Source: Pseudomonas abietaniphila
GTDB lineage: Bacteria; Pseudomonadota; Gammaproteobacteria; Pseudomonadales; Pseudomonadaceae
Length of the DNA stretch: 64,000 bases
Direction of reading: 5' to 3'
NCBI RefSeq assembly: GCF_900100795.1
Contig: NZ_FNCO01000015.1
Coordinates: forward strand, 1 to 64,000
Shown here: in pieces, positions 1-64,000 of the stretch
How the letters are laid out: each line of letters opens with the position of its first letter
How positions within the stretch are numbered: the first letter of the stretch is position 1
Made by a program: the position numbers and the translations under genes
The notes under the pieces: model-generated
Seen by the model: only the letters and a program-made list of their open reading frames with translations
What the model was told of the DNA's origin: nothing
The model's database searches: none

Positions 1-175
1 CCGCATTCGCCACTGTCGTAACCTCCAGCAGCTCCTACAGGTCTCGCGGCAGTCAGACACCTTGGTCTGCCCGATCTGGGCGTGAGTCTTCCAACTGTTT
101 GAGACATGCCACAGGGCTCGGGTGCAACGCAGGACCTGTAGGAGACGTCCGAGGTTACGAGGGCAGCGAAAGCGG
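1..175. repeat. Large palindromic repeat, copy 1
   Basis: Left arm 1-43 and right arm 133-175 are inverted copies of each other (about 43 bases with a few mismatches), separated by about 89 bases. The arms begin CCGCATTCGC and end CTACAGGTC. The same unit follows head to tail at 207 and 414, separated by 31-base spacers that are also conserved. No reading frame of interest lies inside. The arms contain a CTCCTACAGG-type core reminiscent of common Pseudomonas intergenic repeats, so this is probably a non-autonomous repeat element; the family name is not assigned. The copy may be cut by the window edge. Confidence 0.85.
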
Positions 176-206
176 TGTGTCGGTCACCGCCGTTGTACCT
201 GTCCCA

Positions 207-382
207 CCGCATTCGCCACTGTCGTAACCTCCAGCAGCTCCTACAGGTCTTGCGGCAGTCATGACACCTTGGTCTGACCAATCTGGGCGGGAGACTTCCA
301 ATTGTTTGAGGCATGCCACAGAGCTTGGCTGCAACGCAGGACCTGTAGGAGACGTCCGAGGTTACGAGGGCAGCGAATGCGG
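207..382. repeat. Large palindromic repeat, copy 2
   Basis: Second head-to-tail copy of the element at 1-175. The left arm starts at 207 and the right arm occupies about 340-382. It differs from copy 1 by scattered single-base changes. The spacer to copy 3 (383-413) closely matches the spacer between copies 1 and 2, so the duplicated unit is about 207 bases and includes the spacer. Confidence 0.85.
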
Positions 383-413
383 CGTGTCGGTCACCGACGT
401 TGTACCTGTCCCA

Positions 414-579
414 CCGCATTCGCCACTGTCGTAACCTCCAGCAGCTCCTACAGGTCTCGCGGCAGTCAGACACCTTGATCTGGGCGTGAGTCTTCCAACT
501 GTTTGAGGCATGCCACAGAGCTCGGGTGCAACGCAGGACCTGTAGGAGACGTCCGAGGTTACGAGGGCAGCGAATGCGA
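414..579. repeat. Large palindromic repeat, copy 3
   Basis: Third copy. It lacks about 10-12 bases of the centre that copies 1 and 2 carry (the stretch before GATCTGGGCG), so the element is about 166 bases. After the right arm the conserved spacer is absent and the sequence becomes unique. The deletion in only one copy suggests the tandem array is old enough to have drifted. Confidence 0.85.
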
Positions 580-821
580 TGGGTCAGCTGCATCAATGGT
601 GATGACAGCCCGCATTCGGCATCGTACCGACTCCCACCGTCAGCGCGATGCCCCGCTCACGAAAGCGCTCGGCGTGATCAGGGCGCGGCGCATGCCCGCC
701 CCTTTACTAAAACTAAACACCTCAAGGTGAATCCGGTCTTTCGAGGCTGCGCCGCTTTTCCCTACTGTGCCCCCATCGCTTGCAGCGCCTGAGTCTGACT
801 GCCAGCGTTCGAGGAGACACA
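580..821. other. Upstream region of tcuA, no gene seen
   Basis: About 240 bases between the repeat array and tcuA. Short reading frames here have no recognisable family and no ribosome-binding site. The tcuA promoter must lie here or in the repeats. The LysR-type regulator tcuR that usually accompanies tcuABC is not in this interval and would have to lie beyond the left edge or elsewhere. Confidence 0.5.
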
Positions 822-2276
822 ATGATCGATGTTCTAGTCATAGGGGGCGGCAACGCAGCGTTGTGCGCGGCGTTGATGGCCCGCGAAGCCGGTGCGAGCG
901 TGATGCTACTGGAAGGCTCGCCCAAGGTCTGGCGGGGTGGCAATTCGCAGCACACACGCAACCTGCGCTGCATGCACGATGCCCCGCAAGACGTGCTGGT
1001 GGACGCTTACCCTGAAGAAGAATACTGGCAGGACCTGCTCAAAGTGACAGGAGGCCTGACCAACGAAACGCTGGCCCGCATGGCCATTCGCGCGTCGTCA
1101 TCGTGCCGCGACTGGATGCGTTCCCACGGCGTGCACTTCCAGCCACCGCTGTCCGGTGCCCTGCATGTTGCGCGCACCAACGCGTTTTTCATGGGCGGCG
1201 GCAAGGCACTGGTCAACGCCTACTTCCGCAGTGCCGAACGCTTGGGCGTGAGGGTGCGCTACAACGCCCAGGTCAGCGATATCGAGCTCAGGGACGGCGT
1301 GTTTGTTGCTGCGCATCTCGCCGAACGGGAGGTCGACGGGCAGCGCCTGCCCGCTGAACGCATCGAAGCCCGCACCTGTGTGCTGGCGGCCGGAGGGTTT
1401 GAGTCCAACCGGGAGTGGCTGCGCGAGGCCTGGGGGCAGAATGAGCGCGGCGAATGGCCGTCCGATAACTTCCTGATCCGGGGTACGCGCTTCAACACCG
1501 GCGTACTGCTGCGCCGCATGATCGACCTCGGCGCCGACATCATCGGCGACCCGACCCAGGCGCACATGGTCGCCATCGACGCCCGCGCGCCGCTGTACGA
1601 CGGCGGCATCTGCACCCGCATCGACTGCGTGTCGCTGGGCGTGGTGGTCAACCGCGAAGGCGAACGCTTTTATGACGAAGGCGAAGACTTCTGGCCCAAA
1701 CGCTACGCCATCTGGGGTCGACTGGTGGCCGGACAACCGGGGCAGCAGGCGTATTCGATCATCGATCAACAGGCCATCGGCCGTTTCATGCCGCCTGTAT
1801 TTCCAGGCACCCAAGCCCAGTCGCTGGCAGAACTCGCAGGCAAACTGGGTCTGCCCGTAGCCGCGTTCGTGGACACCGTGGAGCGCTATAACCGCGCCTG
1901 TCAGGTTGGCACGTTTGATCACACGGCCCTGGACGATTGCCACACCGAGGGCCTGACACCGGCCAAAACACATTGGGCCCGCCCGCTGAGTAAACCGCCT
2001 TTCTACGCCTACCCGCTCAAGCCCGGCGTGACCTTCACCTATCTGGGGCTGGCAACCGATGAAACGGCCGCCGTGCACTTTAACGGCAAGGCAAGCCCCA
2101 ACCTTTTCGTCGCCGGAGAAATGATGGCCGGCAACGTGTTGGGCAAGGGCTACACCGCCGGCATCGGCATGGCCATCGGCACCGCGTTTGGGCGAATAGC
2201 CGGCACGCAAGCCGCTGCCTCGGCGGGGTTTTCATCTTCTACGACGAATACGGAATCGCACCATGCAGATGTTTGA
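822..2276 (+). CDS. tcuA: FAD-dependent tricarballylate dehydrogenase TcuA
   Basis: A flavoprotein of about 484 residues in the fumarate-reductase/succinate-dehydrogenase-like FAD_binding_2 family. The N-terminus carries the dinucleotide-binding motif [13 protein letters not shown] (residues 6-18) and the C-terminus the second FAD contact, around [16 protein letters not shown]. In Salmonella TcuA oxidises tricarballylate to cis-aconitate, with TcuB reoxidising its flavin. The ATG at 822 is chosen because GAGGAG precedes it by about 5 bases; an in-frame codon at 780 has no such site. The gene overlaps tcuB by 14 bases, and the order tcuA-tcuB-tcuC matches the known operon, which supports the assignment strongly. 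The actual substrate (tricarballylate, citrate or a related tricarboxylate) cannot be read from sequence. Confidence 0.93.
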
Positions 2277-3420
2277 TCCTTCGACGCCGGGCGACCTGAT
2301 CCCGGTCCTCAATCTGGACGAAAGCGAAGTGCAGCGGCAGATGACCATCTGCAACGCCTGCCGATATTGCGAGGGCTTTTGCGCGGTGTTCCCGGCGATG
2401 ACCCGGCGTCTGGAATTCGCCCAGGCGGACATCCACTATCTGGCCAACCTGTGCCACAACTGCGGCGCCTGTCTGAGCGCTTGCCAATACGCCGCGCCCC
2501 ATGAGTTCGCGGTCAACGTGCCGAAAGCCATGGCCAAGGTGCGTCTGCAGACGTACGCCGAGTACGCCTGGCCTAAACCGTTCGGCACGCTGTATCAGCG
2601 CAACGGCCTTACGCTCGCGTTGGCGACAGGTGCGGGGCTGGCGCTGTTCCTGTGCCTGGCGCTGCTGGTCATGGGTAACCTCTTCACCGCAATGCCTGGC
2701 GGCAATTTCTACGGCATTTTCCCGCACAACACGCTGGCGATGATGTTCGGCGCGGTGTTCGGCTTTGCCGTGCTTGCCCTCGGCATAGGCGTACGCCGGT
2801 TCTGGCGCGAAGTGACGCCGGGTGACGTCTCAGGGTCGATCAAAACGTCTGCCGCGCTGGAGGCCACGGCCAACGTCGCGCAACTGAAGTATCTGGACGG
2901 CGGCCACGGCCAGGGCTGCAACAACGAGGACGACCGGTTCACCCTGTGGCGGCGGCGTTTCCACCACCTGACCTTTTACGGCTTCATGCTGTGCTTCGCC
3001 GCAACCGGTGTCGCCACGCTTTACCACTTCTTGCTGAACTGGCACGCGCCGTACCCGATTCTCAGCCTGCCCGTGATGCTCGGCATCGCCGGTGGCATCG
3101 GTCTGCTGATCGGCCCTGCCGGTTTGCTCTGCCTGAACCTGCGGCGCAATCCCGAACAAGGCGACGCCCATCAAAAGCCCATGGACCGAGGGTTCATTGC
3201 CCTGCTGCTGGCCCTGAGCATCAGTGGTCTGGCCTTGCTGGCATTTCGCGAAACGACGGCGCTTGGCCTGCTGTTGGCCCTGCACCTGGGGTTCGTGATG
3301 GCGTTCTTCCTGACGATGCCTTACAGCAAATTCGCCCACGGCATTTTCCGCAGCGCGGCGCTGCTCAAGTTTTCCATCGAAAAACGCCAACGCAACCCGA
3401 TCAACGCCGGCAGCGATTGA
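2263..3420 (+). CDS. tcuB: TcuB, Fe-S membrane electron-transfer partner
   Basis: About 385 residues. Two ferredoxin-like cysteine clusters lie near the N-terminus: C30, C33, C36, C40 and C64, C67, C70, C74, consistent with two 4Fe-4S centres. They are followed by several hydrophobic segments from about residue 115 onward that should cross the inner membrane, with histidines in the helices that could hold heme. Known TcuB passes electrons from the reduced flavin of TcuA to the quinone pool. Its start lies inside the end of tcuA, so translation is probably coupled. tcuC follows after 55 bases. Confidence 0.93.
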
Positions 3421-3475
3421 TCCCGATACCAGACCGACCTTTCATTCCAATAACAATATCGAGCATACCGACGCC

Positions 3476-4777
3476 ATGATGAACACCACACCGACAACGC
3501 CCCAACCGAGAGCGGCGAAATTCGCCGCCATCGTGCGGGTCACCAGCGGCAACTTTCTTGAGCAGTTTGATTTCTTTCTGTTCGGCTTTTACGCCACGTA
3601 CATCGCCCAGACCTTCTTCCCGGCCAGCAGCGAATTTGCCTCGCTGATGATGACCTTCGCCGTGTTCGGTTCGGGTTTCCTGATGCGACCGCTCGGCGCG
3701 ATCATCCTGGGCGCGTACATCGATAGGGTCGGACGTCGCAAGGGACTGATCGTGACGCTGTCGATCATGGCGTGCGGCACCGTGCTGATTGCATTGGTTC
3801 CGAGCTACGCCAGCATCGGTCTGGCAGCACCCTTTCTGGTGTTGCTGGGGCGTCTTTTGCAGGGATTCTCGGCAGGGGCCGAGCTGGGGGGAGTTTCGGT
3901 GTACCTGGCGGAAATCGCCACACCGGGTCGCACCGGCTTTTACACCAGTTGGCAGTCGGCGAGTCAACAGATCGCGATCATTCTGGCGGCGGCATTGGGC
4001 TACGGCATCAATGCCTGGCTGGACGCCACTCAGATCGCCGCGTGGGGCTGGCGCGTGCCATTCTTCATCGGCTGCGTGATCATCCCGTTCATCTTCGTGA
4101 TTCGTCGTTCGTTGCAGGAAACCGAGGCGTTCAAGGCCCGTACGCATCACCCAGGCGCCCGTGAGGTGTTCCGCTCGATGCGTGACAACTGGCGCACGGT
4201 GCTCGCGGGTGGACTGCTGGCGTCAATGACCACCACTACGTTTTACCTGATCACCGTCTACACCCCGACGTTCGGCAAATCGGTGCTGCACCTGAGCACC
4301 ACTGACAGCCTGATCGTGACGCTGTTCGTGGGGCTCAGTAACTTCATCTGGCTGCCGATCGGTGGTGCGATTTCCGACCGAATCGGTCGCCGACCCTTGC
4401 TGCTGGGCATTTCGTTGCTGTGTATCTTCACCGCCTACCCGGCCATGCACTGGCTGGCGGCAGCCGCCAGCTTCGAACGTTTGCTGGTGGTCCTGCTGTA
4501 TTTCTCGTTCTTCTTCGGGATGTACAACGGTGCGATGGTGGCGGCGCTGACCGAGGTCATGCCGCAGAACGTGCGCGTGGTGGGCTTCTCGCTAGCGTTC
4601 AGCCTGGCCACGGCGATTTTCGGCGGCTTCACACCGGCCATGTCGACATTTCTGGTACAAGCCACTGGCGACAAGGCTTCCCCGGCCTACTGGCTGATGT
4701 TCGCCGCGGTGTGCGGTCTGTCAGCGACGCTGGTGTTGTACCGCCGTCAAAAAGCCTGGGTGGCCAAATCCGTCTGA
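3476..4777 (+). CDS. tcuC: TcuC, MFS tricarballylate/citrate:proton symporter
   Basis: A 433-residue major facilitator superfamily protein of the metabolite:H+ symporter (CitA/ShiA/ProP-like) type. Signature features are the early [19 protein letters not shown] segment, the loop-2/3 motif [12 protein letters not shown] and the second-half equivalent [12 protein letters not shown], with about twelve hydrophobic segments. It should import the tricarboxylate that TcuAB oxidises. Two adjacent ATG codons (3476 and 3479) could each start the protein. It ends convergently with the dehydratase gene, 73 bases away. Confidence 0.9.
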
Positions 4778-4850
4778 TCGTCGCACGTCGGCGGCAACGC
4801 GCTCCAGGCGTTCCCGCCGACCGCCACAGAGACGCCGCTCGCTGCGGGTG

Positions 4851-5834
4851 CTAACGCGCCAGCAGCTTCGCGTAAGTGTTGAGGTCGATGTTGCCGCCGC
4901 TGATGATCACACCGACCCGCTGCCCCCTCAGTTCGCTCGCCATGGCGCGAGCGGCTGCAAACCCCAGGCAACCGGTAGGCTCTACGACCATTTTCATGCG
5001 CTCGGCGAAGAAGCGCATGGCCTCGACCAGTTGCGCGTCGCTGACGGTGAGGATGTCGTCGACATCGCGCTTGATGATGCCGAAAGTGTAGTTGCCCAAG
5101 TACTGGGTTTGCGCGCCATCGGCGATGGTTTTCGGGGTGTCAATCTTGACGATGTTCCCGCTGCGCAGCGATTGCTGACCATCGTTACCGGCCTCGGGCT
5201 CGACACCGTACAACCTGCATTCGGGTGCCAGCGCCCGCGTCGCCAACGCCGACCCGCTGAGCAGCCCACCGCCGCCCAGGCAGACGAACAGCGAGTCCAG
5301 CCTGCCGACCTCCTCGAACAGCTCTTTCGCTGCCGTGCCCTGCCCGGCAAGGATGTCCGGGTGATCGTAAGGCGGGATCAAGGTCAGGCCGTGCTCCTGA
5401 GCGAGTTGCCGCCCAATCGCCTCGCGGTCTTCGGTGTACCTGTCATAGACCACGACCGTCGCGCCATACTCCTTCGTTGCGGCGACCTTGGCAGCCGGTG
5501 CATCGTGGGGCATGACGATGGTCGCCGGAATGCCCAACAATTGGGCCGACAGCGCGATACCTTGCGCATGATTGCCTGAGGAAAACGCGACTACCCCGTG
5601 TTTGCGTTGCGTGGCATCGAACTTCGATAACGCGTTGAAGGCGCCACGAAACTTGAAGGCGCCCATCCGCTGATAGTTTTCACACTTGAAGAACACCTCG
5701 GCGCCCAGCTCACGGTTCGCCGTGCGCGACGTCAGCACCGGTGTCTTGTGGGCATGGCCTTCAATATGTCTGGCGGCAGCGACCACGTCGTCATAGCTGG
5801 GAAGCACGGGGTTCGAAATAGCGAGGGTATCCAT
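4851..5834 (-). CDS. PLP-dependent threonine/serine dehydratase
   Basis: About 327 residues of the fold-type II PLP family (catabolic threonine dehydratase, serine racemase, hydroxyaspartate ammonia-lyase). The Schiff-base lysine is K61 in the motif AFKFRGAFN; the phosphate-binding glycine loop is LGGGGLLSG; SSGNHAQG is also present. There is no C-terminal ACT regulatory domain, so this is the short catabolic type. The ATG at 5834 is preferred over in-frame starts at 5840 and 5876 because GAGG precedes it by 6 bases. Exact substrate is open: L-threonine, L-serine or threo-3-hydroxyaspartate. A cluster of TTTGTAG/CTACAAA sites lies upstream. Confidence 0.85.
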   Translation of the reverse strand: MDTLAISNPVLPSYDDVVAAARHIEGHAHKTPVLTSRTANRELGAEVFFKCENYQRMGAFKFRGAFNALSKFDATQRKHGVVAFSSGNHAQGIALSAQLLGIPATIVMPHDAPAAKVAATKEYGATVVVYDRYTEDREAIGRQLAQEHGLTLIPPYDHPDILAGQGTAAKELFEEVGRLDSLFVCLGGGGLLSGSALATRALAPECRLYGVEPEAGNDGQQSLRSGNIVKIDTPKTIADGAQTQYLGNYTFGIIKRDVDDILTVSDAQLVEAMRFFAERMKMVVEPTGCLGFAAARAMASELRGQRVGVIISGGNIDLNTYAKLLAR

Positions 5835-5977
5835 ATTCATCCTCAAAGGTCGGGTTGAGCCAACAGGCAGGGGCATCGATTACTGTGTATCGAGTTCGCC
5901 CTGACACGCAATCTTCCGCTCCTGCTGATTTTCCCCAGGCAGCTTCCCACGCCCAGAGAGGCCCCGATTTCACTGAC

Positions 5978-6049
5978 TTTGTAGTCACGAATCGACCTTT
6001 GTGTATTGAAACTACAAAATATGTAGCGCACGAAAATATTCACTACAAA
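5978..6049. promoter_or_regulatory. Three TTTGTAG/CTACAAA motifs upstream of the dehydratase gene
   Basis: TTTGTAG occurs at 5978-5984, and its complement CTACAAA at 6012-6018 and 6043-6049, within 72 bases and 145-215 bases upstream of the start at 5834. The arrangement of facing sites in AT-rich sequence looks like an operator for a dimeric regulator. The regulator is not identified; no regulator gene lies next to it. Confidence 0.4.
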
Positions 6050-6642
6050 ACGGTTGACGAAGCTTTTTCGTAACGGCATAGTTCAAGCGTCTCCCCGATC
6101 GGGAGAGCTGGCAAAAGTATTCCGGGCCCGTTCGACGTAGCCGTCGAACATCCTCTGGAATCAGAGTGTTTTACAACGTCACGAGCGCAGGCAAGACAAG
6201 GCAAAAGCAGGCGGAAAACGGCCGGGGTCGCGTCCGACTTTAGGTGTTCTAAATGAGCATTTTCCGCATGGTTTTAACGCAGGATTGCCAAGCGCAGTAG
6301 TTGTTAAACAGTCTGAGGTGTGCTGCCCACAAGGCAGATTGAAGAGCTGAACCGGCATGATCGACCCATAGGCCGAGCGCTGGCGAAACGTCCTCATGAC
6401 ACTTGTGGTCGACCACGCATCGTCGCCAGTGTCCTCTTGACGCCCGCTGATTCTCTCCTCTGGATCGATTCATTCCGTAGCAGCCTCTTCTTCCCACTGC
6501 ATCCATACGCCCGGCACCGGCTCTGTGTACCGACGGACCTTGTTTGTCAGCGATGGAAAGGACTGCGGATCGATGGACGATTCGCCATTACGTTTGAACT
6601 AACCAGATAGATTAACGAATAGGCACAAAGGGGTATCCGATC
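6050..6642. other. Long intergenic stretch, no convincing gene
   Basis: About 590 bases between the dehydratase promoter and the next gene. The stretch 6178-6310 (AGCGCAGGCAAGACAAGGC.. through ..GAGCATTTTCCGC) has the look of a dispersed repeat, but no second copy exists in this window. Short frames on both strands show no family resemblance or ribosome-binding site. Probably holds the promoter of the small gene at 6643. Confidence 0.4.
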
Positions 6643-6972
6643 ATGAATCTGAACAATCAACCTACTATTGATCAACTGGCTCGACTGTTCGCAGCGCAGA
6701 AGGACTCCCTCGATAGCCACATTCTCTGGGTCTGTGAGAAAGGTGATGTGCATATGGACAGCCTGGGTGCGTGCACCGAGGAGCAACAGTTCGACGAGCA
6801 GCACCCGCATATGCGTGCGCGGCTGAAGATGTACCGCAAGGGCCAAGGCTACGTCGGCAAGAAGGCGGCCGCCGACAAGCAATTCCTGGGACAGGTACTC
6901 GATACCCTGAGCAGTGAATGGGGCAGCGCACAGCAAGAGCCAGGCTTACGCGTCATCGACAAGCTCTGCTGA
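6643..6972 (+). CDS. Small conserved-looking protein of unknown function
   Basis: A 109-residue soluble protein, mixed charged, without signal peptide, membrane segment or cofactor motif that I recognise. It contains CEKGDVHMDSLG in the first half and a Lys/Gln-rich second half (MYRKGQGYVGKKAAADKQF). It is preceded by AAAGGGG about 12 bases from the ATG and followed 13 bases later by a strong rho-independent terminator, so it is a monocistronic unit. Coding character and the terminator argue it is real. No function is proposed. Confidence 0.7.
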   Translation: MNLNNQPTIDQLARLFAAQKDSLDSHILWVCEKGDVHMDSLGACTEEQQFDEQHPHMRARLKMYRKGQGYVGKKAAADKQFLGQVLDTLSSEWGSAQQEPGLRVIDKLC

Positions 6973-6985
6973 TGGGTAACCGCGC

Positions 6986-7028
6986 GCCGCGGGTCATTCG
7001 AATCGCCGAATGACCCGCGGCTTTTTTG
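6986..7028 (+). terminator. Rho-independent terminator
   Basis: Perfect 15-base stem (6986-7000 with 7007-7021), a 6-base loop, then six T. It ends the unit of the gene at 6643. The same hairpin could help the convergent gene at 7047, though on that strand no T-run follows. Confidence 0.92.
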
Positions 7029-7046
7029 CCGGTGCTCTCAAAGCAC

Positions 7047-7619
7047 TTATTGCTGAGCGGGATTCACCAGCGCCGTCAGCACATGATCTGCCCACTCGCC
7101 GTTGATCTTCAGGTAGGAACGGGCAAAACCTTCCCGCTGGAACCCCAACGCTGACAGCACCCGGGCACTGCGTTCGTTTTCCGGCCGATAGTTGGCCATG
7201 ATTCGATGCAACTGCAGGTCCTCGAATACGTAGGCGATGGCTTTGTGCAGCGCCTCCGTCATCAGCCCCGTGCCCTGCGCCTGCTCTGCCAGTGAATAGC
7301 CCAGATGACAGGCCTGGAACACGCCGAGGACGATGTTGCTGAAGTTGCACTCGCCGATCATCTCGCCACTTTCGCGCTCACAGATCAACAGGTGCAAGCC
7401 GCGCCCGGCGAGCCGTTCGTGCTCGATGAAACTGATGCGACGAATGATGTTCTCGATCGCATAAAAACCAGGGGGTCTCATCGGCTGCCACGGTTGGAGA
7501 TGCTTGCGGTTGCCGATGTGGTACGCCTGGATCTGCGCAGCATCACCGCCCAAAGCCGGGCGAAGAACAAGGCGCTCCGTAACCAGACGGATCAGGTGGG
7601 GCTCGGCGATGATCTCCAT
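7047..7619 (-). CDS. GNAT-family N-acetyltransferase (RimJ/RimL-like)
   Basis: About 190 residues with the layout of the RimJ/RimL subfamily. It begins with the typical TERLVLRPA strand, carries IGECNFSNIV, the acetyl-CoA loop LAEQAQGTGLMTEAL, and ends with the RIMANYRPENERSARVLSALGFQREG segment that marks this group. Known relatives acetylate the N-terminus of ribosomal proteins; others act on small molecules or toxins, so the substrate is uncertain. AGGAG sits 9 bases upstream of the ATG at 7619. The gene is followed on the same strand by nothing close; the upstream neighbour is the permease at 7661, 41 bases away on the same strand, so they may be co-transcribed. Confidence 0.85.
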   Translation of the reverse strand: MEIIAEPHLIRLVTERLVLRPALGGDAAQIQAYHIGNRKHLQPWQPMRPPGFYAIENIIRRISFIEHERLAGRGLHLLICERESGEMIGECNFSNIVLGVFQACHLGYSLAEQAQGTGLMTEALHKAIAYVFEDLQLHRIMANYRPENERSARVLSALGFQREGFARSYLKINGEWADHVLTALVNPAQQ

Positions 7620-7660
7620 CCGTCAGATCTCCTGAAGCTGAGGGCACGGCGACGTCTGGC

Positions 7661-8446
7661 TTAGAACGCCAGTTTGTAGCCGATGGCGATCAACATCACC
7701 GCCAGACACGGACGAAGGATTGAGTCTGGAACTCGGCCGGTGAGATGGCTGCCCATGTAGATGCCCGGCAGTGACCCCATCAACAGGAAGCCCAGCATCG
7801 ACCAGTTCATGTTGCCCATGCTGGCGTGACCGAGCCCTGCAATCAGGGTCAGCGGAACAGCGTGGGCGATCTCTGTCCCGACCAGTCGACGTGTATCCAG
7901 GAAAGGATAGAGGATGAACAACGCGACGGTGCCCAGGGCGCCCGCGCCGATGGAGGTTAACGCGACCATGACCCCCAACACCACGCCCGTCACCACGGTC
8001 AGGGTATTGAGACTCTTGTCGCTCAGACGGTAGTGATCACCGGCATGACGATGTGCGAAGGCGAGCAAGCGCTGTTTGAAGAAGATCGCCAGTGCCGTCA
8101 GCAGCAGTACAAAACCCAGCGCCTGCTTGATCACCGAGTTCATCGCGTCGGGGGCGGTGTGCAGACTGCTGAGGAACCACAGGGTCAGCCCCGCCGCCGG
8201 GACGCTGCCGAGGGTGAGCCAGCCGGTGATGCCCCAGTCGATGTTGTCGTTCTTTTTGTGCACCAGCACGCCACCGCTTTTAGTGATGGCGGCGTACAGC
8301 AAATCGGTGCCGACGGCGGTGGCCGGATTGATCCCGAACCACAACAGGATCGGGGTCATCAGCGAACCGCCTCCGACACCGGTCATGCCGACAATGAACC
8401 CGACCAGCAAACCTGCAACGACGAAACCTATATTGCCAAAATCCAT
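7661..8446 (-). CDS. TauE/SafE (TSUP) family anion permease
   Basis: About 261 residues with eight or so hydrophobic segments and the paired glycine-rich motifs of the TSUP family: GFIVGMTGVGGGSLMTPIL near the N-terminus and the second-repeat counterpart around LTSIGAGALGTVALF. Members export or import sulfite, sulfoacetate, or related anions. Two in-frame ATG codons lie 6 bases apart (8452 and 8446); the second is better spaced from the weak TTAGG upstream. It sits upstream of the acetyltransferase on the same strand. Substrate is not predictable here. Confidence 0.85.
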   Translation of the reverse strand: MDFGNIGFVVAGLLVGFIVGMTGVGGGSLMTPILLWFGINPATAVGTDLLYAAITKSGGVLVHKKNDNIDWGITGWLTLGSVPAAGLTLWFLSSLHTAPDAMNSVIKQALGFVLLLTALAIFFKQRLLAFAHRHAGDHYRLSDKSLNTLTVVTGVVLGVMVALTSIGAGALGTVALFILYPFLDTRRLVGTEIAHAVPLTLIAGLGHASMGNMNWSMLGFLLMGSLPGIYMGSHLTGRVPDSILRPCLAVMLIAIGYKLAF

Positions 8447-8587
8447 TGTCATGCCTAACGAATGCGCAAACGCGAGAAAAAACTGGCGCGCAGGATAGCG
8501 ACCTTTCTTATGAACAGAGTAGACCGAAACGATCTATCGTTATAACCAATCGCCCTGAAGTCGATATCGAGGCTCAAATAACGGGAA

Positions 8588-9091
8588 TCAGGGCTCCCCT
8601 TCCCAATAGTCCAGTCGGGTTTCAGGACGGTGCATGGCGGTGAACGCTCGCGCGCCGTTGATCGTGACCATCGCCTGATATTTGCCGGAGTCGGGGTACT
8701 CGCAGACTTCCGGCGTTTCCCGCGTGCTGATGGAGAGGTACTTGAGCGGCGCGTTCGAGGTGTTGATGATCTGGTGCGGGTACTCAGGACCCGGAGGAAT
8801 GAAGATCACATCGCCGCTTTTGATGGGCAGCATTTGCCCGGCGACCCGCAATGTGCCCTGCCCCTCGACGACCACGAACATTTCCTCTTGGGCGTAATGA
8901 AAGTGGTAGGGGCATGAACGTTTGCCCGCAGGGACAATGTCCACCGACGCACCCAGTTTCTGCGCCGCCGTGCCCGTGCCCAGGCGAGCAGCCTGACTTT
9001 GGTAGAGCGGCTCGCGGCGCTCGTCCTGCAAGGGCACTTCGTTGAAGTTGCGAATCAGGCGCGAGGCCAGCGTGCTTTCGGCATCGGTCAT
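8588..9091 (-). CDS. Cupin-domain protein
   Basis: A 167-residue single cupin. The first cupin motif is visible as the CPYHFHYAQEEMFVVVEGQG segment (G(X)5HXH..E type), and the second as PGPEYPHQIINTS. The two His and one Glu of motif 1 plus the His of motif 2 would hold one divalent metal. Relatives include mannose-6-phosphate isomerase-like and dioxygenase-like proteins; no reaction is assigned. GGGAG lies 7 bases before the ATG at 9091. The methyltransferase tam ends 12 bases upstream, so the two are likely one transcript. Confidence 0.82.
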   Translation of the reverse strand: MTDAESTLASRLIRNFNEVPLQDERREPLYQSQAARLGTGTAAQKLGASVDIVPAGKRSCPYHFHYAQEEMFVVVEGQGTLRVAGQMLPIKSGDVIFIPPGPEYPHQIINTSNAPLKYLSISTRETPEVCEYPDSGKYQAMVTINGARAFTAMHRPETRLDYWEGEP

Positions 9092-9103
9092 GGCGGGCTC
9101 CCC

Positions 9104-9868
9104 TCAGCGCACAGCAACGATGAACAAACGCGGGAACGGCAACAGCACGGTGCCGTCATCCAGCGCTGGATAGGCCTGACTGATCGCCTTCAGGTAAGCG
9201 GCGAGGAAGGCCTGTTGTTCGCTTTCATCGAGCTTTTGCAGATAAGGCCGCAGCGCAGAGCCCTTGAACCATTCGACCACGGCGGCATGGCCGCCCGCCA
9301 ACGGGTGATGGTAGGTCGTGCGCCAGACATCGACTTCCGTGCAGTGCGGTCGCAGCAGCTCGAAGTAAGAGGCCGCCGGATGCCGGTCAGGGTGTTTGAC
9401 CGAAGCAATCTTGTCCGCCCACGGGCCGTTGGCGGCGATCTCGCGCGCCAGTCGGTGTGCAGGCTCCTCAAGGTTGTCCGGGGTTTGCACGGCCAGACTA
9501 CCGCCGGGATTCAAGCGGCTGACCAGACGCGGGTAGAGTTGCGCGTGATCAGGCACCCATTGCAGGGATGCGTTGGCCAGGATGACGTCGTAGGTCTGCG
9601 GCGGATTCCAGCTTGCGATGTCAGCCAGCTCGAAGGCCAGGTCTGGCAGGCGGTGACGGGCGTCGCTGAGCATGTCTTCAGAGCTGTCCAGACCGGTGAT
9701 CAATGCATCGGTGAAACGCGCAGCCAGCACTTCGGTGGAGTTGCCAGGCCCGCAGCCCAGATCGATCGCCGTCTTGACTTCCTGGGTCGGGATTGCCGCC
9801 ACCAGGTCGCGGACCGGACGGGTACGCTGCTGCTCGAACATCGAATACTGCTTCGCTGACCAACTCAT
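9104..9868 (-). CDS. tam: Trans-aconitate 2-methyltransferase
   Basis: A 254-residue class I SAM methyltransferase. Motif I is DLGCGPGNSTEVLA near residue 37, the acidic residue after strand 2 lies in TGLDSSEDML, and motif IV is VILANASLQWVPDH. The N-terminal MSWSAKQYSMFEQQRTRP and the overall length match Tam, which methylates trans-aconitate, the spontaneous isomer of cis-aconitate that inhibits aconitase. AAGGA lies 8 bases before the ATG. It is transcribed with the cupin gene. tcuABC, whose product is cis-aconitate, lies 4-8 kb away on the other strand. Confidence 0.88.
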   Translation of the reverse strand: MSWSAKQYSMFEQQRTRPVRDLVAAIPTQEVKTAIDLGCGPGNSTEVLAARFTDALITGLDSSEDMLSDARHRLPDLAFELADIASWNPPQTYDVILANASLQWVPDHAQLYPRLVSRLNPGGSLAVQTPDNLEEPAHRLAREIAANGPWADKIASVKHPDRHPAASYFELLRPHCTEVDVWRTTYHHPLAGGHAAVVEWFKGSALRPYLQKLDESEQQAFLAAYLKAISQAYPALDDGTVLLPFPRLFIVAVR

Positions 9869-9962
9869 CAGGCGTTTCCTTTTGTTATGAAAGGCGTGCC
9901 GCGAAGGTTAAAGCCTGCGTAGGCGGAGCACAAATGAAGAGCCGTAACTGGACGCCGCGACC

Positions 9963-10370
9963 TCAGGCGCGCCCGACGCCTTCGAACGCCACATCGACCA
10001 TCAACGCTGGATCAAGGCTGCGAATACGCTGCTCGATGTGGTAGGCCCCGGCTTCCGCGTAACGCAAATAGACGCGGCTGCAGTCCACGCACTCGCAGAC
10101 TTTGCACCGGTTGTACGGAAAGAATTGCGGGGCGATGGGCGCCTTTTCAGACCAATAAGAGGTGCCGTCCGGGTGGTATTCATCCAGGGTCAGGTCTTCT
10201 TCCTCGGCAGCGATCAATGAGCCGGTTTCCCGCAACTGGCTTTCCTTGATCGAGACCGGCAGCCCCTCCCATCCCGCGAAGGGTTTGGCCAGGCAGGCGC
10301 AGGGGTGCGTCACGGCACTGGAACGATGAGCAATGTGCAGCAGCTGTGCATAGGTAAGCGGGGTGAACAT
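9963..10370 (-). CDS. Conserved cysteine-containing protein of unknown function
   Basis: About 135 residues from the ATG at 10370; the frame stays open to a TTG at 10427 that has an AGGAGGAGG sequence just before it and an ATG at 10415, so the start is uncertain. The C-terminal half has a compact cysteine cluster, NRCKVCECVDCSRVYLRY (C-x2-C-x-C-x2-C), which could bind a zinc ion or Fe-S centre. There is no signal peptide. I do not recognise the family. It lies between tam and a GH3 hydrolase on the same strand. Confidence 0.65.
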   Translation of the reverse strand: MFTPLTYAQLLHIAHRSSAVTHPCACLAKPFAGWEGLPVSIKESQLRETGSLIAAEEEDLTLDEYHPDGTSYWSEKAPIAPQFFPYNRCKVCECVDCSRVYLRYAEAGAYHIEQRIRSLDPALMVDVAFEGVGRA

Positions 10371-10470
10371 GGGCAACAGACTCTTGGCGGGTGAGGTCCT
10401 TTGGCGTGGGTGCATTGTGCAGCGCAACCCTCCTCCTGCCTACTGCAAACGGCGTCTTGCTGCCCTTCGC

Positions 10471-11553
10471 TCACAACGTCACCCGACGGGTCAGATGGCC
10501 ACCGGAAATCGGGTACGACACATACAACCCGGAATCGACCTGCGCTCGGGAAACCTGCGCGAGACGGCGGACCCTGTTCGCTGCATTGAGCAGTTGCTGT
10601 CGATCCAGCTCGCCGTTTTCCACGGCAGCGACGATGGCCTCGGCAATGCCATCGAGCCCCGCCTCGCTTGATACCAGCAGCAGGTGCGCACCCGCCTTCA
10701 GGGCGGTCACGGCGGTTTCGGTGAGGCTGTTGTCGCGCAGAATCGACACGGCATCCAGGTCATCGGAAATGATCAGCCCATCGAATGCCAGCGTGTCGCG
10801 CAACAAACCAATGATCTTCTGCGAGGTGCTTGCCGATTGCGACGGGTCGAGCGCCGGAAACACTGCAGGGCCCGGCATCACGGCCTGAACACCCGCAGCA
10901 ATCACCTGACGAAACACATCAAGGCCGTCCTCCAGTGCCTCGACAGGACCGGACACGATTGCGCGCGCCACTGCGGGATCATGCTCGGTTTGGTAGTGGC
11001 CGGGAAAATGCTTGGCGGTGGCGGTGACACCGGCCCTTTGCACACCGCGAATGAAGGCACAGGCGATGCGCGAAACCTCGACCGGGTCTGGCCCCAGGTT
11101 GCGATGATGCAACCACGGATTGACACCCGTGACCACGTCGACAATGGGGGCCAGGAATAGATTCACACCCATGACCCGCGCCGAACTGGCCATCTCATAG
11201 CTGCGTGCTTCAATCACGTCGGCGCTCATCTCCTTCAGCGCGTCAGCTGCCGGCATGCCAGGCACCAGACCGTGCAGGCGCTGGATCCCGCCCAACTCCT
11301 GATCCACTGCGACCAAGACCGGCGAGCCCGCACAGGCGGCGGCCTGTTCGGCGATGCCCATGAAGTGCGCCTGAGTCTCGGAGCGTCGGCGCTCGAAACT
11401 CATGTTGCGCGCCAGGTACTCATCGCGGGTTTCACCCAGCAGGATCGAAACCCCGCCCCGGTTTAAATAGCGGCGCACGGTATCGTCCAGCTCCAGCCCG
11501 GCGAATGCAGGCAGCAGGACCGCATACGCGGCGCGTTGCAGTTCGTTTGACAT
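10471..11553 (-). CDS. Glycoside hydrolase family 3 protein (NagZ-like)
   Basis: About 360 residues of the single-domain GH3 N-terminal TIM barrel. Key motifs are VAVDQELGGIQRL, the substrate-binding AKHFPGHYQTEHD, and IISDDLDAVSIL with the candidate nucleophile Asp. NagZ-type enzymes use a His on a flexible loop as general acid; the H-x-x-H region around AKHFPGH fits. NagZ itself removes GlcNAc from muropeptides, but Pseudomonas has a separate canonical nagZ elsewhere, so this may be a paralogue with a different substrate. No signal peptide, so it should be cytoplasmic. Confidence 0.82.
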   Translation of the reverse strand: MSNELQRAAYAVLLPAFAGLELDDTVRRYLNRGGVSILLGETRDEYLARNMSFERRRSETQAHFMGIAEQAAACAGSPVLVAVDQELGGIQRLHGLVPGMPAADALKEMSADVIEARSYEMASSARVMGVNLFLAPIVDVVTGVNPWLHHRNLGPDPVEVSRIACAFIRGVQRAGVTATAKHFPGHYQTEHDPAVARAIVSGPVEALEDGLDVFRQVIAAGVQAVMPGPAVFPALDPSQSASTSQKIIGLLRDTLAFDGLIISDDLDAVSILRDNSLTETAVTALKAGAHLLLVSSEAGLDGIAEAIVAAVENGELDRQQLLNAANRVRRLAQVSRAQVDSGLYVSYPISGGHLTRRVTL

Positions 11554-11855
11554 CTATTGACCCACCCCATGGCTATCTGCTCGTTTGTGCTCACTCTAAC
11601 CTCAAAACGAGCGATGTCAATGCTCGGTTAAGGGCCTGGAGTCATCAGCAACGAGCAGAGCGAAGCATAAGAGGGCCATGCCGTGCGCACCTGACCGGGC
11701 CACTCATCGAGAGGAATGCACCTGAAGCCCCCTAAAGTCTCGGGCTGGCCTTTTCAAAAACAGAAACGGCTGCCATTCAGGCAGCCGTTCTTCTAATGGC
11801 AAGAGCAATCGCGGACGCCGATCACTCGGCTGATCCGGATTTCCAGGCAAACGGC
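11554..11855. other. Intergenic between GH3 gene and Sco-cytochrome gene
   Basis: Holds the promoter of the GH3 gene at its left side and the terminator of the copper-oxidase operon near 11765. Nothing else is recognised. Confidence 0.5.
11752..11789 (-). terminator. Rho-independent terminator of the multicopper oxidase operon
   Basis: Ten-base perfect stem (11765-11774 with 11780-11789) and 5-base loop. Reading on the minus strand it is followed by CTGTTTTTG. It lies 67 bases beyond the stop of the Sco-cytochrome c gene. Confidence 0.8.
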
Positions 11856-12899
11856 TTATTGCATGTGATGCCCTTCATGACCCGCGTATCCCTCATGCCC
11901 GGCATGCATGTCATCACCGGCCATGTGAGTCACCGGCTGTTGACGGTCCGTCTCTTCCTGCAAATACTGCACGACCTCGGCGATGTCGTTGTCGGCCATC
12001 CGAAGGTTGGGCATCGCCACCTTGTTGTAGGCCTCGTACAAACTCATGGCCAGCGGATCCTTCTCGGCCAGCATCACGTCCGGTTCCTTGAGCCAGCGCC
12101 CCAGCCACAGGCCGTCGCGTTGCCGGGTTACGCCGAGCAGATCAGGCCCGACACCCCGCAAACCGGTCGCTTCCTCGCCTTCATGGCCCAACGTGTGACA
12201 CGCACTGCAGCGGGTGCGAAAGATCTGCTCCCCCAGGCTCGGCGCGCGCACGTCTGGGGCATTCGCGTAGCTGTCCAAGTGCTCGCTGGCGACCTTCCAG
12301 TTCTGCAGGCTGTTGCCCAGATGGTCCGCAAGAATGTAAGGGTTCTCGAACGGGGAAGCCTTCATCCAGCGCCCGGTCGTCTGGTTGCCGACAATCAGGC
12401 TCAGGTTATGGTCGGTGGTCCTGCCGTTGTCGACGCCTTCGATGAACAACCCCAGTTTGCGGCGCAGCTCGACGATGTCGTCCTTGTTGCCGGTCAGAAA
12501 CTGCCAGCCCGGCGCCACCTTGAACTTGGCGGCGTACTGCTTGAGCACTGCTGGCGTGTCGGTTTCAGGGTCGATACTGATCGAGTAGAAAAACACGTCC
12601 TTGCCGACCCGGTCGCCCAATAGCCTCTGCACCTGCCGCAACCTGGCGGTCTCCAGCGGACAGGAGTCGGTGCACGACGTGAAGATAAAGTTGATCACCA
12701 CCACCTTGCCCTTGATCAGGTCGTCGTAGAAATGCACCGGCTGTTCGTCCTGGTTGATCAATACCGTGTTGGGGAAGAAATCCTGCCCCCACGGCGTGGC
12801 CGACGGTGTTTCACCGGCCACGCCGGTAAGGCTGCCCCAGACCATGACGGTCATAAAAACGGTCACTGCAATGGCCGCGCTGCGAAGCATCTGGAACAT
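11856..12899 (-). CDS. Sco1/SenC-cytochrome c fusion protein
   Basis: 347 residues from the ATG at 12899 (GGGAGGG about 8 bases upstream; the frame is open further but that part only shadows the oxidase gene). Residues 5-28 form a signal peptide. Residues 40-190 are a Sco/thioredoxin-like domain with CxxxC (C76, C80) and the conserved copper-ligand histidine in TTDHNLSLIV (H164). Residues 220-325 are a class I cytochrome c with the heme motif CSACH (C231, C234, H235) and a Met in the expected distal position. The last 25 residues are His/Met rich (HMAGDDMHAGHEG..HHMQ), a likely copper-binding tail. It follows the multicopper oxidase by 29 bases, so it probably delivers copper or electrons to it. 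Confidence 0.9.
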   Translation of the reverse strand: MFQMLRSAAIAVTVFMTVMVWGSLTGVAGETPSATPWGQDFFPNTVLINQDEQPVHFYDDLIKGKVVVINFIFTSCTDSCPLETARLRQVQRLLGDRVGKDVFFYSISIDPETDTPAVLKQYAAKFKVAPGWQFLTGNKDDIVELRRKLGLFIEGVDNGRTTDHNLSLIVGNQTTGRWMKASPFENPYILADHLGNSLQNWKVASEHLDSYANAPDVRAPSLGEQIFRTRCSACHTLGHEGEEATGLRGVGPDLLGVTRQRDGLWLGRWLKEPDVMLAEKDPLAMSLYEAYNKVAMPNLRMADNDIAEVVQYLQEETDRQQPVTHMAGDDMHAGHEGYAGHEGHHMQ

Positions 12900-12928
12900 G
12901 ACTGCACCCTCCCCGATCCCGCGGATCG

Positions 12929-15862
12929 CTATTTGCCTTTGCCTTTGCCGGAACCCGAGGAGCCCGAGCCGCCGGAACCCGATCCCCCAGAGCCGGACCC
13001 GCCGGCACTCGAACCACCCGAACCTGTAGTGGGCGTGGTCGTGGTTACGGCTGCCGCCAGCTTGACCGAAGGACCGCTGCCGTCGCCGTCGTGGTAGGTA
13101 GGCAACGCGGCAGAGGCGACATACCCCACGCCATCCCAGGTGGGCATCGGTGTCGGCATCAGTTGGAATTGACCCGGGTGCTCGATGTCCCAACGCAGCA
13201 GCATCGAGTTGTCCTCATGCTGGGTGTTGTGGCAATGCTCCATGTAGGTCCCGGCGAACTCGCGGAAATGGATCGCCATCTCAACGTTGTCGCCACTGTC
13301 GGTGCCGATGCGGTAAACGTCCTTACGCGCCCATTTTTCCCACTCAGGTGGCGCCTTGCCGCCCCGACTGAGGATGATCCCTTCCTCGAAGTGCACGTGC
13401 ACCGGATGGGTCCAGCCGTTGCCGCCGTTCTGGATTTTCCACACTTCCAGCGTGCCGGTGCCCTGATAGCCGGACGGTTCTGCGCCGTTGGCCAGGTGCA
13501 TACCGGCAGACAATCTGCGTGGGTCCATGGTGAAACCCAGACCGCCGTCGGTCTTGATGGTCCAGGGCACCGAATCCGTGCCGTCGGAACGACCGAAGAT
13601 AAAGGTGCGATGACGTGCCTGGCCCAGCAGCGCGATGTCAGCGGCGTTGTCTCGGTGCAGGGTCAGCGGAATCATCGTCTTGCCTTCAGGCTTGCCCGGT
13701 TTGGCCGGCTCGTACACCACCGGATCCATGCTCAGGTCCTGCCCGGTATAAGGCTTGACGTTGATCTGCATGAACTTGCCCACCACCGGGTCCCCCTTGT
13801 CCCACTGCGGCCCCTTGCTGCCTTGCTTGATGACGGCCAGGTACTTTTCGGACAACACGTCCGCGAGCGGCACTTCGCCTTTGGGCCCCTTACCGGTGTC
13901 ATGCTCCATGACGTTGACGAAGAACAGCTTGTCCCCGGCCTTAATGCCGTTTTTCCCGAAGTTGATGATGATGTCGTAGCGTTCGGCAATGCCCTGATTG
14001 GGCAGGATGCCGAAGTTGTTTTTCAGGTCGCCGTCACCGTCCAGGTCCAGGGTGCCGTCGAATGGCACGGTGTGTTCCATGATGTTGCCGTCGTTGGCGA
14101 TCATGTGGAAAGGCACCCGGGCGTAGGACACGCCGGAGTCTTTCGGCCCAGGGAACTCTCCGCTGTTGCCTTTGATTTCCCGCACCACGGCAATCTTCAC
14201 GTATCGCGACACCGAGCCATTGAGGATGCGGAAACGGTAACTGCGGGCGCGCACGTCCAGGTAAGGCTTGTAGCTCCAGTTCACAACCATTTCATCGCCG
14301 AGGAAGCCGTCGGTGTTGAACGGGTTGAACCACAGTTGCCCGGCCTGATCCCACGCCTTGTCGGCGACGGTCAGGTTGACGTCGTAGTCGCGGTTGCCCC
14401 ACGCCAGGGTCGAGCCACTGGGGAATCGCAGGTTGACGCCGTCGTCGATGGCTTCGTTGCCACGGTCCAGGGCGCTGTAGTAGTTCATCATCGCCGCGTT
14501 GCCCTTGTAGACGTTCTGGGCAGTGAAATCCATCATGTGATCGTGGAACCAGTGGGTGCTCATGGTTTCGCGCCAGTCACCCCGGATCTTGATCGTCCCG
14601 TGATCACAGGTCTTCATACCGGGCGACTCATCATTGACCCACAGGGTTTCACCCGGCGCACACGGAAACGCTGCGCGTGGGTCCTTGGCGTTGGTGTTGA
14701 TGGTGTCGTAACCCGCGAGTTGCATCGGCCAGCGATAGTCGTAGTACTGGCCCGGAAAGAAGAACGCGTTGGCATAGCCGTCACTTTCAGCCGGGTTATG
14801 ACCATTGTGTTCGTGGGTGGAGATGGTGTGCAGCCCAAAGCCTTTGTTGGCCGACGGATCGATCGGCAAGCCGTTGTAGTGACGCATCAACACCGGCTGG
14901 CCGTAACGCACCATCAGCAGTTTGGGCGGCAGCGTGCCGTCGAATGTCCACACCGAGTTGTGTTCCTGAACCGGCATCAGCGGGTGAAGGCGCACGCCGA
15001 TGCCACTGGCGCTACCGCCGTGGTTGGTGCTGCCGTCGGGGTAGTAGTTCAAACCACCGGGTCCCCACTCCCCGCCTTTGTAATCGTGTAACTGCAGGTG
15101 ATCGCGAAAACCGCTGTTCGAATGAGCGCCGGTTTGCACGGTCTTGTAGGCAATCTGCGGGTAGAACTCATTCCAGCGCTGATGTGACCAGCCTTTTCCT
15201 GGCGGACGCCCTTCGGCGGGCGCGTCCACGCGACGGTTCAGGAAATCCTGAATCTGGGCCTGCCACGGGTTGCGGTCCAGTGAGTTGGCGAACTGCGTCG
15301 GGAATGGCGTCAGACCCGGTTGCGCGAGAAAGGCGGCCAACGCTTCAGGCGAGGGGCCACTGCGAGCCACGTTGGTGGGGTCCTGCGCAGGACCTGGGCC
15401 GAGTGTTGGAACCGGGAACGGAATCAGCGACGGCGAGGCGGTCGGGTCGAGCTTGGTCGGCCCGAACTCTTCAAACAGCAACACTGCCTGGGTGAAAGGT
15501 TGAGCGCCGAACAACGGGCTTGGCTTGCCATTGGTGGGGAAGTTGAAACTGGTTTGCGCCGAGGGCGGCAGGACGTTTTCGATCCTTGTGGTGGCCCGCG
15601 TGCCTTTGACGTCGTTCGGCAGGTCGATGGCGCCTTCGTTGGCTTCCGGCAGTGTCAGTAGATTATTCAGTGCGGCGGCCGGATCGGCAGGCGGGTCGTA
15701 ATACGCAGAGGGGTCAGTGGGAGGGGGTTGATCTTCGTTGTCGATCGGCCCGGCCTGGACACCGGTCAGCCCCATGGTCAGGGCGATCAATGCCGCGGAA
15801 GATCCGCGCAAAAGCTGAAACCCGTGGAGGGGGGGAAACTTTAAACGCGCAGGTTGTTTCAT
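12929..15862 (-). CDS. Large secreted multicopper oxidase (McoA/MofA-like)
   Basis: 977 residues from the ATG at 15862 (GAAGGTG 6 bases upstream is better than the ATG at 15886). A signal peptide ends near GVQAG. The four copper-ligand stretches are present: HEHNGH (residues 350-355), HWFHDH (437-442), HPVHVH (819-824) and YMEHCHNTQHEDNSML (from 874), giving one type 1 and a type 2/3 trinuclear site. The length, insertions and a DLDGDGD acidic loop (near 606) resemble bacterial Mn(II)-oxidising enzymes rather than CueO or laccases. The C-terminus is a Gly/Ser-rich tail of about 30 residues. Mn oxidation is an inference; phenol, Cu or Fe oxidation remain possible. Operon with the Sco-cytochrome c gene. 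Confidence 0.88.
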   Translation of the reverse strand: MKQPARLKFPPLHGFQLLRGSSAALIALTMGLTGVQAGPIDNEDQPPPTDPSAYYDPPADPAAALNNLLTLPEANEGAIDLPNDVKGTRATTRIENVLPPSAQTSFNFPTNGKPSPLFGAQPFTQAVLLFEEFGPTKLDPTASPSLIPFPVPTLGPGPAQDPTNVARSGPSPEALAAFLAQPGLTPFPTQFANSLDRNPWQAQIQDFLNRRVDAPAEGRPPGKGWSHQRWNEFYPQIAYKTVQTGAHSNSGFRDHLQLHDYKGGEWGPGGLNYYPDGSTNHGGSASGIGVRLHPLMPVQEHNSVWTFDGTLPPKLLMVRYGQPVLMRHYNGLPIDPSANKGFGLHTISTHEHNGHNPAESDGYANAFFFPGQYYDYRWPMQLAGYDTINTNAKDPRAAFPCAPGETLWVNDESPGMKTCDHGTIKIRGDWRETMSTHWFHDHMMDFTAQNVYKGNAAMMNYYSALDRGNEAIDDGVNLRFPSGSTLAWGNRDYDVNLTVADKAWDQAGQLWFNPFNTDGFLGDEMVVNWSYKPYLDVRARSYRFRILNGSVSRYVKIAVVREIKGNSGEFPGPKDSGVSYARVPFHMIANDGNIMEHTVPFDGTLDLDGDGDLKNNFGILPNQGIAERYDIIINFGKNGIKAGDKLFFVNVMEHDTGKGPKGEVPLADVLSEKYLAVIKQGSKGPQWDKGDPVVGKFMQINVKPYTGQDLSMDPVVYEPAKPGKPEGKTMIPLTLHRDNAADIALLGQARHRTFIFGRSDGTDSVPWTIKTDGGLGFTMDPRRLSAGMHLANGAEPSGYQGTGTLEVWKIQNGGNGWTHPVHVHFEEGIILSRGGKAPPEWEKWARKDVYRIGTDSGDNVEMAIHFREFAGTYMEHCHNTQHEDNSMLLRWDIEHPGQFQLMPTPMPTWDGVGYVASAALPTYHDGDGSGPSVKLAAAVTTTTPTTGSGGSSAGGSGSGGSGSGGSGSSGSGKGKGK

Positions 15863-16241
15863 GTGATTCACCTTCAACTCATGCACAGGGGCATTTGTGT
15901 TTCATCCGACTGCCCTGGTTAAGCGCTGCGTGTCGAAGGCTTTTAGCGGCCCGTCGCACGGAGAAGCGCCTGCAGGTAGTGGGTGAAGGGGCAAATCCCT
16001 TGCCAGAGTTGAAGCACGGCTTGATAAAGGCAAAACGATGGCAAGCCAACGCGGCTAAGTCGTGGCTTTCACTGAAAGATGTCGTAACAATTTAATGAGG
16101 AAAGTTGGCATGGACGTTGGCGGCTGCGGGGACCTTGCCCCGCAGACATGGGGAAATTCACAAGATGTTGGGGATTTGAATGGGTCATGACCGGCCCGGG
16201 AAGCCGACGTTCGCGGCTTCGCCCGGTCCGGTCGTTACGCC

Positions 16242-16961
16242 TCAGGCACCGCCGCGATTGTCGCCCGGTTCGCCCCTGGCATGATTGCCGCGGTCGTCCC
16301 CCACCTCACCCAGCGCATGGTTGCCCCGGTCATCGCCGATCTCGCCGGCCCTGTGAACACCGTGGTCGTCGCCGATTTCGCCGGCCCTGTGAACACCGTG
16401 GTCGTCGCCGATTTCGCCGGCTCTGTGCACACCGTGGTCGTCGCCGATTTCGCCAGACCGATGAACGCCTCCGTGGTCATCGCCCGCTTGTGCGTGTTCG
16501 CCGCGATGGCCAGCGTCGTGATTGCCATGGTCGTCGCCGCGAGCGCCGTGATCGTTGCCGTGGTCGTTGCCGCCGTGACCATTGCCGGCGCTGTTGCCGC
16601 CGCCACTGTGGCCGCCGCCGGAACCACCCGAACCACCACCGCCACTGCCGCCTCCGGAACCACCGTTACCGCCGCCGTGACCGCCGCCGCCACCCCCGTT
16701 ACCGCTGCCGCCACCGCCGTTGCCACCGCCGCCATTACCGCCGCCGCCACCTCCGTGACCTCCGCCTCCGCCTCCGCCTCCGCCACCATTACCGCCGCCA
16801 CCTCCGTTACCGCCACCACCACCACCACCACCACCACCACCACCACCACCACCGTCTTTGGCGTAGGCGCTGGAATGAGAAATCGAGTCGGGGATCAGGA
16901 CAGTGGATGCGGACAGCACCCCTCCGATCGCAAGTGCCAGAATTGCTTGTCTGAATTGCAT
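16242..16961 (-). CDS. Secreted glycine-rich protein with DDHG-type 12-residue repeats
   Basis: 239 residues from the ATG at 16961, where GGTGGAGG gives a good ribosome-binding site. Residues 1-34 look like a signal peptide ending near AYA. Residues 37-125 are almost pure Gly with Asn, His and Ser. The C-terminal half is rich in Asp, His and Gly and contains about six tandem 12-residue repeats of the form GDDHGVHRAGEI (DNA 16331-16480). Nothing enzymatic is seen. The Asp/His-rich repeats could bind divalent metals; the position upstream of a multicopper oxidase makes that worth testing. Opposite-strand frames through this gene are low-complexity shadows. Confidence 0.75.
   Translation of the reverse strand: MQFRQAILALAIGGVLSASTVLIPDSISHSSAYAKDGGGGGGGGGGGGGGGNGGGGGNGGGGGGGGGGHGGGGGGNGGGGNGGGGSGNGGGGGGHGGGNGGSGGGSGGGGSGGSGGGHSGGGNSAGNGHGGNDHGNDHGARGDDHGNHDAGHRGEHAQAGDDHGGVHRSGEIGDDHGVHRAGEIGDDHGVHRAGEIGDDHGVHRAGEIGDDRGNHALGEVGDDRGNHARGEPGDNRGGA
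16331..16480. repeat. In-frame 36-base tandem repeats
   Basis: About four near-identical 36-base units (TCGCCGATTTCGCCGGC.. type on the plus strand) followed by degenerate ones, all inside the glycine-rich gene and coding 12-residue repeats. Confidence 0.85.
16813..16853. repeat. (CCA)n trinucleotide tract
   Basis: About 13 uninterrupted CCA triplets on the plus strand, coding the longest Gly run of the glycine-rich protein. Slippage would change the run length without shifting the frame. Confidence 0.9.
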
Positions 16962-17462
16962 AACTACCTCCACCTTCTTGTTCTGGTCATAAACCGCAAA
17001 CAGAGCCGGTGCAAAACGAAGGCCATCGCCCCATGGCAATCAACGCTTCAGCACATCTCGCGACAACGCAGACAACAGCGTGTGGCCCCCAGAGACCGTG
17101 TGCGCACAGGTACCGTGAGATCCGGCGGCTGGATCATCCAGCGCCGGACGGTGTTCTTGGGGTGAACACGCCAACGGCGGCTAATATTCATTTACGCCTA
17201 CGAACGGTCATTCAGGATTTTTTCGGCAGCGCTCTTTTCATTTGCGCATTAGCTCGTCAACATACGCGCCCACTCCTAACGGGCTCGACGTTAATAAACG
17301 CAAATGATCGCGTTTCCTGACGTCGCCTTTTGTATTAAATAGAGACAGAACAAACACTTCCGAATGCCCGTTGCCTAGATCATCAATGATGTTGAATTGA
17401 TATGGCGCTAACGCGTGCGGCCCTCTAAAGTGATCTCACTCTCTGATTTCAGGACGAAATAG
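16962..17462. other. Intergenic with an isolated hairpin, no gene
   Basis: 500 bases between divergent genes, so it holds the promoters of both. A strong imperfect hairpin lies at 17121-17147 (TCCGGC..GCTGGA with a 3-base loop) without a T-run, of unknown role. No convincing reading frame. Confidence 0.45.
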
Positions 17463-17798
17463 ATGCGTCTTTTACTGCTGACAAGTGTGCTGGCCGTGAG
17501 CCTCGCGGGCTGCGGTTCTACCCCCAATAACCCTTCCGTCAATCTGGAAACCCCCAAGCTCGCTGCGGACTACGCCCAATGCGTTTTCCCTAAATGGCAA
17601 AAGCTGAGGCCCGAAACCACGATGACCGAGGGCAAGGGACACTACAAACTGCTGATCTCCGGCAAGTTGTCGCAGGACGATATTCTCGAAGTGTTCAAGG
17701 GCAACCCCAACACCCGCGTGTTCCTGTACCAGCGCGCACCGCTTGCCTCGGCGTTCGGTCAAAGCGCCCTGGAAAAAGCGGCACGCGAGTGCTTGTGA
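17463..17798 (+). CDS. Small predicted lipoprotein, function unknown
   Basis: 111 residues. The N-terminus is a clear lipoprotein signal peptide with lipobox LAGC (C17). The mature part is about 95 residues with two further cysteines (YAQCVF and ARECL) that could form a disulfide in the periplasm. A KGHYKLLISGKLSQDDILEVFKG segment suggests a small alpha/beta fold. I do not recognise the family. ACGAAATAG precedes the ATG, a weak ribosome-binding site. Confidence 0.75.
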   Translation: MRLLLLTSVLAVSLAGCGSTPNNPSVNLETPKLAADYAQCVFPKWQKLRPETTMTEGKGHYKLLISGKLSQDDILEVFKGNPNTRVFLYQRAPLASAFGQSALEKAARECL

Positions 17799-17939
17799 AC
17801 CGGGCCGCCCGTCCGGGTCCTGGCTGATTGGCGCCGATACCGGCGATGCAATCGGGCTGAACTTCATTTTTACGATTCCCTCTGAGAGCCGACACCACCC
17901 GTTTTAGCGGGTGCCATCTCACGTCAGAGGAATCACATC

Positions 17940-18503
17940 ATGAGCAGCACACTGAACGGCAAGAAAGTCCTGATCATCACCGCCAACACCGGCATCGAGC
18001 GCGATGAGCTGCTCAAGCCACTCCAAGCGCTGAAAGGCATGGGCGCAACGGTTACGCACGCGACCATCAAGGGCGGCGCCGCCCAGACCTTTCTCCAGGA
18101 CACCGAAAAAGACACCAGCGTGACCTCGGACACCACACTGGCAGGCTTGTCGGCCGATCAATTCGATGCGCTGGTGATTCCAGGCGGCACCGTCAACGCA
18201 GACACCCTCCGTCAGGACCACGACGCACAACGTCTGGTCAACGAGTTCGCCAACGCCGGCAAAACCGTCGCTGCGATCTGCCACGGGCCTTGGTTGCTGA
18301 TCGATGCGGGCGTGATCGCCGGCAAGACATTGACCTCCTACCCCAGCGTGCGGACCGATCTGCTGAACGCTGATGCCGCTGACTGGGTCGACGAGCAGGT
18401 CAAAGAGTGCCCGGCCAACGGCTGGACGCTGATCACCTCGCGCACCCCGGATGACCTGCCAGCGTTCAACGAAGCCATCAGCAAGTCGTTGCAGGCCGCC
18501 TGA
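17940..18503 (+). CDS. DJ-1/PfpI family protein (class I glutamine amidotransferase-like)
   Basis: 187 residues with the DJ-1/PfpI fold: start KKVLIITANTGIERDEL, central FDALVIPGGTVNADTL, and the nucleophile elbow AAICHGPWLLIDAG with the reactive Cys followed by His. Relatives act as intracellular proteases, glyoxalases or deglycases and often respond to oxidative or carbonyl stress. AGAGGAAT lies 9 bases before the ATG. It is a single-gene unit with an inverted repeat just downstream. Confidence 0.9.
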   Translation: MSSTLNGKKVLIITANTGIERDELLKPLQALKGMGATVTHATIKGGAAQTFLQDTEKDTSVTSDTTLAGLSADQFDALVIPGGTVNADTLRQDHDAQRLVNEFANAGKTVAAICHGPWLLIDAGVIAGKTLTSYPSVRTDLLNADAADWVDEQVKECPANGWTLITSRTPDDLPAFNEAISKSLQAA

Positions 18504-18530
18504 ACCGGTTTTTCATAGCGCTGAAACGAA

Positions 18531-18569
18531 AAACGCATCAACGCCGCTTTAAGCGGCGTCGATGCGTTT
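18531..18569 (+). terminator. Probable terminator hairpin
   Basis: Long hairpin AAACGCATC..ACGCCGC TTTAA GCGGCGT..GATGCGTTT, 27 bases after the DJ-1/PfpI stop. The terminal T-run is short, so termination strength is uncertain. Confidence 0.6.
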
Positions 18570-18811
18570 GGGAAGTCTATAACCCCGGTGGAAGACAGCG
18601 ACGTACAGACCACCGGGGGAGCTCTCGCACTCACGGTGTATGAGCGGCCTTGGCGCAACTAATTCAATCTTTTTTTGCTCGGCGTTCAATTAACTCGCTC
18701 ACGGTAACAACTCGTCTTCGTAAACGAAAAAACTTGAAACCAATATTTAACCCTCTCGTCGAGATAAATAGGCCCACGCGATCGTCGCAAGCCCCGACAT
18801 GAGACTTGCCC
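18570..18811. other. Upstream region of the GT2 gene
   Basis: About 240 bases holding the GT2 promoter; AT-rich near 18660-18770. No reading frame or hairpin of note. Confidence 0.4.
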
Positions 18812-19477
18812 ATGATTGGAATCATCGTCCCCGCGCACAACGAAGAAGATTTTCTGGATGACTGCATCAAGTCATTGGTTGCCGCTTCCGGTCACGAAGG
18901 CCTGGGGGGCGAGGCGGTGGAGATCCTGATCATGCTCGATGACTGCTCCGATAACTCCGAACGGATTGCACGCAGCCATGACGTGTCGGTGCACACATGC
19001 CAACACCGCAATGTCGGCATGACGCGCGCTGCCGGGGCGCAGTTGATGCTCGAGCGCGGCGCTCGCTGGCTGGCGTTTACTGACGCCGACACCGTGGTGC
19101 CGTATGCGTGGCTCTCCGAGCAGGTGGCGTTCGGGGCTGATGCTGTCTGTGGGATTGTCGAAGTGAGTGACTGGTCCGAGCACTCCGACCAGGTTCGCCA
19201 GCGTTACAACGCGCTGTACCGTCCGGTCGACGGACACCGGCACATTCACGGCGCAAACCTGGGGGTATCCTCGGCGGCGTACCGGCGTGCCGGAGGGTTC
19301 AGGGCGTTGAAGGCCCATGAGGACGTGCACCTCGTCAAGGACCTGGAGCGCACTGGCGCGGCCATTGTCTGGACCGCTCGAAACAGTGTCATGACCAGCG
19401 CGCGCAAGCATTCCAGGTGCAGGGAAGGCTTTGGCGATTATCTGAATTCACTGGCGACCCAAGCGTTATTGGGCTAA
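18812..19477 (+). CDS. Family 2 glycosyltransferase
   Basis: About 221 residues. It starts with the GT2 signature IGIIVPAHNEEDFLDDCI, contains ILIMLDDCSDNS, and the metal/nucleotide-sugar motif AFTDADTVVP; HGANLGVSSAAYRRAGGF is the acceptor-side block. There is no membrane segment, so it is the short cytoplasmic type. An in-frame TTG at 18806 is an alternative start; ribosome-binding sequence is weak for both. In gene content it fits the acyl-CoA dehydrogenase, PIG-L and methyltransferase trio 3.5 kb downstream, with mntH and a copper group lying between. Donor and acceptor are unknown. Confidence 0.85.
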   Translation: MIGIIVPAHNEEDFLDDCIKSLVAASGHEGLGGEAVEILIMLDDCSDNSERIARSHDVSVHTCQHRNVGMTRAAGAQLMLERGARWLAFTDADTVVPYAWLSEQVAFGADAVCGIVEVSDWSEHSDQVRQRYNALYRPVDGHRHIHGANLGVSSAAYRRAGGFRALKAHEDVHLVKDLERTGAAIVWTARNSVMTSARKHSRCREGFGDYLNSLATQALLG

Positions 19478-19520
19478 CCCTGACTACGCACACTGAAGCT
19501 GCGCATACGGCACTGAACGG

Positions 19521-19550
19521 CCTTGATCTGTGCACCCTTGATCTGTGTAC
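19521..19550. repeat. Tandem 15-base duplication upstream of mntH
   Basis: CCTTGATCTGTGCAC followed directly by CCTTGATCTGTGTAC, 34 bases before the mntH start. It could be a regulatory site or a slippage product; it does not clearly match a known manganese or Fur box. Confidence 0.45.
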
Positions 19551-19583
19551 ACGGCGGCCCTCACCTGAGCGGGACAGCAACTG

Positions 19584-20912
19584 ATGCAACCGATAAAGAA
19601 CCGGGCCAACCCCGGCGATGACACATTGGGTGGCGGCATGCCCAGTGCCAGTGTCGCCGTGCCCAAGACCGGGAACTGGTTCAAGCGCCTGCTGGCGTTT
19701 ACCGGCCCCGGGTACATGGTTGCGGTCGGGTACATGGACCCGGGCAACTGGGCGACTGACCTCGCCGGTGGATCGCAATTCGGTTACCTGCTGCTTTCCG
19801 TCATTCTGTTTTCCAATCTGATGGCAATCGTCTTGCAGGCGTTGTCTGCACGCCTGGGCATCGTGACCGGCTGGGATCTGGCCCGCGCATGCCGCGAACG
19901 CTACAGCCGTCCCGTCTGCATCGCGTTGTGGATCGCCTGCGAAATCGCAATCATCGCCTGCGACCTGGCAGAAGTGATCGGCACTGCGATCGCTCTGAAC
20001 CTGCTGTTTGGGATTCCACTGGTGTGGGGCGCAGTGATTTCCGCCATCGACGTCTTTCTGATTTTCTTGCTGATGGGCAGAGGGTTCAGGGCGCTGGAAG
20101 CCTTTGTGATTGCGCTGTTGCTGATCATCTTCGGCTGCTTCGCGATTCAGATGGTCCTGGCCCGTCCGGACATGGCCGAACTGTTAGCCGGGTTCATCCC
20201 CCGGGCCGAGGTGGTCACCAACCCGGCAGCGCTCTACCTGGCCATCGGCATCATCGGCGCTACGGTCATGCCACATAACCTGTACCTGCACTCCTCCATC
20301 GTCCAGACCCGGGCCTATCCCCGAACCGACGAAGGCCGGCGGATCGGCCTGCGCTGGGCGGTCACCGACAGCACCATCGCCCTGACCCTGGCGTTGTTCG
20401 TCAATGCCGCGATCCTGATCACGGCCGCAACGGTCTTTCACAAGGCCGGCAAGACCGATGTGGTGGAAATCGAGCAAGCCTACCATCTGCTTTCGCCGAT
20501 GCTGGGGGTCGGGATCGCATCAGCGCTGTTTGCGGTGGCGCTGCTGGCATCGGGGATCAACTCGACGGTCACCGCGACGCTGGCCGGGCAGATTGTCATG
20601 GAAGGCTTTCTCAGCCTCAAACTCCCCGGTTGGGTCCGTCGCTTGCTGACCCGAGGATTGGCGATCATTCCCGTGGTCGTGGTCACCAGCCTGTACGGCG
20701 CCGAAGGCACTGCAAAACTGCTGGTACTGAGCCAGGTGATCCTGTCGATGCAGCTCCCCTTCGCCATCGTGCCACTGGTGCGTTTCGTGTCCGATCGCAA
20801 GCTGATGGGGAGTTTCGTGACCGGCCCGGTGTTAACGACGTTGTCCTGCGCCATCACGCTGTTGATCATCGGCTTGAATCTGGTGCTGCTGGTGGGAATG
20901 TTCCGGGCGTGA
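19584..20912 (+). CDS. mntH: Nramp-family divalent metal transporter MntH
   Basis: 442 residues with eleven or so hydrophobic segments. The two Nramp hallmark sites are intact: DPGN (D52-N55) in the first helix and MPHN (229-232) in helix six, together forming the metal site. MntH imports Mn(II), and to a lesser extent Fe(II), with protons. The ATG at 19584 has only a weak GGGAC upstream. The gene stands alone between GT2 and the copper group on the opposite strand. Its position near a candidate Mn-oxidising enzyme is noted but they are not in one operon. Confidence 0.93.
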
Positions 20913-20960
20913 GCCTCGACTCAAGAGGGGCAGAACACAGATTCAATGCCGCCGACCCGA

Positions 20961-21002
20961 CCGCATTCGCTGCCCTCGTAACCTCGGACGTCTCCTACAG
21001 GG
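20961..21002. repeat. Single arm of the window-start palindromic repeat
   Basis: Starts CCGCATTCGCTGCCCTCG and runs to CTACAGGGTC; it matches the reverse complement of the right arm of the elements at 1-579. The other arm is missing, so this is a remnant or half-element. Confidence 0.8.
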
Positions 21003-21041
21003 TCCGTGTCGTTCTGACGACTTGAGGAGGACGCTCATACG

Positions 21042-21070
21042 GTGGGAGCGAGCGTGCTCGCGAATTCGGC
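21042..21070. repeat. REP-type palindrome
   Basis: GTGGGAGCGAGCGTGCTCG followed by CGAATTCGGCG, a typical Pseudomonas REP sequence, 40 bases after the single arm at 20961. Confidence 0.75.
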
Positions 21071-21155
21071 GGAGCTGACACTTCAACGTCCGCTGACAGG
21101 CCTTGTTTGCAACGAAAAAAGGTGCCGGTCGTTGCAACCGGCACAGGTGCTTACT

Positions 21156-21641
21156 TCACTTCATGGCGCCGTGATCGTGGCCCATGTCCATCTTTTCCAT
21201 CATCGCGCGGGCGGGGGCTTGCACCTCGATGGTTTCGCGTACGCCCTTGTCGTTTTCGACTGTCAGGGTCAGCGGGACCTGATCGCCCTCCTTGATCTGC
21301 TTGACCAGGCCCATGAGCATCACGTGGTAACCGTCCGGGTCAAGGGATACGGTCTTGCCGGCAGGCAATGCCACCGAATCCACCGGCCCCATGCGCATGA
21401 CGTCGTTGGTCATGCTCATCTCATGAATCTGCACGTCCTTCGCGGCTGGCGAGCTGACGCTGAGCAGCTTGCTGTCGCTGTCCGCCGTGACACGCATGAA
21501 CGCACCCGAGGACGGCTGACCGGGCACCGAGGTGCGCACCCAGGCGTCTTCCACCTTGGTTTGCGCGATGGCCGACAGACTGCAACCCGCCAACAGCGAC
21601 GCCAACAGAACCCGGGCAGTTTTGGACAACAGAGCAGTCAT
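21156..21641 (-). CDS. PCu(A)C periplasmic copper chaperone
   Basis: 161 residues from the ATG at 21641, which overlaps the sco stop as TGATG and has GGAGG 8 bases upstream. It has an N-terminal lipoprotein-like signal (SLLAGCSLSA). The copper site pattern is present: M(x)10M with IHEMSM..VMRM and later YHVMLMGL, giving the His/Met ligands. Relatives insert Cu(I) into the CuA or CuB centre of cytochrome oxidase together with Sco. The C-terminal HDHGAMK adds possible ligands. Operon sco - pcuC. Confidence 0.9.
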   Translation of the reverse strand: MTALLSKTARVLLASLLAGCSLSAIAQTKVEDAWVRTSVPGQPSSGAFMRVTADSDSKLLSVSSPAAKDVQIHEMSMTNDVMRMGPVDSVALPAGKTVSLDPDGYHVMLMGLVKQIKEGDQVPLTLTVENDKGVRETIEVQAPARAMMEKMDMGHDHGAMK

Positions 21642-22249
21642 CAGCAGACCTCCATGACGGTGAGCAGATCTTCCGCGCATTGTTTGGCGGAAAGTGAGGG
21701 CGACAGGCCGAGGCGTAGATTACCCCGTGAATCGAACACGAAACTGGTGGCGGTGTGTGACATGGTGTAAGTGTCGCCGACAGGGACCTTCTCATAGAAC
21801 ACGCCAAACTCCTTCGCCACTGCCCGGGTTTGCTCCAGCGTGCCGCGCAGGGCCACGAAGCCTGGGTCGAACTGCTTGACGTAAGCGTCGAGTATCTCGG
21901 GCGTATCGCGCTCGGGGTCGACGGTGATAAAGATCACTTGCATGGTCTTGCCGTCTTCGCCCATCAGCTTCTTGGCCTGAACCGCACGGGCCAACGCAGT
22001 CGGGCAGACCGACGGACACTGGGTGAACCCGAAGAACACCACCGGCATCAGTCCGCGATAGCTGGACAGTGTCTTGACCTCACCCTGGGTGTCGGTGAGT
22101 TTGAAGGTACGGCCCATGATCTTGTTGCTCAGATCCTTGCCGTATTTGAAATCGAGCGCGGTGGTCGAACCATCGCAACCCGCGAGAAGCCCGAGGCCCA
22201 AAAGCCCCAGACCCGAGACCACCTGGCGGCGGGTCAGTAAATCATTCAT
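21641..22249 (-). CDS. Sco1/SenC/PrrC family copper chaperone
   Basis: 202 residues. An N-terminal TRRQVVSGLGLLGLGLLAGC segment combines a twin-arginine-like start with a lipobox (C25), so it is probably membrane anchored on the periplasmic side. The thioredoxin-like domain carries CPSVC (C78, C82) and the third copper ligand H165 in TMSHTATSF. Sco proteins metallate or reduce the CuA site of cytochrome c oxidase. It is followed with overlap by the PCuAC chaperone. Confidence 0.92.
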   Translation of the reverse strand: MNDLLTRRQVVSGLGLLGLGLLAGCDGSTTALDFKYGKDLSNKIMGRTFKLTDTQGEVKTLSSYRGLMPVVFFGFTQCPSVCPTALARAVQAKKLMGEDGKTMQVIFITVDPERDTPEILDAYVKQFDPGFVALRGTLEQTRAVAKEFGVFYEKVPVGDTYTMSHTATSFVFDSRGNLRLGLSPSLSAKQCAEDLLTVMEVC

Positions 22250-22386
22250 GTGACGAACTCTCTGAAGCAGCAGCCAGCGCCAACGCCGGCCTTGACTCGT
22301 CTCGCTTCTCGCCCTGACGGCAGAGCCCTGCCCGAAATGGCGAAGAAGGGACGAACGCTAAACACCGTGTTCATGCCACGCCACGC

Positions 22387-22764
22387 TCAGGGCGCCTGCG
22401 GGGCGATTCCGGGAAAGGTCTGTCGAGGTGGCCTGCGCAGCCGGTAATCGGACCGTGGAAGGGATTTGTACGTAGGGCGCGTCCGCCAGCTCAGCCCGAT
22501 GAAGAACACCAGCGCCAATACGGCCGTGCCGGCAAACGCACAATCGGTCATTGAGAGTTTCATCAATTGCGCATGATCGCCCATCTGCGCCATGTCCATG
22601 CGCCCTGAAAGCTCATGGTGCTCGCTGCACTCGACGCCCGCGTTCAGTTGATTGAACGCCCGCAGCATCTGCCCGTGGCTGAGGCTGCACACAAGCCCAC
22701 TGAACAGCACGATGCCGTACAGCATCCAGGCGATAAGCGATTGATGGGTTCGGACGAATTTCAT
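22387..22764 (-). CDS. DUF2946-type membrane protein
   Basis: 125 residues from the ATG at 22764. A first hydrophobic segment (residues 10-28) is followed by a Met/His/Cys-containing loop (VECSEHHELSGRMDMAQMGDH and TDC), a second segment (about 68-83) and a basic tail. DUF2946 proteins occur beside copper-handling genes in pseudomonads, and the loop composition is compatible with Cu(I) binding. The gene lies 137 bases upstream of sco on the same strand and is likely part of the same unit. Ribosome-binding site is poor (GAGG 15 bases away). Confidence 0.75.
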   Translation of the reverse strand: MKFVRTHQSLIAWMLYGIVLFSGLVCSLSHGQMLRAFNQLNAGVECSEHHELSGRMDMAQMGDHAQLMKLSMTDCAFAGTAVLALVFFIGLSWRTRPTYKSLPRSDYRLRRPPRQTFPGIAPQAP

Positions 22765-23022
22765 GGGGCGACATTCTACCTCGCCACGCCCCATGGCATC
22801 TGCCCGGGCCGGACTGCCGGGTGCGACAAAACCGCGCAGGGCCATTCCTCTGCGCAGAGACCTTGGCGACACCAAGGCCTGCGCACCTGCCGTCCCGCGC
22901 AAACGCAGCCGCCGAAGTTTTTTTGAACCCCACCCCGCGCCAGGTGCCTCATTTCATGAGCAGGCTTTCATGAACAGCGCACGCACCTCGCGTCGACGTT
23001 GAACCTGGCGGAGACACTGAAT

Positions 23023-24054
23023 ATGCGTGATGACGTAGATAGCCTTGAATCGGTGCTGGCAGCCTTCGCCCGCCGTCCCAATGCGCCCATGACCGATGAA
23101 CGACTCTGTGAAGCGATGCGCCTGTGCATGGCGCGCGACCTGGACCGCTTGCCGTTACCCGGTAGTGGCGAAACCTTGGCACGGTGGCAGCAACTGGCCC
23201 ACGTGGCCGGAATCGACCTCGCGTTGCTGAAACTGTACGAGGGCCATACCGATGCGCTGGCCATCCTTCAAGAACTCGGCTGCGCGCCGTTTTCCGACCC
23301 AGGCATCTGGGGTGTCTGGGCTGCCGAGCCGCCAAACGCGCGGGTGATCGTCAGTGAGCGGCAAGGCGATCAAGTGCGCCTGAATGGCACCAAAGCCTGG
23401 TGTTCCGGTGCACAACAGATCGACTACGCACTGATCACCGCCTGGACCGAACAGGGTCAACCGCAACTGATTGCTGTCCGCCTCAATGAACACGGAGTCA
23501 GTGTTGATGGGCGAGGCTGGCAGGCGGTGGGCATGGGCAGCACCGCAAGCGTCGATGTCCATTTTGAACACGCGACAGGTCACTGCGTCGGAGAATCCGG
23601 CGCTTATCTGCAGCGTCCAGGTTTCTGGCAAGGCGGCGCGGGTATCGCGGCGTCCTGGTATGGCGCCGCCGTTGCGCTGGCGCGGTCCCTTCACCGACAG
23701 CGTCAGCAGGGTCGCGCTGACCCGCACGCCGACGCCCATCTGGGATCGGTGGACGCCGCGCTGCTCGGGGCCGCTGCAGCACTCAGAGAATGTGCGGCAT
23801 GGATCGATACCCATCCGCACGCCGATGCTCGACTGCCCGTTCAACGCGTTCGCGCCCACGTCGAAATGGCGGTTGAGCAGGTATGCAGGCATGTCGGCCG
23901 TGCGCTGGGCGCGACGCCATTCTGCCGCGATCCGCATTTTGCGCGCCTGGCGGTGGACCTGCCGGTGTTCATCCGGCAAAGCCACGCGGAACGTGATCTG
24001 GCGCAATTGGGTCAACTCCTGACCCATAGCACAACCGAGGATTGGTCGTTATGA
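23023..24054 (+). CDS. Acyl-CoA dehydrogenase-like flavoprotein
   Basis: 343 residues from the ATG at 23023 (GGAG 10 bases upstream; an in-frame TTG at 22999 is less likely). It resembles acyl-CoA dehydrogenases: an all-helical N-terminal part, a middle beta part with the LNGTKAWCSGAQQIDYALITA block, and a helical C-terminal part. It is shorter than the usual 380-400 residues and lacks the obvious C-terminal catalytic Glu/Arg signature, so it may act on a non-standard substrate. Its stop overlaps the ATG of the PIG-L gene. Together with it and the methyltransferase it forms a small biosynthetic operon. Confidence 0.8.
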   Translation: MRDDVDSLESVLAAFARRPNAPMTDERLCEAMRLCMARDLDRLPLPGSGETLARWQQLAHVAGIDLALLKLYEGHTDALAILQELGCAPFSDPGIWGVWAAEPPNARVIVSERQGDQVRLNGTKAWCSGAQQIDYALITAWTEQGQPQLIAVRLNEHGVSVDGRGWQAVGMGSTASVDVHFEHATGHCVGESGAYLQRPGFWQGGAGIAASWYGAAVALARSLHRQRQQGRADPHADAHLGSVDAALLGAAAALRECAAWIDTHPHADARLPVQRVRAHVEMAVEQVCRHVGRALGATPFCRDPHFARLAVDLPVFIRQSHAERDLAQLGQLLTHSTTEDWSL

Positions 24055-24812
24055 ATCAGGCAGCTCCCTTTGGCGTCAGTGGCACCCCGTTGAGCGAATG
24101 GCGCAACAGCGTCGCCTTGAGCGGCGTTCGGCCCATTGATGTCGACGAGTTGGTTCCACCGGGTGCACGACTGGTGGTGCTGGCGCCCCATCCCGACGAC
24201 GAAGTGCTCGCCTGCGGCGGACTCCTGGCAGCCATGGCCAACCGCCAGGAAGACGTGCAGTTGATTTCCGTGACCGATGGCGAGGGCAGTCACCCGGACT
24301 CCGCGCAATGGCCGCGTTCGCGGCTGCGTACCGAACGGCGTCGGGAAAGCGAGCGGGCCGTCACCGCGCTGGGCTTCGATCTGCCGCGCTTCGCTTGGCA
24401 GCGGCTGGGGATGAGCGACGGTCAGGTCGCTGACCGCGCTGATGCTCTGATAGCACTGCTGAGCGAGGATTTACGCTCGACCGACGTGCTCGTGACCACA
24501 TGGCGTCATGACGGCCACTGCGACCATGAGGCCGTCGGTCACTGTGCTGCCCAGGCCGCCGCGAACACGGGCGCCACCCTGCTGGAGATTCCGGTGTGGG
24601 CCTGGCATTGGGCCGAACCCAACGACCCGCGGATTCCCTGGCAGCAGGCGCGAAAATTCATGCTCAGCGACGCCCAGTTGCAACGCAAGCGTCGGGCAAT
24701 CAACGCCCACGCCAGCCAGTTACACGACGATGTCAGCACCGGCGCGGCGCCCGTGCTCGACACCGTCACCCTGGAGCGACTGCTTCAACCGTTCGAATTG
24801 GTGTTCCTGTGA
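24051..24812 (+). CDS. PIG-L/LmbE family de-N-acetylase
   Basis: 253 residues from the ATG at 24051 (ATGA overlap with the previous stop). Zinc-site motifs are PHPDDE (residues 46-51) with the catalytic Asp, and HCDHEAVGH (156-164) giving the third ligand. Family members remove acetyl groups from GlcNAc-containing compounds such as GlcNAc-PI, mycothiol and bacillithiol precursors, and antibiotic intermediates. Here it probably deacetylates an amino-sugar intermediate, made perhaps by the nearby GT2. The end overlaps the methyltransferase start as GTGA. Confidence 0.88.
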   Translation: MNQAAPFGVSGTPLSEWRNSVALSGVRPIDVDELVPPGARLVVLAPHPDDEVLACGGLLAAMANRQEDVQLISVTDGEGSHPDSAQWPRSRLRTERRRESERAVTALGFDLPRFAWQRLGMSDGQVADRADALIALLSEDLRSTDVLVTTWRHDGHCDHEAVGHCAAQAAANTGATLLEIPVWAWHWAEPNDPRIPWQQARKFMLSDAQLQRKRRAINAHASQLHDDVSTGAAPVLDTVTLERLLQPFELVFL

Positions 24813-25411
24813 GCTTGCCTGCCGACTATTTCGACGAACTGTTCGCCGACAGCGATGACCCTTGGGCTTTTCGTACCCGCTGGTATGAGCAACGCAAGCG
24901 CGACCTGACCCTTGCGGCGCTGCCCCGCCAACGCTATGAACGCGTGTTTGAACCGGGGTGCGCGAACGGCGAATTGAGCCTGCGTCTGGCGGAGCGCTGC
25001 GACCAGCTGCTGTGCATGGACATGAGCACCCGCGCGGTTGAACTGGCGCGCGCACGGCTGCGCGAGTATCCGCGAGCGCAGGTCGTGGAGGGATGCTTGC
25101 CCCAGGATTGGCCAGAAGGCCAGTTCGATCTGATCGTGATCAGCGAGTGGGCGTATTACCTGGAGCCGGCGTTGTTCATCCAGGTCATCGAACGGCTCGC
25201 CGCGTGCCTGACACCAGACGGCGCCGTATTGGCGTGCCACTGGCTGCATCCGATCGACGGCTGCCCCATGCAGGGCGCAGAGGCTCACGCACTCCTCACC
25301 CAATACCTGCCGCTCACACGCACGTTGCGGCACGAAGAGACGGACTTTTTACTGGAGATGTGGAGCAATCACACTGCAGGAATCGATCTGTCGGAACAGG
25401 TTCGCCGGTGA
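24809..25411 (+). CDS. NodS-like SAM-dependent methyltransferase
   Basis: 200 residues from a GTG at 24809 that overlaps the PIG-L stop by 4 bases; longer in-frame starts lie inside the PIG-L gene and have no coding logic. The N-terminus LPADYFDELFADSDDPWAF is characteristic of the NodS-type family; motif I is VFEPGCANGELS (about 46-57), followed by MDMSTRAVELARAR and VISEWAYYLEP. NodS N-methylates the deacetylated terminal glucosamine of Nod factor; here, directly after a deacetylase, an amino-sugar N-methyltransferase is a fair guess. Confidence 0.85.
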   Translation: MSLPADYFDELFADSDDPWAFRTRWYEQRKRDLTLAALPRQRYERVFEPGCANGELSLRLAERCDQLLCMDMSTRAVELARARLREYPRAQVVEGCLPQDWPEGQFDLIVISEWAYYLEPALFIQVIERLAACLTPDGAVLACHWLHPIDGCPMQGAEAHALLTQYLPLTRTLRHEETDFLLEMWSNHTAGIDLSEQVRR

Positions 25412-25553
25412 CGCACCGAAGCGTTTGTGAGCACCGTGCCACCAGGCCGCTGGTCCGGTAGGCGTGCAATTATTTAAACCAACCACCGCTTGTTATATCC
25501 CACATAGTGCGAGCCACATGACTCGCCCTTCTCATAACAAGAGGTACGTAATC

Positions 25554-25754
25554 ATGGCTAACACCGGAAAATCGAACCCTGGGAACTTCGCCAACGATCG
25601 CCAGAAAGCCTCCGACGCAGGCAAAAAAGGCGGCCAGGCTTCGGGTGGCAGCAATGTCGCAGACGACCGTCAAAAAACGTCAGACGTGAAACGGGATGAC
25701 GCCGGCAAAAAAGGTGGCTCCATGCCACAAGGTGGCGCAGGCCGCAAATCCTGA
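25554..25754 (+). CDS. KGG-motif stress-induced protein
   Basis: 66 residues from the ATG at 25554 with GAGGT upstream. It is very hydrophilic and contains repeated GKKGG blocks (DAGKKGGQASGG and DAGKKGGSMPQGG), the signature of the con-10/GsiB-like general stress family. These small disordered proteins accumulate in stationary phase or under desiccation and heat. It is a monocistronic unit ended by a strong terminator 22 bases downstream. Confidence 0.85.
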   Translation: MANTGKSNPGNFANDRQKASDAGKKGGQASGGSNVADDRQKTSDVKRDDAGKKGGSMPQGGAGRKS

Positions 25755-25775
25755 TTAACTGCTGATCAGAGAACC

Positions 25776-25804
25776 GAGCGAGGGCGAAAGCTCTCGCTCT
25801 TTTG
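25776..25804 (+). terminator. Rho-independent terminator
   Basis: Ten-pair stem closed by a GAAA tetraloop (GAGCGAGGGC GAAA GCTCTCGCTC) followed by TCTTTTG. It ends the KGG gene. Confidence 0.88.
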
Positions 25805-25818
25805 TTTCCAGTCCCGCC

Positions 25819-25995
25819 TTACTGTTGCTTTCCTTTTTCACGCGGATCGATCAGCGGCACGGTGGCATCTCGATCAAATTGCGAACCGGGGTCTTCATTG
25901 CCCGGATCGTTATCAATGTCCACTTCCACTTCTTCCACCGGATGGACGGCGCGCTGAGGCGCTGTGTCCGGGCCTTTCTGTGAAGGGGTGTGCAT
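25819..25995 (-). CDS. Small acidic protein, unknown function
   Basis: 58 residues, ATG at 25993-25995 and TAA at 25819-25821. The sequence starts MHTPSQKGPDTAPQRAV and has an acidic middle (HPVEEVEVDIDNDPGNEDPG) and a short basic end (PREKGKQQ). GAGG lies 8 bases before the ATG. It is probably disordered. It sits 57 bases downstream of the ClpP-like gene on the same strand and converges on the KGG gene. No family recognised, but spacing, ribosome-binding site and codon use support it. Confidence 0.65.
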   Translation of the reverse strand: MHTPSQKGPDTAPQRAVHPVEEVEVDIDNDPGNEDPGSQFDRDATVPLIDPREKGKQQ

Positions 25996-26052
25996 GGCAG
26001 GTTCCTCACGTTCAGATGGGGTCGATCGCGACCCGGTTTCGACAGGTTCAGC

Positions 26053-26610
26053 TTAGCTCCCGCTGACGGTCCAGTGGACCGCGTCTTCGGGGAACTGCAG
26101 TTGCTCGACACGATGAGCAATGCCACAGCCCAGCGAATCTTCGGCGCGGATGACCTTTTCCTCCGCCGACAGACACCGACCGATGTCCAGCGGGTGCGCC
26201 GCCCCTTCGGTTTCGCTCAGGTAGATATTCACGTAACGCTGCAAGTCATTGTCGAGACTGCGCAGGTATTCGCGCATGCGCGAGTGATCGACGGAGCTCT
26301 GGCTGAAGTACCAGGTCATCGGATGAATCAGGAATCGCGAATGCGGACAGGCGATGCGCTCTTCGGCGGCCAGGTAAATGACGATGCCCATCGACTCGAT
26401 GTTGCCGCTGTTGAGCGCACGAATCGGCACCTTCAGCGATTTCAGAAAGTTATAGAGCGTGAATCCCAGTGCCGTGCTGCCACCTGCCGTCGACAGGTTC
26501 AGCAGCAGACCGGTCGCGCCCTTGCCAAGGGCCTCCAGGCAGCGATCACGGAAATGCTCGGTGCTGGTCTGGTCGACCCCACAATGGAAATGGACGATGT
26601 GCTCGCTCAT
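26053..26610 (-). CDS. ClpP-like serine hydrolase
   Basis: 185 residues of the ClpP/crotonase superfamily. The nucleophile is S73 in NIESMGIVIYLA and the catalytic His is H96 in SRFLIHPMTW, the same spacing as ClpP; a downstream Asp could complete the triad. It is distinct from the housekeeping ClpP (about 210 residues, paired with clpX), lacking the processed N-terminus. It may be a ClpP paralogue or a SppA-like peptidase. The small acidic protein gene follows in the same direction. Partner ATPase is not in the window. Confidence 0.82.
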   Translation of the reverse strand: MSEHIVHFHCGVDQTSTEHFRDRCLEALGKGATGLLLNLSTAGGSTALGFTLYNFLKSLKVPIRALNSGNIESMGIVIYLAAEERIACPHSRFLIHPMTWYFSQSSVDHSRMREYLRSLDNDLQRYVNIYLSETEGAAHPLDIGRCLSAEEKVIRAEDSLGCGIAHRVEQLQFPEDAVHWTVSGS

Positions 26611-26838
26611 CTACTGCCCTCCCTTTCCGGTCAATCGATGCAGCCTGAAACGTTGGAAGCCCCACGGCCGGGAAAAGTTGCATGGTGGAGCTGCGGGTTC
26701 AACCGGCGTCGGGTGCATTGCGCAGTCTCAGACTCTGCCTGCCAGAACTCCTGCTTCAATGAACGATCAGTACACAACACCGGGCGCTGACTTCAAAGCG
26801 TACACCCGGCTCTCCATGACGACAGACAGGACACCTCA

Positions 26839-27834
26839 ATGAGTCTGCACGACAAGATCATCGGCCGCCTCGGCTTCGGCGCCGCGCCACTGGGCAACAT
26901 GTTTCGTGAGATCAGCGAAGAAGAGGCCACTGCCACCGTGCAAGCGGCCTGGGATCAGGGCATTCGCTATTTCGATACCGCGCCGATCTACGGGGCGGGT
27001 TTGTCTGAACAGCGCCTGGGCAAGGCACTGGCCCACGTGCCGCGCGATCAATACACCCTGAGCACAAAAATTGGCCGGCTGGTCTCCGACGAACTGGACC
27101 CGGACGCGCGCAGCGGTCCTTTCAGCGACGGGTTGAAAAACAAGATCGTTACCGACTATTCGGCCGATGCCACCCTGCGCTCCATCGCTGCCAGTCTCGA
27201 ACGGCTGAACACCGACCGACTGGACATCGTGTTTGTGCATGACGTGGCGCAGGATGCGCACGGCGACGAATGGATCGAGCACTTCAACGTTGCCCGCAAA
27301 GGCGCCTTCCGTACCCTCACACGCTTGCGCGAAGAAGGGGTGATCAAGGCCTGGGGACTGGGGGTGAACCGGGTCGAACCCTGCGAACTGACGCTGGACC
27401 TCACCGAGGCGCAACCCGACGGGTTCCTGTTGGCCGGACGCTATTCGTTGCTGGATCACGATCAGCCGCTGCAGCGCCTGTTCGCCAAAGCCCGTGAGCA
27501 CAGCGCCGAATTCGTCATCGGCGGCCCCTACAGTTCCGGCGTGCTGGTGGGTGGCAAGCATTTCGAGTACCAGGAGGCGCCGCAGGCAATGCTCGACAAG
27601 GTCGCGCACATTCAGGAGATTGCCCGACAGTATCAGGTCGATATCAAGTCGGCGGCGTTGCAGTTCGTGCTCGCCAATCCATTGGTCGCCGCTGTGATTC
27701 CGGGCGCCAGCCGGCCTTCACGCATCGTCGAAGACGTCACCGCGCTTCACGCTCAGGTGCCGGATGGCTTCTGGCAAGCGATGCGGGACCAGGGATTTAT
27801 TGCCGCACAGGCACCGGTACCCGCTAAACCCTGA
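26839..27834 (+). CDS. Aldo/keto reductase
   Basis: 331 residues with the AKR barrel. N-terminal GRLGFGAAPLGNMF, the catalytic Asp/Tyr block YFDTAPIYGAGLSEQRLGKAL, the Lys in YTLSTKIGRLV, and the His in IVFVHDVAQDAH. The C-terminal PGASRPSRIVEDV binds NADP(H). The sequence resembles D-threo-aldose 1-dehydrogenase and pyridoxal dehydrogenase relatives. Single-gene unit; substrate unknown. Confidence 0.87.
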   Translation: MSLHDKIIGRLGFGAAPLGNMFREISEEEATATVQAAWDQGIRYFDTAPIYGAGLSEQRLGKALAHVPRDQYTLSTKIGRLVSDELDPDARSGPFSDGLKNKIVTDYSADATLRSIAASLERLNTDRLDIVFVHDVAQDAHGDEWIEHFNVARKGAFRTLTRLREEGVIKAWGLGVNRVEPCELTLDLTEAQPDGFLLAGRYSLLDHDQPLQRLFAKAREHSAEFVIGGPYSSGVLVGGKHFEYQEAPQAMLDKVAHIQEIARQYQVDIKSAALQFVLANPLVAAVIPGASRPSRIVEDVTALHAQVPDGFWQAMRDQGFIAAQAPVPAKP

Positions 27835-28002
27835 CCGCACACAACAACCGCTTGATGCTGGCCAGAGGCTATAGAAAGCAATCCCGCTTTCCCTACCCTC
27901 TGGACAGCCCCTGAATCCTGTGACCGTTTAAGGCAGCCCCCACGCCCCTCTGTAACCTTCTCGTTGACTCATCTGTCATTTCCGATAGTCTTGCCTGCGC
28001 AC

Positions 28003-28010
28003 TGTATACA
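28003..28010. promoter_or_regulatory. TGTATACA palindrome upstream of the permease-racemase operon
   Basis: Perfect 8-base palindrome inside the AT-rich stretch before the permease start (36 bases upstream). TGTATAC-like half-sites are typical of GntR/FadR-type operators; no such regulator is adjacent. Confidence 0.4.
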
Positions 28011-28045
28011 AAAACAAATACAAATAGCGCCGGAGATTGTTGAAC

Positions 28046-29554
28046 ATGCCAGTAGACAACACCCTGGATTCAGCCCTTGCCGCACAGGCCTCGACCGTCG
28101 ATCACCCGGCGCTCAGTCCCCGTCTGTACAACCCTGACCTGGCTCCGAGCAAGACGGAAGGCCGAACATGGGGTGGATACAGTATCTTTGCCCTGTGGAC
28201 CAATGATGTACACAATCTCGCCAACTATTCGTTCGCCATTGGCCTCTATGCGCTGGGCCTTGGGGGCTGGCAGATCATGCTGTCCCTGGCCATCGGTGCA
28301 GCGCTGGTGTACCTGTGCATGAACCTCACCGGCGACATGGGTCAAAAGACCGGCGTGCCGTTCCCAGTGATCAGCCGGGTCAGCTTCGGCATATTCGGCG
28401 CACGCATTCCTGCGCTGATCCGCGCCGTGATCGCCATCGCCTGGTTCGGCATTCAGACCTACCTGGCCTCGGTGGTGCTGCGGGTGCTGCTCACCGCCCT
28501 GGACCCTGCGCTCGCGGCATACGATCACGATGCCTGGCTCGGCCTTTCGACCCTGGGCTGGCTGTGCTTTGTCAGCATCTGGGCCGTGCAATTCGTGATT
28601 CTTGCGTACGGCATGGAAATGGTGCGCCGCTATGAAGCGTTCGCAGGTCCGGTGATCCTGCTCACCGTCGCCAGCCTCGCCATCTGGATGTTCACCCAGG
28701 CCAACGGTCAGATCGCCTGGTCGACGAAAACGCCGCTGGAAGGCGCTCAGATGTGGCGCAGTATCTTCGCGGGCAGCGCGTTGTGGCTAGCGATTTACGG
28801 CACGCTGATCCTTAACTTCTGCGATTTCTCGCGCTCGGCCCCTTGCAAGAAAACCATCCGCAAAGGCAATTTCTGGGGACTTCCCGTGAACGTGCTGTTG
28901 TTCGCGTTCATCACCGTGATCCTCTGCGGCGCCCATTTCTCCATCAACGGGCAGATCATCCAGAGCCCGACGGACATCATCAAGAGCATCCCGAGCACCT
29001 TTTTCCTGGTGCTGGGTTGCCTGGCGTTTCTCATCGTCACCGTGGCGGTGAACATCATGGCGAACTTTGTCGCGCCCGCCTTCGTACTCAGCAGCCTGGC
29101 GCCGCGTTACCTGACCTTCCGCCGTGCCGGGATGCTCAGCGCGACCGTGGCGGTGTTGATCCTGCCGTGGAACCTCTACAACAGCCCGCTGGTGATCGTG
29201 TATTTCCTGTCGGGCCTGGGCGCCCTGCTCGGCCCGCTGTACGGCGTGATCACCGCCGACTATTGGCTGCTGCGCAAAGGACGCGTTAACGTGCCGCAGC
29301 TCTACACCGAAGATCCGGCCGGCGCCTACCACTATTCACGCGGGGTCAACCTGCGTGCCGTCTGGGCGTTTATTCCGGCGGCAATCATTTCCACGATTAC
29401 CGCGCTGGTCCCGGCCTTTGATTCGGTGTCGCCGTTCTCCTGGCTGATGGGCGCCGCCATTGGCGCAGCGCTGTACCTGTTGCTGGCCGACCGGCGAAAG
29501 ACCTTCAAAGACGTCAGTGGCCAGGCCATTGCCGTGCAAAACACCCAGCATTGA
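28046..29554 (+). CDS. NCS1-family permease (hydantoin/allantoin/nucleobase type)
   Basis: 502 residues from the ATG at 28046 (CGGAG 10 bases upstream; TTG codons at 28037 and 28040 are alternatives). About twelve membrane segments. The N-terminal block LYNPDLAPSKTEGRTWGGYSIFALWTNDVHNLANY and IAWFGIQTYLAS match the Mhp1 hydantoin and PucI allantoin permeases; the Trp and Gln in these helices contact the ring of the substrate in Mhp1. It overlaps no gene but ends 23 bases before the racemase-like gene, so they form an operon for uptake and processing of a hydantoin- or allantoin-like compound. Confidence 0.88.
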   Translation: MPVDNTLDSALAAQASTVDHPALSPRLYNPDLAPSKTEGRTWGGYSIFALWTNDVHNLANYSFAIGLYALGLGGWQIMLSLAIGAALVYLCMNLTGDMGQKTGVPFPVISRVSFGIFGARIPALIRAVIAIAWFGIQTYLASVVLRVLLTALDPALAAYDHDAWLGLSTLGWLCFVSIWAVQFVILAYGMEMVRRYEAFAGPVILLTVASLAIWMFTQANGQIAWSTKTPLEGAQMWRSIFAGSALWLAIYGTLILNFCDFSRSAPCKKTIRKGNFWGLPVNVLLFAFITVILCGAHFSINGQIIQSPTDIIKSIPSTFFLVLGCLAFLIVTVAVNIMANFVAPAFVLSSLAPRYLTFRRAGMLSATVAVLILPWNLYNSPLVIVYFLSGLGALLGPLYGVITADYWLLRKGRVNVPQLYTEDPAGAYHYSRGVNLRAVWAFIPAAIISTITALVPAFDSVSPFSWLMGAAIGAALYLLLADRRKTFKDVSGQAIAVQNTQH

Positions 29555-29577
29555 TCGCAAGCGAGAGACGTCCACCC

Positions 29578-30306
29578 ATGCGTATTTTGATCGTCAACGT
29601 GAACACCACCGAATCGATGACTCAGACCATCGCCGAGCAGGCCCGCAGCGTTGCCTCGTCCGGAACGGAAATCATCGGGCTGACGCCGCGCTTCGGTGCG
29701 GAGTCGGTGGAAGGCAACTTCGAAAGCTACCTGGCGGCCATCGCAGTGATGGACCGGGTGCTGTCCTACGACCAGCCCTACGATGCGGTGATTCAGGCCG
29801 GCTATGGCGAGCACGGGCGCGAAGGCCTGCAGGAGCTGCTGGAAGTGCCCGTGGTGGACATCACCGAGGCGGCTGCGAGCTTGGCGATGCTGTTGGGCCA
29901 CAAGTACTCGGTGGTGACCACGCTGGATCGGGCGGTGCCGTTGATCGAAGACCGGTTGAAACTGGCGGGTGTCTTCGAGCGTTGCGCCTCGGTACGCGCC
30001 AGCGGCATGAGCGTGCTGGAATTGGAGGAAAAGCCGGACCGCGCCCTGGAAGCCATCGCCGAACAGGCGGTTGAAGCGGTCACGCGAGATAAAGCCGAAG
30101 TGATCTGCCTGGGCTGCGGCGGGATGGCCGGCCTGGACCAGATGATTCGCGACCGCGCCGGCGTTCCGGTGGTCGACGGCGTGACGGCGGCCGTGGCACT
30201 GGCCGAATCGCTGGTGCGTCTGGGCCTCAAGACCTCGAAAGTCCGCACTTACGCCACACCGCGGCCGAAGAAAGTCGTTGGCTGGCCGTTTCGTCTGCAG
30301 GATTGA
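29578..30306 (+). CDS. Hydantoin racemase-like Asp/Glu racemase family protein
   Basis: 242 residues from the ATG at 29578. It has the Asp/Glu racemase fold (ILIVNVNTTESMT at the start, VVTTLDRAVPLIEDRL, and CLGCGGMAGL). The second catalytic cysteine is present in CLGCGGM. The first, which in hydantoin and allantoin racemases lies in an (A)CFGDPG motif, is replaced by Gly: the sequence reads IQAGYGEHGREGL. A two-base racemase mechanism therefore looks impaired, so it may be a one-base isomerase, a decarboxylase-like enzyme, or have a substitute residue. It is in an operon with the NCS1 permease. Confidence 0.82.
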   Translation: MRILIVNVNTTESMTQTIAEQARSVASSGTEIIGLTPRFGAESVEGNFESYLAAIAVMDRVLSYDQPYDAVIQAGYGEHGREGLQELLEVPVVDITEAAASLAMLLGHKYSVVTTLDRAVPLIEDRLKLAGVFERCASVRASGMSVLELEEKPDRALEAIAEQAVEAVTRDKAEVICLGCGGMAGLDQMIRDRAGVPVVDGVTAAVALAESLVRLGLKTSKVRTYATPRPKKVVGWPFRLQD

Positions 30307-30357
30307 AGCGTCGTTGAGCGATAGATCGGCGGTGCATTCGCCTCACGCCAGCGAATC

Positions 30358-30552
30358 GTTTAGTATCCCCGCCGCCGGTTTCCACTCGGAATTAATAGGG
30401 AATCCACGAGCCCTGCTCTGTCAGGCTCAAATGGAACTGTCCCCGCAACTGTAGGCGCTGAGCCCTGCTTCAAGAATGCCACTGGGTCAGCCCGGGAAGG
30501 CTGAAGCCTGGCGAGGACGCGCCAGTCAGGAGACCTGCCGGCAAGCGTCAAT
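30358..30552 (+). ncRNA. Cobalamin (AdoCbl) riboswitch
   Basis: Contains the recognisable B12 riboswitch core: CCGCCGGTTTCCACTCGG, GGGAATC, CTGTCCCCGCAACTGTA and the terminal B12 box GCCAGTCAGGAGACCTGCCG (30521-30540). About 150 bases follow before the ATG at 30699, including a hairpin at 30565-30585 (GGGTGTCC..GGACACCC) without T-run, so control may be translational or through a further structure. It should repress the downstream ABC importer when cobalamin is plentiful. Confidence 0.95.
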
Positions 30553-30698
30553 CATTCACCGGCGGGGTGTCCGGGAAGGACACCCGTGCGCGCCTTCGTT
30601 GGCGTGATCTGCACTTGCCCTGTCTTTTCAGCGGCGAGCCGGGATGTGCTTTCCAGTACCTGCCCTTTCGGCCATCAGGTTTACTGGAGATCCCGCTC

Positions 30699-31712
30699 AT
30701 GTCGCTGCGCCGCCTTTCGTTGTTGCTCACCGGTCTGATGCTCTCGAGCCCCCTCCTCGCCGCGTCAACGCAGTACCCGCTGACGGTCGACAATTGCGGC
30801 GTGCCGCTGACGTTCGCCCAGCCACCGCAAAAAACCGTGACCATTGGCCAAGCCGCAACGGAAATGCTTTACGCCTTGGGCCTCAGCCAACAGGTGATCG
30901 GCACATCGTTGTGGTTCAACGACGTACTGCCTCAATTCAAGGACGCCAACGACCACATTGCCCGTTTGGCCGACAACACGCCCAGCTTCGAGTCCGTGAC
31001 CGGCAAACGCCCGGATTTCGTCCCGGTGCAGTTCGAGTGGATGGTCGGCCCTCAAGGCGCGGTCGGCACCCGACAACAGTTTCACGACCTGAACATCCCG
31101 ACCTACATCCTGCCTTCCGACTGTGAGGGCAAGAACAATCGGGTCGGCGCCGATGGCACGCGCCTGGCGGCCTTTAAAGTCGAGACGCTGTACAAGACCC
31201 TGGCTCAACTGGCCATGATCTTCGACGTGCAGGATCGCGGCCAACAGCTGATCACGGGCTATCAGGCGCGTCTGGCCAAGGCCGTCGAACAGGCGAAAAC
31301 CCAAGGCAGCCACAACGTTTCGGCGGTGTTCTGGTTCTCCAGCCCTGACCTCAACTCCGATCCTTTTGTCGCGGGCCGCAAGGGCATTCCCAATTTCATG
31401 CTCGACACGCTGGGCATGCGCAATGTCATCGATTCCGATGAAGAGTGGCCCACCGTCGGCTGGGAAACCATCGCCAAGGCCAACCCGACCATCCTGGTGA
31501 TCGCTCGGATGGATCGTCGCCGTTTCCCGGCCGACGATCATGAGAAGAAACTGGCGTTTCTCACATCCGATCCGGTGACGCGCAACATGGACGCGGTGAA
31601 GCACGATCGCATCGTGATCATGGACGCCAGCGCGATGGAATCCAGCGTGCGGCTGTTCGACGGCATCGAGCAACTCGGCGCTGCCGTTCAAAGCGCCACT
31701 CCTGCGCCATGA
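30699..31712 (+). CDS. Periplasmic binding protein of a B12-controlled ABC importer
   Basis: 337 residues from the ATG at 30699 (TGGAGA upstream; the frame continues upstream through the riboswitch leader without coding signs). Signal peptide LLLTGLMLSSPLLAAS. It is a class III (BtuF/FepB-like) binding protein: KTVTIGQAATEMLYALGLSQQVIGTS at the front and the C-terminal ILVIARMDRRRFPADD block. Because it follows a cobalamin riboswitch the ligand is probably a corrinoid or a related cobalt compound; sequence alone does not separate it from siderophore binders. ATGA overlap with the permease gene. Confidence 0.88.
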   Translation: MSLRRLSLLLTGLMLSSPLLAASTQYPLTVDNCGVPLTFAQPPQKTVTIGQAATEMLYALGLSQQVIGTSLWFNDVLPQFKDANDHIARLADNTPSFESVTGKRPDFVPVQFEWMVGPQGAVGTRQQFHDLNIPTYILPSDCEGKNNRVGADGTRLAAFKVETLYKTLAQLAMIFDVQDRGQQLITGYQARLAKAVEQAKTQGSHNVSAVFWFSSPDLNSDPFVAGRKGIPNFMLDTLGMRNVIDSDEEWPTVGWETIAKANPTILVIARMDRRRFPADDHEKKLAFLTSDPVTRNMDAVKHDRIVIMDASAMESSVRLFDGIEQLGAAVQSATPAP

Positions 31713-32740
31713 ACCGTATGCGTGTGGGTCGATTGCTGGGCCACGGCCTGTGGGTCAGCGCCGTGCTGTGCCTGGCGATCATGGCGGGCGTCGCGATTGG
31801 CGAGACGTCGATCAGCCTGCCTGTCATCGCTCAGGTGTTGGCAAACAAGCTGTGGGCAGCCGGTTACCTGGTAGACCCCATCGATGAAGGTATCGTCTGG
31901 AACTACCGCCTGACCCGCGCCATCGTCGCGGCGGCGTGTGGCGCAGGGCTGGCGATTTCCGGCGTGGTGCTGCAATCGCTGCTGCGCAATCCGCTGGCCG
32001 ACCCTTATCTGCTGGGCATATCGGCGGGTGCCTCCACCGGCGCTGTCCTGGTGGCAATCATCGGTGTGGGCGCCGGGGCGATTTCCCTCTCCACCGGTGC
32101 CTTCGCCGGCGCAATGGCCGCCTTTGCACTGGTGGCCTTGCTTGCCCGCGCCTCTCGCGGCCAGACGGCGGCCGGACAGATCATCCTGGCGGGCATTGCC
32201 GGCTCACAGTTGTTCAACGCCCTCACGTCCTTTCTGATCACCCGCTCCGCCAACGCCGAACAGGCGCGCGGCATCCTCTTTTGGCTGCTTGGCAACCTCA
32301 GCGGCGTGCGCTGGTCGTCAGTGAGCCTGGCGGTGCCCGTTGTGCTGTTCGGGCTGGTGGTCTGCTTGTGGCATCGCCGCTCACTGGATGCGTTCACCTT
32401 TGGCGCCGACTCGGCGGCGTCCCTCGGCATTCCCGTGCGCCGGGTGCAGGCCTCACTTATCGCAACCACCGCACTGATTACCGCCGTCATGGTGTCCATC
32501 GTCGGTTCGATCGGGTTTGTCGGGCTGGTCGTCCCCCACGCCGTGCGCATGGTCACGGGCGTCCGCCATGGCCGTCTGCTGCCGCTGAGTGCCTTGAGCG
32601 GCGCACTGTTCATGATCGCCGCTGACGCACTGTCCCGCACGGTGATCAAAGGTCAAGTACTGCCCATTGGCGTGATCACCGCATTGGTCGGCGCGCCGGT
32701 GTTCGCCCTCATTCTGATCCGTGGAAACCGTCTCCAATGA
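31709..32740 (+). CDS. FecCD/BtuC-type ABC permease
   Basis: 343 residues with about ten membrane segments of the FecCD family. Conserved parts include NYRLTRAIVAAACGAGLAISGVVLQSLLRNPLADPYLLGISAG near the first half, which is the family signature, and GFVGLVVPHAVRMVTG before the last helices, which contacts the ATPase. Overlaps both neighbours by four bases, so the three genes are one translationally coupled unit under the B12 riboswitch. Confidence 0.92.
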   Translation: MNRMRVGRLLGHGLWVSAVLCLAIMAGVAIGETSISLPVIAQVLANKLWAAGYLVDPIDEGIVWNYRLTRAIVAAACGAGLAISGVVLQSLLRNPLADPYLLGISAGASTGAVLVAIIGVGAGAISLSTGAFAGAMAAFALVALLARASRGQTAAGQIILAGIAGSQLFNALTSFLITRSANAEQARGILFWLLGNLSGVRWSSVSLAVPVVLFGLVVCLWHRRSLDAFTFGADSAASLGIPVRRVQASLIATTALITAVMVSIVGSIGFVGLVVPHAVRMVTGVRHGRLLPLSALSGALFMIAADALSRTVIKGQVLPIGVITALVGAPVFALILIRGNRLQ

Positions 32741-33558
32741 ACGCGTCCAATCCGGCTCTAATGGCCAGCCGCGAGGGCACGCCCCTGCTCAGCGCGGTCA
32801 ACTTGAGCTACGCCATAAAAGGCGCTCAATTGCTCAAGGACTTCAGCCTCACGATTCAGCCGGGTGAAAACCTGGGCGTCGTGGGGCCCAACGGATCGGG
32901 CAAGTCGACCCTGCTCAAGCTGTTGGCCGGGCTAAAATCGCCCACCCATGGCGACGTGTTGATGCAGGGCAAACCTCTGTCGACCCTGCGCCGTAGGGAC
33001 ATCGCACAATGCCTGGCGGTGGTTGAACAACAGGCGCAAACCAGCGACAAACTGACGTTGCAGCAGGCGGTGGAACTGGGCCGTACGCCATGGTTGTCGG
33101 CACTCGCTCCGTGGAGCGACGTCGATCGGCAGATCGTCGAGCAAGCCATGGCCGACGTGAACCTTCAGCACTTGAAACAGCGGGCTTGGCATTCGCTGTC
33201 GGGAGGCGAACGGCAACGCGCGCATATCGCCAGGGCGCTGGCGCAGCGGCCGCACATTCTGCTGCTGGACGAGCCGACCAATCATCTGGATATCCAGCAG
33301 CAGTTGTCGATCCTCAGGCGGGTTCATCAATTACCTGTCACCACCGTCATCGCCCTTCATGACCTCAATCAGGCGCTGGCCTGCGACCGCCTGGCGGTGC
33401 TCGATGCAGGAGAACTGGTGGCGTTGGGTTCGCCCTTTGAGGTGCTGACACCGGAACGCCTGCACACGACGTTCGGCGTTGCAGGGCATTGGCTGACCGA
33501 CCCTTTCGATGGCGCGAAGCTGTTGCGCCTGCGTCCGGTTTCAAACGACGCACCTTAA
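32737..33558 (+). CDS. BtuD/FecE-type ABC transporter ATPase
   Basis: 273 residues with complete ATPase motifs: Walker A GPNGSGKST, Q-loop region AVVEQQA, signature LSGGERQRAHIARAL, Walker B ILLLDEPTNHLD and the switch His in ALHDLN. It energises the permease encoded just upstream. The last gene of the riboswitch operon; it converges on the helicase gene with only 19 bases between them. Confidence 0.93.
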   Translation: MNASNPALMASREGTPLLSAVNLSYAIKGAQLLKDFSLTIQPGENLGVVGPNGSGKSTLLKLLAGLKSPTHGDVLMQGKPLSTLRRRDIAQCLAVVEQQAQTSDKLTLQQAVELGRTPWLSALAPWSDVDRQIVEQAMADVNLQHLKQRAWHSLSGGERQRAHIARALAQRPHILLLDEPTNHLDIQQQLSILRRVHQLPVTTVIALHDLNQALACDRLAVLDAGELVALGSPFEVLTPERLHTTFGVAGHWLTDPFDGAKLLRLRPVSNDAP

Positions 33559-33577
33559 CCCCGCAGCCGCCGCGTGG

Positions 33578-36124
33578 CTAAACGACGGACTCGTCGATGC
33601 GCACGGCGCCTCGTCGATCCTCAAAGAACGCCTTGTCCGTGGCAATCCTCGACGAGGCCTTGGGCACCGCGGCATCGTCATTGCCCGCCGCGTCAATGAA
33701 CCAGTAACAATGACGCACGGCCCGTGTGATCGCGACATACGCCAGGCGCAACACCTCATCCTTCTGCGCGTTGTCGAAGGCTTCAAGGTCGCCCTCCTTG
33801 CCCAGCCCCGCCATTTGATAGACCTGATTCTTGTACGGAGACTGGGTCAGGTGCTGGCAGTCGCCGAGCAGGAACACCGCGTCGGCCTGCAAACCCTTGG
33901 AGCTGTGATACGTCAGTTGCTTAAGGCGCCGCTCGCCGGGCGGCAACGCGTAGTCGGCATTCATCACCGCCTGCAGCGCCTCCGGTAACTTGCTGCGTTC
34001 ACTCCCCTTGCGGTACAGCAGCAACACCGAGTCACCGGCGTTGTAATGCTCGATCAGACGGGCCACCAGTTGATCGTCATCGCGATCGAACACGCTGACT
34101 GGCAGCAATTCCTGCACCGGCCCGCTGGCTCGGGCCTTCTTGCCGCTGATCGCCGGTGCCGCGCGCACGATGTGCTCGGCCGCGTCGATGATGTGCTGAT
34201 GGCTGCGGAAGTTGTCGCTGAGCATGACCTTGGTGGTGCCCGGCGACGGGAATTCCTTGGGAAACTCCATGAAGAATTTCGGCGAGCTGCCACGCCAGCC
34301 GTAAATCGACTGCCAGTCGTCTCCCACGCACAACAGCGAAGAGCGCTGCGCACCTCGGCCGACATGCAACGCAGGGCCACGGCCGCGAATCTCTCGAAGA
34401 CTGGCGCGGATCCACGAGACGATCTGCGGCGAGACGTCCTGGAACTCATCGATCATCAAGTGCGACAGCGGGCGCAGGCCCTCGTCGCTGACCAGCTTGA
34501 GGTTCTCCGGCGAATGTTCACCAAACAGCGAGAACATCCGGTTGTAGGTCATGACAGGTGGGGTTTGCTCCAGCAGATGGTCCTCGAACGCCTTCCAGAA
34601 CAGGCTCAGGGCTTCAAAGAAAAAGCGGTCCGGGTCCTGATCCGAAAAGCTCATCTGCGACACGGCGTCAGGAACATCCAGCCCCAGGTTTTCGATGAAA
34701 CCGGCGGCAGCCACGAAGCAGTCCAGCAACGGCGCGGCGCTCAGTTCACCTTTGACCTTGTAATCGAAGCCGGGCCCGGCCACCGCCGCCCCCGACAGTG
34801 ACTGCATCATGCCGCGGGACGCCTCGTAGTTCTCAAGCCAGATCACCGGCTTGCGGCAGAACGCCTGGAACAGCGTGCGCTTGATCACCCACTCGGCCCA
34901 GACCGGCAGCTTGGCGTCCGGGCGGCGTAGGTGCTGGTCTTCACTCGGGTCGAAACCGAGCACGATCCAGGCGTCCAGCTCGGCGGCATAGCCATGGACG
35001 TGGAATGTCAGCCCGCTGACCTCGACCGTCTGCCGCATGGGCTCGACGCCCTGAATCGGCCAGGCGCCCGCGCGAATCCACAGGTCCTCGATGACGTCGC
35101 ACAGTTCCTCATCACGTTTGGACGACAGCCCCATGACGGTGATGCGCTTTTGCACATCCGGATGATCGCGATCCAGTTCCTTCAGTTGCAGTGAATGCCG
35201 ATACAGCGGCGCCATCACTTCACGAAAGCGCGGGTTGGCGGCGTACAGGTCCCGATAGCACAGGTTCATCTGCTGGCGCTGGGCATCGTTGATGCGCAGG
35301 TCGAACGGGTTGCTGTCCGCCCCGTCGTCCAGCAGCTTGTTGCCGAACAGGTCGCCACCCGACGGATTGCCCTGCTGACTGCTCAGGTTTTCGAAAGCCT
35401 GAAGCTGCTCGAAACCCGGCAGGCTGCGCACCAGCGGCAGGATGCGCGAGTGAAACGTGCGCACCACCTCGCGCGCCTGGCGCAACGACAGGTCGTGCCC
35501 CCAAAGCCCCATGATCTCAATGAGCTTGTTGATGAAGTCCTTGCGCGACTCGCGGGTGAAGGTCACCACGGTCATCGAGTCCAGCTCGAAGCCCAAGTAG
35601 TGATTGAGCAGCAGCACACGCAAGACCAGCGATGTCGACTTGCCCGCCCCGGCACCGGCGATGACATAGGTCGAGGGTGTGTCACTGAAAATCATCTTCC
35701 ACTGAGCGGCGGTTGGCTGGGCATGGGACGGGAGCTTTAGCGCCACATCGGCCTTGATGCGCTTTTTCAACTCGTTGGTCAGCGGCAGCCGCCAGTCATC
35801 GAACAGATGATCGTCAACCCTCGGTCCCCGGTGTTCCCCAGGACGGGTATCCCGGATCACCAAGACCCGACGTCCTTCTTCGATACCGTCCAGACGGCCC
35901 TCGGCGTAACCCTCGTCCATGCCTTCGGCGTGACCATTGAGAAAGCCGTCCGCATGTCCCTGTCTCCAGGACGGAACGTGCTGCGCCTGCATGCGCGACA
36001 AACCGCGACCCATCACCCGCGCCAACAGGCGCTTGAAGAAGGGCAAGCGCTCGGGCGTTGTCAGGTCAGGGGGCAAATCAGCAGTTAGCTCGTGGGGTGG
36101 CTCGGCTGGAAAATCGTGCGACAC
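33578..36124 (-). CDS. UvrD/Rep-family ATP-dependent helicase with Yae1-like N-terminal repeats
   Basis: 848 residues, superfamily 1A. Motifs: Walker A AGAGAGKST (156-164), TFTRESRKDFINKL, motif II DEFQDVSP, motif III VGDDWQSIYGWRGSS, motif IV SDNFRSHQHI, and motif V-VI region KGLQADAVFLLG..AITRAVRHCY. The insert between motifs I and II is large, like HelD/helicase IV. Residues 55-85 are G-x3-G-x3-G repeats (HADGFLNGHAEGMDEGYAEG) of the Yae1 type, an unusual appendage that may bind a partner or metal. Role in DNA repair or stalled-fork removal is inferred from the family. Confidence 0.88.
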   Translation of the reverse strand: MSHDFPAEPPHELTADLPPDLTTPERLPFFKRLLARVMGRGLSRMQAQHVPSWRQGHADGFLNGHAEGMDEGYAEGRLDGIEEGRRVLVIRDTRPGEHRGPRVDDHLFDDWRLPLTNELKKRIKADVALKLPSHAQPTAAQWKMIFSDTPSTYVIAGAGAGKSTSLVLRVLLLNHYLGFELDSMTVVTFTRESRKDFINKLIEIMGLWGHDLSLRQAREVVRTFHSRILPLVRSLPGFEQLQAFENLSSQQGNPSGGDLFGNKLLDDGADSNPFDLRINDAQRQQMNLCYRDLYAANPRFREVMAPLYRHSLQLKELDRDHPDVQKRITVMGLSSKRDEELCDVIEDLWIRAGAWPIQGVEPMRQTVEVSGLTFHVHGYAAELDAWIVLGFDPSEDQHLRRPDAKLPVWAEWVIKRTLFQAFCRKPVIWLENYEASRGMMQSLSGAAVAGPGFDYKVKGELSAAPLLDCFVAAAGFIENLGLDVPDAVSQMSFSDQDPDRFFFEALSLFWKAFEDHLLEQTPPVMTYNRMFSLFGEHSPENLKLVSDEGLRPLSHLMIDEFQDVSPQIVSWIRASLREIRGRGPALHVGRGAQRSSLLCVGDDWQSIYGWRGSSPKFFMEFPKEFPSPGTTKVMLSDNFRSHQHIIDAAEHIVRAAPAISGKKARASGPVQELLPVSVFDRDDDQLVARLIEHYNAGDSVLLLYRKGSERSKLPEALQAVMNADYALPPGERRLKQLTYHSSKGLQADAVFLLGDCQHLTQSPYKNQVYQMAGLGKEGDLEAFDNAQKDEVLRLAYVAITRAVRHCYWFIDAAGNDDAAVPKASSRIATDKAFFEDRRGAVRIDESVV

Positions 36125-36402
36125 GCGGGCTCCATCTATCAGCGTTGAACGAGAAGGCGCCTATGGTCACCCCATTCGTCCGCGAGCTCCAGCGAAATGC
36201 TTTGCGGTCATGGAGTTAGCCGATCAAGTGCAGGTAAAGAGGCATAAAAGGCCGTTATGACATATTTAATATTTCGATTGTAATGACGCAAAACTTACGC
36301 TTTTTATCGATACATGGTTGATAGATGATTGCTCCATCGACTGAAGAGTCATCACCAGCGGCGCTGCTGCTTAGGCCGGCCCTGCTAATGGAGGAACTGA
36401 TC

Positions 36403-37098
36403 ATGCTGCAAATTCGACCTTTCAAATCCCTTGGCGGCGCCGACCATGGCTGGCTCAACGCTCATCACCACTTCTCGTTCGCCAACTACTACGATCCCGC
36501 CCGCATGAGCTGGGGCCAGCTGCGGGTGTGGAACGACGATGTGATCCAGGCGGGCACGGGCTTCCCACGCCACCCGCACCGCGACATGGAGATCATCACC
36601 TACGTCCGTGAAGGCGCGATCACCCACGAGGACAGCCTGGGTAACCGTGGCCGCACAGAAGCTGGCGACGTGCAAGTGATGAGCGCCGGGACCGGCGTGG
36701 CCCACAGCGAGTACAACCTGGAGTCGAAAGAGACGCGCATTTTCCAGATCTGGATCATGCCGGACGAAGTCGGTGCTCCACCTTCCTGGGGCGCCAAACC
36801 GTTCCCGAAAGGCAACCGCGAAGGTTTCGTCACCTTGGCCAGCGGTAAAGCGGACGACGACATCGAACTGCGTATTCGTGCCAATGCCCGCCTGGTCGCG
36901 GCCAACCTGAAAGCCGGCGAGACCGCTGAATACACGCTGGATGAGGGTCGCCGGGCGTACCTGGTGCCTGCAACCGGGATCATCGAAGTCAACGGCCTGC
37001 GCGCTGAAGCGCGGGACGGCGTGGCGGTTGAAGACGAGCGCGTCTTGCGGGTCACCGCCATCGAAGACAGCGAGATCGTTCTGGTGGATGTAGCGTGA
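36403..37098 (+). CDS. Pirin family protein (YhhW-like)
   Basis: 231 residues from the ATG at 36403 (GAGGAA 7 bases upstream). Bicupin pirin: the metal site is formed by PRHPHRDMEIITYV (His, His) and TGVAHSEYN (His, Glu), matching the iron-binding quercetin 2,3-dioxygenase-like YhhW. The second cupin is degenerate (AEYTLDEGRRAYLVPATG). Monocistronic, ended by a terminator. Confidence 0.9.
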   Translation: MLQIRPFKSLGGADHGWLNAHHHFSFANYYDPARMSWGQLRVWNDDVIQAGTGFPRHPHRDMEIITYVREGAITHEDSLGNRGRTEAGDVQVMSAGTGVAHSEYNLESKETRIFQIWIMPDEVGAPPSWGAKPFPKGNREGFVTLASGKADDDIELRIRANARLVAANLKAGETAEYTLDEGRRAYLVPATGIIEVNGLRAEARDGVAVEDERVLRVTAIEDSEIVLVDVA

Positions 37099-37121
37099 TA
37101 GCGCGCTGATGCTGTAAACCC

Positions 37122-37158
37122 AAAGCCCCGGCTTCGTCAGACGCCGGGGCTTTTTTTA
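37122..37158 (+). terminator. Rho-independent terminator
   Basis: AAGCCCCGGC (37123-37132) pairs with GCCGGGGCTT (37143-37152), followed by a run of T. It ends the pirin gene. Confidence 0.9.
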
Positions 37159-37208
37159 TTGGGATGACGTCTATTCTCTACAGGGCCATTCCTCTTTTGA
37201 GCAGGCCC

Positions 37209-37451
37209 ATGGACAAGCCATCCGATGACTCAACTCACCATCCCGACGATAAAAAGCCGCCGACCTTCTGGCAGATGCTGCACAGCGTCATGGCCGCCGC
37301 CTTTGGCGTACAGAGCCACAAAAACCGCGCGCGGGACTTTACCCATGGCAAGCCGTCGCACTTCGTGATCATGGGCGTTGCCTTCACGGCCCTCTTCGCG
37401 CTGGCGTTGATGGGGATCGTGCAACTGGTCCTGCACTTCGCGGTGCCGTGA
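37209..37451 (+). CDS. DUF2970 membrane protein
   Basis: 80 residues from the ATG at 37209. A charged N-terminal 20 residues, then PTFWQMLHSVMAAAFGVQSHKNRARDF, the conserved DUF2970 block, and one strong C-terminal membrane segment (FVIMGVAFTALFALALMGIVQLVLH). Function of the family is unknown. Convergent with the binding-protein gene 1 base away. Confidence 0.8.
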   Translation: MDKPSDDSTHHPDDKKPPTFWQMLHSVMAAAFGVQSHKNRARDFTHGKPSHFVIMGVAFTALFALALMGIVQLVLHFAVP

Positions 37452-37452
37452 C

Positions 37453-38541
37453 TCAGTTGGCAGCCCCGACGCGCACAAACGGGTAAGCGACGCCCTTCGG
37501 GCTGTGCCCCTCCGTGAACTGACGAACATCGATACCGTAGTCGTCGCGGCTGTTGGCCTGCATGAAACCGAGGCTGTCGCTGCGTTCCCTGATCTGCATC
37601 GCACGGACCCGCCAGGTGCCGATGGGCTGACGCGCCGCTTTATCGGCGTTGTCGTAGTCATGCAATAACACCAGCGCCCAGCCACCCAGCGTGAAGTGGC
37701 CACCGGCAACCACGCTCAAACGTCCCTCCAGCAGCGCCTGCAACGCGGCGGTCGAATCATTGATGGTGCCGACCAACACGTCTTTGCCCGGTTGTTTGCC
37801 CGCCTCGCCCAAGGCGTCCATCACCCCGAACGCCATCAAGTCGCTGGCGGCCCAGACCAGGCTCACGTTGGGGTAACGCTTGATCAACATCTGCGCCTGC
37901 TCGTACGCCCGGTCACGGCGCCAGCCACCCAGAACGATCTGCCGAAGTCGGACCTGAGGATTCTCGGCCAACGCGCGGTAAAGGCCCCGTTCGCGTTGCA
38001 GGGAAACCGGTGTGCTGTTGGTGCCGGAAAACGCCAGCATTTCCAGGGTCTGCCCGGGAAGCACGGGCGTACGGGATTCAATCAGGCGCTTGGCGATCAG
38101 GTAGCCGCCGTCTTCGTCGTTGGCCACGACGCTGCCCAGAAAGTCCGGGTAACGGCTGCGCAAGTCGCCGAGAATGCTCAGTTGATCGGCCGTGAAGGTG
38201 TTGTTGACCGCGAGCAGCTTGACCCCGCTGCCGACCGACAGGCGCAGCACCTCCGGCGCAACGTTCAGCTCGTTGGAGAACACCAGATAGTCCGGTCGGT
38301 CGCTGCCTTGCAGCGTCTTGCGCGCGAGCGTCAACAACGTGCGCGTGTCACGGTCGGTGTAATAGATCTGCAGATTCATGCCCAAGCGATCGGCCGCTGC
38401 CTGCATGAAGCGCGAATAGCTGGACCAATACGGATCCGGCGCCGATCCGGGGTTGAGAAACACCACCGACGCCGCCCACGCACCGCTGGACCACAGCCCA
38501 CCCACGACAAGAATGAGGCAGCCCTTGAAAAACCTGATCAT
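37453..38541 (-). CDS. Orphan periplasmic substrate-binding protein (sugar-binding type I fold)
   Basis: 362 residues from the ATG at 38541 (GTG at 38547 is an alternative). Signal peptide LILVVGGLWSSGAWAAS. The mature protein is a type I periplasmic binding fold like ribose- or LuxP-like proteins: VVFLNPGSAPDPYWSSYSRFMQAAADRLGM, then the hinge and VSLVWAASDLMAFGVMDAL. No ABC permease or ATPase lies next to it, so it may serve a signalling partner such as a chemoreceptor or kinase located elsewhere, or a remote transporter. Ligand unknown. Confidence 0.8.
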   Translation of the reverse strand: MIRFFKGCLILVVGGLWSSGAWAASVVFLNPGSAPDPYWSSYSRFMQAAADRLGMNLQIYYTDRDTRTLLTLARKTLQGSDRPDYLVFSNELNVAPEVLRLSVGSGVKLLAVNNTFTADQLSILGDLRSRYPDFLGSVVANDEDGGYLIAKRLIESRTPVLPGQTLEMLAFSGTNSTPVSLQRERGLYRALAENPQVRLRQIVLGGWRRDRAYEQAQMLIKRYPNVSLVWAASDLMAFGVMDALGEAGKQPGKDVLVGTINDSTAALQALLEGRLSVVAGGHFTLGGWALVLLHDYDNADKAARQPIGTWRVRAMQIRERSDSLGFMQANSRDDYGIDVRQFTEGHSPKGVAYPFVRVGAAN

Positions 38542-38653
38542 GGACACCGAGCCTCACCACCCATAAGAGCATAACGACCTGTATCAGGCCTGCTTATACC
38601 TTATCGGCTGCCGTCGGGTAAGGCCTACCCCACGTGAAGACGCGGTGCCTGCG

Positions 38654-38770
38654 CTACTGGTGGCTGACCCAGAAAACGGCCGCTCCCACGACGAGAACGA
38701 TGATGAAGAAGATCGCCCAGGCATCCACATGGCTGTCGGACTTGGCAACTTTAGGGTGGTGGTTACTCAT
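38654..38770 (-). CDS. 38-residue single-span membrane protein
   Basis: ATG at 38768-38770, TAG at 38654-38656, AGAGGCG 4-6 bases upstream. The protein starts MSNHHPKVAKSDSHVD and continues with one hydrophobic helix (AWAIFFIIVLVVGAAVFWV) and ends VSHQ. It was found by reading the interval between the binding protein and cysI. The good ribosome-binding site and typical membrane helix make it likely real. Function unknown. Confidence 0.7.
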   Translation of the reverse strand: MSNHHPKVAKSDSHVDAWAIFFIIVLVVGAAVFWVSHQ

Positions 38771-39098
38771 TGCATCGCCTCTTGTCAGTCTTATTGGTGA
38801 TTGCAGATGAAGCAGGCCAGGGACGGTTGACCCGGGCCTTGAGCAGAGTAAAGTCGAGGCGTGTGCTTATCACAAGTGTGGCCATGGGCAGCCGACGTGA
38901 TGCTTATCACTTTTGGTTCTTTGCATATACTCAAACATCACTTTTGCGCATATTCGCAAACTGGTAACCTCCCCCGGCTCCGTCAGGAGTGCGCGACCGT
39001 GCGCGCAGATTTGTTCAGCGGCCTGAGACCTTCGCGACAACGCATCGCCTGTTTCTGGCCGTCTAAGCAGCAGTGAACCGCCTGAGAACAGGACCACC
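38771..39098. other. cysI upstream region
   Basis: 328 bases between divergent genes, holding both promoters. It contains the paired TGCTTATCAC sites listed separately. No other reading frame is supported. Confidence 0.5.
38864..38910. promoter_or_regulatory. Paired TGCTTATCAC sites upstream of cysI
   Basis: TGCTTATCAC occurs at 38864-38873 and 38901-38910, 37 bases apart. The second lies in the palindrome GTGATGCTTATCAC (38897-38910). Two equally oriented sites near three and a half helical turns apart suggest an activator-type operator. CysB is the expected regulator of cysI but its consensus is loose, so no assignment is made. Confidence 0.45.
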
Positions 39099-40757
39099 AT
39101 GTACGTATACGACGAGTACGATCAGCGGATCATCGAGGACCGCGTCAAGCAGTTCCGCGACCAGACCCGCCGCTATCTGGCCGGCGAGCTCAGCGAAGAA
39201 GAGTTCCGCCCGCTTCGCCTGCAAAACGGCCTCTATATCCAGCGCTTCGCGCCGATGCTGCGCGTTGCTGTGCCTTACGGGCAGCTGACCTCGCGCCAAA
39301 CCCGTATGCTGGCCAAAATCGCCCGCGACTACGACAAGGGCTACGCGCACATCAGTACCCGCCAGAACGTGCAGTTCAACTGGCCGGCGCTGGAAGACAT
39401 TCCCGATATCCTCGCTGAACTGGCCACCGTGCAGATGCACGCCATCCAGACCAGCGGCAACTGCCTGCGCAACGTCACCACGGACCAGTTTGCCGGCGTC
39501 GCCGCCGACGAACTGGTTGACCCGCGCCCATGGTGCGAGATCGTGCGTCAGTGGACGACCTTCCACCCGGAATTCGCCTACCTGCCACGCAAGTTCAAGA
39601 TCGCGATCAACGGTTCTACGTCTGACCGTGCCGCCATCGAAGTCCATGACATCGGCCTTGAGCCGGTGAAAAACGCTGCCGGCGAGCTGGGCTTCCGCGT
39701 GCTGGTCGGCGGCGGTCTGGGCCGTACGCCGGTCGTGGGCGCGTTCATCAATGAGTTCCTGCCGTGGCAGGACCTGTTGAGCTACCTCGACGCCATTCTG
39801 CGCGTGTACAACCGCTACGGTCGTCGCGACAACAAGTACAAGGCCCGGATCAAGATCCTGGTGAAGGCACTGACCCCTGAAGTCTTTGCCGAAAAAGTCG
39901 AAGCGGAAATGGCCCACCTGCGCGGGGGCCAGACGACGCTGACCGAGGCTGAAGTTCACCGTGTCGCCAAGCACTTCATCGACCCTGAGTACAAGGCACT
40001 GCCGGATTACAGCGCAGAGCTGGTTCAACTGGACAAAGAGCACCCGGGCTTCGCGCGCTGGCGTTCGCGTAACGTCCTGGCCCACAAGAAGCCGGGTTAC
40101 GCGGCCGTGACCTTGTCGCTGAAGCCGACCGGCGTCGCACCGGGCGACGTCACCGACAAGCAACTGGACGGCATCGCCGACCTGGCCGACCGCTACAGCT
40201 TCGGCCAACTGCGCACCTCCCACGAGCAGAACATCATTCTGGCCGACGTCGAGCAAAGCCAGCTGTTCACGATGTGGGGCGAATTGCGCGAGCAAGGTTT
40301 CGCCACGCCGAACATCGGCTTGCTGACCGACATCATCTGCTGCCCTGGCGGTGATTTCTGCTCGCTGGCCAACGCCAAGTCGATCCCGATCGCCGAATCC
40401 ATCCAGCGCCGTTTCGACGACCTGGATTACCTGTTCGACATCGGCGAGCTGGACCTGAACATTTCCGGCTGCATGAACGCCTGCGGCCACCACCACGTCG
40501 GCCATATCGGCATTCTGGGCGTGGACAAGAAAGGTGAAGAGTTCTACCAGGTTTCCCTGGGCGGCAGCGCCAGCCGGGATGCAAGCCTGGGCAAGATCCT
40601 TGGCCCGTCATTCGCACAGGACGCCATGCCGGATGTAATCGAAAAGCTGATCAACGTCTACGTCGAAAAACGTAACGAAGACGAGCGCTTCATCGACACC
40701 TACCAGCGTATCGGCATCGACCCTTTCAAGGAGCGCGTCTATGCAGCGAATCATTAA
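39099..40757 (+). CDS. cysI: Sulfite reductase hemoprotein subunit CysI
   Basis: 552 residues of the nitrite/sulfite reductase family with duplicated ferredoxin-like and siroheme-binding parts. The [4Fe-4S]-siroheme cysteines are C415 and C421 (in CCPGGDFCSLANA) and C458 and C462 (in SGCMNACGHHH). It reduces sulfite to sulfide for cysteine synthesis. As in other pseudomonads there is no CysJ flavoprotein gene beside it. It overlaps the DUF934 gene by 17 bases, a conserved pairing in this genus. Confidence 0.95.
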   Translation: MYVYDEYDQRIIEDRVKQFRDQTRRYLAGELSEEEFRPLRLQNGLYIQRFAPMLRVAVPYGQLTSRQTRMLAKIARDYDKGYAHISTRQNVQFNWPALEDIPDILAELATVQMHAIQTSGNCLRNVTTDQFAGVAADELVDPRPWCEIVRQWTTFHPEFAYLPRKFKIAINGSTSDRAAIEVHDIGLEPVKNAAGELGFRVLVGGGLGRTPVVGAFINEFLPWQDLLSYLDAILRVYNRYGRRDNKYKARIKILVKALTPEVFAEKVEAEMAHLRGGQTTLTEAEVHRVAKHFIDPEYKALPDYSAELVQLDKEHPGFARWRSRNVLAHKKPGYAAVTLSLKPTGVAPGDVTDKQLDGIADLADRYSFGQLRTSHEQNIILADVEQSQLFTMWGELREQGFATPNIGLLTDIICCPGGDFCSLANAKSIPIAESIQRRFDDLDYLFDIGELDLNISGCMNACGHHHVGHIGILGVDKKGEEFYQVSLGGSASRDASLGKILGPSFAQDAMPDVIEKLINVYVEKRNEDERFIDTYQRIGIDPFKERVYAANH

Positions 40758-41235
40758 GAACAACGAAGTCATCGACGAAACCTGGCACCTGCTGCCCAAG
40801 GACACCGAGTTCGACAGCCTGTCCAACTGCGACGACCTGATCGTGCCATTGTCTCTGTGGCGCGAGCACGGTCACGCACTCAAAGCGCGCGATGGCGGTC
40901 TGGGTGTCTGGCTGGACAGCGATGAAGAAGCCGAGGAAATCGGCGATGACGCCGGCCAGTTCCAGGTCATTGCTCTGAACTTCCCGGCGTTCACCGACGG
41001 CCGCAGCTACTCCAACGCCCGTCTGCTGCGTGACCGCTATGGTTTCAAAGGTGAGCTGCGCGCCATTGGCGACGTCTTGCGCGACCAGTTGTTCTACCTG
41101 CATCGCTGTGGCTTCGACGCTTTCGCGATTCGTGCCGACAAAGACCCGTACGAAGCGCTGCAAAGCCTTCGGGACTTCTCGGTCACCTATCAGGCGGCGA
41201 CCGACGAGCCACTGCCGCTGTTCCGGCGTCGTTGA
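40741..41235 (+). CDS. DUF934 protein, sulfite-reduction associated
   Basis: 164 residues starting inside the end of cysI. Characteristic DUF934 blocks are LPLSLWREHGHALKAR-like (here VPLSLWREHGHALKARDGGLGVWLDSDEE, split by family convention), FPAFTDGRSYSNARLLRDRYGFKGELRAIGDVLRDQLFYLHRCGFDAF. No cofactor residues are certain. The constant location after cysI suggests it helps deliver electrons to, or assembles, the reductase. A terminator follows. Confidence 0.9.
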   Translation: MQRIIKNNEVIDETWHLLPKDTEFDSLSNCDDLIVPLSLWREHGHALKARDGGLGVWLDSDEEAEEIGDDAGQFQVIALNFPAFTDGRSYSNARLLRDRYGFKGELRAIGDVLRDQLFYLHRCGFDAFAIRADKDPYEALQSLRDFSVTYQAATDEPLPLFRRR

Positions 41236-41258
41236 TTCGACGCTGATCGACAGGCAGC

Positions 41259-41295
41259 AAAAAGCCCCGGTTTCGTGAGAAGCCGGGGCTTTTTA
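41259..41295 (+). terminator. Rho-independent terminator after cysI operon
   Basis: AAGCCCCGG (41262-41270) pairs with CCGGGGCTT (41283-41291), followed by TTTTA. It lies 24 bases after the DUF934 stop. Confidence 0.9.
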
Positions 41296-41316
41296 TTTGA
41301 ATCAGTGAACACTTCA

Positions 41317-41452
41317 TGTAGGAGCGTGGCTTGTCCCGCGATCTGCCGCGAAGCGGCAGTAAATAAAGTAAATGCGGTGTATCAGTTACTGCCAACTTGG
41401 CAGCTATTACGGCTGCTGCGCAACCGATCGCGGGACAAGCCACGCTCCTACA
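41317..41452. repeat. REPIN (paired inverted REP sequences)
   Basis: TGTAGGAGCGTGGCTTGTCC at the left and its inverted copy (..GGACAAGCCACGCTCCTACA) at the right flank a roughly 90-base centre that itself contains GCGGCAG hairpins. This is the classic paired-REP mobile hairpin of pseudomonads. Confidence 0.92.
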
Positions 41453-41467
41453 AAAACGGAGTCCGGT

Positions 41468-42490
41468 CTACCAAAACCGCTGCTGCGTGACCTTGCTCCA
41501 CCAGCTGGTCACCAAACGATCAACCGAACCACTGGCTGCCAGCCCCACGCGCTCCTGCAAGCTTTTGCGCTCGGCGTAGTGCAAGTGGAACACCTCGGCG
41601 GTTTTCGCCTTCTCGGACAAATATTCGTCGCTGGTTTTCAGCTCGTCGACCAGTTGTTTGTCCTTCGCGGCCATGCCCAGCCAGACCTCGCCGGTGGCCA
41701 CTTCATCGATCTGCAATTGCGGGCGGTAGCTGGCGACGAAGTTTTTGAACAGCTCGTGGGTAATATCCAGATCTTGCTGAAACTTCTCGCGACCTTTCTC
41801 GGTGTTTTCGCCAAACACGGTGAGCGTGCGTTTGTATTCACCCGCCGTCAGCACTTCAAAGTCGATGTCGTGCTTTTTCAACAGACGGTTGACGTTCGGC
41901 AACTGAGCCACCACGCCGATCGAACCCAGCACGGCGAACGGTGCGCTGATGATGCGGTTACCGATGCACGCCATCATGTACCCGCCGCTGGCGGCCACCT
42001 TGTCGATGCAGATCGTCAACGGGATGCCGGCCTGACGAATCCGCGCCAGTTGCGACGATGCGAGGCCATAGCTGTGAACCATGCCGCCGCCGCTTTCAAG
42101 GCGCAGCACCACTTCATCTTTCTCGGTCGCCAGGCTCAACACCGCAGTGATCTCGTGGCGCATGCTTTCTGTCGCGGACGCCTTGATGTCACCGTCGAAA
42201 TCCAGCACGTAGACACGCGGCTTGACGTCGGCCTGCTTTTTCTCTTTTTTCAGGTCTTTGGCCTGGGACTTGCGCAGCGCCTTGAGCCGCGCTTTGTCCA
42301 GCAGCGAGCCTTCCAGACGATCACGCAGGCCTTTGTAAAAGTCATTGAGCTTGGTCACGTGCAGCTGACCGCCACCACCGCGACGACCCCGGCCGCGCAT
42401 GGAGGCAATGACCACCAGCACCACGACGATCGCGATGACCACCGTGACGGTTTTTGCCAGAAAGCTGGCGTAATCGAACATAAACTCCAC
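41468..42490 (-). CDS. sohB: SohB-like inner-membrane S49 peptidase
   Basis: 340 residues, GTG start at 42490 with AAGGAG 5 bases upstream. One N-terminal membrane helix (residues 10-30), a basic linker with a Lys-rich helix, then the S49 peptidase domain. The Ser/Lys dyad is S168 (VAASGGYMMAC) and K220 (GEYKRTLTVFGENT), with SGGGMVHSYG and LGSIGV as flanking strands. SohB is a periplasmic-facing protease. It is on the minus strand, divergent from the histidine phosphatase gene. Confidence 0.9.
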   Translation of the reverse strand: MEFMFDYASFLAKTVTVVIAIVVVLVVIASMRGRGRRGGGGQLHVTKLNDFYKGLRDRLEGSLLDKARLKALRKSQAKDLKKEKKQADVKPRVYVLDFDGDIKASATESMRHEITAVLSLATEKDEVVLRLESGGGMVHSYGLASSQLARIRQAGIPLTICIDKVAASGGYMMACIGNRIISAPFAVLGSIGVVAQLPNVNRLLKKHDIDFEVLTAGEYKRTLTVFGENTEKGREKFQQDLDITHELFKNFVASYRPQLQIDEVATGEVWLGMAAKDKQLVDELKTSDEYLSEKAKTAEVFHLHYAERKSLQERVGLAASGSVDRLVTSWWSKVTQQRFW

Positions 42491-42722
42491 AGAAGCTCCT
42501 TTGCCTACATGCCTGAAACCTGAGTCAACCTTCGTTGACGCACGTCATATACAGAATCGCGAATGGGCCCAGCATACCGGCGCGCCCCGCGTGGAGCCAG
42601 CGCCCGACGGCTTGAGAACATGACAATCGGACAATTCAAACAAGCGTATGTTTTTTTATTGACAGACCCTGCACCGTCCTCATAACCTCCCATCACTTTC
42701 AGCGTACCGGGATGACGCGGAC

Positions 42723-43433
42723 GTGGGCAGCATCTATCTGATAAGACATGGCCAGGCCTCCTTTGGTGCAGACGACTACGACGTTCTGTCGCCCACCGGT
42801 TTTCGCCAGGCAGAAGTGCTCGGTGCGCACCTGGTGCACCTTGAGTTAACGTTTGATCGATGCATCACCGGCAGCCTGTTCCGTCAGCGTCATACCGCCG
42901 AAACCGCGATGGCCCAACTGGACGCCGCCGGCCTGAAAACCCCTGCCTTGGAAACCGACAGCGCGTTCAATGAATTCGACGCCGAAGCCGTGATTCGTGC
43001 GCTGCTGCCCGCGATGTTGCCGGACGAACCCGAAGCACTCGAAGTCATGCGCAACGCCGCCCACAACCGCGCGGAATTCCAGCGGCTGTTCGCGCTGATC
43101 ATCGGTCGCTGGCTCGGTGGCCAACACGACACCCCGGCGCTGCAAAGCTGGCTGGCCTTCGTCGCGCAGGTCCAGTCGGGGCTCGAAAGGATTCTCGACA
43201 GCGCAGGCCCCAGCGACCGCATCGCCGTGTTCACGTCCGGCGGCACCATCACTGCCCTGCTCCACCTGATCACCCGGATGCCTGCAGCCCAGGCGTTCGA
43301 ACTCAACTGGCAAATCGTCAACACCTCGCTCAACCACCTGAAATTCCGTGGTCGCGAGGTGTCCCTGGCTTCCTTCAACAGTCACGCACACTTGCAACTG
43401 ATGAAGGCGCCGGAGCTCATCACCTACCGTTGA
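42723..43433 (+). CDS. Histidine phosphatase superfamily protein
   Basis: 236 residues from a GTG start at 42723. The phosphoglycerate-mutase-type active site is IYLIRHGQASFGADDYD (nucleophile His), with a second His near the C-terminal third in VFTSGGTITALL and an Arg in SLFRQRHTAETA. It lacks mutase hallmarks, so it is a phosphatase of unknown substrate. It opens a run of same-strand genes (SCP2, APH-type kinase, SDR) that look like one functional unit for phosphorylated acyl or hydroxyacyl intermediates. Confidence 0.87.
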   Translation: MGSIYLIRHGQASFGADDYDVLSPTGFRQAEVLGAHLVHLELTFDRCITGSLFRQRHTAETAMAQLDAAGLKTPALETDSAFNEFDAEAVIRALLPAMLPDEPEALEVMRNAAHNRAEFQRLFALIIGRWLGGQHDTPALQSWLAFVAQVQSGLERILDSAGPSDRIAVFTSGGTITALLHLITRMPAAQAFELNWQIVNTSLNHLKFRGREVSLASFNSHAHLQLMKAPELITYR

Positions 43434-43490
43434 GCCCGGCCAATCGCACCCGCAAGGTGCCTGCAATCACTCATATAAAAGGATGACACC

Positions 43491-43805
43491 ATGACCTCCG
43501 TAGCCGATGCCGTACAAGCGATGAAAGCCAAGTTCAACCCTGAAGCCGCTGCGGGCCTGGACTTGGTATTCGGTTTCCGTATCGATGACACAAAAAACTT
43601 CTCCCTGATCGTGAAAGACAAGACCTGCGAGCTGCAGGAGGGTGAAAATCCTGACGCACAAGTCACGCTGGTGATGGACGGCGAAACACTGGAAGGCATC
43701 GTCAGCGGCGAGACCGACGGTATGCAGGCGTTCATGGCCGGCAAGCTGCGCGCTGAAGGCGACATGATGCTGGCGATGAAGCTGAGCGATCTGTTCCCGT
43801 CGTAA
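43491..43805 (+). CDS. SCP2 sterol-carrier-domain protein
   Basis: 104 residues made of one SCP2 domain. The strands LDLVFGFRIDDTKNFSLIVKDKTCELQEGENPDAQVTLVMDGETLEGIVSGETDG are typical, ending in the LAMKLSDLFPS helix that closes the hydrophobic pocket. Such single-domain proteins bind fatty acyl-CoAs or other lipids. It is followed by a strong terminator, so part of its transcripts stop before the phosphotransferase gene. Confidence 0.9.
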   Translation: MTSVADAVQAMKAKFNPEAAAGLDLVFGFRIDDTKNFSLIVKDKTCELQEGENPDAQVTLVMDGETLEGIVSGETDGMQAFMAGKLRAEGDMMLAMKLSDLFPS

Positions 43806-43847
43806 GGCAGTGAAGCGCGCGCTTCCCCGAATTGCGCTTTCACCTTC

Positions 43848-43879
43848 AAAACCGAAGCTTCGCGGCTTCGGTTTTTTTT
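43848..43879 (+). terminator. Rho-independent terminator
   Basis: AACCGAAGC (43850-43858) pairs with GCTTCGGTT (43865-43873) over a 6-base loop, followed by eight T. It ends the phosphatase-SCP2 transcript. Confidence 0.92.
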
Positions 43880-44031
43880 GCTCGACGGTTTTGCAAACAG
43901 CGCTGATCAAAACGGCTGATCGACCTGTAACACGCTCGCCAATAAGGCCATGCATTGCTTGTTCAGTAAGGCGCGCCCGCATTAGATTAGCCAATGATCA
44001 TGGCCATCCAAAATAACCAGCAGGGATAAGC

Positions 44032-45099
44032 ATGGCGCTAACCGACCAGTCCACCCAGGTTCGATCCGGCGAAGAGCTCGACGCAGCGCGGATCGATCCC
44101 TACCTGAAAACCCATATTCCAGGCCTGAGCGGCACCGCCCACATCAGTCAGTTTCCGGGCGGGGCCTCCAACCTCACCTACCTGCTCAAGTACCCGGAAC
44201 AGGAGTTCGTCCTGCGCCGGCCGCCGTTCGGCCACAAGGCAAAAAGCGCCCACGACATGGGCCGTGAATACCGGATTCTCAATCAGCTCAAAGATGCCTT
44301 CCCTTATTGCCCCAAGGCCTACGTGCACTGCACAGACGAATCGGTGATTGGCGCCGAGTTTTATGTCATGGAGCGGGTCAAGGGCATCATTCTGCGCTCC
44401 GACCTGCCCACCGAACTGAACCTTGATGCCACGCAAACCGAAGCCCTGTGCAAGAGCTTCATCGACAAGCTGGTGGAGCTGCATCAAGTCGATTACACCG
44501 CCTGCGGCCTGGGCGATCTGGGCAAGCCACAGGGTTATGTCGAACGGCAGATTCGTGGCTGGACCGAACGCTACGAAAAAGCCCGCACGCCGGATGCACC
44601 CAGTTGGGAGAAGGTCGCGCGCTGGCTGGACGAGAAAAAACCTGCGGACCACCCGCGCTCCAGCCTGGTGCACAACGACTACCGCTTCGACAACGTGATC
44701 CTCGACCCCGATAACCCGATGCAGATCATCGGCGTGCTCGACTGGGAGCTGACCACGCTGGGCGATCCGTTGATGGATCTGGGGAACAGCCTCGCCTACT
44801 GGATACAGGCCGACGACCCGGCGCCGGTGCAATTGATGCGCCGTCAGCCCAGCCATGCGCCGGGCATGCTCACCCGTGAGCAGGTTGTCGCCTACTACGC
44901 CGAACGTTCGGGCATCCGCATTGACAACTTCGACTTTTATTACACCTACGGTTTGTTCCGTCTGGCGGGCATCGTGCAACAGATCTACTACCGCTTCTTC
45001 CACGGCCAGACCCAGGACAAACGCTTTGCCCAGTTCATCCACATGAACAAGCTGCTGGAACACATGGCGCTGCAAGTGATCGATCGCTCCAGCCTCTGA
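44032..45099 (+). CDS. APH-type phosphotransferase (ACAD10/11- or LvaA-like)
   Basis: 355 residues of the aminoglycoside phosphotransferase/choline kinase fold. The catalytic loop is LVHNDYRFDNVI (HxDxxxxN) and the metal-binding Asp is in IGVLDWELTTLGDPLMD. In its family are the kinase domain of mammalian ACAD10/ACAD11 and the bacterial LvaA, both of which phosphorylate 4-hydroxyacyl-CoA. The next gene is a short-chain dehydrogenase 39 bases away, which fits a hydroxyacid catabolic function. Aminoglycoside resistance is unlikely. Confidence 0.87.
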   Translation: MALTDQSTQVRSGEELDAARIDPYLKTHIPGLSGTAHISQFPGGASNLTYLLKYPEQEFVLRRPPFGHKAKSAHDMGREYRILNQLKDAFPYCPKAYVHCTDESVIGAEFYVMERVKGIILRSDLPTELNLDATQTEALCKSFIDKLVELHQVDYTACGLGDLGKPQGYVERQIRGWTERYEKARTPDAPSWEKVARWLDEKKPADHPRSSLVHNDYRFDNVILDPDNPMQIIGVLDWELTTLGDPLMDLGNSLAYWIQADDPAPVQLMRRQPSHAPGMLTREQVVAYYAERSGIRIDNFDFYYTYGLFRLAGIVQQIYYRFFHGQTQDKRFAQFIHMNKLLEHMALQVIDRSSL

Positions 45100-45138
45100 C
45101 ACGACACTCCCAGATTGCGACACGATAAGGAAAACAAC

Positions 45139-45906
45139 ATGTCCAAAACCCAACTGTTCGACCTCGACGGCAAGATCGCCTTCGTTTCCGGCGCCAGCCG
45201 CGGCATCGGTGAGGCCATCGCCAAACTGCTCGCCCAGCAAGGCGCGCACGTGATCGTCTCCAGCCGCAAGATCGAAGGTTGCCAGCATGTCGCTGATGCG
45301 ATCATTGCCGACGGCGGCAAGGCCACGGCCATTGCCTGCCACATCGGTGAGATGGAACAGATCAGCGGCGTGTTCGCGCGCATTCGTGAAGAGTTTGGCC
45401 GGCTGGACATCCTGGTGAATAACGCCGCCACCAACCCGCAGTTCTGCAACGTCCTCGACACCGACCTCGGCGCGTTCCAGAAAACCGTCGACGTCAACAT
45501 CCGTGGCTATTTCTTCATGTCGGTGGAAGCAGGCAAGCTGATGCGCGAGCACGGCGGCGGCAGCATCATCAACGTGGCGTCGATCAATGGCGTGTCACCG
45601 GGTGTTTTCCAGGGCATCTACTCGGTGACCAAGGCGGCCGTGATCAACATGACCAAGGTCTTCGCCAAGGAGTGCGCGCAGTTCGGTATCCGCTGCAACG
45701 CCTTGCTGCCAGGCCTGACCGACACCAAGTTCGCCTCGGCGCTGGTCAGCAACGAGAAAATCCTCAACACCGCGCTGCAGCAGATTCCGCTCAAGCGCGT
45801 GGCAGCGCCGAGCGAGATGGCGGGCACGGTTTTGTATCTGGCGAGCGATGCGTCGAGCTATACGACCGGCGTGGCGCTGAATGTGGATGGCGGGTTTTTG
45901 TCCTGA
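45139..45906 (+). CDS. Short-chain dehydrogenase/reductase
   Basis: 255 residues from the ATG at 45139 (AAGGA upstream). Classical SDR: GASRGIGEAIAKLL binds the cofactor, NNAAT is the structural NNAG motif, the active site is the Ser of NVASINGV with YSVTK (Tyr, Lys), and the C-terminal VDGGF ends the Rossmann fold. Operon partner of the phosphotransferase; probably oxidises or reduces a hydroxyacyl compound. Confidence 0.9.
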   Translation: MSKTQLFDLDGKIAFVSGASRGIGEAIAKLLAQQGAHVIVSSRKIEGCQHVADAIIADGGKATAIACHIGEMEQISGVFARIREEFGRLDILVNNAATNPQFCNVLDTDLGAFQKTVDVNIRGYFFMSVEAGKLMREHGGGSIINVASINGVSPGVFQGIYSVTKAAVINMTKVFAKECAQFGIRCNALLPGLTDTKFASALVSNEKILNTALQQIPLKRVAAPSEMAGTVLYLASDASSYTTGVALNVDGGFLS

Positions 45907-46387
45907 AACTGGATTCGATAACACCGACGATTAACTGTGGGAGTGGTGTGCATTTCCACTATTCGCAGTGACGCTGATGGTTTGGTTTGTCCTAACGGCC
46001 AAACTGTTCCGCCTTCGGCGGGTTACTTGAAAACCGGAATGCCGGACCATCCCCAAGTCACCAAGAGTCCTATGCTCCTGGTTTGGCGACTCCTTCGTCG
46101 TCGTACCCTCATTCCGGCGACGCTCCGCGTGGTAACACATTCAATGACGCTCTGCGTCATCCGGGATGTGGCGCATGCGGTCAGGCGTTGCGACCCTCAA
46201 GAGGCGGACTAATACCACTGGCTTGAGAACCACAGAATCTCGCAGAGGTGTTCCAAACCTGCTCATTCGCTGACTGCCTTTCAGATTGAGGTCAATGTGA
46301 GGTTTTTCTGATGGAATAAAGATTCCATCCCACCTTCTCAGCGAATACATTTTCCGCACAACAACAACCCTTCAAGGACACGCTGTT
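45907..46387. other. Intergenic region with degenerate repeat-like sequence, no gene
   Basis: 480 bases. The part 45980-46200 contains short palindromes (TCCGCCTTCGGCGG, GACGCTCTGCGTC) and resembles decayed dispersed intergenic elements; no reading frame is supported. The right end holds the promoter and palindrome of the oxidoreductase gene. Confidence 0.4.
46310..46329. promoter_or_regulatory. Palindromic operator candidate upstream of Gfo/Idh gene
   Basis: GATGGAAT AAAG ATTCCATC, perfect eight-base arms with a 4-base centre, 58 bases before the ATG at 46388. TGGAAT..ATTCCA palindromes are used by several sugar-responsive regulators; no regulator gene is adjacent. Confidence 0.55.
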
Positions 46388-47527
46388 ATGCGCGAATCGT
46401 TTCTTCCGGATCTTGGCGTCGGCCTGATCGGTACGGGTTTCATGGGACGGGCACACGCCTTGGCTTTTCACAATGCCCGCACCACCTTCGAACTCCCGGT
46501 CAACCTCAAACTTGTCGCATTGGCGGATGCCGATGCTGGCCGAGCCGAGCAGTGTGCCCGATCCTGGGGCTTTGATCGCAGTCATGCTGACTGGCAACAG
46601 CTCATCAGCGACCCGAGCGTGCAACTGGTGGCCATCACCACGCCCAATCACCTGCACTTTCCCATGGCGATGGCCGCGCTCGAGGCGGGCAAAGCCGTGT
46701 ACTGCGAGAAACCACTCGCCGTCAGCCTCGAACAGGCGCGGGAGATGCAACGCGCGGCAAAGGCTGCCGGCGTGGTGACGCGGGTCGGTTACAACTATCA
46801 GCACAACCCGATGATTGGCCTGGCCCGGCAGATGATCGAAAGCGGCGATCTTGGGCAGATCGTCAGCTTTCAAGGCGAGTTCAGCGAGGACTTCATGGGC
46901 GATCCCCAGCAGCCCTGGTCGTGGCGCTGCGAACAGGCCCATGCCGGTGGCGCATTGGCAGACCTCGGCAGTCATCTGCTAGCCATGGCCCGCTACCTGC
47001 TGGGTGATGTCGAAGCGGTGTGCGCAGATTCCCAGACGGTTCATGCACAGCGCCCGGCCACCCACGGCAGTCAGGAGCAGCGGCCGATCGCCATCGACGA
47101 TCAGACCTACGCCCTGCTGCGCTTTGCCAACGGTGCGCGGGGCACGTTTGGCAGCAGCTGGCTCAAGCACGGCTACAAAAACCACCTCAGCTTCGAGATC
47201 AGCGGCACCAAGGGCACGCTCTCCTTCGATCAGGAACGCCTGAACGAGTTACGGCTGTATCGCGCTGGCGCACCGGGCCACGATGGTTTTCAACGGATTC
47301 TGGCGGGGCCGACGCAATCGGGCTATGCCGCCTTCTGCCCCGCGCCCGGGCATCAACTGGGTTACAACGAACTGAAGACACTGGAAGTGCATGCGTTGAT
47401 TCAGGCGCTGTGCGGACTAGGCAACGAAGGCCCCGATTTCGCCGAAGCGCTGGAGGTAGAGCGTCTGGCGACCGCGATTCGCGTGGCGGCGAAAGAGATG
47501 CGTTGGGTGAAGGTGTCGGATATTTGA
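46388..47527 (+). CDS. Gfo/Idh/MocA family oxidoreductase
   Basis: 379 residues. The N-terminal Rossmann motif is GLIGTGFMGRAHALAF, the cofactor/substrate motif is YCEKPLAVSLEQA (EKP), and the C-terminal domain has GGALADLGSHLLAMARYLLG with the conserved Asp and His. Members oxidise inositols or sugars with NAD(P). The promoter palindrome may hold a sugar-responsive regulator. A REPIN lies directly after the gene. Confidence 0.9.
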   Translation: MRESFLPDLGVGLIGTGFMGRAHALAFHNARTTFELPVNLKLVALADADAGRAEQCARSWGFDRSHADWQQLISDPSVQLVAITTPNHLHFPMAMAALEAGKAVYCEKPLAVSLEQAREMQRAAKAAGVVTRVGYNYQHNPMIGLARQMIESGDLGQIVSFQGEFSEDFMGDPQQPWSWRCEQAHAGGALADLGSHLLAMARYLLGDVEAVCADSQTVHAQRPATHGSQEQRPIAIDDQTYALLRFANGARGTFGSSWLKHGYKNHLSFEISGTKGTLSFDQERLNELRLYRAGAPGHDGFQRILAGPTQSGYAAFCPAPGHQLGYNELKTLEVHALIQALCGLGNEGPDFAEALEVERLATAIRVAAKEMRWVKVSDI

Positions 47528-47574
47528 ACCCGCCATAGCCAGCAACGCTGGCATCGGTATGGGAATGCATCCCC

Positions 47575-47666
47575 CTGTGGGAGCGAATTCATTCGCGAAT
47601 CGGTTTGATGGTCGATGCATTTCCGTCGGATGTACCGGCCTCTCGCGAATGAATTGGCTTCCACAA
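47575..47666. repeat. REPIN
   Basis: CTGTGGGAGCGAATTCATTCGCGAA.. at the left and the inverted ..TCGCGAATGAATTGGCTTCCACAA at the right, split by about 40 bases. Paired REP of the GAATTCATTCGCGA type (each half shown in part). Confidence 0.9.
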
Positions 47667-47779
47667 CTAAGGTGTTCGTCCTGACAGGTCGATTCGCCCT
47701 GCAATACGCTCCGCGTTATAGGTAGAATGCCGCGCTTCCGGGCAGCCATTCTGCCTGACTGCCCAGTAAGCCCTTATCC

Positions 47780-48559
47780 ATGCCGTTTGAACTGACCGTT
47801 GAACCCACCACGCTCGTGGTGCTCGCCCTTGTCGCTTTTGTCGCCGGCTTCATCGATGCCATTGCCGGTGGCGGAGGTCTGTTGACCACCCCTGCTCTGC
47901 TGACCGCTGGGCTGCCGCCGCACCTGGTGCTGGGCACCAACAAACTCAGCTCGACGTTTGGCTCGGCGACCGCAGGTTTTACGTTCTATCGGCGCAAACT
48001 GTTTCACCCGAAGCAGTGGACGCGCGGCCTGATTGGCACTGCGGTCGGTTCGTTGATCGGTGCAGTCGTCGCGCATTACCTGCCCGCCGAGCTTTTGAAC
48101 CAGATGCTCCCGGTCATCGTCTTCGGCTGCGGGCTCTACCTGTTGTTCGGCGGAACGCCCAAAGCACCGCTCGACAGTGACGCCCCGATCAACACCAAAT
48201 GGCAACTGCCGCAAGGGCTTGGCCTGGGCTTCTATGATGGCGTAGCAGGGCCGGGAACCGGCGCGTTCTGGACGGTGAGCACGTTGCTCATGTACCCGGT
48301 CGATCTGGTCAAGGCCAGCGGCGTGGCGCGCAGCATGAACTTCGTCAGCAACGCAGCTGCCCTGACGATATTCGCCATCAATGGGTCGGTGGACTGGGCC
48401 ATCGGCCTGTGCATGGGCTCAGCCTTGATGGTCGGCGCGTTTCTAGGCGCCAGAACGGCGATTCAGGGCGGCGCGAAGTTCATCCGCCCTGTTTTTATTA
48501 CCGTGGTGCTGGGTTTAACCGTCCGCCTGGCCTGGCAACACTGGTTCGGCGGCGCCTGA
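47780..48559 (+). CDS. TSUP-family permease (YfcA-like)
   Basis: 259 residues with about eight hydrophobic segments. The paired signature is [22 protein letters not shown] at the N-terminus and [18 protein letters not shown] in the second half, as in the YfcA subgroup of TauE/SafE proteins. Likely an exporter or importer of an organic anion or sulfur compound. Its 3-prime end overlaps the nudC end on the other strand by 45 bases. Confidence 0.88.
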
Positions 48560-49363
48560 TTTCTGCGCCAGGTACAGGTCGATCAGGTAACGCGCAATGG
48601 AGCGGCTGGCCGGTAAAGGCGGCATGTCGTGAATGCTGAACCATTGCGCATCTTCGATCTCGTCCGCCTGCGGCACGATCTCGCCACTGTCGTATTCGGC
48701 ATGAAAGCCCAGCATCATCGAGTGCGGGAACGGCCAGCACTGGCTGCCCTTGTACTGGATGTTCTTGACCTTGATCTGCACTTCTTCCATGACCTCACGG
48801 CGCACGCAGTCCTCGGCGGACTCGCCCGGCTCGGCGAAGCCGGCCAGCGTGCTGTACACGCCTGGCACAAAGCGCGGCGAACGGGCCAGCAACACCTCGT
48901 CGCCACGGGTGATCAACACGATCATGCTGGGTGAGATCCGCGGGTACGAACGCAGGTCGCAGTCCTTGCAATACATCGCGCGCTCGCGCGGTACTTGCTG
49001 CATCGGCTGACCGCAACTGCCGCAGAACCGATGTTCCCGCGCCCAGGTGCTGATCTGCGCCGCATAACCCAGTTTCTGAAAAACATCCGCATCGTCGGCC
49101 AGCATGAACTGGCGCAACGTATGCCAACTCGTGCCCTCCAGCTCCACTGGGTGCCTGAGGACCTGCACGTAGACGGGCTCGCCGTCGAAATGGCCGATAC
49201 CGTGCTCGCTGATCAGCGGCAACGCCTGACGTTTGAGCCACTCGCGGGGGAACATCACCCCGTTGCCATCCCGCAGAAAACCCTGATCACTGTGGACCAC
49301 GGCCCACCCGCCCGCTGCCTGTGTGTCCAGCACAGCGGTGGTCCAACGCCTGGGGCGCGTCAT
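48515..49363 (-). CDS. nudC: NADH pyrophosphatase / RNA deNADding enzyme NudC
   Basis: 282 residues. The zinc ribbon is C114-x2-C117 (CGSCG) and C132-x2-C135 (CKDC). The Nudix box [21 protein letters not shown] lies at 175-195, preceded by the SQPWPFP-type motif seen here as [11 protein letters not shown], which is diagnostic for NudC. It hydrolyses NAD(H) and removes the NAD cap from RNA. The tail after residue 265 is short and variable. Convergent overlap with the TSUP permease. Confidence 0.94.
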
Positions 49364-49455
49364 GCAAGAACTCCTCTAGTCAGCGACCTGCACCGCCCGA
49401 GGCTCCGCACGAGAGGCTCAACGGCAACAGGCGCCGGCGAAATCGGGTTCGCCGG

Positions 49456-50268
49456 TCAATTATCGAAGACCGGCTTCTGTTTGCCCATGTGAGCAACCAT
49501 CGCCAGCTTCAGGTCCGCCGATTGCAACATGGCAGCGTTCCACGTGGCAACGTATTCGAGACCATCGTCCACACTGTGATCGCGCATATAACCGATCATG
49601 CGTTTGCTGCCGCTGATGGCGATCGGGGATTTGGCGGCGATTTCACGGGCGATCTCGAAGACGCCGTCCAGCAACTGCGGCAGATCGGCGAACGTGCGGT
49701 TGACCAAGCCGATGCGCAAAGCTTCGTCGGCCTTGACGTTACGTCCGGTGTACGCCATCTCGCGCATCATGCCGTCGCCAATCAAGCGTGGCAGTCGCTG
49801 CAGGGTGCCCACGTCGGCCGCCATGCCCATGTCGATCTCGCGAATGGAAAACAGCGCGTCGTCCGCCGCGTAGCGCATGTCGCAGGCGCTGATCAGGTCG
49901 ATGGCGCCGCCGATGCAGTAGCCCTGCACGGCGGCCAGTACCGGTTTGCTGCAACGGTCCACCACACTGAATGACGCCTGCATCTGCAGGATCTTGCGAC
50001 GCAACAACCGTGCGTTGCGACCTACATCCTTGCCAAGCTCATTGGCGATCGAGGCAAGCATCATCAGGTCAATGCCCGACGAAAAATGCTTGCCCGCACC
50101 GCTGAGCACCACGACACGCACCTCGTCCGTGTCTTCGATCCATTGAAAAATGTCGATGATCTCGCGCCAGAACGCCGCGTTCATGGCGTTGATCTTCTCC
50201 GGACGATTGATCTGCACGTGGGCGATGTGATCGGTGAGCTCGACCTTGAAAGCGCTGTAATCAGACAC
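49456..50268 (-). CDS. Delta3,5-delta2,4-dienoyl-CoA isomerase-like crotonase
   Basis: 270 residues from the GTG at 50268 (AAGGA 8 bases upstream; the frame is open further upstream without support). The oxyanion-hole segments are KHFSSGIDLMML and AVQGYCIGGAIDLI. The active-site stretch FSIREIDMGMAADVGTLQRLP carries the Glu and Asp in the positions used by ECH1-type dienoyl-CoA isomerases for fatty acids with odd-position double bonds. It stands alone on the minus strand beside nudC. Confidence 0.9.
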   Translation of the reverse strand: MSDYSAFKVELTDHIAHVQINRPEKINAMNAAFWREIIDIFQWIEDTDEVRVVVLSGAGKHFSSGIDLMMLASIANELGKDVGRNARLLRRKILQMQASFSVVDRCSKPVLAAVQGYCIGGAIDLISACDMRYAADDALFSIREIDMGMAADVGTLQRLPRLIGDGMMREMAYTGRNVKADEALRIGLVNRTFADLPQLLDGVFEIAREIAAKSPIAISGSKRMIGYMRDHSVDDGLEYVATWNAAMLQSADLKLAMVAHMGKQKPVFDN

Positions 50269-50280
50269 GGCGAGAATCCT

Positions 50281-50549
50281 TGAGGGGTCTGTAGGGAGAA
50301 ATCCATGACGCCGGACTATATCAACAGCCGATAACCGTCGCAGGCCACGGTTGTGCCATTTGCCGGACTCCAACGGGCGTTTCGTCGGGACAGATCGCAG
50401 TTTGCCACTGGAAAAACTGAACGGTTACAAATGGCTACGGTCCAGAGTGATGGCAGTGCAGAACCAGAATCTCCTGGTCATCGCCGCTGCCACGGGCAGC
50501 CGTGCAACCTTCGGCACCCACCCTTTCTCAGGTCGCAAGAGGGCGATTC
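50281..50549. other. Upstream region of the KaiC-like gene
   Basis: About 270 bases between divergent genes, containing the promoters of the dienoyl-CoA isomerase and of the KaiC-kinase operon. No further gene or repeat is visible; a short frame from 50431 is out of frame with the KaiC gene. Confidence 0.5.
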
Positions 50550-52034
50550 TTGACTACATCAAAAGCGGCAACCGGCATCGTGGGCCTGGACGACATCCTT
50601 GCGGGGGGTCTTTCACGCAGTCATGTATTTCTTCTTGAGGGAGAACCCGGAACCGGTAAGACCACCGTTGCGCTGCAGTTTCTGCTGGCGGGCGCGGCGG
50701 CGGACGAACGCTGTCTTTACATCACGCTGTCAGAAACCGAACGCGAGCTGCGCGACGGCGCCAAATCCCATGGCTGGGACCTGGGTGAACACATCCACGT
50801 GTTCGAGCTGACGCCACCTGAAGATCTGCTCAATGCGGAGCACCAGCAAAGCCTGTTGTATTCGTCGGACCTTGAACTGGGCGAAGCCACCAAACAGATT
50901 TTCGAGGTGGTTGAACGGGTCAAGCCCAAGCGAGTCATCATCGACAGCCTGTCGGAAATCCGTCTGCTGGCGCAAAGCTCGTTGCGCTATCGCCGGCAGA
51001 TCCTGGCGATCAAGCACTATTTTGCCCGCTACGACGCCACGGTGATCCTGTTGGACGACTTGACGACCGAGGCTCTGGACAAGACCGTGCACAGTGTGGC
51101 GCACGGCGTGATCCGCCTTGAAGAGTTGACGCCCACTTACGGTGCCGAGCGTCGGCGTCTGCGGGTGGTCAAGTACCGAGGGCAGAAGTACCGTGGTGGT
51201 TACCACGATTTCAACATCATGGAAGACGGTATCCACGTCTTCCCCCGCCTCGTGGCAGCCGAACACCGCAGCAGATACGAGAGCAAAACGATCAGCAGCA
51301 ACATTCCCGAGCTGGATGCGCTGCTGGGCGGCGGTATTGACAGCGGCTCCAGCACGTTGATTCTGGGCCCTGCGGGCACTGGCAAATCGTTGATCTCTCT
51401 GGTATTCGCAGCCGCGGCCGTGGCAAGGGGTGAAAAAGTCGGGCTGTTCATTTTCGATGAAGAACTGGGCTTGCTGTTCGAGCGCATGAAAAAAGTCGGC
51501 ATCGATCTGGACGCCTTGCAGCGCACCGGCAACCTGCTGATCGAGCAAGTCGACGCCGCCGAACTGTCACCGGGCGAATTTTCGCATCGCGTGCGCCGCA
51601 GTGTGGATGAGAAACACATTCGTACCGTGGTCATCGACAGCCTCAACGGTTATCAGGCGGCGATGCCGGAAGAGAACGCTCTGGTGCTGCACATGCACGA
51701 ACTGCTGCTCTACCTGAACCGTCAAGGCGCCTCGACGTTCATGACCGTGGCGCAACACGGCCTGGTCGGTGACATGCGCTCTCCCGTGGACATTACCTAC
51801 CTGGCCGACACCGTGGTGCTGTTGCGTTATTTCGAAGCGCTGGGCAAAGTGCGTCGCGCGATCTCCATCATCAAGAAACGTACGGGCACCCATGAATCGA
51901 CCATCCGTGAATACCGCATCAGTGGCACCGGTTTGAAAATCGGCGCCCCACTGGAAGCCTTTCAAGGCGTATTACGCGGCGTGCCGCATTATTCCGGCGA
52001 GAGCAATCCGCTGCTGCGGGATGAGGACGTGTGA
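50550..52034 (+). CDS. Double-domain KaiC-like RecA-superfamily ATPase
   Basis: 494 residues from the TTG at 50550 (AAGAGGG upstream); a GTG at 50502 would add 16 residues. It has two KaiC-type domains: Walker A GEPGTGKT (residues 31-38) and GPAGTGKS (273-280), with acidic pairs SETERE and FDEELG and Walker B-type VIIDSLSEIR and TVVIDSLNGY. The region equal to the KaiC phosphorylation site (S431-T432 in cyanobacteria) reads DITYLADT, that is Thr then Tyr. KaiA and KaiB genes are absent from the window. It overlaps the hybrid kinase gene by GTGA, so the two are co-translated. Confidence 0.9.
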   Translation: MTTSKAATGIVGLDDILAGGLSRSHVFLLEGEPGTGKTTVALQFLLAGAAADERCLYITLSETERELRDGAKSHGWDLGEHIHVFELTPPEDLLNAEHQQSLLYSSDLELGEATKQIFEVVERVKPKRVIIDSLSEIRLLAQSSLRYRRQILAIKHYFARYDATVILLDDLTTEALDKTVHSVAHGVIRLEELTPTYGAERRRLRVVKYRGQKYRGGYHDFNIMEDGIHVFPRLVAAEHRSRYESKTISSNIPELDALLGGGIDSGSSTLILGPAGTGKSLISLVFAAAAVARGEKVGLFIFDEELGLLFERMKKVGIDLDALQRTGNLLIEQVDAAELSPGEFSHRVRRSVDEKHIRTVVIDSLNGYQAAMPEENALVLHMHELLLYLNRQGASTFMTVAQHGLVGDMRSPVDITYLADTVVLLRYFEALGKVRRAISIIKKRTGTHESTIREYRISGTGLKIGAPLEAFQGVLRGVPHYSGESNPLLRDEDV

Positions 52035-54061
52035 GTACACCGGGACAGCTATCGGAACGCGCAGTGATCCTGGCGCCTCGCGGGAGGGACAGCCAGATTG
52101 CCTTGATGATCCTGCAGGAAGCAGGTTTCCCGGCACTCATCACCCACGACCTGGCCGGCCTGTGCAAGGAGCTCATGTCCGGCGCAGGCCTCGCCATCGT
52201 CGCGGACGAAGCCCTACGCGGGGCCGACCTTAATCCCTTGCTGAGCCTGCTGGCCAACCAGCCTGCATGGTCGGATGTGCCGATCGTGCTCCTGACCCAC
52301 CACGGCGGGCCGGAGCAGAATCCTTCCTCACGACTGGGCAAGATGCTCGGCAATGTCACCTTTCTTGAACGTCCCTTTCATCCGGCAACGCTGGTCAGCC
52401 TGGTCTCCACTGCTGTCCGGGGCCGTCGACGTCAGTACGAAGCGCGCAGCCGCATGGAAGACCTGGTCGAAGGCGAGCAGCGTCTTCAGCACGCGCTCAA
52501 GGCCGGTCGGCTGGGGTCCTGGCAACTGGAAGCCGAGTTCCTCGAACTGGCCTGTTCGGACATCAGCAAGGTCCACTTCGGGCGCAGCGAACAGACGCCC
52601 TTTACCTACCCTGAATGGCTCGAGTCGGTATTCCCCGAAGACCAGCCGCGTATGCAGTCCGCTTTGCAGCACAGCCTGGACACGGGCGATGACTTCATCA
52701 TCGAGTTTCGTAACGTGTGGGCCGACGGTTCTCTGCATTGGGTGGACGTACGTGCCCGAGCGATCCGGGCGCGCAATGGCCGGGTCAGTCTGCTGGCCGG
52801 CGTGACCTCGGACATCACGGAACGAAAACTTGCCGAAACCCAGTTGCGCCGCCTTAACGAAACCCTCGAGCAACAGGTCGAAGAGCGCACCTCGCAACTG
52901 CGGCACAACGAAGAAGTCCTGCGTCAATCGCAAAAGATGGAAGCCGTCGGGCAACTCACGGGCGGTATCGCTCACGACTTCAACAACATGCTCACCGGCA
53001 TCATTGGCAGCCTGGAATTGCTCAGGCGCCGACTGGCGCGCGGCAAAACCGAAGACCTGGACGGCCTGATCGACCTGGGTGTGACCTCCGCCAATCGCGC
53101 CGCTGCCCTCACCCATCGCTTACTGGCGTTCTCTCGACGGCAATCGCTGGATTCGAAGCCTGTGGAGATGAACGAGCTGGTCAATTCCATGGGCGAGTTG
53201 CTGCATCGCAGCGTCAACGAAAGCATTCGCCTGGACATGTGTCTGGAACCGGAGCTGTGGACGGCCGAAGCCGATCCCAACCAACTGGAAAGCGCCCTGC
53301 TCAACCTGGTGCTCAACGCCCGGGATGCCATGCCCAACGGCGGCATGCTGATGATCGAGACCTTCAATCGCAAGCTGGACCGTGACTTCACCAATGCCTA
53401 CGAGAACCTGCTGCCGGGTGATTACGTGGTGCTCAGCGTGACCGACACCGGTTCCGGCATGCCGGAGAACGTAATCAGCCGCGCGTTCGACCCGTTCTTT
53501 ACCACCAAGCCCATCGGTCAGGGGACCGGGCTCGGGTTATCGATGATCTATGGCTTTACCAAGCAGTCACACGGCCATGTGTCCATCGAAAGCCAGGTCG
53601 GGCACGGCACCACGGTGCAATTGTTTCTTCCGCGTTTCCACGGCAACAAGCAAGAAGACGAAGCCGACGCTCAGAGCCAGGAAGTCGAAGCCCGTGCAGG
53701 CGAAACCATTCTGATCGTCGAGGACGATCCTGCGGTCCGCGCCTTGGTGAGCCAGGTGCTGGGCGAGTTGGGCTATGCGTGGCTGGAAGCCGCAGACGCG
53801 GTGGGTGCAGTGCCGATCCTGGAGTCCGGTCAGCGCATCGACCTGATGATCAGTGACGTCGGCCTGCCCGGCATGAACGGGCGCCAACTGGCCGATATCG
53901 GCCGCCAGATGCGCCCGGACCTCAAGGTGCTGTTCATCACCGGCTACGCGGAGAACGCGGGCGTACGCGCAGGGTTTCTCGACACCGGCATGCAGATGAT
54001 CACCAAACCATTCGCATTCGATCAGTTGACCGCCAAGGTGCGGGAGATGATTGAGGATTGA
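52031..54061 (+). CDS. Hybrid histidine kinase with N-terminal pseudo-receiver and C-terminal receiver
   Basis: 676 residues from a GTG that overlaps the KaiC stop. Residues 1-125 look like a receiver lacking the acidic pair, hence degenerate; 155-265 are a PAS/PAC fold (SDITERKLAE is the end of a PAC motif); a short coiled coil follows; the HWE/HisKA-like H-box is GGIAHDFNNML (H315); the ATPase domain has NLVLNARDAM, DTGSGM and GTGLGLSM; residues 555-676 are an intact receiver (ILIVEDDP, ISDVGLPGMNG, TKPF). No membrane segment, so it is cytoplasmic. Paired with the KaiC-like ATPase. Confidence 0.9.
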   Translation: MSTPGQLSERAVILAPRGRDSQIALMILQEAGFPALITHDLAGLCKELMSGAGLAIVADEALRGADLNPLLSLLANQPAWSDVPIVLLTHHGGPEQNPSSRLGKMLGNVTFLERPFHPATLVSLVSTAVRGRRRQYEARSRMEDLVEGEQRLQHALKAGRLGSWQLEAEFLELACSDISKVHFGRSEQTPFTYPEWLESVFPEDQPRMQSALQHSLDTGDDFIIEFRNVWADGSLHWVDVRARAIRARNGRVSLLAGVTSDITERKLAETQLRRLNETLEQQVEERTSQLRHNEEVLRQSQKMEAVGQLTGGIAHDFNNMLTGIIGSLELLRRRLARGKTEDLDGLIDLGVTSANRAAALTHRLLAFSRRQSLDSKPVEMNELVNSMGELLHRSVNESIRLDMCLEPELWTAEADPNQLESALLNLVLNARDAMPNGGMLMIETFNRKLDRDFTNAYENLLPGDYVVLSVTDTGSGMPENVISRAFDPFFTTKPIGQGTGLGLSMIYGFTKQSHGHVSIESQVGHGTTVQLFLPRFHGNKQEDEADAQSQEVEARAGETILIVEDDPAVRALVSQVLGELGYAWLEAADAVGAVPILESGQRIDLMISDVGLPGMNGRQLADIGRQMRPDLKVLFITGYAENAGVRAGFLDTGMQMITKPFAFDQLTAKVREMIED

Positions 54062-54086
54062 GCGCTGAGGCGCTACGCGTGCCTGC

Positions 54087-54173
54087 TGTGGGAGCGAATT
54101 TATTCGCGAAGGGTCCGTACAGTCGATGACTCTCTATCGTCTGGACCCTTTTCGCAAATGAATTCGCTCCCAC
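54087..54173. repeat. REPIN
   Basis: TGTGGGAGCGAATTTATTCGCGAA.. (in part) at the left, inverted ..TTCGCAAATGAATTCGCTCCCAC at the right; about 30 bases of centre. Lies between convergent genes. Confidence 0.9.
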
Positions 54174-54198
54174 CGGGGCAGCGGCCAGGCGCGGCAAA

Positions 54199-54576
54199 CT
54201 AATTCAACAACTGCTGAATCTGCGAGTGCAAGGTGTCCATGGTGAACGGCTTGGCCAGAATCGGCGCCTTGCGCGCAATCGGGCTGCCGGACTCGACGAT
54301 TTCGGCCGGGTAACCGCTGATGAAGATCACCTTCAGCTCGGGTCGCAACTTGACCGCAGGCTCGGCGATCATCACCCCTGAGACACCGCCGGGCAGGCGG
54401 TAGTCGGTGATCATCAGGTCCAGGTGCGGTTTGGTGGCGAGGATTTCAAATGCCTGTTCGCCGTTTTCCGCCTGCAACACCCGATACCCCTCGCCCGACA
54501 AGTAGTCGGACAGCAGCATCAGAATAAGCGGCTCGTCCTCGACGATGAGTACGACATTTTCTGCATCAGAGCTCAT
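54199..54576 (-). CDS. Single-domain response regulator
   Basis: 125 residues from the ATG at 54576 (GAAGGCG upstream). Only a receiver domain: VVLIVEDEPLILML with the acidic pair, phospho-acceptor Asp in LMITDYRLPGG, the Thr/Ser and Lys of FISGYPAE and LAKPF. No output domain, so it probably shuttles phosphate to or from a kinase of this island. It is separated from the hybrid kinase gene by a REPIN and lies on the opposite strand. Confidence 0.9.
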   Translation of the reverse strand: MSSDAENVVLIVEDEPLILMLLSDYLSGEGYRVLQAENGEQAFEILATKPHLDLMITDYRLPGGVSGVMIAEPAVKLRPELKVIFISGYPAEIVESGSPIARKAPILAKPFTMDTLHSQIQQLLN

Positions 54577-54743
54577 TGGAACGCCTTCGATCTTGTAGAT
54601 AGCTGCCATTACGACCATGGGCCGCGCTGGAGGTTGCGCAGAAAAATCAGTTATTTATCTTAATGGTCTTGAGTGCCCGGCGCCGGTGACAGAAAACCTG
54701 ACCTGCACCGCTCTGGCCCGTACCTGCAGGGCCAGGAACGCCC

Positions 54744-55925
54744 TTAAAGCGGCAAGCTGACGCGGAACAGCGAACCGCAGCCTTCTTCACTTTCAACGCT
54801 GATCGTGCCGCCGTGAGCCGCCACAATCTGATCGGAAATGAACAACCCCAATCCGAGTCCCGACACCGCATGACTGGCCGACACGCGCTCGAACTGCTGG
54901 AAGATGCGCTTCTGGTTCTCGGCACTGATGCCGATCCCCTGGTCCTTCACTTCCACCCGAGCTTCACTGCCCTCGCTGTACACGCGCACCTGGATGGGCT
55001 TGTGAGCGCCATAACGCAGGGCATTGGTCAGCAGATTCGCCACCACCTGCTCGATGCGGAACTCGTCCCAGACACCGATCACAGGCTCGCTGGCGTGCAG
55101 GGTCACGACGCTTTCGGCCGCAGCAATCTGCGCAGCGTAGCTTTCCACCAGATTGACCACCAGTTCCGACAGATCGAAGGGGCTGGTGCGGATCGACAGC
55201 TTGCCGGTCCGGATGCGCGACACATCAAGCATGTCCTCGATCAAACGAATCAGGCTCTGGATCTGCCGCTCGTCGCGATCGACCATAGCCTTGAGCTTGT
55301 CCATGGTAAACGCCGAGGCGTTGTCCTTGGCCAGGTGCAACTTGCGCAGCTGGGTTTCGAGGATCAGGCCGTTCAACGGCGTGCGCACCTCATGGGAAAC
55401 GATCGACATGAAATCATCGCGCATGCGGATCGCGTGCTCGAGTTCGTTCTGTGTCGATTTCAACTCGCGCAGCAGCGCTTCCTGCTCCTGACGGCTGCGC
55501 TCGAGCTCTTCGACCTGCTGCTTCATCGCCTTGCGTTGGCGATACAGGTCGACGAACACGTTGACCTTGCTCTTCACCGCATGGATATCCAGCGGTTTGT
55601 GCAGGAAGTCGACCGCGCCGCTTTCGTAGCCCTTGAAGGCGTAGTTCAGTTCGCGCCCGGCCGCACTGACGAAGACGATTGGAATGCTCTTGGTCTTTTC
55701 AGTACCGCGCATCATTTCCGCAAGCTCGAAGCCATTCATGCCTGGCATCTGCACATCGAGAATCGCCATGGCGAACTCGTGCTCCAGCAACAACGACAGC
55801 GCCTCGTCGGCCGACAGCGCCTTGTACACCTGCCGGTCCTCGCGTTTGATCAACGCTTCGAGCGCGAGCAGGTTTTCCGGCAGATCGTCGACGATCAGCA
55901 ACTTCGCTTTGATTTCACTCAACAT
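54744..55925 (-). CDS. Receiver-histidine kinase protein
   Basis: 393 residues. Residues 5-125 are a receiver with phospho-acceptor D57 (AILDVQMPGMNG) and K110; a coiled coil (about 128-170) leads into HisKA with H178 in IVSHEVRTPLNG, and the ATPase with NLLTNALRYGA, DQGIGIS and GLGLGLFIS. It is cytoplasmic, without sensor domain, and should be driven by phosphorylation of its own receiver. The end overlaps the CheB gene start region by 7 bases, so the genes to its right are one operon. Confidence 0.92.
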   Translation of the reverse strand: MLSEIKAKLLIVDDLPENLLALEALIKREDRQVYKALSADEALSLLLEHEFAMAILDVQMPGMNGFELAEMMRGTEKTKSIPIVFVSAAGRELNYAFKGYESGAVDFLHKPLDIHAVKSKVNVFVDLYRQRKAMKQQVEELERSRQEQEALLRELKSTQNELEHAIRMRDDFMSIVSHEVRTPLNGLILETQLRKLHLAKDNASAFTMDKLKAMVDRDERQIQSLIRLIEDMLDVSRIRTGKLSIRTSPFDLSELVVNLVESYAAQIAAAESVVTLHASEPVIGVWDEFRIEQVVANLLTNALRYGAHKPIQVRVYSEGSEARVEVKDQGIGISAENQKRIFQQFERVSASHAVSGLGLGLFISDQIVAAHGGTISVESEEGCGSLFRVSLPL

Positions 55926-56536
55926 GCAATTCGTTCCAGCTCGACAAGCAATAGACCAATGTCGGGCAAAGGCAGGAGAAAGTCTGGTGTGTGCAAGGCC
56001 AGCGCTGCGTCGGGCATGGTACGCGCCAACGCCAGGGCCGGGTCCTGGACCACGGTAAGACCACCGTATTCCTTGATTCGTGCCATTCCCTGGGCACCAT
56101 CGTTGTTGGCACCGGTCAACAACACCCCTGCGAGCCTGCCGTCATACGCATCGGCCGCCGATTCGAAGAGAAAATCGACACTGGGGCGCGAGTGATACAC
56201 ACGCTCCTCCTGGCTGAACGACAACGTGAAGTCCGACTCCACAGAGAGGTGATAACCGGGCGCCGCAAAATAGAGGGTTCCGGGGACGATGGATTCCTTG
56301 TCGTCCGCTTCCTTGACCGGTATTGCCAACTGCGCGCGGAACACGTCCGCCAGCAAGCTGCGACGCTCCTCGGGCAGATGCAGGACCGCAATGATCGGAA
56401 GCCCGAACCCCTTCGGCAACGGGCGAAAAATTTTTAGCAACGCCTCGACACCGCCCGCAGACGCGCCAACGACGATTACGTCGACCCTGGGCAGCGCAGG
56501 CTGATCCGGGGCGGTGCCCGGAAAGGACGTTCTCAT
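55919..56536 (-). CDS. CheB-type methylesterase domain protein
   Basis: 205 residues, only the catalytic domain without receiver. Catalytic residues are S26 (VVGASAGGVEA), H53 (AVLHLPEE) and D146 (TGANNDGAQGM). CheB removes methyl groups from chemoreceptors; here, without receiver and next to a CheR and large kinase, it is more likely to act in a non-motility pathway. It overlaps the kinase gene and the CheR gene at both ends. Confidence 0.92.
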   Translation of the reverse strand: MRTSFPGTAPDQPALPRVDVIVVGASAGGVEALLKIFRPLPKGFGLPIIAVLHLPEERRSLLADVFRAQLAIPVKEADDKESIVPGTLYFAAPGYHLSVESDFTLSFSQEERVYHSRPSVDFLFESAADAYDGRLAGVLLTGANNDGAQGMARIKEYGGLTVVQDPALALARTMPDAALALHTPDFLLPLPDIGLLLVELERIAC

Positions 56537-57354
56537 GATTTTCGGTAGATCCGCTCTTGCTTGACCAAGGGCTCGAAGTGATCTTTATAGCCGGAAAACT
56601 CCAGGGTTTCCTTGCTGCCGAGCACCAGAAATCCGCGGTGACACAAGGACTCATGAAACAAACCGAACGCCCGGTCCTGCAACTTCTTGTTGAAGTAGAT
56701 CAGCACATTGCGACAGGAGATCAACTGGGTTTCAGAGAACACGCTGTCAGTGGCCAGGCTGTGATCGGCGAAGGTCACGTTTTCCCGCAGCGTCTTGTCG
56801 AAAATCGCGTAATCGTAAGCGGCCGTGTAGTACTCGGAAAACAACCGTTTGCCACCCGCCTTGAGGTAGTTCTCGTTGTAGGCGCGGATGTTTTCCATCG
56901 AGAAAATGCCTTGCTTGGCTTTTTCAAGAGATGTGGGGTTGATGTCGGTCGCATAGATGATCGTGCGGTCGAGCAGTCCTTCCTCACGCAGCAGAATGGC
57001 CATCGAGTAGACCTCTTCACCCGTGCTGCATCCGGCGATCCAGATTTTCAGCGAGGGATAGGTCTTGAGCAGCGGCACCACTTCCTGACGGATCGCCAGG
57101 AAGTGGGTCGGGTCACGAAACATCTCGCTGACCGGTATCGTCAGGAACTGCAACAACTGCATGAACGCCGAAGGATCGTGGAGCACACGTTCCTGCAAGG
57201 CGGAGATGGTCTTCAACTCGAACTGACGCAGGGCATGGGCGACACGTCGTTTGACCGACGCGCCCGAGTAATCGCGGAAGTCGTAGCTGTATTTCAGATA
57301 GATCGCCTCAATCAACAAGCGCAATTCGATATCGGTATTTCGCTCATTGGCCAT
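56533..57354 (-). CDS. CheR-type protein methyltransferase
   Basis: 273 residues. N-terminal helical CheR_N part and SAM-binding catalytic part with IWIAGCSTGEEVYSMAI, DINPTSLEKAKQG and LISCRNVLIYF. It methylates glutamates on target proteins, probably in the adjacent kinase or a remote receptor. ATGA overlap with CheB. Upstream is the 1165-residue kinase, 48 bases away. Confidence 0.93.
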   Translation of the reverse strand: MANERNTDIELRLLIEAIYLKYSYDFRDYSGASVKRRVAHALRQFELKTISALQERVLHDPSAFMQLLQFLTIPVSEMFRDPTHFLAIRQEVVPLLKTYPSLKIWIAGCSTGEEVYSMAILLREEGLLDRTIIYATDINPTSLEKAKQGIFSMENIRAYNENYLKAGGKRLFSEYYTAAYDYAIFDKTLRENVTFADHSLATDSVFSETQLISCRNVLIYFNKKLQDRAFGLFHESLCHRGFLVLGSKETLEFSGYKDHFEPLVKQERIYRKS

Positions 57355-57402
57355 CGATAAAACCTGGTCTTTCTGCGGGCGTGGTCAATTGATCCGATCC
57401 AT

Positions 57403-60400
57403 TCAGATACGTTCCATTTTCGGCAGCCACACGCGAATCAGCGAGAACAGACGATCCAGATCGATCGGCTTGGCCAGGTAATCGTTCGATCCCGCCTGCA
57501 TGCAGCGGTCCTGATCGTCCTTCATGGCCTTGGCGGTGACGGCAATGATCGGTAGCTTGCGCCAGCGGGGGTCTTTGCGGATCTCGGCGGTGGCTTCGTA
57601 GCCGTCCATCTCAGGCATCATCACGTCCATCAACACCAGATCGATGTCGTCGACCGTGTTGAGCTTCTCGATCGCTTCCAGGCCGTTCCGGCCGACTTCG
57701 ACGATGGCGCCTTTGTGCTCCAGCGCGCTGGTCAACGCAAAGATGTTGCGCACGTCGTCGTCCACCACGAGGATCTTGCGGCCCTCGAACACCCGGTCGC
57801 GGCTGCGTGCGGTCTTGAGCATCTTCTGCCGCTCGTTGGAAAGTTGCGATTCGACCTTGTGCAGGAACAGGGTGACTTCGTCGAGCAGGCGCTCCGGGGA
57901 GCGTGCGCCCTTGATGATGATCGTGCGTGAATATTTGAGCAGCTCGGTTTCTTCATCGCGGGTCAGGTTACGCCCGGTATAAACGATGACCGGCGGGAAC
58001 GCACAGATCTCGTCGGTCGACATGCGTTTGAGCAGGTCATTGCCGAGCATGTCGGGCAGTTTCAGGTCGATGATCATGCAGTCATAGGCATTGTCGCGCA
58101 GCAGCTCCAGGGCGTCCTGCGCAAAACCCACCGCAGTGATCTCGACGTCGTCATCGCCGATCAGGCGCGCGATGCTGTCGCGCTGCAAGGCATCGTCTTC
58201 GACCAGCAGCACGCGCTTGACCTTCTGAGTCAATTTGGCCTCCAGGCGCGCGAACACGTCCTTGAGCTCTTCGCGCGTGGTCGGCTTGACCGCGTAGCCA
58301 ATGGCGCCCATCTGCAACGCGGCTTCCTGACGGTCTTCGACGGAGATGACATGCACCGGAATGTGCCGGGTGCTCGGCATCTCTTTCAGGCGCTGCAACA
58401 CGGTCAGACCGGAATGGTCCGGCAGACGCATGTCCAAAAGAATGGCATCCGGCAAGAAGCTCGACGCCAGATCGAACCCTTCGTCTGCGCCATGGGCGAC
58501 CAGGCAGTTGTAGCCCAGTTCGTGCGCCAGGTCGTAGAGAATGTGGGCAAAACGCACCTCATCCTCGATCACCAGAATGCAACGCTTGTTGAACGGGGCC
58601 TTTTCGCGGTCATCGGCAAATCGCGGAATGGGTTGGCTGACCGGGACAGGCGCCGGTACCGGGGCAACCGGCGCAGGCTTGGGTGCCGCCTGAACGGCGG
58701 CAGGCGGCGTCTCCACATACGGGTTCAGCGGATGTTCCACATACTCCTCAGGCAAGACGAGGGTGAAGATACTGCCCTGCCCCGGCGCACTGGTGACCGA
58801 AATCGAACCGCCCAGCAGCTTGGCCAGGTCACGGGAAATAGACAAGCCCAGGCCCGTGCCGCCATAGCGGCGGTTGGTGGTCCCGTCGGCCTGACGGAAG
58901 GCTTCGAAAATGCTTTCCTGCTGGTCTTCGGCAATGCCGATACCGGAGTCGCGCACGGTAAAGGCGATGCCCTCGCCCGGCTGACGCGACACGGTCAGGC
59001 TGACCGCGCCCGCTTCGGTGAATTTGACCGCGTTGGAGAGCAGATTTTTGAGGATCTGTTCCAGACGCTGGCGATCGGTGTACAGCGACACCGGCGCGCC
59101 CGGCTGCACTTCCACCGAGAACTGCAATTGCTTGTCGGCCGCCAGCGGCTCGAACGTCATGCGCAGGCCATCGACCAGACGGCTGACGCTGCTGTTTTCC
59201 GGGCGCATGTCCAGCTTGCCCGCCTCGACCTTGGAGATGTCGAGAATGTCGTTGATCAGGTTCAACAGGTCGTTGCCGGCGGAATAGATCGATTCGGCAA
59301 ACTTGACCTGCTCCTCGGTGAGGTTCTCTTGCGGGTTCTCGGCCAGCAGCTTGGCCAGGATCAGCGAGCTGTTCAGCGGTGTGCGCAGCTCGTGCGACAT
59401 GTTGGCGAGGAATTCGGACTTGTACTTGCTCGACCGCTGCAGTTCGTCGGCCCGCGCTTCGAGCTCGACTTGCGCCACGCTCAGCTCTTCGTTGTTGCGG
59501 TCCAGCGCATCACGCTGCTCTGCCAGCGCCTTGCCTTGTTCGGCCAGCTGCTCGTTGGTTTGCTCAAGCTCGGCTTGCTGGGTCTCCAGGTGCGCCTGGG
59601 ATTCCTTGAGGATCCGCGACTGTTCTTCCAGTTCCTCGTTGGCGGTGCGCAGTTCTTCCTGCTGCACCTGCAGTTCTTCGTTGAGTTGCTGGGTTTCAGC
59701 CAGCACTTCCTGGAGACGCTGGCGGTAACGCGCCGCTTCGATGGACGTCCCGACGTTTTCGGCCACCAGTTCAAGGAACTCGAGGTCACGCGCGGTCAGC
59801 TCGCGCAGGAAACCCAGTTCGATCACGCCGTTGACCTGATCGTCGTTGCTGGTCGGCACCACCACCACGCTGCGCGGTGAGCCATCGCCCAGGCCCGAGG
59901 AGACCTTGAAGTAATCCTGCGGTACGTCGTCCAGCCTGATGATCTGGTCCTGCTCGGCCGCTTTGCCCACCACGCCCTCACCGTTGTAGATCGACTGTTC
60001 CTGCAGCTCCTGTTGGCGCGAAAACCCGTAAGAAGCAACACGCACCAGGCCGCCGTGCTCCTGACGCACGTAGACCGCCGCCACCACGGCTCCCAAGTAT
60101 TGAGCGAAGAACTGCAGCACATTGCGCCCCAGCAGATTCAATGTCAGTTGCCCGATCACTTGCTCGGCAAGCTCGCTCTGACCATTGCGCAGCCATGCAA
60201 CGTGGGCCAGACGATCGGCGTCTTCCTGTTGGGCCTTGAGGTTGGCGGTGTAGGTGCTGGACAGCGTGGTCATGTCACGGCGCCCTACCCAGGCGAGGAT
60301 ACCGCTGACAATCAGAATGAATACGATGTACAGCGAGACCGAGATTACCGTGGTGTGGGTCACATCGGTATTACGCGTCAGACGCAACTGATGCTCGATA

Positions 60401-60900
60401 TTCGTTGCCTGATCGTACTGTTCACGAATTTCGTCGGCCAGCCGCTTGCCCCGGCGGTTTTGAATCGGTGTTGCGTAATCGCCGTTGGTACGCCGCAGGG
60501 TGATCATTTCCTGCGCAAACTGATTCCACGTCTCCTGCATCGCCGCCAGACGTTTGAAGCGGTCGACCTGATCGGGGTTGTCCGCCACCAGGTCTTCCAG
60601 GCCTTTGAGCTCGGCAATGATGCTCGGCTTGGCGACTTCATAGGGATCGAGGAAGCGCTCATCGCCCGTCAACAGGAAGCCGCGCATGCCGGTTTCCATG
60701 TCCACCGACAGCTTCAGGGAACGGTTGATGTTGTTAATCACCCGATCGGTGTGTTCGACCCACTGGATGACAGATAGCAGGTACGAGATCAGCACAACGA
60801 AAAAAGCGCCGCTGAGCACACCGACTGCCAAGGGCAAACTGACGTTGCGGCTTAGAAGTTTGCGGAAACGTTGCTCATCGACTGCAGAGTTTTGGATCAT
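57403..60900 (-). CDS. CHASE3-GAF hybrid histidine kinase with three receivers
   Basis: 1165 residues. Two membrane helices (about 22-45 and 183-206) enclose a CHASE3 sensor (46-182); a GAF domain (about 240-385) follows, then a long Gln/Glu-rich coiled coil (388-490), HisKA with H503 (NMSHELRTPLN), the ATPase (NLLSNAVKFTEAG, DSGIGIAED, GGTGLGLSIS), and three receivers at about 770-890, 893-1010 and 1040-1160 (LLDMRLPDHSG, IIDLKLPDMLG, LMDVMMPEMDG). It is the likely sensor head of the CheR/CheB/REC-kinase operon downstream. Ligand unknown. Confidence 0.93.
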   Translation of the reverse strand: MIQNSAVDEQRFRKLLSRNVSLPLAVGVLSGAFFVVLISYLLSVIQWVEHTDRVINNINRSLKLSVDMETGMRGFLLTGDERFLDPYEVAKPSIIAELKGLEDLVADNPDQVDRFKRLAAMQETWNQFAQEMITLRRTNGDYATPIQNRRGKRLADEIREQYDQATNIEHQLRLTRNTDVTHTTVISVSLYIVFILIVSGILAWVGRRDMTTLSSTYTANLKAQQEDADRLAHVAWLRNGQSELAEQVIGQLTLNLLGRNVLQFFAQYLGAVVAAVYVRQEHGGLVRVASYGFSRQQELQEQSIYNGEGVVGKAAEQDQIIRLDDVPQDYFKVSSGLGDGSPRSVVVVPTSNDDQVNGVIELGFLRELTARDLEFLELVAENVGTSIEAARYRQRLQEVLAETQQLNEELQVQQEELRTANEELEEQSRILKESQAHLETQQAELEQTNEQLAEQGKALAEQRDALDRNNEELSVAQVELEARADELQRSSKYKSEFLANMSHELRTPLNSSLILAKLLAENPQENLTEEQVKFAESIYSAGNDLLNLINDILDISKVEAGKLDMRPENSSVSRLVDGLRMTFEPLAADKQLQFSVEVQPGAPVSLYTDRQRLEQILKNLLSNAVKFTEAGAVSLTVSRQPGEGIAFTVRDSGIGIAEDQQESIFEAFRQADGTTNRRYGGTGLGLSISRDLAKLLGGSISVTSAPGQGSIFTLVLPEEYVEHPLNPYVETPPAAVQAAPKPAPVAPVPAPVPVSQPIPRFADDREKAPFNKRCILVIEDEVRFAHILYDLAHELGYNCLVAHGADEGFDLASSFLPDAILLDMRLPDHSGLTVLQRLKEMPSTRHIPVHVISVEDRQEAALQMGAIGYAVKPTTREELKDVFARLEAKLTQKVKRVLLVEDDALQRDSIARLIGDDDVEITAVGFAQDALELLRDNAYDCMIIDLKLPDMLGNDLLKRMSTDEICAFPPVIVYTGRNLTRDEETELLKYSRTIIIKGARSPERLLDEVTLFLHKVESQLSNERQKMLKTARSRDRVFEGRKILVVDDDVRNIFALTSALEHKGAIVEVGRNGLEAIEKLNTVDDIDLVLMDVMMPEMDGYEATAEIRKDPRWRKLPIIAVTAKAMKDDQDRCMQAGSNDYLAKPIDLDRLFSLIRVWLPKMERI

Positions 60901-61185
60901 CGCAAGGCCCCAGGGCGAATTCGGCTAAACGACGGAGTTTGCCGTAAACTTCAGCAAAAAACTCCAGCTTCTTACATACAAGATTGAATTTTCAGACTTT
61001 AGCTGTAGGACAAAACTCGGCGTACTATACGTTTGAGTGATTCCTTAGCGCCATCACACTCATTTGAATTGTGTCGTTGACGGCGGGAACTTGTCACAAT
61101 TGCCAGGTCAGTTATTGAGTCGCTATTCAGCTGATCGGACGTACCTTGTCCGATCAGGACCCCGACATTTCCAAGGAAAATTTAC
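60901..61185. other. Shared promoter region of CHASE3 kinase and receiver gene
   Basis: 285 bases between two divergent signalling genes. No second gene or clear operator is seen. The region is AT-richer than its surroundings, in keeping with promoters on both strands. Confidence 0.5.
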
Positions 61186-61548
61186 ATGTCCGACCCAGCC
61201 AGCACGATTCTGGTGGTTGAAGATGACGGCATCGTCCGGATGCTGATCGTCGACGTTCTCGAAGAACTCGAATACTGCGTGCTCGAAGCGGCCGACGGTA
61301 AAGAGGCAATGGCCTTTCTGCAAAAAACAGACGAGAAGATCGATCTGCTGATGACCGACAAAGGGTTGCCAGACATGGACGGCATCAAATTGGCGAAAAA
61401 CGCCGCCGAACTGCGACCCTCTCTGCCCATTCTGTTTGCCAGCGGTTACGCCGAAAACATAGAGTTGCCGCCAGGCACACACCTGATCGGCAAGCCGTTC
61501 TCCATTGACCAGCTGCGCGACAAAGTGAAAAGCATTCTTGGCCAGTGA
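61186..61548 (+). CDS. Single-domain response regulator
   Basis: 120 residues. Receiver only: ILVVEDDGIVRM acidic pair, phospho-acceptor Asp in LLMTDKGLPDMDG, ASGYAEN and IGKPF. The Arg/Lys pattern after the Asp (DKGLPD) is typical of receivers in multi-receiver phosphorelays. It is divergent from the CHASE3 kinase, with 285 bases of shared promoter region, and its end overlaps the glycosyltransferase start. Confidence 0.92.
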   Translation: MSDPASTILVVEDDGIVRMLIVDVLEELEYCVLEAADGKEAMAFLQKTDEKIDLLMTDKGLPDMDGIKLAKNAAELRPSLPILFASGYAENIELPPGTHLIGKPFSIDQLRDKVKSILGQ

Positions 61549-62842
61549 ACACCTCTCCGCCGACCGCCACACCCATGTCCTGATCATCGGCTACGTATGG
61601 CCGGAGCCGCGTTCGTCGGCCGCCAGCGGTCATGTCATGCAATTGATCGACTGTTTCCTCGAGCAGGGCTGGCAAATCACCTTTGCCAGCCCTGCCACCG
61701 AGGGCGAGCACAAGGCTGATCTGGCGGCACTGGGCATCACGGAAGTCGCGATCGAGCTGAACAACAGCAGTTTCGACAGTTTTGTCTCTGAACTGCAGCC
61801 GGATGTGGTGGTGTTCGACCAGTACGTCATCGAGGAGCAATTCGGCTGGCGGGTCGAGAAACACTGCCCAAACGCCGTGCGTGTACTCGAAACGTCCGAC
61901 CTGCAAAGCATGCGTCACACCCGTCATCAGTTGATCAAGGACCTGCTACAAGGCCAGCCGGACAGCGAACTCGCGGACTACTTTCAGATGCCCCGAGACA
62001 CGCTGTTCTCGCACATGTCGGGGACCGACATCGCCCAGCGGGAAATCGCCGCGATCTATCGCAGCGACCTGAGTCTGATGGTGTCGGACATAGAAATCGA
62101 GCTGTTGACTGAACAGTTCCGCATGCCCGCCTCCCTGCTGCACTGGGCGCCGTTACTGGTGCGCGAGGTTTCCGAGCAGGCCCCGTCTTTCGAAGCGCGG
62201 GAGCATTTCCTGATCATCGGCAATTTTCGACATGCGCCCAACTGGGATGCCGTGCTCTGGCTGAAGAACACGATCTGGCCACTGATTCGTCAGCAGCTAC
62301 CCACCGCCCACGTGCACGTCTACGGTGCTTACACCCCACCCAAGGCCACGGCGCTGCATAACGCCGCTCAAGGCTTCCACATCATGAACTGGGCCGAAGA
62401 TGCGCTGGAGGTGATGTCCAGAGCCCGAGTGTCCCTTGCGCCGATACGCTTTGGCGCTGGCATCAAAGGCAAAATCATCGACGCGATGGCCTGTGGCACG
62501 CCGACGGTGACCACCCCGATTGGTGCTGAGGCCATGCATGGCGACCTGCCGTTTCCCGGTGCCATCGCCAGCGATGCGCAGACAATCGCCGACGCCGCGG
62601 TTCGCCTGTACAAAGATCCATTGCGCTGGGAAGAGGCTCAACGGGCCGGCTGGGCGGTATTGCAGGCGCGGTTCCAGCATAACCGGCACGCGGCCACGCT
62701 GATCGAACGTATCAACCAGTTGCGGGACAACCTGTCGGCCCACCGTACGGCCAACTTCACCGGCGCGATGCTTCGTCATCACCAGCACAAGAGCACGCAG
62801 TACATGGCGCAGTGGATCGAGGCGAAAAACAAAAACGCCTGA
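61538..62842 (+). CDS. Family 4-like glycosyltransferase
   Basis: About 434 residues from a TTG at 61538 that lies inside the end of the receiver gene; no later ATG fits the conserved start (HVLIIGYVWPEPRSSAASGH). It has the two-Rossmann GT-B layout: an N-terminal acceptor part and a C-terminal part with FLIIGNFRHAPNWDAV and SRARVSLAPIRFGAGIKGKIIDAMACGTPTVTT, the E/D-x7-E-like nucleotide-sugar region. No membrane segment. Co-translation with a receiver is unusual for a glycosyltransferase and suggests regulated glycan or glycoprotein synthesis. Confidence 0.85.
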   Translation: MASEHLSADRHTHVLIIGYVWPEPRSSAASGHVMQLIDCFLEQGWQITFASPATEGEHKADLAALGITEVAIELNNSSFDSFVSELQPDVVVFDQYVIEEQFGWRVEKHCPNAVRVLETSDLQSMRHTRHQLIKDLLQGQPDSELADYFQMPRDTLFSHMSGTDIAQREIAAIYRSDLSLMVSDIEIELLTEQFRMPASLLHWAPLLVREVSEQAPSFEAREHFLIIGNFRHAPNWDAVLWLKNTIWPLIRQQLPTAHVHVYGAYTPPKATALHNAAQGFHIMNWAEDALEVMSRARVSLAPIRFGAGIKGKIIDAMACGTPTVTTPIGAEAMHGDLPFPGAIASDAQTIADAAVRLYKDPLRWEEAQRAGWAVLQARFQHNRHAATLIERINQLRDNLSAHRTANFTGAMLRHHQHKSTQYMAQWIEAKNKNA

Positions 62843-62864
62843 GCGCCAGGCGTTCAGGACGCGT

Positions 62865-63626
62865 TCAATCCAGCGGGCGGCGTAGCAGGTAGGTGTCCAT
62901 GATCCAGCCCTTCTCTGCTCGCGCCGCTTCGCGGGTGCGCTTGATCTGCTCGCAGACCTCGCGCAGCGGACCGGCAATCAGGATTTCATCCGGCGTCCCC
63001 AGATAAGCGCCCCAATAGATGTGCAGGTCCTGGTCGAGGAACTCTTCGAAGGTGGTGCGCGCATCCAGCATCACCACCACGTTGTCGAGTTCGGCGCCTG
63101 GCTGCCGAGCCAGACGCCGGCCGGTCGTGATCTGGATGGGTTCACCGATGCGGTTCAAGGGCACGCGGTGTCGTGCGGCCAGGGCCTGGATACTGGTGAT
63201 GCCTGGAATCACCTCGTAATCGAACGCCTGCCGGCCTCGCGCCAGCACGCGCTCAAGGATCCGCAACGTACTGTCGTACAACGCCGGATCGCCCCAGACC
63301 AGAAACCCGCCAATCCCCTCTTCCCCGACCTCATCGGCGATCAGTTGCTCGAACAGCGCCGCACGCTGCTCATGCCACTGCTCGATGCCATTGCGGTAGG
63401 ACTGCGGATCGTCTTCGCGTTCAGGGTCACGCACTTGAACCAGCCGGTAATCATCGCCCTGGATGTGCTGCTCGCACAGGTCCCGGCGTAACCGCACCAG
63501 ATCGTCGCTGGCGTACCCCTTGTCGAGAATAAAAAGTACCTTCGCCCGGTTCAGCGCCTTGATGGCCTGAACCGTGATGTGCTCCGGATTGCCCGCGCCG
63601 ATGCCGATGACGAGGATTGTTTTCAT
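62865..63626 (-). CDS. cobF: Precorrin-6A synthase (deacetylating) CobF
   Basis: 253 residues of the tetrapyrrole methylase family. The N-terminal TILVIGIGAGNPEHIT binds SAM, FLVWGDPALYDST and VIPGITSIQALAAR are the family's conserved active-site blocks. CobF methylates C-1 of precorrin-5 with loss of acetate in aerobic cobalamin synthesis. It is isolated from other cob genes in this window. The cobalamin riboswitch operon lies at 30 kb, a separate locus of the same pathway. Confidence 0.93.
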   Translation of the reverse strand: MKTILVIGIGAGNPEHITVQAIKALNRAKVLFILDKGYASDDLVRLRRDLCEQHIQGDDYRLVQVRDPEREDDPQSYRNGIEQWHEQRAALFEQLIADEVGEEGIGGFLVWGDPALYDSTLRILERVLARGRQAFDYEVIPGITSIQALAARHRVPLNRIGEPIQITTGRRLARQPGAELDNVVVMLDARTTFEEFLDQDLHIYWGAYLGTPDEILIAGPLREVCEQIKRTREAARAEKGWIMDTYLLRRPLD

Positions 63627-63707
63627 ATGCTTACAGTTCCGACGTAGCGTTGAAGGTGACGAGTCGCAATAGTGACGGCCCCGGCCCGTTGGAGCAAAGT
63701 CAACAGG

Positions 63708-63734
63708 TTGACCTCATACCCATATAGGTATAAT
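63708..63734 (+). promoter_or_regulatory. Promoter and palindromic operator of the toxin gene
   Basis: A -35-like TTGACC (63708-63713) and a -10 TATAAT (63729-63734) are 15 bases apart, 8 bases before the ATG. The palindrome ATACC-CATATA-GGTAT (63716-63731) sits in the spacer. An antitoxin dimer bound here would block polymerase, the usual autoregulation of toxin-antitoxin genes. Confidence 0.65.
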
Positions 63735-63741
63735 TTCCAGC

Positions 63742-64000
63742 ATGTCATACGGATTTGAAAAGCCGCTTTTTTGGGTGGCCAGTAGCAGAAAGGATCTCAG
63801 CAGCATGCCCTCGGTTGTGCAAGACACGTTCGGATATGCCTTGTACCTCGCGCAAACGGGTGGCAAACATTCGGAAACCAAACCACTTAAAGGTTTTGGC
63901 CATGCCGGTGTTCTGGAGATTGTCGAGGACTTTCATGGGAACACCTATCGCGCCATCTACACAGTGCGTTTCGGCGATGCGGTCTACGTACTTCACTGCT
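63742..64000 (+). CDS. HigB/RelE-like toxin, partial at window end
   Basis: The first 86 residues of a frame that runs off the window, starting MSYGFEKPLFWVASSRKDL. The KPLKGFGHAGVLEIVEDFHGNTYRAIYTVRFGDAVYVLHC stretch is the typical core of phage-derived Gp49/HigB RelE-family toxins (each half shown in part). The antitoxin gene should follow immediately to the right, as in higBA order. Frames on the other strand here are shadows. Confidence 0.82.
   Translation, partial: MSYGFEKPLFWVASSRKDLSSMPSVVQDTFGYALYLAQTGGKHSETKPLKGFGHAGVLEIVEDFHGNTYRAIYTVRFGDAVYVLHC

Follow-up and report, generated by a model that had tools for sequence, protein, structure and literature searches.

A conserved four-gene set in Pseudomonas abietaniphila and a candidate pathway to a soluble amino-sugar glycoside

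Genes at the locus

The window, a stretch of 64,000 nucleotides of Pseudomonas abietaniphila (contig NZ_FNCO01000015.1), carries four genes, called the quartet here, for a GT2 glycosyltransferase (GT2), an acyl-CoA-dehydrogenase-fold flavoprotein (ACAD-like), a PIG-L-type N-deacetylase (PIG-L) and a NodS-like methyltransferase (Table 1). The last three form a trio joined by two overlaps of 4 bases each. The genes, their coordinates and the ATGA and GTGA overlaps reported in the initial annotation were all recovered from the sequence, with Pfam scores above cut-off. In the copper group between GT2 and the trio, PF04314 and PF02630 also scored above cut-off and PF11162 (DUF2946-like) slightly below. 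This group lies outside the pathway, and mntH, found at the same position in loci L033-L035, is not core to it. An Nramp gene beside the quartet was also seen in Legionella lytica; it has only the superfamily in common with the one in the window, and we treated this as coincidence. None of the four quartet proteins contains a hydrophobic segment; they look soluble and the pathway, judged from these sequences, cytoplasmic.

Table 1. Features of the quartet locus in the window.
Feature	Position	Strand	Basis
GT2 glycosyltransferase, 221 aa, soluble GT-A fold	18812..19477	+	PF00535 4e-16
mntH (Nramp), between GT2 and trio	19584..20912	+	PF01566 3.4e-133
Copper group PCuAC, SCO1, DUF2946-like, between GT2 and trio	21156..22764	-	Pfam
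Acyl-CoA-dehydrogenase-fold flavoprotein (ACAD-like), 343 aa	23023..24054	+	PF02770 1.9e-8
ATGA overlap, ACAD stop / PIG-L start	24051..24054	+	sequence
PIG-L/LmbE-type N-deacetylase, 253 aa, HPDDE motif intact	24051..24812	+	PF02585 7.8e-25
GTGA overlap, PIG-L stop / NodS-like start	24809..24812	+	sequence
NodS-like SAM-dependent methyltransferase, 200 aa	24809..25411	+	PF05401 8.7e-14

Conservation and genomic context

In most relatives examined the four genes are adjacent, most commonly in the order ACAD-PIGL-NodS-GT2. GT2 is the fourth gene of the operon there, whereas in the window it is displaced upstream, a split order common to L033-L035; in nine other fetched loci of the genus Pseudomonas the four genes are adjacent. 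In this lineage GT2 has been split off from the other three genes, as anticipated by the initial guess of a disrupted cluster. All four genes were present in 68 of the best 80 of at least 511 loci, GT2 or PIG-L being absent nearby in the other 12. These 80 loci are not independent, since they stem mostly from Pseudomonas, Psychrobacter and Acinetobacter; they partly overlap with the earlier loci, and L155 and L041, like L124 and L096, probably represent the same genome.

Across 114 loci, both the ACAD-PIGL and the PIGL-NodS pairs lay on the same strand and at most 150 bases apart in 106 of 107 cases, and the NodS-GT2 pairs in 92 of 98; a start codon allowing a 1- or 4-base overlap was present in 68, 54 and 76 of these pairs, respectively. 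At E ≤ 1e-25, GT2 was detected in 21 of 398 genomes, and all 21 carried ACAD and NodS-like genes as well. In two of the 21 (G352 and G364) GT2 lay on a contig other than that of the trio, and PIG-L was not detected at E ≤ 1e-20 in G370 and G437. The association exceeds chance (GT2 with ACAD, hypergeometric p ~1e-28 over genomes and ~4e-19 over genera; neither value allows for common descent). The four genes form one conserved unit. Sets were found in alpha-, beta- and gammaproteobacteria, with non-pathogenic species among the carriers; one locus (L111) comes from the Acinetobacter baylyi type strain DSM 14961. Actinomycetota and Deinococcota had related or incomplete sets, among them a Deinococcus record with the methyltransferase but without annotated ACAD or PIG-L.

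In the loci examined, the quartet often adjoins trehalose or glucan genes or Ku/LigD. Among the best 80 of at least 511 loci, otsA/B lay within 10 kb in 23, including L137, which is labelled Streptomyces cinereus but resembles a mislabelled Moraxellaceae contig (GC 0.44), and GlgE/TreS/TreY in 12, compared with 0 and 1, respectively, of 20 control regions picked at round coordinates. One control region (L206) did contain trehalose genes, which counts against the link, as does their presence (ots or tre) near only 4 of 20 further loci outside the genus; 21 of the same best 80 loci had none of the ots, tre, Ku or LigD genes tested. The quartet sits between otsA and otsB in Comamonas, follows otsB-otsA on a single strand in L120 and L091, and is found inside a TreZ-TreY-GlgX...GlgB-TreS island in many Pseudomonas; Paracoccus has treZ-GT2-ACAD-PIGL-MT and Legionella lytica otsB-GH65-PIGL-MT-GT2-ACAD. 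In the P. putida group, LigD/Ku but not trehalose genes lie within 10 kb, and the window's genome has its TreY locus on a different contig from the quartet. Within the window's class, OtsA or TreY was present in 21 of 22 ACAD-positive genomes as compared with 11 of 20 ACAD-negative relatives, the latter being the first listed near relatives and not a random sample. The sole exception, G254, also lacked GT2.

According to PMC5660220, quartet transcripts fell 31-62-fold together with otsAB and a catalase in two colistin-dependent A. baumannii mutants, so that the quartet would be expressed together with trehalose genes at least in this species. The same paper reports 33 genes down more than 10-fold, and the shared drop may therefore reflect a general regulator.

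The trehalose and stress-gene link was not part of the initial annotation. A conserved transporter partner was considered as well and rejected: among the MFS neighbours in Acinetobacter, Bradyrhizobium, Deinococcus and L038 there was no mutual match covering half the length at E ≤ 1e-15, and only the Acinetobacter gene recurred beside the quartet, within Acinetobacter.

Properties of the four proteins

GT2 belongs to its family by Pfam score (PF00535, 59.9 bits against a cut-off of 23.3), by motif and by GT-A fold. Residues D91-A-D93, H146-G-A-N149 and E170-D171 were invariant in 34 aligned homologues, and the structure model (pLDDT 94.7) matched GT-A glycosyltransferases in the PDB; model and matches did not identify the donor. 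Its best NCBIfam matches were the small glycosyltransferases TIGR04283 (arsenosugar) and MftF, but GT2 is a member of neither, since it scored 56.8 bits against the equivalog cut-off of 182 and 35.8 against 280, respectively.

PIG-L is a member of the PIG-L/LmbE superfamily (PF02585, 88.3 bits against 28.2). The H-x-D-D-E motif was kept in all 111 cluster-type copies above 80 bits, as HPDDE in 110 and HADDE in one. The nearest named solved relatives were diacetylchitobiose deacetylases of the LmbE family (E 4.7e-12), although similarity was low (49 bits). The methyltransferase has the NodS fold (PF05401, 52.3 bits against 24), with NodS (3ofj, E 1.7e-16) as its best named solved relative. PDB entry 4isc is a close homologue (E 2.4e-79), listed only as 'Methyltransferase' and without a function in that listing. 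On one Rubrobacter plasmid, a polysaccharide deacetylase of the NodB family (PF01522) precedes the ACAD and methyltransferase genes, and that locus had no PIG-L match; the PF01522 enzyme apparently holds the deacetylase place of the set. The kept motif, the solved relatives and this NodB-family enzyme make the deacetylation and N-methylation part of the NodC-NodB-NodS logic, read into these genes initially, plausible. Because the substrates of PIG-L and NodS-fold enzymes are diverse, the amino-sugar chemistry is something that we infer.

The ACAD-like protein scored just above cut-off in Pfam, in the middle domain only (PF02770, 34.8 bits against 33.3). Its structure model (pLDDT 82) has the fold of the ACAD superfamily, with Z up to 27.1 over 322 residues at an rmsd of 3.6. 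DszC/TdsC, MsuC, KijD3, DnmZ, acyl-CoA dehydrogenases and ColB1 share the fold over at least 300 residues, at only 11-20% identity. Gln occupied the C-terminal catalytic-Glu column in 19 of 19 family members. At helix G, which we take to be the other known site of the catalytic Glu, the residue before the conserved Arg varied and was Glu in only 4 of 19; in this low-identity alignment, the conserved catalytic Glu of acyl-CoA dehydrogenases is thus found at neither site. As many acyl-CoA dehydrogenases have their catalytic Glu where Gln stands here, the initial description as an oxidising flavoenzyme is a tentative one.

Proposed pathway, alternatives and known systems

We give an even chance to the quartet being one conserved cytoplasmic pathway to a small amino-sugar glycoside that accompanies trehalose or alpha-glucan and has a role in stress. 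GT2 would most likely transfer an N-acetylated amino sugar of GlcNAc type onto a soluble acceptor, PIG-L would take the acetyl group off and the NodS-like enzyme would methylate the freed amine, giving a product that is probably N-methylated. The ACAD-fold flavoprotein would add a further redox step, probably without the usual acyl-CoA dehydrogenase base. The product, made alongside trehalose or alpha-glucan, may serve survival of stress or stationary phase by osmotic or desiccation protection. We infer the step order, the substrates, how many methyl groups are added, the product and its biological role alike.

Trehalose or an alpha-glucan oligosaccharide might instead be the pathway's own substrate, supplied directly by OtsAB or TreYZ and converted to a capped glucan or a modified (amino) trehalose. 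The clusters with otsA/otsB or treZ, the Pseudomonas island and the OtsA or TreY of 21 of 22 ACAD-positive genomes are all consistent with this. We consider it rather unlikely nonetheless, with the P. putida group and the separate contigs in the window's genome speaking against it, and with no aminotransferase or acetyltransferase recurring beside the quartet through which trehalose could gain nitrogen. Another unlikely, and slightly less probable, reading makes the ACAD-like protein a monooxygenase or nitrososynthase-like N-oxygenase that hydroxylates the freed amine, the product then being a specialised metabolite and not a solute. The invariant Gln points in this direction, as do the matches to DszC, TdsC, MsuC, KijD3 and DnmZ and a pyridine nucleotide-disulphide oxidoreductase in the Rubrobacter cluster. 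Dehydrogenases match equally well, however (ColB1 Z 27.1, TdsC 26.6 and KijD3 25.9, the last level with many dehydrogenases). Moreover, the two classes cannot be told apart by the Glu column by itself, since only two of the eight aligned ACAD-family proteins of the window's genome have Glu there (two others have Asp, and the remaining four Glu-Arg at helix G). No flavin reductase was annotated beside the proteobacterial sets inspected, and a typical natural-product cluster would not be expected to have housekeeping stress genes as its recurrent neighbours.

The initial annotation had proposed a glycolipid. PIG-L and NodB-type enzymes also use lipid-linked or polymeric GlcNAc, and GT2 family membership would fit modification of a cell-envelope glycolipid or polysaccharide as well. 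Since hydrophobic segments are missing from all four proteins, and the neighbourhoods inspected have no annotated acyltransferase and no recurrent flippase, ligase or other acyl or export gene, a glycolipid is not supported; we rejected this reading as very improbable. A known thiol-cofactor route of bacillithiol or mycothiol type, named initially as a finding that would overturn the proposal, was likewise rejected and seems hardly credible: PIG-L does resemble BshB1, BshB2 and MshB (45.4, 39.1 and 26.3 bits), but far below the curated cut-offs of 182.5, 195.25 and 224.35 bits. Furthermore, MshA and BshA are GT4 enzymes while the quartet has a GT2, and no cysteine ligase was annotated in the inspected neighbourhoods.

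In the literature searched, which included only a minority of subscription journals, we found no account of quartet function and no report of a metabolite, of an enzyme assay or of a mutant phenotype. Of the articles found, PMC5660220 and PMC6240043 mention the four genes, and trehalose genes are treated in PMC8084333, PMC12442406 and PMC6372562; the main texts of the latter three do not contain 'deacetylase', nor does that of PMC8084333 contain 'acyl-CoA' or those of PMC12442406 and PMC6372562 'acyl-CoA dehydrogenase'.

If the cytoplasmic glycoside pathway is real, a metabolite whose genes occur in numerous environmental and clinical bacteria has gone unrecognised; the carriers are Pseudomonas, Acinetobacter, Psychrobacter, Burkholderiales and some alphaproteobacteria, and Actinomycetota and Deinococcota have related sets. 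The pathway would then matter for the survival of these bacteria under drying and osmotic stress, and four gene families that so far have only domain names would gain a function, among them that of the solved structure 4isc. A bolder version is possible but doubtful: a phylum-spanning pathway to a soluble N-methylated glucosamine glycoside, perhaps quaternary (betaine-like) or N-oxygenated, as a new class of compatible solute beside trehalose for drying, salt and stationary phase.

Two known systems invite comparison. With Nod factor synthesis by NodC-NodB-NodS the quartet shares the predicted steps of glycosyl transfer, N-deacetylation and N-methylation, a methyltransferase related to NodS and, in the Rubrobacter set, a NodB-family deacetylase. 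However, the methyltransferase is not NodS proper (65.2 against 300 bits on NF041650), GT2 is small (221 aa) and soluble and not a membrane synthase of NodC type, and nearly all sets seen use PIG-L rather than NodB. No NodA acyltransferase occurred among the window genes scanned or in the annotated neighbourhoods, and the quartet has an extra ACAD-fold enzyme and a trehalose and stress context. MshA-MshB and BshA-BshB resemble the pathway proposed for the quartet in that a cytosolic glycosyltransferase and a PIG-L deacetylase make a GlcN glycoside; in place of their cysteine ligase, the quartet has a methyltransferase and a flavoprotein.

The four-gene unit and its conservation

The four genes proposed by the initial annotation, coding for a GT2 glycosyltransferase, an acyl-CoA-dehydrogenase-like flavoprotein (ACAD), a PIG-L deacetylase and a NodS-like methyltransferase, were confirmed at their places by sequence and Pfam (see table). 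The Pfam scan placed an Nramp gene (+) and PCuAC, SCO1 and DUF2946-like genes (−) between GT2 and the other three, the trio. A glycolipid product, as suggested in that annotation, was not borne out: none of the four proteins had a 19-residue window of hydropathy >1.6, the MntH control having 117. An Nramp-family metal transporter adjoins quartet genes both in the window (19584-20912) and in Legionella lytica (locus L237:8075-9343), the likeness being at superfamily level only. The window also holds a long repetitive open frame rich in Gly/His/Asp (16242-17039, −) beside a large putative multicopper-oxidase-like frame with a Gly/Ser-rich tail, named by reading the sequence (12929-15886).

Quartet genes in the window and the second PIG-L paralogue in fetched loci
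Feature	Position	Strand	Basis or remark
GT2	18812-19477	+	ATG start; PF00535 over cut-off
ACAD-like	23023-24054	+	PF02770 over cut-off, middle domain only
PIG-L	24051-24812	+	PF02585 over cut-off
NodS-like	24809-25411	+	PF05401 over cut-off
ACAD/PIG-L junction	24051-24054	+	reads ATGA
PIG-L/NodS-like junction	24809-24812	+	reads GTGA
Second PIG-L paralogue	L044:10909-11670, L045:10772-11533, L039:9060-9818, and others		motif scoring

The quartet is a conserved unit. A search found PIG-L relatives of some kind in 98/119 genomes of the genus sample, and 20 stretches were fetched around such matches. Nine (L038, L040-L046, L048) carried ACAD-PIGL-NodS-GT2 without interruption, which supports the idea of a unit with GT2 beside the trio. 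Three others (L033-L035), whose PIG-L is nearest to that of the window, showed the window-like split layout PfpI-GT2-MntH-PCuAC/SCO1-ACAD-PIGL-NodS, and the remaining ones had PIG-L alone or a broken or partial set. Judged from these nine uninterrupted and three split arrangements, GT2 became separated from the trio in the window's lineage, in agreement with the earlier suspicion of a disrupted cluster.

In a phylum sample of 398 genomes, profile searches that scored only the best candidates from a loose first look matched ACAD in 29, GT2 in 21 and NodS-like in 33 genomes (E<=1e-25) and PIG-L in 31 (E<=1e-20). All 21 GT2-positive genomes also carried ACAD and NodS, 19 of them the full quartet; GT2-ACAD co-occurrence had a hypergeometric p of ~1e-28 over genomes and ~4e-19 over genera, ancestry uncorrected. 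Of the eight ACAD genomes without GT2 at E<=1e-25, one was G254; the other seven belong to other classes than the window, in which GT2 relatives reach lower scores (68-80 bits at loci L101 and L102). Two genomes (G352, G364) had GT2 on another contig than the trio, well inside that contig. Outside the genus, 20 regions around ACAD matches comprised 15 full quartets, two without PIG-L, one without GT2 and two with ACAD and NodS only. A set of 80 named loci, the highest-ranking of at least 511 matches, comprised 68 full quartets, 11 without GT2 (eight from Caballeronia) and one without PIG-L. Across 114 loci, same-strand pairs lay <=150 bases apart in 106/107 cases for ACAD-PIGL, 106/107 for PIGL-NodS and 92/98 for NodS-GT2, and a start codon permitting a 1- or 4-base overlap was present in 68, 54 and 76 of these close pairs, respectively.

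Plasmid and chromid records contained ACAD also in Acinetobacter, Cupriavidus, Pandoraea, Comamonas, Legionella, Streptomyces, Kitasatospora and Embleya, and NodS-like genes in Deinococcus, Paracoccus, Sulfitobacter, Roseomonas, Bradyrhizobium and Rubrobacter, among others. By annotation, confirmed by profile matches (weakly for GT2), Bradyrhizobium, Paracoccus and two Deinococcus records have ACAD-PIGL-methyltransferase near a gene of the GT2 family; Roseomonas, likewise confirmed, has the trio alone. Kitasatospora has the full quartet with GT2 in two pieces, and a third Deinococcus record a methyltransferase with no ACAD or PIG-L annotated in its neighbourhood. One record titled Streptomyces cinereus (L137; GC 0.44, Acinetobacter/Psychrobacter-like gene set) is probably mislabelled or contaminated.

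Trehalose and stress genes in the neighbourhood

The genomic context of the quartet often comprises trehalose and stress genes. Within 10 kb of the 80 named loci (best of at least 511 matches), otsA/otsB (identity >=30%) occurred at 23 loci, GlgE, TreS or TreY (>=45%) at 12 and Ku/LigD at 24, with none of these at 21; among 20 control regions picked at round coordinates the corresponding counts were 0, 1 and 0. Since three genera dominate this set, separate lineages weigh more than counts. In many Pseudomonas, the quartet lies inside a TreZ-MalQ-TreY-GlgX...GlgB-TreS island. otsB-otsA accompanied it at all Psychrobacter and many Acinetobacter loci and was absent nearby at six Acinetobacter loci (L110-L115) and at L140. 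A further locus, L091, has otsB-otsA-ACAD on one strand. Comamonas antarctica has otsA-ACAD-PIGL-NodS-GT2-otsB, with otsA (PF00982) and otsB (PF02358) confirmed. Further neighbours were GlgE and a catalase in Cupriavidus, treZ in Paracoccus, otsB and GH65 in Legionella lytica, and Ku/LigD in Bradyrhizobium and the P. putida group. Around ACAD matches outside the genus, ots or tre genes were nearby at only 4/20 loci; the link is therefore frequent, not universal.

Within the window's class, OtsA or TreY exceeded the cut-off in 21/22 ACAD-positive genomes versus 11/20 relatives without ACAD (Fisher p 0.003). The one ACAD-positive genome with neither, G254, is also without GT2, and its ACAD is diverged. 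In the window genome TreY is on another contig, and no quartet gene was found in the surrounding 19.5 kb. There, on contig 23 (L210), GlgX-TreY-MalQ-TreZ lies near the contig start and weak TreY-model matches fall ~610 kb away in GlgB- and TreS-sized frames, so that the island may be split.

Properties of the four enzymes

The H-x-D-D-E motif was present in all 111 cluster-type PIG-L copies (110 HPDDE, one HADDE). In a second paralogue, from the Pseudomonas trehalose/GlgE island, 13/15 copies read HPGDE and so lack the presumed catalytic base; this paralogue may have lost its activity or taken on a different function. The other two copies (L052, L177) keep HPDDE, and the one in L177 stands where the quartet's PIG-L would be. 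A search of the window genome with the window's PIG-L protein gave a single match. Among named solved structures, diacetylchitobiose deacetylases are the nearest relatives of this protein.

The predicted GT2 model has a GT-A fold (pLDDT 94.7) with no donor indicated. The flavoprotein has the full ACAD fold, dehydrogenases and monooxygenases being near-equal in Z in structure comparison. Its C-terminal catalytic-Glu column is Gln in 19/19 family members; in the window genome's eight own ACADs it is Glu in two, Asp in two and neither in four, and these four carry Glu-Arg at the helix-G position, the alternative catalytic-Glu site of isovaleryl-CoA dehydrogenase. At that place the family is variable (Glu in 4/19), so that neither position shows a conserved catalytic Glu in this low-identity alignment.

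Expression and the proposed pathway

Table 2 of PMC5660220 groups A. baumannii ACICU_02432-02435 (glycosyltransferase, SAM-dependent methyltransferase, LmbE protein, putative acyl-CoA dehydrogenase-related protein) into a single operon, whose expression drops 31- to 62-fold in two mutants dependent on colistin. In these mutants otsAB is also lowered, by 12- to 50-fold, as is a catalase, by 22- to 31-fold; 33 genes in all drop >10-fold. Hypothetical ACICU_02436, numbered next to the quartet, had very high expression and fell 138- to 227-fold in these two mutants (PMC5660220, same table); it is a possible extra partner. The available parts of PMC5660220 and PMC6240043 propose no function for the quartet genes, and a literature search, with most subscription journals outside its reach, found no description of the pathway's function. 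In P. aeruginosa, trehalose protects against osmotic stress and GlgE-derived glucan against desiccation (PMC8084333).

We read the quartet as a cytoplasmic pathway to a stress metabolite, inferring both chemistry and role. GT2 would make an N-acetylamino-sugar glycoside in the cytoplasm, PIG-L would deacetylate it, the NodS-like enzyme would methylate the resulting amine and the flavoprotein would perform a redox step; the product would be made with trehalose. A Rubrobacter plasmid carries a PF01522 polysaccharide deacetylase (92 bits), then ACAD, methyltransferase, a pyridine nucleotide-disulphide oxidoreductase and GT2. This NodB-family enzyme occupies the place of PIG-L, which suggests, from one record, that PIG-L acts by taking an acyl group off the nitrogen of a sugar. 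The methyltransferase has a close solved homologue (4isc) and NodS as the next solved relative, yet fails the curated cut-off for NodS proper. As a whole, the quartet follows what may be called a known scheme of glycosyltransferase, deacetylase and tailoring enzymes.
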